Under the pieces are notes generated by a model. It ran no database searches. It saw nothing but the letters and a program-made list of their open reading frames with translations, and was not told the origin of the DNA. Below are positions 1 through 37,320 of a DNA stretch of 37,320 nt, piece by piece; within the stretch, counting starts at the first letter, position 1; the number at the start of each line of letters is the position of its first letter. The DNA is from an uncultured Clostridia bacterium (GTDB lineage: Bacteria; Bacillota; Clostridia; Christensenellales; UBA3700): contig CAMWNK010000014.1 in NCBI GenBank assembly GCA_947175555.1, positions 1 through 37,320 on the forward strand, read 5' to 3'. The translations under genes and the position numbers were made by a program.

Positions 1-63
1 GGCTACCATCGTGCACAGCACGATGACCTTCTTAGCGTTAGCCGAAATCTTTTTAACTTTCAT
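1..63 (-). CDS. spoIIIAH: SpoIIIAH, N-terminal 21 codons only (cut by window edge)
   Basis: Only the first 21 codons are inside the window. They encode a Lys-rich start (MKVKKISANAKK) running into a hydrophobic stretch (VIVLCTMVA), as expected of the membrane anchor at the N-terminus of SpoIIIAH. A strong ribosome site GGAGG lies just before the ATG at 63. The gene follows spoIIIAG by 21 nt, the normal position of spoIIIAH as last gene of the operon. In the known system SpoIIIAH of the mother cell binds SpoIIQ of the forespore across the intermembrane space. The assignment rests mainly on position plus the short N-terminal pattern, because the diagnostic C-terminal ring-building domain is outside the window. 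Confidence 0.75.
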   Translation of the reverse strand, partial: MKVKKISANAKKVIVLCTMVA

Positions 64-84
64 ATAATACCTCCATAAGGTTAT

Positions 85-489
85 TTATTGCATTTTATAT
101 ATCTTTACGCAACCGCTGTCTACTTTAAGTAATGCGCTCACCGCATCGATTATTCGCAATTTCGTCTGCGTATTGTCCGCTCCTTCCGCGACGATGACTA
201 CTCCTTCCACGACGTCGTTATCGCCGTAAGTGAGCATGACTTTGCAACTGCCTACTCCGCTCATGCTCGAGAGTATCTCCGTCAGTCTGTCTGCCTTATC
301 GTCCCCGCTACTCACATTGACCTCGTCGTAGGGCTTGAATACCGTATCGGAGCTCTTTATTCCTTTGCTCACGCCGAGGTATATCAAGACGGCTATTATA
401 CATACGGCTATGACGATTATCACTTCTATATGCTTGATAGTCTTTACCTTAGCCACCCAAGACTTGAATTTACTTATCCCAGCCGACAT
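85..489 (-). CDS. spoIIIAG: SpoIIIAG, stage III sporulation channel ring protein (short form)
   Basis: The protein has 134 residues: a short cytoplasmic N-terminus, one membrane segment at about residues 21-42, then a ring-building motif domain (RLTEILSSMSGVGSCKVMLT, followed by GVVIVAEGADN and KLRIIDAVSALLKV). This is the SpoIIIAG signature. In Bacillus the protein is about 229 residues and builds a large ring in the mother-cell membrane around the engulfed forespore. Here the insertion that normally splits the ring motif is almost absent: VMLTYG joins GVVIVAEGA through only about six residues. The start ATG at 489 overlaps the end of spoIIIAF by 20 nt, with a weak AGG ribosome site. Family assignment is firm; the functional effect of the shortening is unknown. 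Confidence 0.92.
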   Translation of the reverse strand: MSAGISKFKSWVAKVKTIKHIEVIIVIAVCIIAVLIYLGVSKGIKSSDTVFKPYDEVNVSSGDDKADRLTEILSSMSGVGSCKVMLTYGDNDVVEGVVIVAEGADNTQTKLRIIDAVSALLKVDSGCVKIYKMQ

Positions 490-925
490 ATACCTGCACG
501 TCTCCCAATCTCTGTTTAATAAGCGATATTATCTCATCCGCATCTTCGTAGGACTGCTCGCCTGCCGTAACGTCGACGCGGTCAATAATATATATATTGC
601 CTTGTCCGACAGTTATGACTACTTGTACGATTTCATATCCGTTATTGACAAGAAAATCTTTGATTTGCTTCTGCTGCTCGTCCGCTCGCGACTCGTTAAT
701 TGTCGCGATATACCGCTCGTCTACTACGGGATAACTGCCCGAAAATATATTGTCAATGCTCCAATCTTTATTAATAAACGCGGGTATAGGCGCAACTATC
801 GTCGCTACTACGAAAATCGAAAGCACGCCTTTTATATACTTAGCCGTCTCGCCCTCGGGCAGCAATATATCTACCAGCACCGTAATAGAAATCACGCCTA
901 TTATCGCCATCACCCAAGCGCTCAT
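470..925 (-). CDS. spoIIIAF: SpoIIIAF, stage III sporulation membrane protein
   Basis: 151 residues. Two N-terminal hydrophobic segments (about 1-25 and 34-52) surround the family pattern VDILLPEGETAKYIKGVLS, followed by a soluble domain of ring-building type near the C-terminus. I chose the ATG at 925 rather than an upstream GTG because it forms an ATGA overlap with the spoIIIAE stop and sits 4 nt after GGGGG. Role by homology: component of the SpoIIIA-SpoIIQ channel needed for late forespore gene expression. Translational coupling to spoIIIAE and overlap with spoIIIAG show operon membership. Confidence 0.92.
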   Translation of the reverse strand: MSAWVMAIIGVISITVLVDILLPEGETAKYIKGVLSIFVVATIVAPIPAFINKDWSIDNIFSGSYPVVDERYIATINESRADEQQKQIKDFLVNNGYEIVQVVITVGQGNIYIIDRVDVTAGEQSYEDADEIISLIKQRLGDVQVYVGWDK

Positions 926-2121
926 AATACCCCCATATTGCACGTATAGATAATCAGCATTATCATTATCAGGAACATAAACGCCATGCCCGCAACCGCG
1001 GCGATAAGCAGTCCCGTATTCTTGGACACGCCGTACAACAGATCGCTTATGCGTCTATCCTTGCATATAGGCTCCGACAGTCCCGCAACCAGCTTGAGCC
1101 CGAGGGTAAATATGAGGATATTAATTATCGGAGCCAATATAAGCGCGATTATCAGCAACACGGCGACTATGCCGAGCGAATTTTTAATAAGCACGATGCT
1201 CGTCATCACGAGGTCAAACCCTTCGGACAGATATCCGCCCAATATAGGCACATAGCTTTGCAACGCAAATTTTGCCGTCTTTACGGATATGCTGTCCGCA
1301 AGTCCGCCCGTCAGCCCCTGAAAAGTCAAAAATGCCGCAAATAGCGAAAACATCGTCCCAAGCACGTATGTCCCCGCCGACTTAAAGAACTTAGTCATCT
1401 TGCGCAATCTTATGTTGGACGACAGATTGCCCACTATCGTAAATATTACTGCGGCGACAAAGCATGGCATAATCACCGTGAATATCAATGACGACACCGT
1501 AGTGCCGAGCACCGCCATGAGCGGCTGATATACGCCTACGGTAGCCACTCCGCCCAGCGCAGTAATCATCGTAAGCAATACGGGAAAGACTATCTCCATC
1601 AGCTTGTGCATCGACTTTACGGTAGCAACCGCGGAAGTTGTCATATCGGTAAGCTGAACGGCAAGGATTATTATTACCGCGCCATAGCAGACGAAGTGCA
1701 CTATCTCCTGCGTATTGGAGCGCAAAAAGCCCGAAGAAAGCCCCTGCATCAGGCTTAAAAGCACGCATACTGCAAATATGCTTATAAAAGCGGGTAAAAA
1801 TCCTCTGATAGCTCCCGTTACGCTGCCCATCAACAAAGAAAAAAACTGAGAAAATCCTACAGAATAATCACCGTTGATTATATCGGAAATAAGTTTCTTT
1901 ACCCCGCCCGAAAATATCGAGTCTTGATTGAGCGAAGCCGCCCACTCTTCCAAGGCGTTTAAGTCGAGCCCGTCGAGATTGTTTTTTACGTTATCTTCAA
2001 GCTCTTTTTCTATCTCTTCCTTGTTGCTTTCCGCTAAGGCGTAATCGGCGGGAAAAATCAACGCGCATAAGGATATGCAAATCAGCGCGACGCTCAATAT
2101 TGCGATAGCCTTCTTGCGCAT
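922..2121 (-). CDS. spoIIIAE: SpoIIIAE, polytopic stage III sporulation protein
   Basis: 399 residues, close to the usual length. An N-terminal signal peptide (residues 1-30, ending near ALAES) is followed by an acidic lumenal stretch and then about eight hydrophobic segments (motifs GAIRGFLPAFISIFAV and PILGGYLSEGFDLVMTS are typical). In the known system it is an integral membrane part of the feeding-tube apparatus in the mother-cell membrane around the forespore. The ATG at 2121 starts one base after the spoIIIAD stop, and the stop overlaps the spoIIIAF start. No frame disruption is seen. Confidence 0.95.
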   Translation of the reverse strand: MRKKAIAILSVALICISLCALIFPADYALAESNKEEIEKELEDNVKNNLDGLDLNALEEWAASLNQDSIFSGGVKKLISDIINGDYSVGFSQFFSLLMGSVTGAIRGFLPAFISIFAVCVLLSLMQGLSSGFLRSNTQEIVHFVCYGAVIIILAVQLTDMTTSAVATVKSMHKLMEIVFPVLLTMITALGGVATVGVYQPLMAVLGTTVSSLIFTVIMPCFVAAVIFTIVGNLSSNIRLRKMTKFFKSAGTYVLGTMFSLFAAFLTFQGLTGGLADSISVKTAKFALQSYVPILGGYLSEGFDLVMTSIVLIKNSLGIVAVLLIIALILAPIINILIFTLGLKLVAGLSEPICKDRRISDLLYGVSKNTGLLIAAVAGMAFMFLIMIMLIIYTCNMGVL

Positions 2122-2122
2122 C

Positions 2123-2509
2123 TTATCCCACCAGCCCCGCCACCGTCTTGATAAGCGCGGTAACTATCGGCATAGCCATTAAAAATATAGTAATTTTACC
2201 TGCAAAAGATATTTTTTTGCCGATAGATGCGCATTCCATATCGTTGCACAGATTGACCGAGTATTCGGTAAGATACCCTATCCCGATTATCTTAAGCAAG
2301 GTAGCAAACAGCGCGCTGCTCAGATTGGTCTTATCCACAATCTCTTCAAAGGCGACAATAACTTGTCCGAGAGCGTTGACGGCTATGATGAGTATCACAA
2401 TACCCGTAGCTATCACTGCCAAAATAGCATAAGAAGATTGAGTATTTTTGAGCATAAGCGCGACAATCGCGCCCAGTATGCCTATACCTATTACTTTGAA
2501 TATATCCAT
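2123..2509 (-). CDS. spoIIIAD: SpoIIIAD, stage III sporulation membrane protein
   Basis: 128 residues with four hydrophobic segments. The N-terminus (MDIFKVIGIGILGAIVALML) and the segment FEEIVDKTNLSSALFATLLK match SpoIIIAD; the C-terminus ends in a hydrophobic helix. It lies between spoIIIAC and spoIIIAE with only 7 and 1 intervening bases. It is predicted to act with SpoIIIAC and AE in the mother-cell membrane as the channel base. Length and motifs are normal. Confidence 0.94.
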   Translation of the reverse strand: MDIFKVIGIGILGAIVALMLKNTQSSYAILAVIATGIVILIIAVNALGQVIVAFEEIVDKTNLSSALFATLLKIIGIGYLTEYSVNLCNDMECASIGKKISFAGKITIFLMAMPIVTALIKTVAGLVG

Positions 2510-2516
2510 AACTCAC

Positions 2517-2714
2517 CTAATACAGATTGAGCAGCGACTTGAGACTGTCGAACAATCCGCCCAGCATGTCCAATACCATTACCAATATAATTATCAATCC
2601 CGCAAGCGTAACGAACGTGGCGACTTCGTCTTTATCGCTCTTTTTAAGGATGATATTGATTATCGCAGTCAATATGCCCACTCCCGCGATTCTGAATATT
2701 ATGCCTATCTCCAT
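2517..2714 (-). CDS. spoIIIAC: SpoIIIAC, small stage III sporulation membrane protein
   Basis: 65 residues with two membrane helices. The start MEIGIIFRIAGVGILTAIIN aligns in pattern with known SpoIIIAC proteins, which begin a few residues before an FQIAGVGI-like motif. An upstream in-frame start would add seven residues (MQYSGGN), but the GGAGG ribosome site lies inside that extension, 4 nt before the ATG at 2714, so the downstream start is preferred. It shares fold features with SpoIIIAD and sits in the normal operon position after spoIIIAB (10-nt gap). Confidence 0.93.
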   Translation of the reverse strand: MEIGIIFRIAGVGILTAIINIILKKSDKDEVATFVTLAGLIIILVMVLDMLGGLFDSLKSLLNLY

Positions 2715-2724
2715 ATTACCTCCG

Positions 2725-3225
2725 CTATACTGCAATTATCATTACTGCAATGCCCAACAATATCCCCAGTCTGTAAGCGAGCACGCCAGTGGTGCGATAC
2801 TTCTTGTCGTAGTGCTCCGCTATCGGCAGGAGCGCGGCGCGCATCCTCAGCAGCTGCTCTATCTGCGTATCGCAATCCACCTTGCCCAAGCCGTAAAAAA
2901 ATTGCGACATTAGCTCCTGCCTCTCCTTATCTATGTAGGGAGAAGCCACCATTTTATTGACGCTCTCCACACTAAGACAGCCCTTATCTATGAGCGCGAC
3001 GTATTTATTCAGCATCTTTGCAAATTCGCCCTTCCTATCCTTGCTGAAGTTGCGCGTCAATACGCCTATCGGCGTCTTAAGAAAACCTATATTTTCCTTA
3101 AGATAATCTATATACGACACGCTGTCTCTATAGATATCCCGCCTTTTTGCATAATAGGAGCGTATCCCTATGCCTACGTACGCAAAGCAAAAGAACAATA
3201 CTCCGCCAAGAATCAGCGTCCACAT
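2725..3225 (-). CDS. spoIIIAB: SpoIIIAB, GspF-like stage III sporulation protein
   Basis: 166 residues. An N-terminal membrane helix (residues 3-21) is followed by a helical soluble domain and a final hydrophobic helix (residues 148-165). Family patterns include SYYAKRRDIYRDSVSYIDYL and the run FFYGLGKVDCDTQIEQL, close to the classic LG..D...Q motif of SpoIIIAB. The protein resembles type II secretion platform proteins and is thought to partner the SpoIIIAA ATPase. Its start overlaps the spoIIIAA stop by 13 nt, indicating coupling. Confidence 0.94.
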   Translation of the reverse strand: MWTLILGGVLFFCFAYVGIGIRSYYAKRRDIYRDSVSYIDYLKENIGFLKTPIGVLTRNFSKDRKGEFAKMLNKYVALIDKGCLSVESVNKMVASPYIDKERQELMSQFFYGLGKVDCDTQIEQLLRMRAALLPIAEHYDKKYRTTGVLAYRLGILLGIAVMIIAV

Positions 3226-4073
3226 GTCTTAAGCTCCGTTCTGTCGTATATCGCGCCTATCTCTCCGATATCGCGCAAGACGACGTAATAGTCGATAAGT
3301 TTGCCCAGTCCTCTATATTCCTCGCTCTTGAATATATCCTCTATTCCGCTCGCGTGCACGGTAGCCACCACCTTAACACCGCACCTCACAATATCCAATA
3401 CCGCGTCCACTTCCGCCTTGCCGAAAATTTCATCGGTTGCGATTATATCGGGGCGCATGGAGCGCACAAGATACCTGTATGCGTCTATCTTGGGGATACC
3501 GCTTGCCACGTCGCAGCAATCGCCTATATCCACATGGCAGCTTCCGCCGCTTACGGGCGCAATCTCCCCTCGCTCGTCAAGTACCAATACGTTATGCCCC
3601 GCCATAGAAAGCAATCTTACGCACTCTCTTAGCATAGTAGTCTTGCCCAGCCCCGGCGGAGATACTATCAGCGTATTGCCCGCCTTCTCGATAAGCCGTA
3701 CTATCTTATCGCAGCAACCCTTGACTTCGTGCGGAACTCTAATGCACAACGAAGTAATATTTTTTACGGTAAAGAGCGCGCCGTTCTTTATTACCCCCTC
3801 GCCGCAGACGCCTATCCTATACCCTTCGCCGCAAGTGAGATACCCCTTGGACAGGCTGTCATTGACGGCGTACATGGAGTGTTGCGACGCTATACCGAGC
3901 GTATATGCGATATCGTCCATGCTCACGATTACGTCTTGCAATCTGTGATACACGCCCTTTTGAGCATAGCTGAGCGGCTTGTCCGCCCTTAGCCTGATTT
4001 CGGTAAGGCAAGGCATATCGCCTTCTGCAAACAACTCATTATATATCCTCACCGACAATAATCTGCTCAACAT
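3213..4073 (-). CDS. spoIIIAA: SpoIIIAA, secretion-type ATPase of the sporulation channel
   Basis: 286 residues. A P-loop PPGLGKTT lies at residues 139-146 and a Walker B region MRPDIIATDEI near 207-216; LVLDERGEIAP at 163-172 is characteristic of SpoIIIAA. The ATPase is related to VirB11/GspE secretion motors and powers or gates the SpoIIIA-SpoIIQ conduit. It is the first gene of the operon. A GAGG ribosome site lies 7 nt upstream of the ATG at 4073, and a sigma-A-like promoter overlapping a Spo0A-box sequence is listed separately. Confidence 0.95.
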   Translation of the reverse strand: MLSRLLSVRIYNELFAEGDMPCLTEIRLRADKPLSYAQKGVYHRLQDVIVSMDDIAYTLGIASQHSMYAVNDSLSKGYLTCGEGYRIGVCGEGVIKNGALFTVKNITSLCIRVPHEVKGCCDKIVRLIEKAGNTLIVSPPGLGKTTMLRECVRLLSMAGHNVLVLDERGEIAPVSGGSCHVDIGDCCDVASGIPKIDAYRYLVRSMRPDIIATDEIFGKAEVDAVLDIVRCGVKVVATVHASGIEDIFKSEEYRGLGKLIDYYVVLRDIGEIGAIYDRTELKTCGR

Positions 4074-4098
4074 AATTACCTCACATTATTTTACTGTC

Positions 4099-4127
4099 AT
4101 AATATGCGGCATATGAGCCTTCGACAA
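4099..4127 (-). promoter_or_regulatory. Candidate promoter of the spoIIIA operon
   Basis: On the minus strand, TTGTCG (4122-4127) and TATTAT (4099-4104) are separated by 17 bp. The predicted start near 4092 leaves an 18-nt leader containing the GAGG ribosome site of spoIIIAA. The -35 box overlaps a Spo0A-box heptamer, the architecture of Spo0A-activated sigma-A promoters. In Bacillus this operon is SigE-dependent; I see no good SigE box here, so this is a hypothesis. Confidence 0.45.
4120..4126 (-). promoter_or_regulatory. Spo0A-box sequence overlapping the spoIIIAA -35
   Basis: Minus strand reads TTTTGTCGAAGG, containing an exact TGTCGAA core. It overlaps the candidate -35 of the spoIIIA promoter. 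Confidence 0.5.
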
Positions 4128-4248
4128 AATTTTCAACTTATGGATTTACCCGATAATCACGCCTTGTCTTTAAGCTATCAATCAATGTTTTTTTGAAAAA
4201 TTCGGCGCAATATAATTAAATATTTTTGTGCTTGGAAAACGGTGAAAT

Positions 4249-4255
4249 TGTCGAA
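4249..4255 (+). promoter_or_regulatory. Second Spo0A-box sequence in the spoIIIAA-DUF1292 gap
   Basis: Plus strand reads ATTGTCGAACC, again an exact TGTCGAA core, 129 bp upstream of the first and in opposite orientation. The remainder of the 284-bp gap (4074-4357) is AT-rich, with the DUF1292 terminator at its right edge. Confidence 0.4.
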
Positions 4256-4307
4256 CCAAGCGCAACGCTTTGAAAGAAAAAAGTTATAAAATCTTACGGT
4301 AATTTAC

Positions 4308-4335
4308 AAAAAAAGACGGCTGCTTAAGCCGTCTT
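4308..4335 (-). terminator. Rho-independent terminator after the DUF1292 gene
   Basis: On the minus strand an 8-bp stem AAGACGGC/GCCGTCTT with loop TTAAGCA is followed by a run of seven T. It ends the DUF1292 transcript and separates it from spoIIIA. Confidence 0.88.
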
Positions 4336-4357
4336 GCTATGAATAATATTATACCGA

Positions 4358-4708
4358 TTATTCGTGATGGTGATGGTCGCAACCGCATCCGCAATCGTCG
4401 CATCCGTCGTCGCAGCCGCACTCGGATTCCTTAAGGAACTCCTCGTATACGGCGTTGAGCGTCTCCTCGTCCTCGATGGGTATAAACAGGTCGTCTCCGT
4501 TGTCGTCCGCGCCGAGCTTGAATATATACATCTCGTCGTCGTCCATATCCTCTTCCAATACTACGGGTTGCAGGAATATATACCACTCGTCTTTATAATC
4601 AAGAGTCGCTATATGATAAAATTCCACTTCCTCGCCGTTTTCGTTCTTGAGCACGATTATGCTGTCGTCTTCTTCGTCAAACTCTTCGTTGAGCTTTTCG
4701 TCTGCCAT
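4358..4708 (-). CDS. DUF1292 family protein with Cys/His-rich tail
   Basis: 116 residues, very acidic. The core (about residues 14-92: SIIVLKNENGEEVEFYHIAT, then WYIFLQP and YIFKLGADDNGDD) matches the DUF1292/YrzB family of small cytoplasmic proteins of unknown function, commonly near ruvX in Firmicutes, as here. Unusually, residues 95-116 form a tail with six Cys and four consecutive His (ECGCDDGCDDCGCGCDHHHHE), which looks metal-binding. The start at 4708 has GGAGG 6 nt upstream. The gene has its own predicted promoter and terminator. The family call is solid; no biochemical function is claimed. Confidence 0.88.
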   Translation of the reverse strand: MADEKLNEEFDEEDDSIIVLKNENGEEVEFYHIATLDYKDEWYIFLQPVVLEEDMDDDEMYIFKLGADDNGDDLFIPIEDEETLNAVYEEFLKESECGCDDGCDDCGCGCDHHHHE

Positions 4709-4738
4709 AGTCTGCCTCCTTGCAGTTATTATGTACCA

Positions 4739-4767
4739 ATCTTACTATAACCGCCCGATTTAGTCAA
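4739..4767 (-). promoter_or_regulatory. Candidate promoter of the DUF1292 gene
   Basis: TTGACT (4762-4767) and TAAGAT (4739-4744) on the minus strand, 17-bp spacing. The -35 lies in the loop of an inverted repeat (AACCGC at 4749-4754 with GCGGTT at 4768-4773) directly after the ruvX stop codon. Confidence 0.5.
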
Positions 4768-4774
4768 GCGGTTG

Positions 4775-5194
4775 CTATCTCAACTTGCGCGGGGAATCGA
4801 GATAAGTTTGTAAAATAATGACGGCGGCGACTCTGTCTATCACCTTTTTTCGCTTTTCTCTGCGCATACCCGACTCTATCAGCACCCTCTCGGAAGACAC
4901 CGTTGTCAATCTCTCGTCCTGATATACTACCTCGACATTGGCGTAATCTTTGAGTTTCCTTCCCCATTCTTCGGCCATCAGCGCGCGCTCGCCCTTACTG
5001 CCGTCCATATTGAGCGGAAGTCCTATCACGACTGCGCCTATGTCGTAATCCTTTATCAATCGGGCAAAGTGCTCTAAGTCCTTATCCTCGCTCACTCGGT
5101 AATACGTCTCGAGCGCGCCCGCGAGCGTACCTGTCATATCCGACGTCGCAACGCCTATCCTTACGTCGCCCATATCCAAAGCCATGTATCTCAT
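4775..5194 (-). CDS. ruvX: RuvX/YqgF, Holliday junction resolvase-like nuclease
   Basis: 139 residues, the usual size. The N-terminus MRYMALDMGDVRIGVATSD matches the RNase H-like first strand of YqgF (family pattern LDxGxxRIGVA). Further family motifs are VVIGLPLNMDGSKG (acidic and Gly-rich turn) and VVYQDERLTTVSSERVL with the conserved DERL. Likely role: resolution of branched DNA or pre-16S rRNA 5'-end processing, both proposed for the family. An upstream TTG at 5203 overlaps the permease stop, but the ATG at 5194 with GAGGG 9 nt before it fits the family start better. Confidence 0.9.
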   Translation of the reverse strand: MRYMALDMGDVRIGVATSDMTGTLAGALETYYRVSEDKDLEHFARLIKDYDIGAVVIGLPLNMDGSKGERALMAEEWGRKLKDYANVEVVYQDERLTTVSSERVLIESGMRREKRKKVIDRVAAVIILQTYLDSPRKLR

Positions 5195-5199
5195 CGCAA

Positions 5200-6873
5200 T
5201 CAACCCTCAATCTTTTCGAAGTCTGCACACATCTTCTTTATTCTGTTAACCCTGCACGATATCAGGATAATTACGGAAAGAGCTATCGTTATACCCCACC
5301 TTAGCCAAAACGCGCCCGTATCGCTCAATCCCTTTATAACCAACTGCGTCAATATCTTAATCAGCATATTGATTGCTCCCACGCTAAGTCCTAACAGCAT
5401 AGGTACGAGGCTTTTCGACGACTTTTTGACAAGCTCTTTATAATTGGTGAATCTGAAATTGGGATTCTTAATATCCCTCGACAGACTCAGGCAGTTGACG
5501 CCCAAAGACAGCATTATTCCGCACGCCCAAGCAAGCAACGCTTCTATCCAATCTAAAGACTTGCACGCCGCCGCGCAAATTACGGAAATCGATACGACTA
5601 AAACTGACAATATATCCGCAAGCCACAGCTTGGACAGTATCACGTCCTTGGATGATACGGGCAGCGTCTTTATCAGCGAAAATTTATCTCCCTCTCGAGA
5701 TATCGCTATCGTAGACATGACGTTGACTCCGCTGACCATAGCGATTACGAAGAAAGAAATATCTCCCGTCAGCCCCTGCTGGACTAAGTTGCCCCTGCCG
5801 AAGGCAAGCGAATATACCACTATTATTACAGGCAGGATAACCAGCGGCGCAAAGGTCTGCAACGCAAGCTGAGACTCTCTGATTACGCACAAAAATTCTT
5901 TACGGATAAGCGCAAGTCTTACGGACATGCTCTTTCCTGTTGACGCAGACGCAGCGCGCGAAGCTATCTTATCCGACGACTTGGATAATGCGCCGCTCTC
6001 GCGTATGGAATAGAAAAACATACTCAGCAGTAAGATAAGCGCAATCAGTCCCACGATAATCGCAGAATAAATTATAAAGTTCACTCCCGACGACTCGCCC
6101 ACCATAGCCTTAGTGATGAATATAGAAGGATAGACGCTACCGCCCACCTTGCTTATCGTCTGCATGAGCGCGTGAACGGCGTCGTTAGCTGTCATATCCG
6201 CGGATAAGTCTATCTTGCCTACGTAATTCTGAAAGGATATCACTCCGTAATACAGTACAGCCATTATCACTCCGTATAGGAGCAAAATCAATACGGACTT
6301 GAGCGTAGAATTAGCCTTGAATAAGGACACAAACTTCATCACGGGAAAAGATATCAGCGTAATGAGAGAAAGAGGGATGATAGGCACTGTAATTGCCGCA
6401 AAAATCAATATAAACCAAAACTCCACCCCGATGCCGTATCCGCCCGAGCTTGCTCCGCAAGCGGCGACTATGCCTGCAATCAGCGTAATAGGGAAAGATA
6501 CCGCCAGCATCTGCAAATACATCGTGAGCATCCTTGAAGAAAACACCGCCGTCTTACCTATGGGCAAGGAAGATAAAAGCTCGGTATCTTTAGAAAAGAA
6601 AACTACGCTGACATAGCTAGGCAAAAACAGCATAAACATCATCAGCTGCATTGCAAAAAATACTATATTGAGTATCTCCGCCAGTCCTCCGAAGAAGGCT
6701 CCCAGCCTCGCTCCAAAGTACAGTATCGAAAATACGAAAAACAGCGGCACGGCAAAACATGCGCATATCAAGACTATGAGCGCAACTTTTTTAGCAATTT
6801 CTTTTTTGCTTGCGCCCTTAAATCCGAAAGCAAAGCCTAAATCCAGTCTGAATAAATGCAAGAAATTGAACAA
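5200..6873 (-). CDS. ABC transporter permease (ABC-2 type, 557 aa)
   Basis: The protein has about 12-14 hydrophobic segments spread over its full length, with an ABC-2-type pattern such as VMSTIAISREGDKFSLIKTLP near the middle, typical of permeases related to lipid, antibiotic or lantibiotic exporters. The start is a TTG at 6873: GGAGG lies 7 nt upstream, inside the last codons of the ATPase gene. It is translated directly after its ATPase (2-nt gap) and 5 nt before ruvX. The substrate cannot be inferred. Confidence 0.85.
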   Translation of the reverse strand: MFNFLHLFRLDLGFAFGFKGASKKEIAKKVALIVLICACFAVPLFFVFSILYFGARLGAFFGGLAEILNIVFFAMQLMMFMLFLPSYVSVVFFSKDTELLSSLPIGKTAVFSSRMLTMYLQMLAVSFPITLIAGIVAACGASSGGYGIGVEFWFILIFAAITVPIIPLSLITLISFPVMKFVSLFKANSTLKSVLILLLYGVIMAVLYYGVISFQNYVGKIDLSADMTANDAVHALMQTISKVGGSVYPSIFITKAMVGESSGVNFIIYSAIIVGLIALILLLSMFFYSIRESGALSKSSDKIASRAASASTGKSMSVRLALIRKEFLCVIRESQLALQTFAPLVILPVIIVVYSLAFGRGNLVQQGLTGDISFFVIAMVSGVNVMSTIAISREGDKFSLIKTLPVSSKDVILSKLWLADILSVLVVSISVICAAACKSLDWIEALLAWACGIMLSLGVNCLSLSRDIKNPNFRFTNYKELVKKSSKSLVPMLLGLSVGAINMLIKILTQLVIKGLSDTGAFWLRWGITIALSVIILISCRVNRIKKMCADFEKIEG

Positions 6874-6875
6874 CT

Positions 6876-7631
6876 TTATTCCTCCGTATAGCTATGCTCG
6901 CTCTCATAATTATTATCGGTAACGGATAAGAAAAATTCTTCAAGAGATAAATCGCTCTTCTTATCCCTCAGCGCGTCCATGCTCATGACCTCTATCAATT
7001 CTCCGCCCTTTATGATAGCCAATCTGTCGCACAGCTTTTCCACCACTTCGAGCACGTGAGAGGAAAAGAATACGCTGTTGCCCTCGTCGCAGTGCTTTCT
7101 CATAAGCTCTTTAAGCACGTGGGCGGACTTAGGATCGAGCCCCGTCATCGGTTCGTCCAATATCCACAGCTTGGGCTTGTGGACCAAGGCGGCTATGACG
7201 CTCACCTTCTGCTTCATGCCGTGAGAAAAGGAATTGATAGGCTTATTCATTGCCTGCGTAAGGCTCATCATTTCGGCAAGCTCGTCAATGCGCTCCTTTC
7301 TCTCTTCAACGGGCACTCTGTAAATATTGCAAATAAAATTGATGTAATCTATAGCCGTGAGGTTTTCGTAAGTTGCATGGTTGTCGGGGACAAAGCCTAT
7401 GTTCATCTTGGCTTGGATAGGATCGGACTTGAGATTATATCCGCATATCTCTATACTGCCCGTATCATAGGGCAAAATACCCGTAATGCACTTGATAGTA
7501 GTAGACTTGCCCGCTCCGTTGGGACCGAGAAAAGCCATAATTTCGCCCGGGCGCACCTCTAAGTCGAGCCCCGATACCGCAGGCGCGTTCTGCCCCTTAT
7601 ATTGTTTAGTCAAGCCGCTTATCTTCAACAT
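6876..7631 (-). CDS. ABC transporter ATP-binding protein
   Basis: 251 residues. Walker A GPNGAGKS at 36-43, a Q-loop region near 80-85, an atypical signature FSHGMKQ at 135-141 in place of LSGGQ, Walker B LWILDEP at 155-161, and a switch His in FFSSHVLEV. The DUF-like C-terminus is short. It pairs with the following permease as an exporter. An in-frame ATG 15 nt upstream contains the GGAGG ribosome site, so I set the start at 7631 (8-nt spacing). Confidence 0.93.
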   Translation of the reverse strand: MLKISGLTKQYKGQNAPAVSGLDLEVRPGEIMAFLGPNGAGKSTTIKCITGILPYDTGSIEICGYNLKSDPIQAKMNIGFVPDNHATYENLTAIDYINFICNIYRVPVEERKERIDELAEMMSLTQAMNKPINSFSHGMKQKVSVIAALVHKPKLWILDEPMTGLDPKSAHVLKELMRKHCDEGNSVFFSSHVLEVVEKLCDRLAIIKGGELIEVMSMDALRDKKSDLSLEEFFLSVTDNNYESEHSYTEE

Positions 7632-7660
7632 GTCGACATCCTCCATGAATTTATAAGTTA

Positions 7661-8953
7661 TCAGCCCTTGTTTCGTCCGATACTCTTTGCCCTTGTCAAA
7701 AATTTTTCGTACCCGTTGGACGAAGGGGTATAAAACTGCTCGTCCTTGACGCTGTCGGGCAGATATTGCTGCTTTACCCAGCCGCCGTAATCGTGCGGAT
7801 ACTTATAGCCGCCTATCTTTTCCGCCTTAAAGTGCGCGTCTTTAAGATACACGGGGACGTTGTCGTCCTTGACCTTTTGCACTATCTCTTCCACTCTGCC
7901 TTTTGCCGTTACTACGGAATTGGACTTGGACGCCTCGCATACGTAGATGATAGCGTTGTACATAGGAATCTTACCCTCGGGCATACCTATATGCTCGTAA
8001 GCGTACATAGCAGAGGTAGTAATTATCAAGGCCTGCGGATCCGCCATGCCCACGTCCTCTGACGAGTGCACTACCAATCTGCGCAGAATAAGCATGGGAT
8101 CGCATCCCGCTTGCAGCAGACGCTCCGCCCAGTACAGCGCGGCGTCGCTGTCGCTTCCCCTCAATGACTTGCAGAATGCGGATATCATATCGTAATACAT
8201 ATCCTCGTCTATGCTCATAGACTTCTTCTGAATAGACTGCTCTGCGATATCCAAAGTAATGCGTATCGCTCCGTCCTTATCCGCGGGCGTAGTGAGATAG
8301 GCAAGCTCTAAGGCATTGAGCGCGGTGCGCACGTCTCCGTCGCTTGCCCATATGATATGACGCATCGCCTCGCCATCGAGAATGACTCTGCTCGAGCCCA
8401 GACCGTTATCCTTATCAGTCAGCGCTCTGCAGATTGCGTCGTTCATATCCCTTTCGCCTATCTTTCTGAACTCGAATATCCTGCACCTCGACACGATAGC
8501 CTTAGTCATGGATACGAAGGGATTTTCCGTTGTAGAGCCTATAAAAATAATATAGCCCTCTTCTATAGCGGATAGGACGCAATCGCTCTGCGCCTTATTC
8601 CATCTATGACACTCGTCGAGTAGCAGATACGTCTTTTTACCCTCAAGCATGAGCCTGCGTTTTGCTTCATCGATTACTTTTTTAGCATCGGCAACGCCGC
8701 TGGATACGGCGTTCAGCTTAGCAAACGCGCTGTCCGTAGTGGACGCTATTATGTTGGCAAGCGTGGTCTTACCGCACCCGGGAGGACCGTAAAAAATGCA
8801 ACTGCCGAGGGTGTCTGTCTGAATTGCGCGGCGCAGCAGCGAACCACTGCCCACGATATGGCTTTGCCCTACGAAGTCGTCCAACGACTTGGGACGCATT
8901 CTTTCCGCAAGCGGTCTTTTGCCTTGCGTGTTGATATCAAACAGACTATCCAT
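7661..8953 (-). CDS. rarA: RarA (MgsA) AAA+ replication-fork recombination factor
   Basis: 430 residues. The sequence begins with the family pattern PLAERMRPKSLDDFVGQSHI; Walker A GPPGCGKT is at 56-63, Walker B LLLDECHRW at 110-118, and sensor 1 IGSTTENPF near 138-146. RarA-specific C-terminal motifs include SSEDVGMADPQAL and YKYPHDYGGWVKQQYLPD. It is a clamp-loader relative acting at stalled replication forks. The reading frame extends upstream to a TTG at 8989, but that TTG is the first base of a perfect -35 box, so the ATG at 8953 is the start. No ribosome site precedes it; see the promoter entry. Confidence 0.94.
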   Translation of the reverse strand: MDSLFDINTQGKRPLAERMRPKSLDDFVGQSHIVGSGSLLRRAIQTDTLGSCIFYGPPGCGKTTLANIIASTTDSAFAKLNAVSSGVADAKKVIDEAKRRLMLEGKKTYLLLDECHRWNKAQSDCVLSAIEEGYIIFIGSTTENPFVSMTKAIVSRCRIFEFRKIGERDMNDAICRALTDKDNGLGSSRVILDGEAMRHIIWASDGDVRTALNALELAYLTTPADKDGAIRITLDIAEQSIQKKSMSIDEDMYYDMISAFCKSLRGSDSDAALYWAERLLQAGCDPMLILRRLVVHSSEDVGMADPQALIITTSAMYAYEHIGMPEGKIPMYNAIIYVCEASKSNSVVTAKGRVEEIVQKVKDDNVPVYLKDAHFKAEKIGGYKYPHDYGGWVKQQYLPDSVKDEQFYTPSSNGYEKFLTRAKSIGRNKG

Positions 8954-8960
8954 GCAATCA

Positions 8961-8989
8961 ATTATAAACCTTTTGAATATTCCTGTCAA
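8961..8989 (-). promoter_or_regulatory. Perfect sigma-A promoter of rarA, probably leaderless
   Basis: TTGACA (8984-8989) and TATAAT (8961-8966) on the minus strand, exactly 17 bp apart. Only seven bases (TGATTGC) separate the -10 from the rarA ATG, so transcription should begin at or next to the A of ATG. Confidence 0.85.
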
Positions 8990-9053
8990 TTTATAGCCGC
9001 TTAAAGGCTTATCTCTCGATGATTATCTATTAGCTTTTTTATCCAAGCAAGTT

Positions 9054-9091
9054 AAAAACAGCGGCACCTCGCTACCCGTGCGACATGCCGC
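9054..9091 (-). terminator. Terminator after the giant glucan synthase gene
   Basis: Minus strand: GCGGCA (9086-9091) pairs with TGCCGC (9061-9066), with an inner TCGC/GCGA stem, followed by TGTTTTT. It begins just after the stop at 9098. Confidence 0.8.
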
Positions 9092-9097
9092 ATATTT

Positions 9098-12000
9098 TTA
9101 TTTGAACATCGCTATTATCTTATACACTCCCGCCTTGCGCTCCAGCGATATCCCGCCTGCACTCATAGTTACGCCGTCCTCTATTATCGCATCCTTATCG
9201 CCTTGAGCGTAGTTTATCTCGTACACGCAGTCTTTATATCGGTATCTTATTACCATACCGCGCCAATTCTTGTACAAGGGATGAGAGCACACGATAGTAT
9301 TGTCTACTACGCGAAAGCCCAAGTAGTCTTCAAGCAACGTCTTGTAATACCATGCCGCGCTGCCCGTATACCAGCTCCAACCCGCTCTTGCATAATGCTG
9401 CGGATTGGTGTAGATATCGGCAGGCAGAACGTAAGGCTCTGCCATATATAGCTCATCTTCTTCACTCTCGCACCTGACTATCGGATTGAGGATACGCATC
9501 AATCTATACGCCTCATCCTCACGCCCCAGCTCGCATACCGCTTTGAACAGCCATATTGCCGCGTGCGTATACTGTCCGCCGTTTTCCCTCACCCCGCGCG
9601 GATAAGAGGATATATATCCGCAATACCTATCCTTGGTAAAAGGCGGCGACAGCAATGCGATTATGCCATGCTTGTAATCAACCAAGCTAAGCGCGCTATC
9701 TATCGCGATATCTGCGTGTTTACTCTCCGCCGCCCCCGATAATACCGCCCAAGACTGCGCAAGTATATCCAGCGCGCAAGGCTCGCCGTCTGCTCCCGCG
9801 CCGAGCGCAACGTCGTCGTCCGTGTATGCGCGCATAAACCTATCGCCTGTAAAAGCTGCGTCTATGCCTGCCTTTAGCCTGTCTTTTTCTTCAATATACT
9901 TTATTCGCTTATCCGCGTCCATGAGCGGCAGTATATCGGATATTACTCTGTACGCAAACATGCTCAGCCATACGCTTTCGCCCTTTCCTTCCGCCCCTAT
10001 GCCGTTGAGCGCATCGTTCCAGTCGCCGCAGCCTATAAGCAGCAATCCGTGCTTGCCGTATTTGAGCGCGCTGTCTATACCTCTCAATATATGGGATAAG
10101 ACGTCTTCCTTCTTCTCCCCGTATTTTCCGTGCTCCAATCTCGACTCCTGCATGACTTGCAAAGGAGAGGACGTGAGATATCTCACCTGTCTGGACAGTA
10201 TGCCCTTATCGCCGGTATGCTTGACGTACTGCGCCGCGACGTAGCCGAGGAAAAGTTTATCGTCGCTTATCCTCGTCCTTACGCCGAAGGCGGGCGGATG
10301 CCACCAGTGCATTACGTCGCCCTCTTCGTACTGATGAGCCGCGCTCTCGAGCAGCAACTCGCTCACGCGCTTTCTGTCCGTGTATATCACGGAAAGACAG
10401 TCTTGCAGCTGGTCTCTGAAGCCGATTGCTCCGCCCGCTTGATAGAATCCGCAACGCCCGTTCATGCGCGATGACACCACCTGATACATCAGCCAATTAT
10501 TGAGCAGCATATCAAGCTCCGCCTCTCCGCTTTTGATTGATATAGGCGAAAGAGATAGGAAGTACTTCCTGCTCAGCCCCTTAAGACGCGATATATCTTC
10601 TTCCTTAATTTCGTAGCATATGCGCTGATCTGCCGTCAATACAAAGTATACGCTCTTTTTTTCTCCCACTCCCAAATATACCTCTTGCGTCATAGCGCAG
10701 GCGGGATTATTGAAGTAAGACGTTGCCTGTCTGTATATGTGGTCGCAGCTCGACAGTCTGTCGGACAGCACCGCCGCATCCGTAACGGCACGCCCCGTAC
10801 CCAAGCACTTTATATACAATTCCTTTTTTGTTTTACCGCTTTTGACTCGCAGCACTTGCGGCGAAATTATCTCTGCTATAAGATAACTTCCCTCTCTCCA
10901 CCTGCCGAGCGCGGCGTCGCAATCGAGCACGCTTTCCACGACTTTATTATTATCTCCGACGTTATTCAACTCGATTTCGTATACCTTTGCCAATCCGTCG
11001 CAAACAGGATAGACGGACACCTCGCAGTTGACGTCTTCCACGCAACTGACAAAGCGCGTATAGCCTATGCCGTGCCTTACGTAGCCGCCTTCGTTCAGCT
11101 TATTGATACGCGTATAGCTGCCGCCTGTCAATATGAACAACCTTTCCGAGGCGGTGTCCTTGATTTGGTCGTTATACCATGCGGTCAACTTGTGCTCGTT
11201 GGAGTTACCGAAATACGTAAATCCTCCGCCGTTGTCCGTGATTACGAATCCGCCGTGCTGCATACATATCACGTTGCTATACGGCAGTCCCGATACAGAA
11301 GTCTGGATATAATCGCCCTCTTCGATAAAGTAGCCTTTACCCGATGCGAGATATTGCTTGGGCAACAGGCAGGGCTTGAGCTTGCCCTCTTTGATACACG
11401 TAGGCTCCGCGCCCCTGATGGCAGGCTGACTTATCTTATAATCGTCGTAGATTATAAAGGCGGTCTGCTTGACTTTCTTGACCTTATCTTCGTCCTTTTT
11501 ATCTACGGCAATGATGAAGTTGAATGCGGTGATGTCTCCCGCGCGCGTTTTCTTGAATACCTTATTGTATCTCGGTCTGTAATAGCTGTCCTCATCTTCG
11601 AGCAGAATATATAAGTTGCACGCTACGCCGCCCAAGTTCAAATACAGCGCCGCGCTTATTACCGTATCGGCTTTATCGGGATTGGCGTCATAATCGTATA
11701 CTATCGCCTTAGCGTTATATTCTACACCGTCGCCGCTGTTCAATAGAGACATGTTATTGATTTCTTTTGCGTTAAAGGGCTGATATATCAGCCTCGCCGC
11801 CATATCGGCAACCAACTCGCACACTTCGCGGTTGAACAGATATCTGCCTGCGGGGCTGCTGTGCAACGTCTTGCTGCACGCGACAGCATACTCGTCAAAG
11901 CCGTACGCGCAACTCCTCTCCGCGTTTTCCTTCAATTTGCCGATATCGTCCCCGCTCAATCTGCAAAACCAAATTTTACGACTTTCGCCAGCCGCGATTA

Positions 12001-15000
12001 CAACTTTTCCCTTCGCCCCAAGACATGGATTGAGCACTTCGCCTACTATCGATTGAGAGATGTTTGAGCTGAATATTTTCGGCTTGCTCTCGTCTCCCAA
12101 TCTGCCCAAGAAGGCGCGGATATCCGTAACGGCTATTATCGAGTTCAATCCGTTGACGCTCAGGCACGTATGCCAATCGCCCAGCTTTTCTCTGCTTCTT
12201 TTTGTGGCGAATATTTTATTGCCCTCTATGGCGGTGGATATAAACATATCGTTGAACGCGGGATGAGACTTATACTCGTCGTCATAAGCCATGCTCAGCT
12301 TTTCGTAGTACGCGACATCTATCTCCTTGCTCTTATCGCTTACGTTCTCTATCTCCAATATCCTTACTTCTGCACATAAGTTTGCGACCACAGACACTCT
12401 GAGACTGCACTTATCCGCTTCGTTTTCAAACTGCGAATATGAAGGCGTAAAGACGACTTTATATTTTTCTTTATCGTCTCTTAAAGGCGCAAACGTGGGA
12501 GAATATACCTTGTCGCCGTCTTTAATGTATATAAAGGCTCCTGCGTTATTCCTGAGACTGTCGCTTTTTATGCCGATATTCCTGTGTCTGTACACGCTGT
12601 ATCCGCAACCCGCGTCGTCTATCACCGTCGACACCAATCCGCCCGCCATCACGTTGATTGCAGGGAAAGATTGCAGCTTGTCGATATATCTGACATACCC
12701 GTCTTGACTGCGCTCCTTATAGATAAAATCCGCTTTGGGCTTGGCGATATTACGCTGCTCGGGCATTCTCTCTTCAAGCATCAATCTGCCGCCTGCCGTA
12801 ATCGGACTTTCGGCAAAAAGTTTCTGAATACAGTTATCCTCAAGCGCGTTGGTAACGGCGGCAAGTATCATGCCTTGATGGTGGGACATATAGCTTTTCA
12901 CAATCTCCCCGCCCGCAGTGTAATCGATTGCTTCGCAAAATCCGTATTCTCCGAAAGCTCCGACGCTTACGATTTTATTGAGATTGGCTACTGCTTTCTT
13001 GGGCGCAAATTCAAGGGCAAGCGCGCTTGCGTAAGGAGCGATAATACATCTGTCCGCGTCCGCTTTCAGGGCAAGCGAGGATATGCCAAACTGAGAATAC
13101 TTATAACTCATCGTATCGTTGAACTCGTAATATCCGCTCTCGCTTATGCCGAAAAGCCCGCCGCACTTGTTGTGTCGCATGACCTTGACCGCACGCTTAC
13201 ACGTAAGAGTAATCATACTTTTATCTACGGCAGGGAAAAACAGTTGCGGCATGAGATACTCGAATGCCGTACCGCCCCAAGAAATCAGCATATTGCCGTA
13301 GGTATTGACTATCCTGCGTCCCAAGTTATTCCACGCCGCGGTATCAGAGCTAAGGCACGCGCCTATATACGCAAGCGTTCTTGCCTCGGATGCGAGCATG
13401 TCGTAGTGCCCCTCGTACTTGTCCGTATCACAGTTGTAGCCGATATAGAACTGCCCTATAGAGGCATCGAATACCGCGTCCAAGTCGCAACCGAAAATCA
13501 GCTCGTCCAATTGAGAGCTATGTCTACCCTGTGAGTCAAGATAACTCGCCACGCATATGCAGCACGCAAGAAAATTGCCGCTGTCAACGCCTGAGACAAA
13601 GCGCGGTTGCTTGATTGAGCAATCCTTGACGTCGTACCAATTATACAGATGCCCTTTCCACTTAGGCAGCTTATGCAGCGCGGCAATATCGCTCATAATG
13701 AGCTCGCACGCCGTATCATCGTCGATATAACCGAGCTTTGCCGCGCATACGTGAGACAGTAGCCCCATCCCCAGATTGGTGGGCGAAGTCATCTGATTGC
13801 ACCCTTGCATAGGCTCGAATTGGTAGTTATCGCACACGAGCTTATTAGCCGCGCGCATGTCTTCGAAATACTTATACGTAGCGCGTGCGCAGTTGTCAAG
13901 GAATTCCCTATCTCCCTCGCTTATCCTCGTGCGCTTGCCTATCTTGATTGCGCCCAGATATAACGCAGCGGCGTATACGGCAAAAGATAACGAATATATT
14001 GCGACGCCTATATATCCTATCAATGCTACCGAGAGCGCCGTCATTACGACGACGGCAGACAGAATCTCCGCCACATGCTTTAATGCGGCTCCGCCCATAT
14101 GCTTTTGTCCGCTTCTGAAGGTGTTCCATTGCAGCAAGTCGCGCTTGAGCATTGCCTTGACGGCAGTAAACAGGCATACCTTGAGAGAAAGAAGCGCGCG
14201 ATACGGCGTCAATAAGATATCGGACATACAGCCTAATATGACGTAGCCTATGTGAGCGATTACGTATCTCAATCTCACGCCGTCCTGCAACGAAAACAAG
14301 AAAAATCCTATCTCCATAAGCGGCTTAGCTAATGCAAGCACCACTATCGGCAGCAAGATGTTTATGCTCGGGAATACAAGCGCGAGTATAAACAGCGCAA
14401 GCATGGCTATCGGTCTTAACAAAGATATGATATTGGACGTAATCGTATACGAGTAGATCCCATCTATCATTTGCTTGCCAGCGATATACGGCGCAAGCAG
14501 CAGGTCGCCGCGCATCCATCTCTCTTGCCTCTTGGTATCGGATAAAAACGTGAGCGGCGCGTCCTCGTATACGCTCTGATTGAGCGCGCCCGTATTGAGT
14601 ATCGCGCCCTCGATGATATCGTGGCTGAGTATCTTGCCGTCGGGCAATTTTCCCGACAGTTTCTCCTCGTATCTGTCCAGTCTGTAAATTCCTTTGCCGC
14701 AATAGATGCTTTTTCCGCACAGATTATAATAAAAGTCGCTGTACGAGCAATATGATTCCGTGCCTGAGGAATAAAGGAATTTACGCGAGTACAATGTCTT
14801 TATGGAACTCAAGCGATAACTGCATCCGAAGGTAAGCAAGTCGTACTTATCGGCAAGCGGATGCAACATCGCGTTGATTGCGCTCTTTACTCCCCCTACT
14901 CCTACTTCGGAGTCGCTGTCAAGTAGCATTACGAAGTTGGGCTTGTCCACCTTAAAGGTAATCAAATCGAACTTATCCGAATCCCCATTTATCAGATATT

Positions 15001-16597
15001 CGTTCATGTCGTGAATTGCGCCGCGCTTGCGCTCCCTTCCCCTGTATATCTTGCCGCAACCTACTCTTGATCTGAGCATTATACAGATATCCGAGTCGCC
15101 ATAACTCTTACACGCCTTGATAATATCTTCATCTTCTGCAACTCGCTTGTGCGCGGCAACCTTATAATCGGCAAGCAGAATATATCCGATATTGTCGTCT
15201 TTATTGCAATTACGCATTGCAACTACCCTGCGCATTGCCTCGTGCACGTCCTGCGCGCAACCGAATACTTCGGATACGGCAACCACAGTATATCCCTCTT
15301 TGGGGATATTCTTATAGTTCATGCGAGGTACGCTCCTTATGGGGATAAAGCTGCCGATAATTTTCCCCACGAAATACTCGCATATCTTGAGCGAAGCAAT
15401 AGCCGTAATTATGCCTATGCCTATCGAAAGACGCCAATTAGGCATTAGCAGCGCGACTAAAGCAGACAAAATCAAGTCCGATACAACTATAAGCGAGATA
15501 TACAGTCCCGAGTTTATGCCCGCAGACTTATCTCGCACAGCCTTAGTCGTCTTGCCCTTGACGGCATAGCCTATCTGCTTGCTCATGTCGAATATCACTT
15601 CGCCGAAGTGCAGATTGTGGCAGCGCGCTATCATGAAGGCATTGTCGATAATTGCTTTTTCCGTTACGTTATATCTGGTGGACAGCTTAGCCACGGCATC
15701 GGAATATAGACGCTTGGACTTGATGTCCATCTGCGCGTATACCCTATCTTTAGACATGACGGCGTCAATGGGCGATAAATTGATGAGATTGCTTTCGCTC
15801 AAGATATTATCGAGCTTTTTATACGACTTAATGCAGCTCGACAATATGACGTTGAGATCCACGACAAGCGATGTGAAATTGATATCGATATCGTCCACGC
15901 CTATGTTGCACCTTTTCAATATCAATCCGTCCGATACAGGCTTACCCGATTGCTTGTAGTAATATAGATACCCGGGGGATTTATAATATCTGCTGTCGAT
16001 TTGAGTGTCCGACTGAGCCCTGCGCCTCGACTTATCAAAGGCGATAATCTTGTCGCATACGCTCACCACGTTGAATATAAGCGCGTATCTGAATGCAATG
16101 GGCAGCGAATATATCTCCTCGTTAAAAAGCGGTGTGTACTTATTGAAATGCCGTATAGAATCCGCAATGCTCTTATAATCTATATCGCACTTATTGAGCT
16201 GGGTAATCATCTTGGCAAGCGCGGCGACTCTCACCTCGCCGTGGCTGTGCGGCAGCATGTTGAGACGGTTGAGCTGCCTTGCGTTGACGCTGACAGCGAG
16301 CGAATTGTAATTTTCGTATATCCACTTCTCGCACTCAAGCAGCGCCGCGCCTTCCTTGACCTTGCGGCACACGACCTTGAACGCCCTGCGAAGTTTGAAT
16401 AAAAGCCTGTACGCGCCTACGCCGAACCCCGTATTCTCTACCGCGGACATATTGACGGCAAGATTCTTGATATTCCATTCCATATCGCTTTGCGACACGG
16501 CGGCAATAATGTCGCTGCGCAGTCTTTTAACCAGCGATACTATACTTAAAATAACGAACCAGGCGACAAACACGCCTATAATAATATAAAATACCAT
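9098..16597 (-). CDS. Cyclic beta-1,2-glucan synthase-like protein (GT84 + cyclization + GH94), 2499 aa
   Basis: Numbering from the ATG at 16597. One N-terminal membrane helix (1-25), further hydrophobic pairs near 365-410, and clusters at 720-800 and 845-885. The GT84 glycosyltransferase carries MLLDSDSEVGVGG (558-569), SHDIIEG (658-664) and QERWMRGD (691-698). The middle glucoamylase-like domain has MTSPTNLGMGLLSHV (936-950) and HLYNWYD (983-989), the region that cyclizes the glucan in known synthases. Two GH94-type beta-sandwich regions follow, then the GH94 barrel with GFRDQLQDC and GDWNDALN (near 2191-2198, containing the expected acid Asp). Rhizobial homologues have 2800-2900 residues. 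A longer frame starts inside rnpB and is rejected. The product could be cyclic or linear; a C-terminal terminator and no partner genes suggest a stand-alone enzyme. Confidence 0.88.
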   Translation of the reverse strand: MVFYIIIGVFVAWFVILSIVSLVKRLRSDIIAAVSQSDMEWNIKNLAVNMSAVENTGFGVGAYRLLFKLRRAFKVVCRKVKEGAALLECEKWIYENYNSLAVSVNARQLNRLNMLPHSHGEVRVAALAKMITQLNKCDIDYKSIADSIRHFNKYTPLFNEEIYSLPIAFRYALIFNVVSVCDKIIAFDKSRRRAQSDTQIDSRYYKSPGYLYYYKQSGKPVSDGLILKRCNIGVDDIDINFTSLVVDLNVILSSCIKSYKKLDNILSESNLINLSPIDAVMSKDRVYAQMDIKSKRLYSDAVAKLSTRYNVTEKAIIDNAFMIARCHNLHFGEVIFDMSKQIGYAVKGKTTKAVRDKSAGINSGLYISLIVVSDLILSALVALLMPNWRLSIGIGIITAIASLKICEYFVGKIIGSFIPIRSVPRMNYKNIPKEGYTVVAVSEVFGCAQDVHEAMRRVVAMRNCNKDDNIGYILLADYKVAAHKRVAEDEDIIKACKSYGDSDICIMLRSRVGCGKIYRGRERKRGAIHDMNEYLINGDSDKFDLITFKVDKPNFVMLLDSDSEVGVGGVKSAINAMLHPLADKYDLLTFGCSYRLSSIKTLYSRKFLYSSGTESYCSYSDFYYNLCGKSIYCGKGIYRLDRYEEKLSGKLPDGKILSHDIIEGAILNTGALNQSVYEDAPLTFLSDTKRQERWMRGDLLLAPYIAGKQMIDGIYSYTITSNIISLLRPIAMLALFILALVFPSINILLPIVVLALAKPLMEIGFFLFSLQDGVRLRYVIAHIGYVILGCMSDILLTPYRALLSLKVCLFTAVKAMLKRDLLQWNTFRSGQKHMGGAALKHVAEILSAVVVMTALSVALIGYIGVAIYSLSFAVYAAALYLGAIKIGKRTRISEGDREFLDNCARATYKYFEDMRAANKLVCDNYQFEPMQGCNQMTSPTNLGMGLLSHVCAAKLGYIDDDTACELIMSDIAALHKLPKWKGHLYNWYDVKDCSIKQPRFVSGVDSGNFLACCICVASYLDSQGRHSSQLDELIFGCDLDAVFDASIGQFYIGYNCDTDKYEGHYDMLASEARTLAYIGACLSSDTAAWNNLGRRIVNTYGNMLISWGGTAFEYLMPQLFFPAVDKSMITLTCKRAVKVMRHNKCGGLFGISESGYYEFNDTMSYKYSQFGISSLALKADADRCIIAPYASALALEFAPKKAVANLNKIVSVGAFGEYGFCEAIDYTAGGEIVKSYMSHHQGMILAAVTNALEDNCIQKLFAESPITAGGRLMLEERMPEQRNIAKPKADFIYKERSQDGYVRYIDKLQSFPAINVMAGGLVSTVIDDAGCGYSVYRHRNIGIKSDSLRNNAGAFIYIKDGDKVYSPTFAPLRDDKEKYKVVFTPSYSQFENEADKCSLRVSVVANLCAEVRILEIENVSDKSKEIDVAYYEKLSMAYDDEYKSHPAFNDMFISTAIEGNKIFATKRSREKLGDWHTCLSVNGLNSIIAVTDIRAFLGRLGDESKPKIFSSNISQSIVGEVLNPCLGAKGKVVIAAGESRKIWFCRLSGDDIGKLKENAERSCAYGFDEYAVACSKTLHSSPAGRYLFNREVCELVADMAARLIYQPFNAKEINNMSLLNSGDGVEYNAKAIVYDYDANPDKADTVISAALYLNLGGVACNLYILLEDEDSYYRPRYNKVFKKTRAGDITAFNFIIAVDKKDEDKVKKVKQTAFIIYDDYKISQPAIRGAEPTCIKEGKLKPCLLPKQYLASGKGYFIEEGDYIQTSVSGLPYSNVICMQHGGFVITDNGGGFTYFGNSNEHKLTAWYNDQIKDTASERLFILTGGSYTRINKLNEGGYVRHGIGYTRFVSCVEDVNCEVSVYPVCDGLAKVYEIELNNVGDNNKVVESVLDCDAALGRWREGSYLIAEIISPQVLRVKSGKTKKELYIKCLGTGRAVTDAAVLSDRLSSCDHIYRQATSYFNNPACAMTQEVYLGVGEKKSVYFVLTADQRICYEIKEEDISRLKGLSRKYFLSLSPISIKSGEAELDMLLNNWLMYQVVSSRMNGRCGFYQAGGAIGFRDQLQDCLSVIYTDRKRVSELLLESAAHQYEEGDVMHWWHPPAFGVRTRISDDKLFLGYVAAQYVKHTGDKGILSRQVRYLTSSPLQVMQESRLEHGKYGEKKEDVLSHILRGIDSALKYGKHGLLLIGCGDWNDALNGIGAEGKGESVWLSMFAYRVISDILPLMDADKRIKYIEEKDRLKAGIDAAFTGDRFMRAYTDDDVALGAGADGEPCALDILAQSWAVLSGAAESKHADIAIDSALSLVDYKHGIIALLSPPFTKDRYCGYISSYPRGVRENGGQYTHAAIWLFKAVCELGREDEAYRLMRILNPIVRCESEEDELYMAEPYVLPADIYTNPQHYARAGWSWYTGSAAWYYKTLLEDYLGFRVVDNTIVCSHPLYKNWRGMVIRYRYKDCVYEINYAQGDKDAIIEDGVTMSAGGISLERKAGVYKIIAMFK

Positions 16598-16656
16598 AAG
16601 CCTATAAGCAATTATTGACACGCAATCGTCGCTTATACAGCATTGAAGTCGATATA

Positions 16657-16982
16657 CCAAATAATCTGTAAGCCGGATTCTGTTATGACGGTCATCTGTC
16701 TAGACGCGACGTCGCCGACGCGTTCAAGCGATTTTCCGACGCGGCAGGCTACCGCATAATGTCGTTTTCTCTTGCACCGAGTGGGGTTTACATGGCTCTT
16801 CGCGTTACCGCAAAGACGGTGAGCTCTTACCTCGCCTTTCCATCCTTACCGACTATAAGTCGGCGGTCTATTTCTGTTGCACTTTCCTTTAAGTCGCCTT
16901 AACCTGTAGTTAGCAGGCACTCTGCCTTACGGTGTCCGGACTTTCCTCACGCCTTGCGGCCTGCGACCGTCCGATTATTTGG
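16657..16982 (-). ncRNA. rnpB: RNase P RNA (type A)
   Basis: The minus strand contains the universal GAGGAAAGTCCGGAC near the 5' end, GGCAGAGTGCC, GTGCAACAGAAATAGACCGCC, GGATGGAAAGGCGAGGTAAG, GTAAACCCCACTCGGTGCAA and the 3' block TAGACAGATGACCGTC...ACAGAATCCGGCTTAC. The ends are set by a perfect 10-bp P1 helix, CCAAATAATC (16973-16982) with GATTATTTGG (16657-16666). It is the catalytic RNA that matures tRNA 5' ends. The sequence order fits type A rather than the Bacillus type B. Length is about 326 nt. Confidence 0.96.
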
Positions 16983-16988
16983 GATTAA

Positions 16989-17017
16989 ATAATAGCATTT
17001 CGCCGCCTAAAAGTCAA
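16989..17017 (-). promoter_or_regulatory. Promoter of rnpB overlapping the sigK stop codon
   Basis: TTGACT (17012-17017) and TATTAT (16989-16994), 17-bp spacing. Counting 7 nt from the -10 gives a start at 16982, exactly the P1-defined 5' end of the RNA. The -35 lies in the last codons of sigK. Confidence 0.8.
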
Positions 17018-17705
17018 GCTCGTTATCCTTAATATAGTCGCGCAATTTACCTATGGCTTTCTTTTCTATCCTCGAGATATACGACCTCGATATCCCGAAT
17101 TTATCCGCTACTTGCAGCTGCGTGCATACGGGGCAATTATCAAGACCGTAGCGCATCTTGATTATCTCGTACTCTCTGCCGTCGAGTACCTGCCTGACGA
17201 TGCCTGTAAGTTTATCCTTTACGATTTTATTCTCTACCTGCTCTATGACGTTGCAGTCCTCTTCGAGCAGGTCGATAAGCGCGATTTCGTTGCCGTCTTT
17301 ATCGCTGCTCACGGGCTCGTAAAGCGAGCGAGTATTCTTAATCTTCTTATTGGCTCTTAAAGTCATCAAGATTTCGTTTTCTATACATCTGCTTGCGTAG
17401 GTTGCAAACTGCGTGCCCTTGCCTTGAGCATACGTCTTGACCGCCTTAATCAAGCCTATCGAGCCTACGCTGATAAGCTCGTCGTTGTCGTTGTAGCTGG
17501 AATACTTCTTGACGATATGTACCACAAGACGCATATTGTGATTGATCAACTCGTCCCTCGCGCTTATATCTCCGCGCCACATCTTTTCTATCAGCTCTTT
17601 TTCCTTCTGCGGAGTGAGCGGATGAGGAAAACAATTCTTATTTTTTACATACGAAGTAAAAAAGAACAGATTGCCGAGTAATGCAAAAATACCGCTTAAA
17701 AACAT
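17007..17705 (-). CDS. sigK: Sporulation sigma factor SigK (pro-SigK)
   Basis: 232 residues. The hydrophobic N-terminus (MFLSGIFALLGNLFFFTSYVKN) is the inhibitory pro-sequence removed by intramembrane proteolysis in Bacillus; PHPLTPQKEKELIEKMWRGD matches SigK after the pro-region. Region 2 ([33 protein letters not shown]) and region 4 (SYISRIEKKAIGKLRDYI) are intact. It directs late mother-cell gene expression (coat, lysis). The gene is continuous; no skin-type element interrupts it. GGTGAG lies 2-7 nt before the ATG at 17705. A SigE-like promoter is suggested upstream. Confidence 0.92.
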   Translation of the reverse strand: MFLSGIFALLGNLFFFTSYVKNKNCFPHPLTPQKEKELIEKMWRGDISARDELINHNMRLVVHIVKKYSSYNDNDELISVGSIGLIKAVKTYAQGKGTQFATYASRCIENEILMTLRANKKIKNTRSLYEPVSSDKDGNEIALIDLLEEDCNVIEQVENKIVKDKLTGIVRQVLDGREYEIIKMRYGLDNCPVCTQLQVADKFGISRSYISRIEKKAIGKLRDYIKDNELDF

Positions 17706-17733
17706 ATCTCACCGCCATAAACAAACTGATATT

Positions 17734-17761
17734 AATCTATGCCGATTATGTCGGATTATTT
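17734..17761 (-). promoter_or_regulatory. Possible SigE-type promoter of sigK
   Basis: Minus strand CATAGATT (17734-17741; consensus CATACANT) with AAATAAT (17755-17761) 13 bp upstream. The -10 matches well, the -35 is weak and the spacing is slightly short. SigE control of sigK would fit Bacillus. Confidence 0.3.
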
Positions 17762-17782
17762 CCTTTTATTGATTTTTGCATT

Positions 17783-17807
17783 AAAAAAGTCGCCTTACGG
17801 CGACTTT
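17783..17807 (-). terminator. Rho-independent terminator after nrdR
   Basis: Minus strand AAAGTCGCC, loop GTAA, GGCGACTTT, then T-rich sequence; it begins 9 nt after the nrdR stop. Confidence 0.9.
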
Positions 17808-17815
17808 GCTTTAAC

Positions 17816-18277
17816 TTAAGATTTCCTTTTACTGACTAAATCGTTTATCTCCGACAGCCAACTGTTGATGTCCTTGAACTGCCTGTGTACCGCCGCAAAG
17901 CGCACGTACGCGACTTCGTCTATCTGCTTGAGCCCGTCCATTATCATCTCGCCTATCTCGGACGAAGTAACTTCCTGATCGAGGTGATTGGCTACTCGCT
18001 TCTCGATATCGGAGGCAAGCTCGTCTATCTGCTGCATGGATACGGGGCGCTTCTCGCACGCCTTGACAATGCCCTGCTTTACCTTCTGTACGGAAAAGGT
18101 CTGCCGACAACCGTTCTTCTTGATAACCATTACGGGAGTGAGTTCTATGGTCTCGTAAGTGGTATATCTCTTACCGCAATTAATACACTCTCGTCTGCGT
18201 CTGATAGATGTGCCGTCGTCGTTGAGACGGGAATCGATTACTTTGCTGTCAATACAGCCGCAAAACATGCATTTCAT
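17816..18277 (-). CDS. nrdR: NrdR, ATP/dATP-sensing repressor of ribonucleotide reductase genes
   Basis: 153 residues, the normal length. The N-terminal zinc ribbon has Cys at 3, 6, 31 and 34 (MKCMFCGC, ECINCGKRYTTYE) and the DNA-contacting basic stretch SIRRRREC. The ATP-cone domain (about 49-139) starts VIKKNGCRQTFSVQKVKQGI and contains EVAYVRFAAVHRQFKDI. NrdR represses nrd operons when dATP is high. GGAGG lies 6 nt before the ATG at 18277. No nrd gene is in the window, so it acts in trans. The single-gene unit has its own promoter and terminator. Confidence 0.96.
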   Translation of the reverse strand: MKCMFCGCIDSKVIDSRLNDDGTSIRRRRECINCGKRYTTYETIELTPVMVIKKNGCRQTFSVQKVKQGIVKACEKRPVSMQQIDELASDIEKRVANHLDQEVTSSEIGEMIMDGLKQIDEVAYVRFAAVHRQFKDINSWLSEINDLVSKRKS

Positions 18278-18299
18278 ATGCGACCTCCGCTTTTTTTCT

Positions 18300-18329
18300 A
18301 TTATAGCATTTTATAAAATAAAATGTCTA
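18300..18329 (-). promoter_or_regulatory. Promoter of nrdR
   Basis: TAGACA (18324-18329) and TATAAT (18300-18305) on the minus strand, 18-bp spacing; the leader holds a GGAGG site. The 174-bp gap to ymxH otherwise shows no clear terminator. Confidence 0.65.
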
Positions 18330-18451
18330 CAATAGATACATTTTTATGGGCAAAATCTCTCTGCCGTCTCAATACATTGCAAATTAAACAATGCTTAATA
18401 AAAACAGAGCGCATAGAAAATATCTATCGATTGATTACCTATAAAAAGCTA

Positions 18452-18730
18452 TCAGCAGTCGTTGCCCGACACGGGACACATGGGAGGCGCGTCGCCCAAT
18501 CTTACCAGTATCGTATCCTCGCCGATATTCACGATACACTTCCAGGGAATGAATATGCTCTCTTCTCCCGATACGCTCTTAAAAAACTTCTTCTCTCCAG
18601 GGACTATTATTCCTACTATCGTACCCTGCCGAGTAAATGCTATATCAAGTATTCGTCCCAGCTTCTTGCCGTCGACAATATTAATTACTTCTTTCTCTCT
18701 CAGTTCGCAAAAAGTTAAATCAGATACCAT
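18452..18730 (-). CDS. ymxH: YlmC/YmxH family PRC-barrel sporulation protein
   Basis: 92 residues. SDLTFCELREKEVINIVDGK, then GKKLGRILDIAF and FIPWKCIVNIGEDTILVRL, match the YlmC/YmxH family, a PRC-barrel fold found next to sigG or in spore-former clusters. The C-terminus adds two Cys (PPMCPVSGNDC) that are not part of the fold. Function is unknown. It lies downstream of sigG. The GGAGGG ribosome site 3 nt before ATG 18730 is contained in a stable inverted repeat described separately. Confidence 0.88.
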   Translation of the reverse strand: MVSDLTFCELREKEVINIVDGKKLGRILDIAFTRQGTIVGIIVPGEKKFFKSVSGEESIFIPWKCIVNIGEDTILVRLGDAPPMCPVSGNDC

Positions 18731-18731
18731 A

Positions 18732-18774
18732 AGCCCTCCAATGCGCTAATTCTCATAATAGCATATGAAGGGCT
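18732..18774 (-). promoter_or_regulatory. Hairpin masking the ymxH ribosome binding site
   Basis: Minus strand 5' arm AGCCCTTCATATGC (18761-18774) pairs with GCATTGGAGGGCT (18732-18744), 13 pairs with one bulged base and one G-U. The 3' arm contains the GGAGGG of ymxH. There is no T run, so it is not a terminator. Confidence 0.55.
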
Positions 18775-18782
18775 ATCGGCAA
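18755..18782 (-). promoter_or_regulatory. Candidate internal promoter of ymxH
   Basis: TTGCCG (18777-18782) and TATTAT (18755-18760), 16-bp spacing. The predicted start near 18748 lies in the loop of the masking hairpin, so these transcripts would lack the 5' arm. Confidence 0.4.
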
Positions 18783-18792
18783 TAATTCTTGC

Positions 18793-19557
18793 TCAGTCGA
18801 TATAATATTTCATAAATGCAAGCGCGCTCTTTTCCAATCGGCTGACCTGCGCCTGCGATATGCCCATTATCGAGGATATCTCCACCTGCGTCTTGCCAAG
18901 ATAATATCTGAGCATGATAATAGTCTTTTCTCTTTGAGGAAGGTCGGATAGCGCTTGCTTAATGGATATATCGTTGATCCAATTATCTTCGCTGCACTTC
19001 TTGTCGCTGATCTGGTCCATGAGATACAGGTTGTCCTCGTTGTCGCTATATACGCACTCCTGCAAAGAGACAGGCTCGCTCACAGCGTCCAGCGCGGTAA
19101 CTACGTCCCTGTACGGCACGTCGATTTCTGCCGCGACTTCCATTAGCGAGGGCTCGCGGGTGCCTGCAGACATCTCCTCTTTAGCCTTAAGCGTCTTGTA
19201 TGCGATATCTCGCATACTCCTGCTCACCTTTATAGACGTTCCGTCCTTAAGAAATCTCCTTATCTCGCCTATAACCATGGGGACGGCGTAAGTGGAAAAG
19301 CGTACGTTGAACGACGCGTCGAAATTATCGATTGCCTTAAGCAGACCTATCATGCCCACCTGAAAGAGATCGTCGCTGTCGGCTTTGTTGCCGAACCTTT
19401 GCACAACGCTCAGCACCAATCTTATATTGGCGAGCACGAATCTGTCGTGAGCGTCTTGATCGCCCCTTTTGATGGCTTCAAGCAGCTCTTCCGCTTCCGC
19501 AGAGCTCAGCCTGGGAAGCGTCTGCGTATTGAGATTTTGAATATTTACCTTGTGCAT
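18793..19557 (-). CDS. sigG: Forespore sigma factor SigG
   Basis: 254 residues. The SigF/SigG-type order is complete: NIRLVLSVVQRFGNKADSDD, DLFQVGMIGLLKAIDNFDAS, FSTYAVPMVIGEIRRFLKDG, SIKVSRSMRDIAYKTL and a region 4 helix-turn-helix GKTQVEISSIMGISQAQVSRLEK. The position after sigE and the N-terminal NLNTQTLPRLSSAEA favour SigG over SigF. It drives late forespore transcription. GGAGG lies 8 nt before the ATG at 19557. It is 113 nt from sigE, so read-through from the spoIIG promoter is possible. Confidence 0.94.
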   Translation of the reverse strand: MHKVNIQNLNTQTLPRLSSAEAEELLEAIKRGDQDAHDRFVLANIRLVLSVVQRFGNKADSDDLFQVGMIGLLKAIDNFDASFNVRFSTYAVPMVIGEIRRFLKDGTSIKVSRSMRDIAYKTLKAKEEMSAGTREPSLMEVAAEIDVPYRDVVTALDAVSEPVSLQECVYSDNEDNLYLMDQISDKKCSEDNWINDISIKQALSDLPQREKTIIMLRYYLGKTQVEISSIMGISQAQVSRLEKSALAFMKYYID

Positions 19558-19594
19558 ATATTAACCTCCGATATGTACAAGGCGCCTCTATCAG

Positions 19595-19623
19595 CAGTAT
19601 TCGCAACTTAATAAAAAATATTC
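19595..19623 (-). promoter_or_regulatory. Possible SigG-type promoter in front of sigG
   Basis: Minus strand GAATA (19619-19623) followed after 17 bp by AATACTG (19595-19601), near the SigG consensus (TGAATA, CATACTA). TTGCGAATA occurs twice in tandem here. Autoregulation of sigG would be expected from the family. Confidence 0.3.
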
Positions 19624-19670
19624 GCAATCCCTTAATTTTACTTTTTCAATCGCTTTGCATAGCAACATTG

Positions 19671-20375
19671 TTATACTAATTTTGTTATTTCCTTTCTCAG
19701 CTTGCTCATAACCTTCTTTTCCAACCGAGATATGTAAGATTGCGATATACCCATGATGTCGGCTATCTCTTTCTGCGTCTTCTTCTCCGTGCCGAGTAAG
19801 CCGAATCGCATCTTGATTATCTGCTTTTCCCTTGGATTGAGCTTATCAAACGACGTAAGCAGTATATCCCTTTCCGCCTCGTTTTCTACATCTTTATAGA
19901 TAATGTCGCTGTCCGTGCCGAGCACGTCCGACAATAGCAGTACGTTGCCTTCCCAATCCACGTTGAGCGGCTCGTCCAAGGACATCTCGCTCTTAATCTT
20001 AGAGCTCTTGCGCAGATACATCAATATCTCGTTCTCAATACATCTGCTTGCATATGTGGCTATCTTTATCTTCTTGCTGCCGTCGAAGGAGTTGACAGCC
20101 TTAATCAATCCTATCGTGCCCACGGATATAAGGTCCTCGATATCGATATTGGTGTTATCGAATTTTTTTGCTATGTATACGACTAATCTGAGATTGCGCT
20201 CTATCAGCTCGGACTTAGCCTCTTCGTCGTCTTGAGACAATCTCTCAATCAGCGCCTGCTCCTCTTCGGGCGACAGCGGCGCGGGCAACGCCTCGCCTCC
20301 GCCGATAAAGTCGACGCGCTCGCTCTCAAACAAGTCAAATAACTTAAGCAGCTTGAGTAAAAATCTTTTTATCAT
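19671..20375 (-). CDS. sigE: Mother-cell sigma factor SigE (pro-SigE)
   Basis: 234 residues. The N-terminal amphipathic segment [16 protein letters not shown] is the membrane-bound pro-sequence cleaved by SpoIIGA; the mature region starts around [16 protein letters not shown]. Core regions [53 protein letters not shown] and the region 4 motif [15 protein letters not shown] are typical. It activates early mother-cell genes. The ATG at 20375 begins one base after the spoIIGA stop with AGAGG upstream, so the protease and its substrate are coupled. Confidence 0.95.
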
Positions 20376-20376
20376 A

Positions 20377-21162
20377 TCAACCTCTTATTGCGGCAGGTAA
20401 TATTACCTGATATTTAGCAATTTTGCCACGCGAAACGGCAGCGGTTATCTCGCTGACGGAAGTCTCGCTCTCTCCGATAAAGCTAATACGGTCAATGCGT
20501 ATCGTCTTGAGATAAGCCTCTCCCGACACCGTCTTAACCCATATCCCGCCTACCTTTTCCGCGCCGCTTGAAATCAACTTTTTAGCCGTCTTTCCGTCGA
20601 TTATCGCTACGCCCTTGCCATTGTAAGTCAAAGTGTTGCCGGTGTCGATAAATCCGCTGCACAGCAGCTTGCGCCCCTTGATTGTAAGATATATATCGCA
20701 CTCGCTGCCAGTCATCTTGCCACATGCGACATAGCCTCTTATCTGCCTTATTATATAGATGCAAAGGATAACGCCGCCCGATATATATGCAGCTATCAGG
20801 CTGTTGCCCTCTGCAATAAGCGCATACACGCGGCTGTCGGTCATGGAGCGCAGCATTATTATCAGTCCGCCGAGCATAGCCGTTATTGTCAAATATATCA
20901 GCGAAGTAAATATGTATTTGCGTACTCTGCTGTACTTGCATAGAAAAAGCGTAACTATAGGCAGCGTACTTATTTTAATAGCAAGCACGGCAATATTATT
21001 AACGATAAGAGGAAGCACTACCGCCAATACCGTACCTATCACGGACGATAATAATATGCGCACGGTACTGCACCTGCCCTTTATCACGGAAAGAGTCAGA
21101 TATCCAATCATCGCATTAATCGTGAGATTACATATTATTACGTACTCTATGTAAACATCCAT
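20377..21162 (-). CDS. spoIIGA: SpoIIGA, pro-SigE processing aspartic protease
   Basis: 261 residues: five hydrophobic segments in the first 140 residues, then a soluble aspartic-protease domain with [15 protein letters not shown] (Asp173 is the expected catalytic residue in the D-[ST]-G-N motif). The N-terminus [20 protein letters not shown] aligns in pattern with Bacillus SpoIIGA (MKIYLDVIWLLNF), which fixes the start at 21162 rather than a frame extension of 39 codons upstream. No ribosome site at normal distance: a TATAAT box ends 6 nt before the ATG. The protease is activated by SpoIIR after asymmetric division. Confidence 0.93.
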
Positions 21163-21168
21163 ATCCCG

Positions 21169-21174
21169 ATTATA
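21169..21174 (-). promoter_or_regulatory. -10 element of the spoIIG promoter, leaderless
   Basis: TATAAT on the minus strand, six bases (CGGGAT) before the spoIIGA ATG. No good -35 at 16-18 bp, as expected for an activator-dependent promoter; a Spo0A box lies about 47 bp upstream of the predicted start. Confidence 0.6.
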
Positions 21175-21205
21175 GTAACGTTGCGACGTACAACGCTTCT
21201 TTTTG

Positions 21206-21212
21206 TGTCGAA
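21206..21212 (+). promoter_or_regulatory. Spo0A box upstream of spoIIGA
   Basis: Plus strand TTGTGTCGAAAG with an exact TGTCGAA core, centred about 47 bp before the predicted spoIIGA transcription start. Spo0A boxes occupy comparable positions at Bacillus spoIIG. Confidence 0.6.
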
Positions 21213-21285
21213 AGATAAAAATCTTATTAGCAATTAAAAGCATGCAAAATAAAGCGCCGATAGGCGTAATCTTGTGCAAAAATAT

Positions 21286-21318
21286 TATAAACTATAGATA
21301 TAACTTCTTTTCCGAAGC
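21286..21318 (+). repeat. Left arm of a 33-bp imperfect inverted repeat
   Basis: Matches the reverse complement of 21811-21843 at 28 of 33 positions; the inner 14 bases (CTTCTTTTCCGAAG core plus one flank) are identical. Each arm contains a short hairpin CTTC-TTTTCC-GAAG. Confidence 0.7.
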
Positions 21319-21533
21319 AAAATCCATACCCGAGGCTATCGAGTATTATCGTTGTCTGCGCATAGTAAATTATCTATTGCTTACACGCAGTATAATTTGC
21401 CTTTTGCAACGCTTGCTTTGCATAGGCAAAGAGTTATGCCGCATATTACGGCGATTGGGCATAAGCGAGGAATTCACGCAACTTGCGCTCTGCACGTCGT
21501 TGACTTGCAGCGCCGCTATCCGCCCATGAAGTC

Positions 21534-21587
21534 ATATCCGCCGCCTATTGCAACCGTATACCTTGAGTTACTATAAGCAGCGGATAT
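21534..21587. other. Potential hairpin in the spoIIGA-ftsZ gap
   Basis: ATATCCGC (21534-21541) and GCGGATAT (21580-21587) form a perfect 8-bp stem around 38 bases. Strand of any transcript is unknown. Confidence 0.35.
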
Positions 21588-21595
21588 CAGTATAC

Positions 21596-21630
21596 AAAAA
21601 ATGCTTATTCAGCATCTTAAGCATATTTTT
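21596..21630. terminator. Bidirectional rho-independent terminator
   Basis: Stem ATGCTTA/TAAGCAT (21601-21607 with 21618-21624). The plus strand continues with ATTTTT and the minus strand with TTTTTT, so it could stop transcripts from both sides. No protein gene ends here, which implies that non-coding transcripts cross this gap. Confidence 0.65.
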
Positions 21631-21686
21631 ATTAATGTAAGCAGTATGATTGAGAAAAGGCAATCTATATCTATTATAATGCCGTA

Positions 21687-21790
21687 TCTACATTAAGGCT
21701 TGTCCTGCGCGCCACGAACGTGCCTAAAAGTAGAAGGTGATAACCGCGTTTGCACCGTCGGAGAGTTACGGAGCGCGCAGTCAATGCCAT
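21687..21790. ncRNA. Candidate structured RNA between ftsZ and spoIIGA
   Basis: CTGCGCGC (21705-21712) pairs perfectly with GCGCGCAG (21773-21780), extended by TTG/CAA and GGC/GCC across small bulges, enclosing 60 nt that can form further small hairpins (GGT-GATA-ACC; CCGT...ACGG). A plus-strand TATAAT at 21675-21680 with TTGAGA 19 bp upstream would start a transcript near 21687. Alternatively the RNA is on the minus strand, from a TATACT box near 21839, ending at the bidirectional terminator. No family is recognised. Confidence 0.4.
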
Positions 21791-21810
21791 ATCGTCTGTC
21801 TACCGCTTGA

Positions 21811-21843
21811 GCTTCGGAAAAGAAGCTACGTCTACAGTATATA
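21811..21843 (-). repeat. Right arm of the 33-bp imperfect inverted repeat
   Basis: Pairs with 21286-21318. It includes a perfect 6-bp hairpin AGCTTC-GGAAAA-GAAGCT (21810-21827). The two arms enclose 492 bp. The flanking parts of the 943-bp gap (21163-22105) hold only the spoIIG promoter and the ftsZ terminator. Confidence 0.7.
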
Positions 21844-21983
21844 CTCCGTTAAATCCGAATTGCAATACCGACTGCCAAAAATTTTTCCGCAAAGCATTGA
21901 AAAAGCATGATAAATCGGACGTATTCCGCCCTCGGCAAAGATATGGCAACAAAAATTACTTTATATAATAAAGTAAACGATAT

Positions 21984-22021
21984 AAAAAACAGCGACGCTT
22001 TACTGCTCGCAAAACGTCGCT
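21984..22021 (-). terminator. Terminator downstream of ftsZ
   Basis: Minus strand AGCGACG (22015-22021) pairs with CGTCGCT (21991-21997), followed by GTTTTTT. It lies 85 nt after the ftsZ stop. Confidence 0.82.
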
Positions 22022-22105
22022 TGATTGATAAAAAATTTTCCTTACCGACACACTTTAGCCTGCATAGCAAGCAAAAATGCGCTTAATAGGTAAATAATAT
22101 CCGCC

Positions 22106-23644
22106 TTATTCGCCGCCCTTCTGTCTCTTCAATCTCTCGAGGAAAGGAGGAATACGCGAGCTGCCGCGATTATCTGCCGTAGGCTGCGGCTCCGCAGGGC
22201 GAGGCTGATTGCCTGCATATCCTTGAGATGATGAAGGATTGTAACGCGGGGGCACAAAACCGCTGCTCACGAAATTATTGCGACCTGCAGCCGTACCCTG
22301 TCCCTGAGGCTGAGCATACGAATTATAGCCGCCTTGCCTGTAATCGGGCTGAGCGTACTGATTGGGCGCGGTATAGCCGCCTCCATACCCTCCCGAAGGC
22401 ATTGCGCCGCGCTCGTTGCCGTAAGCACCAGAAGGCGCGCGGGAATTGTCCGCTCCCTGAGGGGCGTTGTACGTATTGCGCTGCTGATTGCCCGCATTAT
22501 ACTGCGCGCTTGCTCCCGTGTCGTAACTGGTCAGATTATTATAGCCGTCATAGCCGCCTTGGTGCTTCTGCTTATGCTCATACTCGTTGAGCCTGTTCAT
22601 AATATCGTCATAGCCGCCGCTCTTGTTCGCGCCGAGCCTGTCGACTATAGAAGTATCGTTGATATCATAGCTGTTGTATGCAGGTCTCTGAATGGGAGTG
22701 TCGCTGTCAAAGCCGGTAGCTATAATGGTAGCCCTTACCTTATTGGCAAACTCCTCTTCCAATCCTGCGCCGAATATAATGTTGGCGTCGGGATCTGCAA
22801 TCTCTCTCACAAGACCGCAAGCGTACTCTACCTCGTCCAAAGCAAGGTCATGACCGCCCGTAATATTGATAATAATATTCTTTGCGCCCTCGATATTGGT
22901 GTCGAGCAACGGCGACGCTACGGCGGCGCGCATAGCCTTGATAGCCTTATCGGAGCCCGTGCCCTCGCCTATGCCCATGTGCGCCACGCCCTTATTGGAC
23001 ATAACGGACTTTACGTCTGCAAAGTCGAGATTGATAAGCGAAGGTATGACTATAAGGTCGCTTATGGACTGGACAGACTTACGCAATACCTCGTCCGCTT
23101 CTAAAAACGCCTTGACCACGGGCGTGCCCTTGGGCATTATCTGAGTAAGTTTCTGATTGGGAATGACAAGCAAGGTATCGACATAATCCTTAAGTTTCTC
23201 CAAGCCCTGCAAGGCATTGCTCATGCGGCGCTTGCCCTCGAATCCGAAAGGCGTAGTAACTACCGCGATGGTGAGTATGTTCATCTCTTTTGCTATGCTT
23301 GCGATGACGGGAGCGGCGCCTGTGCCCGTTCCGCCGCCCATACCTGCGGTGATGAACAGCAAATCCACGCCCTGAAGCTCCTTCCTCAGCTCCTCTCTCG
23401 ACTCCTCGGCGGCCTTAGCTCCCACATTGGGATCCGCACCCGCGCCCAAGCCCAAAGTCAACTTCTGACCTATCTGAATCTTGGATTGAGCAAGAGACGT
23501 CATCAGCGCCTGCTTGTCCGTATTGACGGCAACAAAATCCGCGCTCTTAATCTCTGCCTTTATCATACGGTTGACAGCGTTGCATCCGCCGCCGCCCGCG
23601 CCTATAACTTTAATTTTGGCAGTGCCTGTTAGATAATCGGACAT
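22106..23644 (-). CDS. ftsZ: FtsZ, tubulin-like cell division GTPase with long Tyr/Gly/Gln-rich linker
   Basis: 512 residues, longer than the usual 380-400. The globular domain (about 1-318) is canonical: [15 protein letters not shown] (13-27), the tubulin signature GGGTGTG (103-109), [10 protein letters not shown] (131-140) and the T7 loop NLDFADV (205-211). Residues about 320-496 are a low-complexity linker rich in Tyr, Gly, Asn, Gln, Pro and Ala. The C-terminal peptide [12 protein letters not shown] (497-508) is intact and should bind FtsA or SepF. The start ATG at 23644 has GGAGG 9 nt upstream and follows ftsA by 2 nt; the two genes form an operon. It forms the cytokinetic ring at the membrane. 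Confidence 0.97.
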
Positions 23645-23646
23645 AT

Positions 23647-24801
23647 TTAAGCCCTCCTTAACTTACTGATTATGCGACTGATAAAGCCGCTTTCGCTTTT
23701 TCTTATCTGCGCCTGACGCATCAATGATATCAGCGACGAATATCTCGTATCGTCATATCCGACGACGTTGGGAGATAAAGGCGTAATTGACTTATTAAGA
23801 CACTTGGCAAGATACTTGATTGCTCCGCGGATATTGAATATCGCGTCGCCTGTAGCAAATATCCTCTTGCAAGACTCGTCGTCCGCAACCGCTCCCATAA
23901 CGCCGCTCAGCTTGGCGGCGATATTCTTGATAGAATTCCTCACGACCTCGTTGATTTCTACAGAGCGGTACCTAAGCACCTTGCCGTCCTCTTGAGGGAC
24001 GCTGTAGAACGAGCCGTCGTCATAGTCGCTCATCAAATCTATCTGACCGAACAGCGACATTGCCGCATATATATCTACCCCGAGGCTCTCAGTCAAGTCC
24101 GCAGCTATTACCGCCGCGCCCGTCGTTACGCTCTCCAGCCCTTGCAAGCCGTCTCCTCTGACTCCCGCCACGCTGCACTCGAGAAAGCCTAAATCCACGA
24201 ATATCTCTCCGCTGCTGCGGTAGGACGGATCGAGCAATGTCATCGCCTGAGCGTGCGCCGAGCATATGTATTCTGCCCGAGAGGACTCGGTAGCGGGCAA
24301 TATGTTATTGATAACCGTCGCAAAGGACTTGTGGCACATGATGTACGATAGGAATGACTCCAATCTACCGCCGCTCATGCCTATAGGATCGGTTACCGCT
24401 TCTCCGCCGTCGACCTTGTAGCCCAAAGCGCACTTTTGTATGATATCATAGCTGATACCCGCCGTAAGAGTGCCCCTTTCCGCTATGGAATCAAGCAGCT
24501 TAGCGGTGATTACGCTGCTCTCGCTAATCTTATCGTAAAACACGTCGCCGTAAAATCTGCAAAACGCAGACGGAACGCTTACGTATAAGACCTCGTGTCC
24601 CAAGTGCGGCGGAAGGTGATGATACGCCTTACTTACCGCATCTTCGAAGGTAGAACTGTTAAGCCATTGCCCGTCGAAATAACCCTCGTATTCCTCGGTG
24701 GCAATGCCTGTGATATTAATCAATCCCTTATTGCTGCACTCTCCCGTAGCAAGAGTAACCGTATTGGATCTGACATCGAGTACGCACAGTTCTTTAGCCA
24801 T
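23647..24801 (-). CDS. ftsA: FtsA-like division protein with degenerate nucleotide site
   Basis: 384 residues (FtsA is usually 410-440). Orthology is supported by position before ftsZ, by [12 protein letters not shown] (137-148), by the late [19 protein letters not shown] block (343-361), and by a C-terminal amphipathic membrane helix [13 protein letters not shown] (372-384). However, the three ATP-contact motifs are eroded: phosphate 1 LDIGTS-type is LDVRSN (8-13), phosphate 2 DIGGGTT-type is DLGFLECS (203-210), and the adenosine motif TGGGA-type is ATGDAIF (316-322). It probably tethers FtsZ to the membrane without normal ATP-driven polymerisation (inference). The start at 24801 has no ribosome site; a perfect promoter ends 8 nt upstream. 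Confidence 0.85.
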
Positions 24802-24809
24802 ATATTTTA

Positions 24810-24838
24810 ATTATAATATAAGAGTGTGTAGCTGTCAA
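24810..24838 (-). promoter_or_regulatory. Perfect sigma-A promoter of ftsAZ, probably leaderless
   Basis: TTGACA (24833-24838) and TATAAT (24810-24815) on the minus strand, 17-bp spacing. Eight bases (TAAAATAT) separate the -10 from the ftsA ATG, giving a leader of 0-2 nt. An 18-bp alternating pyrimidine-purine tract lies 18 bp upstream of the -35. Confidence 0.85.
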
Positions 24839-25012
24839 CGGAATAACGACATATTTTGCGCGCGCACGCGTATAGAAAAATAACTGTTAATTACTCTCAA
24901 TCACTCTCGATACTTACAATCTTCGGAAAAAATCTCACGCTTCTTACTATCCGCCGCCCTATATGCCGGCTATTGTCTCGATAATCTATCGCTCTTATAG
25001 ATATAGGCAATT

Positions 25013-25041
25013 AAAAAGCCGCCTATTATCTCAAGCGGCTA
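25013..25041 (-). terminator. Terminator at the end of the dcw operon (after divIB)
   Basis: Minus strand AGCCGC (25036-25041) pairs with GCGGCT (25018-25023), followed by TTTTT. It separates the mraZ-divIB unit from ftsAZ. Confidence 0.75.
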
Positions 25042-25069
25042 AGTCTATAAGTAACTATCAACCGAAAAA

Positions 25070-25840
25070 TTATACGGGGAAATATTGCGCCCATGCGGCA
25101 ATAAGTTTTCCATCGACGACTTTAGGATAGATATAGCCGCCGCTTATATCGTATATTCCCTCTTTAAGACTGCTGATGTACGCCGCATATATTGCCTGCC
25201 ACACGTACGATATGTCGCCGCTGTCGTAGATTATCAGATGAACGCCCGTGTTGGTGGTGAGGTCTATATAATTATCCTCGTCGCCGTGCGCGGTAACATA
25301 ACGCAAGCTCTCTATAAAGTAAGCCAGCTTGTCCTCCATGAAGTAAGTGCTCTCCGCTCCCGCAATAAGTTTGCTAAGCCAATCTATCTCAACAAACTCG
25401 CCCGCGGTAGCGCTCTCGAGCATGTATCCGCCTATATATATGCAACCCGAGCCGAACGAGTCGCTTAAACCTACGACTTTCAGCTCTCTGTCAAGCAGCG
25501 CATATCCGCCGCCGAGCACGCCGACTGCAATATACGGCACTCTCAAAGTACAGTTGATAGCCACGATAGAGGGAAAACGCCTTTCTATAGTAATTACCTT
25601 AACCCAGGGCACGGCTCTTTCGATATTGGCAATGACGGCTTCTTCTTTAAGAGAAAAGACGCTGCCGCCCTTTTTTATTCCGGAAGCAGCGGCTATTTCA
25701 TCGTTTTGAGCGTCGCTGAAAGTTAAGCCCGAGGTAGTAACGACCTTGACGTTGCCGATAGCGAATATGCTGCACGCCAAGACGACTATTACCACCGCTA
25801 CCGCCAGCGACGATATCAAAACGATTGCTCTTCTGTTCAT
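25070..25840 (-). CDS. divIB: DivIB/FtsQ division protein
   Basis: 256 residues: a short cytoplasmic tail, one membrane helix (about 7-30), then a POTRA domain (about 31-100; FAIGNVKVVTTSGLTFSDAQ, then VPWVKVITIERRFPSIVAIN, a strong FtsQ/DivIB pattern) and a beta domain. It bridges the divisome and septal synthases on the outer face of the membrane. The ATG at 25840 overlaps the murA stop as TGATG; AAAGGAG lies 6 nt upstream. It ends the dcw transcript. Confidence 0.9.
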   Translation of the reverse strand: MNRRAIVLISSLAVAVVIVVLACSIFAIGNVKVVTTSGLTFSDAQNDEIAAASGIKKGGSVFSLKEEAVIANIERAVPWVKVITIERRFPSIVAINCTLRVPYIAVGVLGGGYALLDRELKVVGLSDSFGSGCIYIGGYMLESATAGEFVEIDWLSKLIAGAESTYFMEDKLAYFIESLRYVTAHGDEDNYIDLTTNTGVHLIIYDSGDISYVWQAIYAAYISSLKEGIYDISGGYIYPKVVDGKLIAAWAQYFPV

Positions 25841-27096
25841 CAAGAACTCCTTTCTATTCTCGCTCCAAGCTGCGCAAGTATGCGCGACATATCCTCATAA
25901 CCTCTGTCGATGTGGTATATATCCTTAACTTCCGTAATACCTTCGGCAGCAAGTCCCGCAAGCACTAAAGACGCTCCGCCCCTAAGATCCGTGGCACACA
26001 CCTCCGCGCCCTTGAGCCTACTTACCCCTCTCACTATAGCCGTACGGTCTCGCACGGTAATATCGGCGCCCATCTTCTTGAATTCCGGCACGGTCTTGTA
26101 TCTTGTCTCGAATATATTCTCCACAATTACCGACGTGCCCTTGGATATGGTCTGCAAGGCAAGCATCTGCGTCTGCAAATCGGTGGGAAAGCCCGGGTAA
26201 TACATCGTATCTATCCTGTCGAGCGAACGCATCCGACCTTTACTTTTCACTATGATTTTATCACCCTTACAATATATTTTGCAAGCGGTTTTAGAAAGTT
26301 TGGCTATCAGCGAATATATGTGCTCGGGCACTACTCCTCTAAGCTCTACGTTGCCCGAACACATCGCCGTCGCAATTATGTATGTACCTGCTATTATTCT
26401 GTCGGGTATAGGCGTGTACTCTATGCCGTGCAGCCGCTTCACACCTTCGATAACTATGACGCTGCTGCCCGCGCCCGATATCTTTGCGCCCATAAGGTTG
26501 AGAAAATTCTGTAAATCGGCAATTTCGGGCTCTTTCGCGCAGTTGCGCAAGATAGTTTTGCCTTCCAAAAATACGCTTGCCATCATTAGATTTTCCGTAG
26601 CTCCCACGCTGGGCAAGTCCAATACTATCTGCGCGGCTTCCGCCTTGGACGCGTCGCAGTCGAGATAACCGTACTCTTCGTTGATGTCTATGTTGAGTTC
26701 TCTAAGTCCGCTCAAATGTATATCAATAGGTCTCATGCCTATCTCGCATCCGCCGGGGTATGAAATCTTGGCCTTTTTCACTCTCGAAAGCATGGGGCCC
26801 ATTAAAAAAATCGACGAGCGCAGCTCTTTTGCAAGCACGCAAGGCACCTCGCCGCAATATATATCGGACGAGTCCACCGTAATGTTGCCCATATCGTCTC
26901 TTTCTACCACGCAGCCGATATTGATCATTATCTTGAGCATATTGGTTATGTCGCTGATGTCGGGACAATTACGAAGCGTAACTTTATCTTCTGTCAATAT
27001 ACATGCCGCAAGTAGCGGCAGAACGCTGTTTTTAGCTGCTTTGACGTCTATGCTCCCCTCTAAAGGGTTGCCTCCTTCTATTATGTATCTGCTCAT
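25840..27096 (-). CDS. murA: MurA, UDP-GlcNAc 1-carboxyvinyltransferase
   Basis: 418 residues, normal size. MSRYIIEGGNPLEGSIDVKA and AAKNSVLPLLAA open the first lobe; the catalytic loop YPGGCEIGMRPIDIH has the phosphoenolpyruvate-reactive Cys117 (the residue fosfomycin alkylates), so sensitivity would be expected. DLRGGASLVLAGLAAEG near the C-terminus is conserved. It performs the first committed step of peptidoglycan synthesis in the cytosol. The start at 27096 is chosen because GGAGAG lies 7 nt upstream; an upstream in-frame ATG adds seven residues. Its place directly after ftsW is where murG often lies. Confidence 0.95.
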   Translation of the reverse strand: MSRYIIEGGNPLEGSIDVKAAKNSVLPLLAACILTEDKVTLRNCPDISDITNMLKIMINIGCVVERDDMGNITVDSSDIYCGEVPCVLAKELRSSIFLMGPMLSRVKKAKISYPGGCEIGMRPIDIHLSGLRELNIDINEEYGYLDCDASKAEAAQIVLDLPSVGATENLMMASVFLEGKTILRNCAKEPEIADLQNFLNLMGAKISGAGSSVIVIEGVKRLHGIEYTPIPDRIIAGTYIIATAMCSGNVELRGVVPEHIYSLIAKLSKTACKIYCKGDKIIVKSKGRMRSLDRIDTMYYPGFPTDLQTQMLALQTISKGTSVIVENIFETRYKTVPEFKKMGADITVRDRTAIVRGVSRLKGAEVCATDLRGGASLVLAGLAAEGITEVKDIYHIDRGYEDMSRILAQLGARIERSS

Positions 27097-27144
27097 ATTC
27101 TTCTCTCCGAATAGCATAGTGCGGTCAGAATAACCGCATAAGTT

Positions 27145-28266
27145 TCAATACATTTTATGGTGCGCAACCGATTTATGTGATTTAGCCGCTATCCGCTCGA
27201 GTATACCCACGCCAGACATAAACATTACAAGGGACGTGCCGCCCGCGCTTATAAACGGAAGCGGAAGTCCCGTGGGAGGGATGCTGCCCGTTACTACCGC
27301 TATGTTGAGAAGCGTCTGAACCGCTATAATAGAGGTGATACCCGCCGCAAGATAGCTGTCGAATCTGCTGCTTGCTCTCAGCGCAATCAGTATGCCTCGC
27401 CATATGATAATCGCGTAGATTAGCATGATTATAAGACAGCCGAACCAGCCCAACTCTTCTCCTATTACCGAGAATATGAAGTCGCTTTCCGCAAAGGGCA
27501 AGAAGAGATACTTTTGTCTTGAGTTGAACAGTCCCACGCCGAACAGACCGCCCGCTCCGAGCGCATAGTACGACTGTATCAGCTGATAGCCCTCCCCCAG
27601 CGGCGACGACCACGGATCGAGAAAAGCGACAATGCGCTTAAGTCTGTAAGGCTCTAAAGCTATCAGGGCTATCACTACTACTACCGCAGGTACCGCCATA
27701 AGCGCAAAGTGCTTCAACTTAGCCCCGCCTACGAACAGCATGATGATTACGACGAAAGCAACGCACATCGTAATAGACATGTTGGGCTCGAGCATGATAA
27801 GCACGCAGATAATGAGCGCGGCAAGCAGTACGGGTATCATATTGCCGAACGTAACCGCGCTCTTGCGACTGAAACACGCCGCGATGAAAATCACTAACGC
27901 AAACTTTGCGTAATCGGACGGCTGAAAAGTAGTAAAGCCCAAATTGATCCAACGCGTCGCACCGTAATTCTCCACTCCCACCCCGGGAATAAATACGAGC
28001 GCAAGCAATATTACGGCAATGCCCAGTATGATAAATCTGAATCTGAAATAATGACGCGTGTCAAGCATGGTCATGACGAGATATACAGCTATCGCTACGG
28101 CTAAAGCGACGGCTTGCTTTTTTACGTAAAAAAAGCTATCGCCCGTCTCGAGCATCGCGCCGTAGCTGCCCGCGCTGTACTGCATAACAAGTCCGAACAG
28201 CGATAAAAACAATACGCTGAAAAACAGTACCTTATCCGCTACTACTTTATATCTGGTATCAGGCAT
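27145..28266 (-). CDS. ftsW: FtsW/SpoVE, SEDS peptidoglycan polymerase
   Basis: 373 residues with ten membrane segments. Family motifs are present: GATRWINLGFTTFQPSDYAK near the middle, FLDPWSSPLGEGYQLIQSYYA, FAESDFIFSVIGEELGW, and PPTGLPLPFISAGGTSLV. It polymerises lipid II into septal glycan strands with a cognate class B PBP, here the PASTA-type protein encoded four genes upstream. GGGAG lies 8 nt before the ATG at 28266. FtsW and spore-specific SpoVE cannot be separated by sequence alone; the dcw position permits either or a dual role. Confidence 0.92.
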   Translation of the reverse strand: MPDTRYKVVADKVLFFSVLFLSLFGLVMQYSAGSYGAMLETGDSFFYVKKQAVALAVAIAVYLVMTMLDTRHYFRFRFIILGIAVILLALVFIPGVGVENYGATRWINLGFTTFQPSDYAKFALVIFIAACFSRKSAVTFGNMIPVLLAALIICVLIMLEPNMSITMCVAFVVIIMLFVGGAKLKHFALMAVPAVVVVIALIALEPYRLKRIVAFLDPWSSPLGEGYQLIQSYYALGAGGLFGVGLFNSRQKYLFLPFAESDFIFSVIGEELGWFGCLIIMLIYAIIIWRGILIALRASSRFDSYLAAGITSIIAVQTLLNIAVVTGSIPPTGLPLPFISAGGTSLVMFMSGVGILERIAAKSHKSVAHHKMY

Positions 28267-28279
28267 CTCTTACTCTCCC

Positions 28280-29596
28280 TCAATGCCTGCTGCAGACAGC
28301 CTTTACGATGCAATCAAACGCTTCTCCCCTCTCCACAAAATCTCTGTATCTGTCAAAGCTGGACGTCGAGGGAGAAAACAAGACGTTGTCCGCCTCTTTA
28401 CCGCGAGCCTTCTCTACTGCCTCGTACAGTCCCGCCGATATCTCAAAGGTGCACTTAGCATTCTTAGGCAGCGCGTCCTTAATGGAATAGACGTTATCTC
28501 CCGTAGCAATCACGTACTTTACGTTATCGGGAAGAGAGTCGAAAAACCTATCGTAAGATATGCCCTTGTCGTATCCGCCGACTATCAGCGCGGTATCGCC
28601 TATCATCGATCGGCACGCCTTAATCGTGCTGTCTATGTTGGTAGCTTTGGAATCGTTATAATACCGCTTGCCATCGTACATCCCCATGTATTCCATTCTG
28701 TATCTGGGGGACGTAAAGGTCTTAAGCGCTTTGACTATGTACTTATTTGGTATGCCCATGAGCTTAGCAACCGTAACCGCCGCAAGCGTATTGGCAAGAT
28801 TATGTACGCCCGATATGCGTATGTCCTTAACTTTAATGATTTCTTCGGGCTTATCTTCGCAAAAGTAAACTGCGTCGCCGTATACGTAGCAGCCCTTAAC
28901 TCTCTGCTCAAGCGAAAAATAATACGCGTTGGACGTAATTACACTTTCAAAGCCTCTTACTACCGCGTCGTCGTAATTGAGTATCGCATAGTCCGCTGCC
29001 GTCTGATTGAGGAATATCTTGCGCTTGGCGTCGGCATACTCGTCAAAGCTGCGGTGCCGCTCGTAATGATCTGGCGTTATGTTTAGGCAAACCGCGTACT
29101 TTGCCCTGAACTCGCATATGCTTTCAAGCTGAAAGCTGGACAGCTCCAGCACTATGACCGCGCCGCCGTCTATCGTGCTGACCGCGCCTGCGTACGACCG
29201 ACCTATGTTGCCGAGCGCATAGCTGTCTATGCCCGCCTCTTTAAGCATTGCATGCGTGAGCATGGTAACGGTAGTCTTGCCGTTGGTGCCCGTGATTGCT
29301 ACAATCTCGTTGCGCGAGCTGCGATATGCAAGCTCTACCTCTCCTATCACCTCAATACCGCACAGCTTTGCGTATTCGATCAATCGATGATTCATCGGCA
29401 CGCTCGGGCTGACGACTACGGTGTCTATACCCTTGAGCACATGCTCGTAAGACTTGCCGCTCCTATTCTCGCACTCTATATCCGATAATGCCTTGCCGCT
29501 CTCATCGTATATCACCGCCTGACAGCCCAGCTTGTCAAGCAATTTGATTGCGCCCATTCCGCTTACGCCCGTACCGAAAACCAATACCTTCTTCAT
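28280..29596 (-). CDS. murD: MurD, UDP-MurNAc-L-Ala D-glutamate ligase
   Basis: 438 residues. An N-terminal Rossmann domain (VLVFGTGVSGMGAIKLL), the ATP site ITGTNGKTTVTML (P-loop 103-109), LELSSFQLESI, LNITPDHYERH and the C-terminal domain start YYNDSKATNIDST (conserved in MurD) are all present. It adds D-Glu to UDP-MurNAc-L-Ala in the cytosol. The ATG at 29596 lies 7 nt after the mraY stop; no clear ribosome site precedes it, so translation is probably coupled. Confidence 0.95.
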   Translation of the reverse strand: MKKVLVFGTGVSGMGAIKLLDKLGCQAVIYDESGKALSDIECENRSGKSYEHVLKGIDTVVVSPSVPMNHRLIEYAKLCGIEVIGEVELAYRSSRNEIVAITGTNGKTTVTMLTHAMLKEAGIDSYALGNIGRSYAGAVSTIDGGAVIVLELSSFQLESICEFRAKYAVCLNITPDHYERHRSFDEYADAKRKIFLNQTAADYAILNYDDAVVRGFESVITSNAYYFSLEQRVKGCYVYGDAVYFCEDKPEEIIKVKDIRISGVHNLANTLAAVTVAKLMGIPNKYIVKALKTFTSPRYRMEYMGMYDGKRYYNDSKATNIDSTIKACRSMIGDTALIVGGYDKGISYDRFFDSLPDNVKYVIATGDNVYSIKDALPKNAKCTFEISAGLYEAVEKARGKEADNVLFSPSTSSFDRYRDFVERGEAFDCIVKAVCSRH

Positions 29597-29603
29597 AAAT
29601 CAA

Positions 29604-30611
29604 TCAGACAATAACGCTAATCACCGCAATGATACCGCCTATAGCCGTAATCAACGTATAATACGTTACTATCTTGCTCTCCTTTATGCCTTTATATTCC
29701 AGATGATGATGATAAGGAGCCATAAGAAATACTCGCTTCCCTTTCGCCTTATAGACAAGCACCTGCACTATAACTGATATGCAAGATACAACGTACATTA
29801 TTCCGATTAAAAGATTAATAAACGGATTTTTAATAAATACGGTAATTACGGCTAATGCTCCGCCTATGGAAAGCGAACCGGTATCGCCCATAAATATCTT
29901 GGCGGGGTTGGAATTGAACCATATAAACGCAAGCAACGCCCCTATCATAGCAAACGCAAATACCGCAACCGAATCGAGCTGTTGCCTGTATGCGGTATTG
30001 CTCTCGTCCGCCACGCTTGCAAGAAGATAAACCAAAATAAGCGATAGCGCAATGAATCCCGTAGTCGAAGTCTTGGCGACCAGTCCGTCCAATCCGTCTG
30101 TGAGATTGACGGCATTGGTCATGGCGATAAATAAGATAAAACAAAACGGGATATATCCCCATCCCAAATCGAGCGTTACGTTGGTAAACGGCAAGGCAAT
30201 AGACGTGCCTACATACGGATTGCGATAACAAAAAATTGTTAAGATTATAGCAACGCCCGCCTGTCCTATGACTTTCTGATACGCCTTGAGCCCTTGATTG
30301 TGCTTAGTGCGCACCTTGATAAAGTCGTCGAGAAAGCCGATAAGTCCGTAGCACAGCGTTACCGCCACGGCAACCGCGCCGAGAGTAAAGCTCATTGCGC
30401 CGAACGCCGCGGACGTAATGGTCATACCTATCAAAAACATCAGTCCGCCCATAGTAGGCGTGCCGCTCTTGCCCTCGTGCTTGTCCACGTAGCTGAGTAT
30501 GGGTTGTCCCGCCTTAAGCCTTTTCATAAGCGCGATTATTGGATAGGCAACCGCCATCGTTACGAAAAAAGCGACGATAATAACCAGTGAATATTTAACG
30601 TATATGTTCAT
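29604..30611 (-). CDS. mraY: MraY, phospho-MurNAc-pentapeptide transferase
   Basis: 335 residues, ten predicted membrane helices. Catalytic motifs GYIPFCFILFIAMTNAVNLT-D-GLDGL, the Mg-binding FMGDTGSLSIGGA and the histidine motif APYHHHLEYKG are intact. It makes lipid I from UDP-MurNAc-pentapeptide and undecaprenyl phosphate at the inner leaflet. The ATG at 30611 overlaps the end of murE by 17 nt. murF, usually between murE and mraY, is absent here. Confidence 0.96.
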   Translation of the reverse strand: MNIYVKYSLVIIVAFFVTMAVAYPIIALMKRLKAGQPILSYVDKHEGKSGTPTMGGLMFLIGMTITSAAFGAMSFTLGAVAVAVTLCYGLIGFLDDFIKVRTKHNQGLKAYQKVIGQAGVAIILTIFCYRNPYVGTSIALPFTNVTLDLGWGYIPFCFILFIAMTNAVNLTDGLDGLVAKTSTTGFIALSLILVYLLASVADESNTAYRQQLDSVAVFAFAMIGALLAFIWFNSNPAKIFMGDTGSLSIGGALAVITVFIKNPFINLLIGIMYVVSCISVIVQVLVYKAKGKRVFLMAPYHHHLEYKGIKESKIVTYYTLITAIGGIIAVISVIV

Positions 30612-32046
30612 TTTTCGACAGACTCTCTAACAGTTGTTCATAATCGCTATAGTGGCTTTTTACGCCCTTTTCGTCGATATAATTCTCGCTTCCCTTGCCT
30701 GCAAGGATAACTATATCGCCCTTGACTGCCGTCTTACAGGCGTAATCTATAGCCTCCCGCCTATCGGCAATAACTACAGCTTTATGCTCGCAATCCTTAG
30801 CAATGCCTTGCAGTATCTGCGCGATAATATCTTCTCGGCGCTCGCTCCTTGGGTTGTCGCTGGTGATTATCACCTTATCCGACAGCTCCGCAGCTATCGC
30901 GCCCATAAGCGGTCTTTTTAACTTGTCTCTGTCTCCGCCGCAGCCGAAAAGCACGGTTATATTATCGCCAAGCTCCGCGCAGGCTATAAGCAGATTGCGC
31001 AATCCATCGGGAGTGTGGGCAAAGTCTATGACGTATTTTACCCCGCCGCTTTCATACACGTTAAACCGCCCTTCGGGAGCGGGAAGCCGAGCAAGAGCGC
31101 GCGCAATGTCCTTGCGGGATATGCCCATCTTATCCGCAACGGCAATCGCCGCAAGCGTGTTGCTCACGTTGAACTTGCCGTACAGGTTGCTTTTGACCTC
31201 GAATATGTCGTCTATATCGTTGACGATGTAGTCGTTGTACAGCGAGTTGTACTCTATGGCGAAGATGTCCGCAGGGTTGGAAAGTCCGTACGTTACTTTA
31301 TCGATATTCAGCTCGTTGTTCAGCTTTATTCCGAGCTCGTCGTCGCTGTTGATTACGGCGCAGCGGCACTGCTTGGAAGTAAAAAAGCTCTCCTTGACTT
31401 GCGCATACTCCTCCATGGTCTTGAAAAAGTCCAGATGGTCTTGCGATATATTGGTAAATACGCCTATATCGAATAGGATATTGGCGGTCTTTTTCAGATA
31501 AATAGCGTGGGCGGATACTTCCATCACGACGGCGCGGCAGCCCTTGTCGTACATCTCCTTCATCAACTTATTGAGCTGCCACGGATCGGGCGTAGTAAGG
31601 CTTGCGGGATAGGTATGCTCGCCGTCGCTGTAATACATCGTGCCGATTAGTCCGCACTTTACTCCGCCCTCGTTAGCTATGCCTGCAATCAAATAAGACG
31701 TAGTAGTTTTTCCGTTGGTCCCCACTACCGCGATTGTCGTCATCTTGTCTGCGGGATTGTCAAAGAAATTGCCGCAAGCAATAGACAGCGCTTTCCTCGT
31801 GTCGGAAACTATAAGCTGCGGAACTTTTAAGCCTTGGACATGCGTCTCGCACATAATTGCCGCCGCGCCATTATTGACGGCGTCGCCTATATATGAATGT
31901 CCGTCGCTTTGAGAACCTTTAAGAGCTATATACAGACTATCGACGCCGACATCGCGACTGTCTATCGTAATATTGCCGACTTCGACATTGTCGTAGCAAT
32001 ATACGCCCTGCAAGTCGATATTTTCTATAATCTTACTCAATCGCAT
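30595..32046 (-). CDS. murE: MurE, UDP-MurNAc-tripeptide synthetase (meso-DAP type)
   Basis: 483 residues. P-loop GTNGKTT at 109-115; GLIGTMYYSDGE, MEVSAHAI and FTNISQDHLDFF are family motifs. The substrate-binding loop TSDNPRSER (DNPR at 397-400) is the meso-diaminopimelate-specific form rather than the Lys form, which predicts DAP in the third peptide position. I prefer the ATG at 32046, 9 nt after GGAGG, over an in-frame TTG that directly abuts GGAGG. A promoter with a Spo0A box lies in the 107-bp gap upstream. Confidence 0.95.
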   Translation of the reverse strand: MRLSKIIENIDLQGVYCYDNVEVGNITIDSRDVGVDSLYIALKGSQSDGHSYIGDAVNNGAAAIMCETHVQGLKVPQLIVSDTRKALSIACGNFFDNPADKMTTIAVVGTNGKTTTSYLIAGIANEGGVKCGLIGTMYYSDGEHTYPASLTTPDPWQLNKLMKEMYDKGCRAVVMEVSAHAIYLKKTANILFDIGVFTNISQDHLDFFKTMEEYAQVKESFFTSKQCRCAVINSDDELGIKLNNELNIDKVTYGLSNPADIFAIEYNSLYNDYIVNDIDDIFEVKSNLYGKFNVSNTLAAIAVADKMGISRKDIARALARLPAPEGRFNVYESGGVKYVIDFAHTPDGLRNLLIACAELGDNITVLFGCGGDRDKLKRPLMGAIAAELSDKVIITSDNPRSERREDIIAQILQGIAKDCEHKAVVIADRREAIDYACKTAVKGDIVILAGKGSENYIDEKGVKSHYSDYEQLLESLSKNEHIR

Positions 32047-32082
32047 ACTACGCAACCTCCTACGTCAATCAATATACCGCAT

Positions 32083-32110
32083 ATTATATTTAATTAATAC
32101 GCTGTCGCAA
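32083..32110 (-). promoter_or_regulatory. Candidate internal promoter before murE
   Basis: TTGCGA (32105-32110) and TATAAT (32083-32088), 16-bp spacing. It would allow murE-mraY-murD-ftsW-murA-divIB to be expressed apart from mraZ. Confidence 0.55.
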
Positions 32111-32122
32111 AAACCAATCGCT

Positions 32123-32129
32123 TTCGACA
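32123..32129 (-). promoter_or_regulatory. Spo0A-box sequence before murE
   Basis: Minus strand ATAATGTCGAAAGC with an exact TGTCGAA core, centred about 50 bp upstream of the predicted start of the murE promoter, the same geometry as at spoIIGA. Confidence 0.45.
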
Positions 32130-32153
32130 TTATACGAGCCGCCCTCTATGCCG

Positions 32154-34043
32154 CTACCCCATGCAGAAGTACGTTACGGTCTTGGTAGATACTTGCGCGC
32201 CCGCCGCAGGCAACTGATACACTACCTTGCTCCCTTCTCCCGCAAATTCGTAATCTATGCCGTTTGACTTGAGAATTGCCGCCGCCTCGGATAGAGTTTT
32301 GTCCGTGATATCGGGCATGACGAATGTCTGTACGTCCTCTCCTTTATGCGGCGCGACGCCGTAGTATGAATACATGCCCGAGAAAATCTGCCCTACGTAC
32401 GGAGCCGCGACTATACTGCCGTAATACACGTATCCCTGCGGCTCGTCTACGAGAAAGAGACATACTACTTCGCGCCCGTTAATTTCCGTAAATCCTACAA
32501 AGGAGGATATATACTTGCCCCTTGCTATCGCGCCGTTTTCATACTTTTGGGCAGTGCCTGTCTTACCGCCGATATTGTAGCCCGCGACTGCGGCGTTCTT
32601 TCCGCTGCCCTCATCGACTACTCCGTACAAATACTGCTTGAGCGTAGCGGAAGTCTGCTCGCTTACAGTACGGTTTTTTACCGACTCCCTTCCTCTGTAG
32701 GCAAGTTTACCCGATACGTCTATTATCTCTTCCACGAAATAAGGGGTATACAGATATCCGCCGTTGATGCACGAAGCGACCGCCGCGGCAAGCTGAACGG
32801 GAGTAACTGCTATCGCCTGCCCGAAGCCTATCCTTGCAAGGTCTACGCTCTTGACCGACTCTTGCTTAATCATCAGTCCCGAGACCTCTCCGTAGTAGTC
32901 TATCCCCGTCTTGCTGCCTAAGCCGAATTTATCGAAATATCCATACATGGTATCCGTTCCGGCGCTTAAAGCTACGTCTACGAACACACAGTTGCACGAG
33001 TTGTATATACCGTGGACGAAGTCTTGGCTGCCGTGTCCTATGGAGCGCCAACACTTGATTCTCTGACCGTCTACCGTGCAGCTTCCGCCGCAATAATACG
33101 ACTGCTTGATATTGCCCGTCTCTATACCTATGGCGGACGTAAGAATCTTAAAAGTAGAGCCCGGCTCGTACACGTCGGTAATTGCGTTGAGCGAGGACTG
33201 CTCCATCAGTAAGCCTATGTCGTCTCTGGGAATATTATTGAGGTCGTAAGAGGGAGCCTGCGCCATGGCGAGCACCGCTCCGCTCCCCGCGTCAAGCATC
33301 ACGCAACTTGCGGACTTCGCGCTGTACTTAGCGGCGGCGTCGGATACCGCCTTTTCCGCAAGTCCCTGCACGGTGGCGTCTATCGTGAGCTTTACGCTCA
33401 TGCCCTTGGTCGGAGCTACGTAATACGTATCGCCGTCCTTTAGCTCTCTGCCTATAAGGTCTGTCTCTGTATAAGAATATCCGTTCTGCCCCTTAAGATA
33501 CTTGTCGTATTGCAACTCCAATCCGCTCTGTCCTAAGTTATCGGCATTGGTGAAGCCGAGCACTTGAGTCAAAAAGTTGCCGTAAGGATAATATCTCGAA
33601 CTGTCCGCGGTAAAATAAATGCCCGAAAAATTCTTTGCCTCGATATTAATCTTTTCTTCGCGCGTGATTTTTCTGCACAGCCTTGTCTCGGACACTCCCT
33701 TTTTATTCAACTTACCGAGCAATGCCGTATAGTCGATATCGAGAAGCTGAGCAACATACTTTGCGGTAACTTCGCTATCCTTGACGTCGTTAGGTCTGCA
33801 ATACATCGTATAAGTGGTCTTTGACGACGCTATGACGTTGCCGTTGATATCGGTGATGTCGCCCCTGTCTGCCGTAAAGGGTAAGTCTCTCGTCCATTGC
33901 TCGTATGCAAGCAGTTGCAGATTAGAGCCGTTAATAATCTGAACGTAGAGCAACCTTCCCGCCAAAGCGCAAAAAAATAAGGTTATCAGCAGTATTACTG
34001 CCAACAACCTTTTACGTATGCTGATATGTGAAATCTTGTCCAT
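32154..34043 (-). CDS. spoVD: Class B penicillin-binding protein with one PASTA domain (SpoVD/FtsI)
   Basis: 629 residues: membrane anchor (about 13-34), dimerisation region with RGDITDINGNVIASS (60-74), transpeptidase with SxxK GSTFK (catalytic Ser296), SxN SCN (349-351) and KTG (494-496), and a PASTA domain (about 570-629, VMPDITDKTLSEAAAILKSNG). It crosslinks septal or spore-cortex peptidoglycan on the outer face, partnering the SEDS protein. PASTA-bearing PBPs at this dcw position are called SpoVD in spore formers, but this is the only class B PBP visible and may serve vegetative division too. GGAGG lies 6 nt before the ATG at 34043. Confidence 0.9.
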   Translation of the reverse strand: MDKISHISIRKRLLAVILLITLFFCALAGRLLYVQIINGSNLQLLAYEQWTRDLPFTADRGDITDINGNVIASSKTTYTMYCRPNDVKDSEVTAKYVAQLLDIDYTALLGKLNKKGVSETRLCRKITREEKINIEAKNFSGIYFTADSSRYYPYGNFLTQVLGFTNADNLGQSGLELQYDKYLKGQNGYSYTETDLIGRELKDGDTYYVAPTKGMSVKLTIDATVQGLAEKAVSDAAAKYSAKSASCVMLDAGSGAVLAMAQAPSYDLNNIPRDDIGLLMEQSSLNAITDVYEPGSTFKILTSAIGIETGNIKQSYYCGGSCTVDGQRIKCWRSIGHGSQDFVHGIYNSCNCVFVDVALSAGTDTMYGYFDKFGLGSKTGIDYYGEVSGLMIKQESVKSVDLARIGFGQAIAVTPVQLAAAVASCINGGYLYTPYFVEEIIDVSGKLAYRGRESVKNRTVSEQTSATLKQYLYGVVDEGSGKNAAVAGYNIGGKTGTAQKYENGAIARGKYISSFVGFTEINGREVVCLFLVDEPQGYVYYGSIVAAPYVGQIFSGMYSYYGVAPHKGEDVQTFVMPDITDKTLSEAAAILKSNGIDYEFAGEGSKVVYQLPAAGAQVSTKTVTYFCMG

Positions 34044-34095
34044 CGACCGCCTCCGAGTAATATATTTATTCTCGAGGGCAATCGAATATGCTCTT

Positions 34096-34737
34096 TTAAC
34101 CTACCTGCTTGTCTACCCAATCGCAGAAATTGTCAAACCAATTGGTATTGCTGTCATAGTCATAGCTTGCAGCCGACGCGCAGTCGAGCGCTATGAGCTG
34201 TCCGTCGGGAGTCTCCATATATGCGGGGGCAGTCTGAGTATACTCGGATACCGCTCCTTCTGCCGACGCAGAGCCCGCGCCCAATCCGATATTGACGAAT
34301 ATAAGCGTAGCTACTATTGCTATTATCGCAAAGTAAAGCACGATAAGCATCTTAGCCTTGAAGTTAAGGCTCCTCTTCTTCTTTTCTTTGCCCAAGCTGT
34401 CGCCCAAGCCGTAAGCCTCGGCGGCATCGTAGTCAGCCGCGTTCATATCTTGACGCTCTGATTGAGCGTATCTTCTGTCATAAGACGCCATGTACGCAGG
34501 TTGAGGCGCGCTCATGCCGGCTTGAGGATGCTGAACGGGAGCGGGTGCATAATACTGCTGAGGCATAGCAGCATACTCCCTTGCGGCATAATTTGCGTTG
34601 GGATATGCGTATGAATTGCGATTATAAGCGTTATTGTTATAATTAGCTCTTGCGGCGTCTCTCGTATCCATATAGTACGCGCCGTACTGCTCGCTTTCTA
34701 CCGCGTTGTCCATTGTCTTTTCAGCCAATCTGTTCAT
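34096..34737 (-). CDS. Unknown single-pass membrane protein in the FtsL position, Tyr/Ala/Asn-rich
   Basis: 213 residues. The first 112 form a low-complexity cytoplasmic region with 16 Tyr and many Ala, Asn, Gln and Pro (for example NNNAYNRNSYAYPNANYAA). A basic patch KEKKKRSLNFKAK (117-129) precedes one membrane helix (130-150), leaving a 63-residue outer domain ending FDNFCDWVDKQVG. Position between rsmH and the class B PBP is that of ftsL, but no leucine-zipper coiled coil, the hallmark of FtsL, is visible after the membrane helix. The ATG at 34737 has GGAGG 8 nt upstream; an earlier TTG is disfavoured. It could be a highly diverged FtsL or an unrelated divisome membrane protein. Confidence 0.75.
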   Translation of the reverse strand: MNRLAEKTMDNAVESEQYGAYYMDTRDAARANYNNNAYNRNSYAYPNANYAAREYAAMPQQYYAPAPVQHPQAGMSAPQPAYMASYDRRYAQSERQDMNAADYDAAEAYGLGDSLGKEKKKRSLNFKAKMLIVLYFAIIAIVATLIFVNIGLGAGSASAEGAVSEYTQTAPAYMETPDGQLIALDCASAASYDYDSNTNWFDNFCDWVDKQVG

Positions 34738-34759
34738 ATCTATATCCTCCAACCTGTTA

Positions 34760-35692
34760 TTATATTTTTTGCGCTATTCTCAGCTTTGCGCTGCCTGCTC
34801 TTTTATTCGCTTCAAGCTCCCTATCGTCTGCTACTATAGGCTTTCTGCTTATTATCTCTATCTCTTTTTTCTTATCGCAGGTACATATAGGTTGTCCCGC
34901 GGGACATATGCACGATGCGCTTAGATAATTAAATGTCTGCTTTACTATCCTGTCTTCCAGCGAGTGAAAGGTTATTACGCATATCCTTCCGCCGCTTTTC
35001 AGTCTGCGCGCCGCGCCCTTTATCATCTCGGACAGTCCGTCCAACTCGGAGTTGACCTCTATCCTTATGGCTTGGAAGGTGCGCTTACAAGGATTGCCCG
35101 AGCCGTACCTTTCTTTAGGCGGAAAGCACTTGCTCACTATCTCGGCAAGCTGAGAGGTGGTAGTTATCGCCTGCTCCTTCCTGCGCCTGCATATAGCTGC
35201 GGCAATCTTCCTTGAGTAACGCTCCTCGCCGTACTGCCATATCACTCTTGCAAGTTCCTTTTCCTCATAGCCGTTGACTACGTCGAAAGCGGAAAACTTG
35301 GCTTGAGAGTCCATCCTCATATCCAGCGGTCCGTCCTCTTTATACGACATGCCGCGCTCTGCATTATCAAGCTGATACGACGATACCCCAAGGTCCATCA
35401 AGATTCCGTCTATCTCCGACACGCCCAACTCGTCAAGATGAACTTCGAAGTTCTTGAAATCGTCATGAACGTAGCTTATCTTGCTTGCGTATCTTTCAAG
35501 TCTTGCGCTTGCGGCTAATATAGCCTCGCTATCTTTATCTATAGCAATAAGTCTGCCCGAGTGCAGGCGGCTGACTATCGCCTCGCTGTGTCCGCCCCCG
35601 CCGAGGGTGCAATCCACATACACGCCGTCGGGCTTAATATCCAAGCCGTCAATGCACTGCTCAAGCATTACAGGGATATGACTGAACTCCAT
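34760..35692 (-). CDS. rsmH: RsmH (MraW), 16S rRNA C1402 N4-methyltransferase
   Basis: 310 residues. HIPVMLEQCIDGL opens the family; the SAM motif is VDCTLGGGGHSEAI (26-39). MDLGVSSYQLDNAERGMSY, FQAIRIEVNSEL and CVITFHSLEDRIVKQ are diagnostic. It methylates C1402 in the ribosomal decoding centre. The ATG at 35692 starts one base after the mraZ stop. Confidence 0.97.
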   Translation of the reverse strand: MEFSHIPVMLEQCIDGLDIKPDGVYVDCTLGGGGHSEAIVSRLHSGRLIAIDKDSEAILAASARLERYASKISYVHDDFKNFEVHLDELGVSEIDGILMDLGVSSYQLDNAERGMSYKEDGPLDMRMDSQAKFSAFDVVNGYEEKELARVIWQYGEERYSRKIAAAICRRRKEQAITTTSQLAEIVSKCFPPKERYGSGNPCKRTFQAIRIEVNSELDGLSEMIKGAARRLKSGGRICVITFHSLEDRIVKQTFNYLSASCICPAGQPICTCDKKKEIEIISRKPIVADDRELEANKRAGSAKLRIAQKI

Positions 35693-35693
35693 A

Positions 35694-36140
35694 TCAGAAC
35701 GTAAGCTCCGGATTGACGGACTCGAAATTACTCTTGTACAGATAATCGTACTTCTCGCCCCTGCAATGAGCTTCCCATCTCTCTACGTCCCAAAGCTCTA
35801 TCTTATTGCCCAGTCCCACAAAGACAACGTCCTTGGAGATATTGGCATACTTCTTGGCTTCGGGCATGAGGGTGAAACGTCCCTGATTATCTTCGCTCAG
35901 CTCACACATGGAAGATATCAATATTCTTGCATTGTTGAGCGACTCGCCTGCGGCAACTGTAACCATGCTCTCGAACTTCTCGAGCATCTTATTTGCCGTC
36001 TCGGCGGTAATAAGGCTAAGGCAGCCGTCTGCGGAATACATTGCATAAATGCCGGCTGTGCCCATATTGTAACGGAACTTCAGCGGTATTCTCAATCTAC
36101 CCTTATCGTCAGCATGAAGATAATACTTACCGATAAACAT
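35694..36140 (-). CDS. mraZ: MraZ, transcriptional regulator of the dcw cluster
   Basis: 148 residues: two AbrB/SpoVT-like half domains with DDKGRLRIPLKFR (11-23) and EDNQGRFTLMPEAKKYA (83-99). MraZ oligomerises and represses its own operon through direct repeats in its promoter. It is the first gene of the dcw operon; AGGAGG lies about 10 nt before the ATG at 36140. Its promoter and candidate operators are listed separately. Confidence 0.96.
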   Translation of the reverse strand: MFIGKYYLHADDKGRLRIPLKFRYNMGTAGIYAMYSADGCLSLITAETANKMLEKFESMVTVAAGESLNNARILISSMCELSEDNQGRFTLMPEAKKYANISKDVVFVGLGNKIELWDVERWEAHCRGEKYDYLYKSNFESVNPELTF

Positions 36141-36170
36141 TCTGCCCTATCCTCCTGTTAGTGTAGTTAT

Positions 36171-36199
36171 ATTATAAACAGAGAAAAATCCCCTGTCAA
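36171..36199 (-). promoter_or_regulatory. Perfect sigma-A promoter of mraZ (dcw operon)
   Basis: TTGACA (36194-36199) and TATAAT (36171-36176) on the minus strand, 17-bp spacing. Predicted start near 36164 gives a 24-nt leader containing AGGAGG. Confidence 0.88.
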
Positions 36200-36213
36200 C
36201 CACTTTTTTCCAC
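36200..36213 (-). promoter_or_regulatory. Candidate MraZ operator
   Basis: Minus strand GTGGAAAAAAGTGG: two GTGG units 10 bp apart, directly abutting the -35 of mraZ. Repeats with this core and spacing are known MraZ targets. A second pair, GTGG at 36323-36326 and 36334-36337, is on the plus strand. Confidence 0.55.
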
Positions 36214-36352
36214 TAAATTGCATAAAATTGCACGTTAAAAATTTGACAATCAATATTTTGTGTCGTACATATGTTCTTATACAATTTTTTATAATTTTTA
36301 GGCTTGAAAATTCTGCTTTTAAGTGGAAATTCGGTGGAAAATTTTTCCTATT

Positions 36353-36397
36353 TTATCAACATTTTTAGGCATTTATCCACAAAAACACTGTGGATAA
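36353..36397. promoter_or_regulatory. DnaA-box cluster
   Basis: TTATCAACA (36353-36361, one mismatch), TTATCCACA (36373-36381, exact) and TGTGGATAA (36389-36397, exact, opposite strand). The first two are 20 bp apart and the last two form an inverted pair 7 bp apart. They lie in the 519-bp gap between mraZ and the metallophosphoesterase gene. Confidence 0.65.
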
Positions 36398-36539
36398 GTA
36401 GAAAATCAGAAATATTACGACTGAAATATCGTCATCGAGCCACTGCTCTGACTTGCAAGCATTTTCAGCGCGAAATCATAGGCTGCGCGCATAAAATTTT
36501 AACGCCGATTCAAATGTAAACATATGTTTTTATATGTGT

Positions 36540-36659
36540 CTGCACTGTATTGGAAAATGAATAATATACATAAATTATGAATAATTATAACATTGCCTGA
36601 GCGGCAAAATAATAATGATATATATATTGTTTATATATAAATAATTAAATAATATAATA
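36540..36659. other. AT-rich tract next to the DnaA boxes
   Basis: Between 36606 and 36659 there are only about two G/C bases; TATATATATTG and AATAATTAAATAATATAATA are typical. A small hairpin TTGCC-TGAGC-GGCAA is at 36593-36607. ACATATGT also recurs in this gap (near 36267 and 36529). No convincing protein gene is present in 36200-36659. Confidence 0.6.
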
Positions 36660-37320
36660 TTATAATACTTGTATAAGTTGATTATTCAATATATCGCAGG
36701 ACGTAAGATAATACTTTATCCCCTTTTTATCTACGATTAGGTTCTGTCTGCAATCGCTGCCGTGCAAATGTCCGTATACCACCGCGTCGACATTGTATGA
36801 CGCTATCATATCCGTTATTGCATTGTCGCCGTATCTGACGTCAAAGGGCGGATAATGGCACATGACTATTACCTTATCGTCATCTCCTCTCATCTTGCTC
36901 ATCTCTTTCAATGAAAGTCCCAAGCGTATCTCTTCTCTTTTGAGTATCTTAATATCTTGAGGGGAAGTCGCTCCCTGTTGCCACAGCCTGCTGCCGCATA
37001 TCAGCACGTTATCAAGCCTTAGGCAATCATTCTGAATAGCGTACATTCCCGTAGGCAACAGCGCCCTCACCTTGCCTATCGTGCTCCACCAATAGTCATG
37101 GTTGCCCTTTATGATTACTTTCCTGCCCTTCAGTCTCGCTACCCTGTCTATATCGCAAACAGCATCGCCCGCATTCATCGCCCAAGACAAATCTCCCGCA
37201 AGCAGCACGACGTCATCGTCTGCCACCTTGCTCGCCCAATCCGCCTCTATAGCAGCCATATGTCCCAGCCACTTATCACCGAAAATATCCATAGGCTTAT
37301 CCACGCTGCCCGACAAGTGT
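36660..37320 (-). CDS. Metallophosphoesterase (calcineurin-like), 5' end outside window
   Basis: About 220 residues visible. The frame is open to the window edge and the first codons read HLSGSVDKPMDIFG, the middle of the family N-terminus (normally DLHL...), so the start lies beyond 37320. Metal motifs GDLSWAM, GNHDYWW, CHYPPFD and GHLHGSD follow in order. It is a cytosolic two-metal phosphoesterase of unknown substrate, of the kind found in many Clostridia. It precedes mraZ on the same strand but is separated by 519 bp. Confidence 0.9.
   Translation of the reverse strand, partial: HLSGSVDKPMDIFGDKWLGHMAAIEADWASKVADDDVVLLAGDLSWAMNAGDAVCDIDRVARLKGRKVIIKGNHDYWWSTIGKVRALLPTGMYAIQNDCLRLDNVLICGSRLWQQGATSPQDIKILKREEIRLGLSLKEMSKMRGDDDKVIVMCHYPPFDVRYGDNAITDMIASYNVDAVVYGHLHGSDCRQNLIVDKKGIKYYLTSCDILNNQLIQVL

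What the first reader, a model, noticed from the sequence alone, without database searches (positions are those of the whole stretch)
36353..36667. DnaA-box cluster and AT-rich tract upstream of the dcw operon
Two exact and one near-exact DnaA boxes in 45 bp, followed after about 200 bp by a 60-bp almost pure AT tract, look like the parts of an origin or a DnaA titration site. Exact boxes are expected by chance far less than once in this gap. DnaA is not encoded here, so this could be a DnaA-regulated link between replication and division genes, or a secondary origin.
Basis: partly seen in the sequence, partly recalled or inferred. Interest (0 to 1): 0.7.

Follow-up and report, generated by a model that had tools for sequence, protein, structure and literature searches.

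The report
DnaA-box switch before division genes
Exact copies of the sequence that the replication-starting protein DnaA recognises sit in the control region of the cell-division gene cluster here, and again in front of a cell-wall amidase gene in this genome and many relatives, so these bacteria likely tie cell division and wall splitting to the state of DNA replication.

Summary
The boxes are real: TTATCCACA at 36373-36381 (+) and 36389-36397 (-), and TTATCAACA at 36353-36361 (+), a 9-mer common at relatives' origins. Two exact boxes arose in 1 of 20,000 shuffles of the 519-bp gap. They lie 154-198 bp upstream of the -35 of a perfect-consensus mraZ promoter with MraZ-type repeats; a LexA-type operator, kept in 5 of 5 genus members that have mraZ, lies between. 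In 39 family genomes the 500 bp before mraZ hold 16 exact boxes in 10 genomes (5 of 6 genera; shuffle mean 0.21). Close exact pairs form 62 clusters in 35 of 46 genomes: 20 at an Amidase_3 gene, 20 in the purE/icd gap, 6 at mraZ, 2 at maf-mreB, 14 elsewhere. In 21 of 30 inverted pairs a LexA-type core is nested between the boxes. GC skew of a relative does not turn at mraZ, and the AT tract is not conserved, so a second origin is unlikely. Best reading: predicted DnaA control, beside LexA and MraZ, of the dcw operon, one site of a small DnaA-box regulon. Against it: four of five genus members carry only degenerate boxes, and no binding was tested. LexA at mraZ and DnaA at ftsL are already in print.

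The parts
36353..36361 (+). DnaA-type box TTATCAACA (one mismatch to TTATCCACA; the commonest box-like 9-mer found in 330 bp upstream of dnaN in relatives)
36373..36381 (+). exact DnaA box TTATCCACA
36389..36397 (-). exact DnaA box TTATCCACA, inverted to the previous one with a 7-bp spacer
36258..36284 (-). 27-bp near-palindrome TTGTATAAGAACATATGTACGACACAA (core GAACATATGTAC 36265-36276), predicted LexA operator; same core as the genome's own lexA promoter (GAACATATGTGCT)
36518..36529 (.). AAACATATGTTT palindrome, weaker LexA-like site; similar sites in the four genus relatives (read by eye)
36171..36199 (-). mraZ promoter: TTGACA (36199-36194), 17-bp spacer, TATAAT (36176-36171), 12 of 12 consensus positions
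36200..36213 (-). two GTGG motifs 10 bp apart directly upstream of the -35: MraZ-type repeats
36323..36337 (+). two GTGG motifs 11 bp apart on the other strand; possible second MraZ-type site
35694..36140 (-). mraZ, first gene of the dcw cluster (then rsmH/mraW, unnamed, pbp, mur ligase, mraY, murD, ftsW-type, EPSP_synthase-family genes)
36607..36667 (.). AT tract, 2 G/C in 61 bp, at the 3' end of the upstream metallophosphoesterase gene; not conserved in the genus, probably not part of the element

Best explanation
The paired DnaA boxes upstream of mraZ are likely a binding site through which the replication initiator DnaA would tune transcription of the cell-division (dcw) operon, next to a predicted LexA operator and MraZ-type repeats at the promoter. 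Shown: the boxes; their recurrence before mraZ in five of six genera; the same box pairs at an amidase gene, purE/icd and maf-mreB; the same 9-mer at origins; the LexA-type sites and the perfect promoter. Inferred: that DnaA, LexA and MraZ bind these sites in this organism. Proposed mechanism, untested: DnaA on the inverted pair about 200 bp upstream of the transcription start acts as a repressor or modulator, alone or with LexA bound between boxes and promoter, so that dcw output follows the free DnaA pool and DNA damage, while MraZ adjusts the promoter itself. The amidase and maf-mreB sites would put wall splitting and cell shape under the same input.
For: (1) Exact boxes before mraZ: 16 in 10 of 39 family genomes, dinucleotide shuffles mean 0.21, maximum 2 in 300 rounds. 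(2) Close pairs within 20 bp: tandem in 34 and inverted in 24 of 46 genomes, reversed-pattern control 0 in every genome; 62 clusters, 20 amidase, 20 purE/icd, 6 mraZ, 2 maf-mreB, 4 beside a WYL-domain gene, 1 upstream of dnaA, 9 other (labels set by hand). (3) The 9-mer lies at origins: exact box in 19 of 30 genomes in up to 330 bp upstream of dnaN; in G002 these boxes lie next to dnaN on the contig where the GC skew turns; outside the family one inverted pair lies directly upstream of dnaA and one near dnaN. (4) Outside the family 24 of 271 genomes have an inverted pair with a 14-bp spacer: 12 of these 24 lie at the amidase gene, 1 at mraZ. (5) LexA: 22 of 22 lexA upstream regions read have [GA]AACNNNTGTGCT, and 19 of 39 mraZ regions have [GA]AACNNNTGT within 200 bp (shuffle mean 1.0, maximum 5), including 5 of 5 of the genus. 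(6) 21 of 30 inverted pairs hold a nested AAC-N4-GTT core. (7) The genome's DnaA has the RDHTT stretch of the box-reading helix (residues D, H, T as listed in passages of PMC7561715).
Against: Only this one of five genus members with mraZ has exact boxes; G001-G004 keep a degenerate pair at the same place (TTATCCCCA, TTATCCACT, TTTTCCCC and the like) that DnaA may bind weakly or not. 29 of 39 family genomes have no exact box in the stretch examined. Two other 9-mers of the same composition are commoner there than TTATCCACA (TTTCCCAAA 25 sites in 17 genomes, AATTTCCAC 17 in 13; rank 3 of 1680), so the region is rich in GTGG/GGGA-type words. The own-genome pair has no full LexA core between its boxes. 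23 of 24 stretches upstream of dnaA have no exact box, and the genome's own 179 bp upstream of dnaN has none. 24 named relatives outside the order sample show no box, and 57 of 61 genomes of other families show no exact box. Boxes 154-198 bp upstream of the -35 are far for simple repression. E. coli DnaA boxes upstream of ftsZ were found not to act on it (review passages, PMC8203912).
Confidence: 0.6

Rival explanations
1. DnaA binds the pair, but only as a titration or DnaA-recharging site (like datA/DARS or the B. subtilis clusters); dcw transcription is not affected.
For: The boxes lie far upstream of the promoter; such sites are known elsewhere (listing and abstract of PMC4585315; abstract and passages of PMC4447404).
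Against: Clusters sit again and again in the gaps before the same few genes in several genera, which a pure titration site would not need.
Confidence: 0.17
2. The TTATCCACA words are by-products of a GTGG/TGGG-rich MraZ operator array; MraZ, not DnaA, binds.
For: GTGG repeats abound in the region; TGG-N7-TGG repeats lie within 130 bp of mraZ in 23 of 39 genomes (shuffle mean 0.54); the commonest same-composition words there are TTTCCCAAA and AATTTCCAC; genus relatives keep TCC.C rather than the whole box.
Against: Proximal repeats are spaced 10 bp; box pairs recur at 12 bp (G026, G041, G044, own C10) or inverted. The same pairs occur before genes without mraZ and next to dnaA and dnaN.
Confidence: 0.12
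3. The boxes and the AT tract are parts of a secondary or plasmid-like origin.
For: Boxes plus a 97% A/T tract 210 bp away.
Against: No skew turn at mraZ in G002 over 172 kb; the turn is on the dnaN contig. The window's skew is negative throughout. The AT tract is absent in four genus relatives. 29 of 39 family genomes have no exact box there.
Confidence: 0.03
4. The inverted arms form an RNA hairpin (terminator or attenuator).
For: Both strands fold better than shuffles (z -2.5 and -3.3; 1 of 200 shuffles as good on each).
Against: No T run follows; the terminator scan did not list it. It lies upstream of the mraZ promoter. In relatives many pairs are tandem, which cannot form this hairpin.
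Confidence: 0.04
5. Chance occurrence in this genome.
For: Exact boxes are missing in the other four genus members with mraZ.
Against: 1 of 20,000 shuffles has two boxes; family-wide excess 16 against 0.21.
Confidence: 0.04

Closest known systems
DnaA at the ftsL promoter region, Bacillus subtilis (Goranov et al. 2005, as told in the review PMC8203912; passages read)
   Same: Replication initiator at genes of the division cluster in a Firmicute; the review says DnaA was bound there in vivo.
   Different: There by ChIP; here exact box pairs upstream of mraZ, recurring in a distant uncultured group together with an amidase gene, maf-mreB and purE. That ftsL lies downstream of mraZ in B. subtilis is recalled.
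DnaA and LexA co-control of uvrB, E. coli (Wurihan et al. 2018, PMC6015884; abstract and outline read)
   Same: DnaA and LexA sites in one promoter region, one DnaA box overlapping a LexA box; the abstract reports repression by both and competition.
   Different: A repair gene in E. coli; here a LexA-type core sits between inverted DnaA boxes, mostly with a 14-bp spacer, before a cell-wall amidase gene, and separate sites lie before mraZ.
LexA site before mraZ in gut Firmicutes (Cornish et al. 2014, PMC3998124; passages read)
   Same: mraZ as an SOS target; one site bound by B. subtilis LexA in EMSA.
   Different: No DnaA boxes appear in the passages that I read; the paper does not concern this genome.
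Bacillus/Clostridium-type oriC with DnaA-box clusters (PMC7561715; passages read)
   Same: Same 9-mer.
   Different: No dnaA/dnaN here, no skew turn at mraZ in a relative, AT tract not conserved.

Membership tests
DnaA-box cluster acting as a transcriptional control site | Several DnaA boxes close together, beyond chance | tested here: met
DnaA-box cluster acting as a transcriptional control site | Same 9-mer at the group's own origin | tested here: met
   19 of 30 genomes upstream of dnaN; G002 skew. Own genome: only 179 bp available, no box.
DnaA-box cluster acting as a transcriptional control site | Conserved in relatives at the same gene | tested here: inconclusive
   10 of 39 genomes, 5 of 6 genera, but 1 of 5 in the own genus
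DnaA-box cluster acting as a transcriptional control site | DnaA binding and effect on transcription | not testable with these tools
   needs EMSA, footprint, reporter
Replication origin | GC-skew turn at the site | tested here: not met
   relative G002, 172 kb around mraZ; the own contig ends 0.9 kb beyond the boxes
Replication origin | AT-rich unwinding tract, conserved with the boxes | tested here: not met
   four genus relatives
LexA operator (SOS box) | Same core as the organism's own lexA promoter | tested here: met
   GAACATATGT in both; the 3' half GTAC differs from GTGCT of lexA
LexA operator (SOS box) | LexA gene present and binding shown | tested here: inconclusive
   gene on C74; binding not testable here
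MraZ operator | TGG-type direct repeats with 10-bp period at the mraZ promoter | tested here: met
   GTGG at 36200-36203 and 36210-36213 (minus strand); 23 of 39 family genomes. The motif definition is recalled.
Intrinsic terminator | Stem followed by a T run | tested here: not met

The most novel reading that the evidence does not exclude
In this uncultured group the replication initiator and the SOS repressor read the same switches: DnaA-box pairs, many with a LexA operator nested between them, sit before the genes for septum building (mraZ/dcw), septum splitting (amidase), cell shape (maf-mreB) and purine supply (purE), so that one DnaA/LexA regulon wires the division programme directly to replication and DNA damage.
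Probability: 0.35. Interest if true: 0.85.

Novelty: new variant of a known kind. Interest (0 to 1): 0.62.

Why it matters
How bacteria time division to replication is an open question; [quoted passage not shown] A lineage in which exact DnaA-box pairs recur before dcw, a wall amidase, maf-mreB and purE, some interleaved with LexA operators, gives a short list of DNA fragments on which a direct link can be tested. Searches for DnaA box with amidase and mreB (0 papers) and for DnaA boxes with LexA box (0 papers) found no such report in the library held; the search for mraZ with DnaA box listed 12 papers, of which I looked into one.

Tried and rejected
Secondary origin: GC skew of the window and of G002, AT tract in genus relatives; rejected. 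Terminator or hairpin; rejected. RNA element: Rfam gave only RNase P at 16653-16982. recA as a LexA yardstick: 0 of 26 regions of 300 bp showed the palindrome; the sequences show an upstream gene ending close to recA, so this was a poor yardstick; lexA was used instead. My first pattern for lexA found only 3 of 22; the operator [GA]AACNNNTGTGCT was then read off the printed sequences and counted on the same 22 sequences, so that count is not independent. Outgroups: 24 named loci had no box, but the mraZ frame was plainly wrong in at least L046 and L058, and L045 had only 152 bp upstream. 61 genomes of other families: exact boxes in 4. Upstream of dnaA: 1 of 24. A first print of genus upstream sequences oriented L009 wrongly; redone. 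The named organism was not found: genome contigs gave relatives of RsmH at 63% identity or less.

Rows dropped: of 41 family genomes with mraZ, two (G043, G045) had under 100 bp upstream and were left out; seven of those kept had 141-299 bp or N-masked sequence. lexA: 22 of the 30 loci fetched were used; recA: 26 of 30. dnaN: 30 genomes (29 of 30 loci plus G002) of 37 with a match. Of 62 clusters, G036:C83 is counted as mraZ by inference: its contig ends 80 bp after the boxes, which follow the metallophosphoesterase gene that precedes mraZ in relatives; G024 and G027 are counted as purE/icd on icd alone.

Full report
What was checked. The window is the whole of contig C14 of a 1.74-Mb, 102-contig genome. 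The dcw cluster runs on the minus strand from mraZ (35694-36140) downward. The gap to the next gene upstream, a metallophosphoesterase (36660-37319, -), is 519 bp. In it lie TTATCAACA 36353-36361 (+), TTATCCACA 36373-36381 (+) and its inverted copy 36389-36397. Twenty thousand dinucleotide shuffles of the gap gave 0.007 exact boxes on average and one shuffle with two. In the genome 31 exact boxes occur (7 for the reversed word). Six of the 31 lie outside every stop-to-stop frame of 100 codons or more: this pair, the C10 pair, C9:79 and C44:9476.

Anatomy of the gap. On the mraZ strand the promoter is TTGACA-17-TATAAT, 12 of 12, with two GTGG motifs 10 bp apart just upstream. Next comes a 27-bp near-palindrome with the core GAACATATGTAC; the genome's lexA promoter has GAACATATGTGCT, as do, with small changes, all 22 lexA regions read ([GA]AACNNNTGTGCT). 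Then come the DnaA boxes, 154-198 bp upstream of the -35, and a weaker palindrome AAACATATGTTT at 36518-36529. Alignment of the five genus members with mraZ shows the promoter, the GTGG motif and the LexA-type core nearly unchanged, whereas at the boxes only TT.TCC.C is invariant: the other four have TTATCCCCA/TTATCCACT, TTATCCACC or TTTTCCCC-type words. The exact boxes are therefore either a recent sharpening or a remnant, which is the main weakness of the DnaA reading.

Recurrence. In 39 family genomes the stretch of up to 500 bp before mraZ holds 16 exact boxes in 10 genomes from 5 of 6 genera; shuffles give 0.21, at most 2. They lie 186-339 bp upstream of the MraZ match, often as pairs 12 bp apart, in either orientation. 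TTATCCACA ranks third of 1680 words of its composition there; TTTCCCAAA and AATTTCCAC are commoner, which keeps an MraZ-type array in play. In 61 genomes of other families 4 have exact boxes, and a fifth, G114, has an inverted pair 67 bp upstream of the mraZ match.

A regulon. Pairs with at most 20 bp between boxes were sought in all 46 family genomes: tandem pairs in 34, inverted in 24, the reversed pattern in none. The 76 tandem and 30 inverted places merge into 62 clusters in 35 genomes: 20 at an Amidase_3 gene in six of six genera, 20 in the purE/icd gap, 6 at mraZ, 4 beside a WYL-domain gene, 2 before maf-mreB, 1 upstream of dnaA, 9 other (Pfam). Three of the nine others adjoin an FGAR-AT linker-domain (purL-like) gene, a Xan_ur_permease gene and a PNP_UDP_1 gene. 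This genome's C10 cluster lies in front of the amidase gene, with a SpoIIE-family gene on the other side. Of the 30 inverted pairs, 21 hold AAC-N4-GTT between the boxes; of 23 elements read in detail 19 are at the amidase gene (17 with the core) and 4 beside the WYL gene (4 with it). The window's own pair, the C10 element and the g3 pairs lack a full core. Outside the family 24 of 271 genomes have the 14-bp inverted pair: 12 at the amidase gene (families f3, f8, f17), 1 at mraZ, 1 directly upstream of dnaA, 1 near dnaN, 9 other; 1 of 24 has the LexA-type core.

Is it DnaA? The 9-mer is the family's origin word: in up to 330 bp upstream of dnaN, 30 genomes hold 21 exact boxes in 19 genomes and 34 TTATCAACA. 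In G002 the skew is positive through 80-245 kb around mraZ (one 5-kb bin at -0.005) and on the other contig changes sign between about 50 and 75 kb, next to dnaN at 75.9-76.2 kb and its boxes; dnaA lies 43 kb away. The stretch upstream of dnaA has an exact box in 1 of 24 genomes. The genome encodes a DnaA with RDHTT.

How it would work. Shown are the sites and their recurrence. Inferred are the binding and its sign. DnaA on the pair would modulate dcw, LexA would add a damage input, and MraZ would set the promoter itself. In E. coli uvrB DnaA and LexA both repress and compete (abstract, PMC6015884); in B. subtilis DnaA binds the ftsL promoter region in vivo (review passage); LexA before mraZ was found in gut metagenomes and one site was bound in vitro (passages). 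The single facts are therefore near known ground; the combination and the gene set are what is new here, as far as searches show.

Verdict. New variant of a known kind.

Noticed in passing
G000 C10:31829-31871 (L138, L316): TTATCCACA-N3-TTATCCACA, AAACATATATTT and TGTGGACAA in front of an Amidase_3 gene, with a SpoIIE-family gene on the other side: the genome's second DnaA-box cluster.
   Followed up: yes
purE/icd gap, e.g. L340, L345, L325: Triple tandem TTATCCACA (starts 12 and 20 bp apart) in 20 family genomes, near purine genes; further clusters adjoin purL-like, Xan_ur_permease and PNP_UDP_1 genes.
   Followed up: partly
L319, L320 (genus g3): DnaA-box pairs upstream of maf-mreB.
   Followed up: partly
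G002 C7:32.7 kb and 75.9 kb; G000 C9 and C48: In this genus dnaA and dnaN are apart (43 kb in G002), while they adjoin in other genera; the G002 skew turn is near dnaN.
   Followed up: partly
G000 C9:1-200 (L137): Contig end with TTATCCACA, ATATCCACA and TTATCCACT in AT-rich DNA, perhaps part of the origin broken by assembly.
   Followed up: no
window 16653-16982 (-): RNase P RNA, class A (Rfam RF00010, 277.9 bits), between the dcw region and a 2520-codon open frame (9098-16660).
   Followed up: no
window 9098-16660 (-): 2520-codon open frame, not examined.
   Followed up: no
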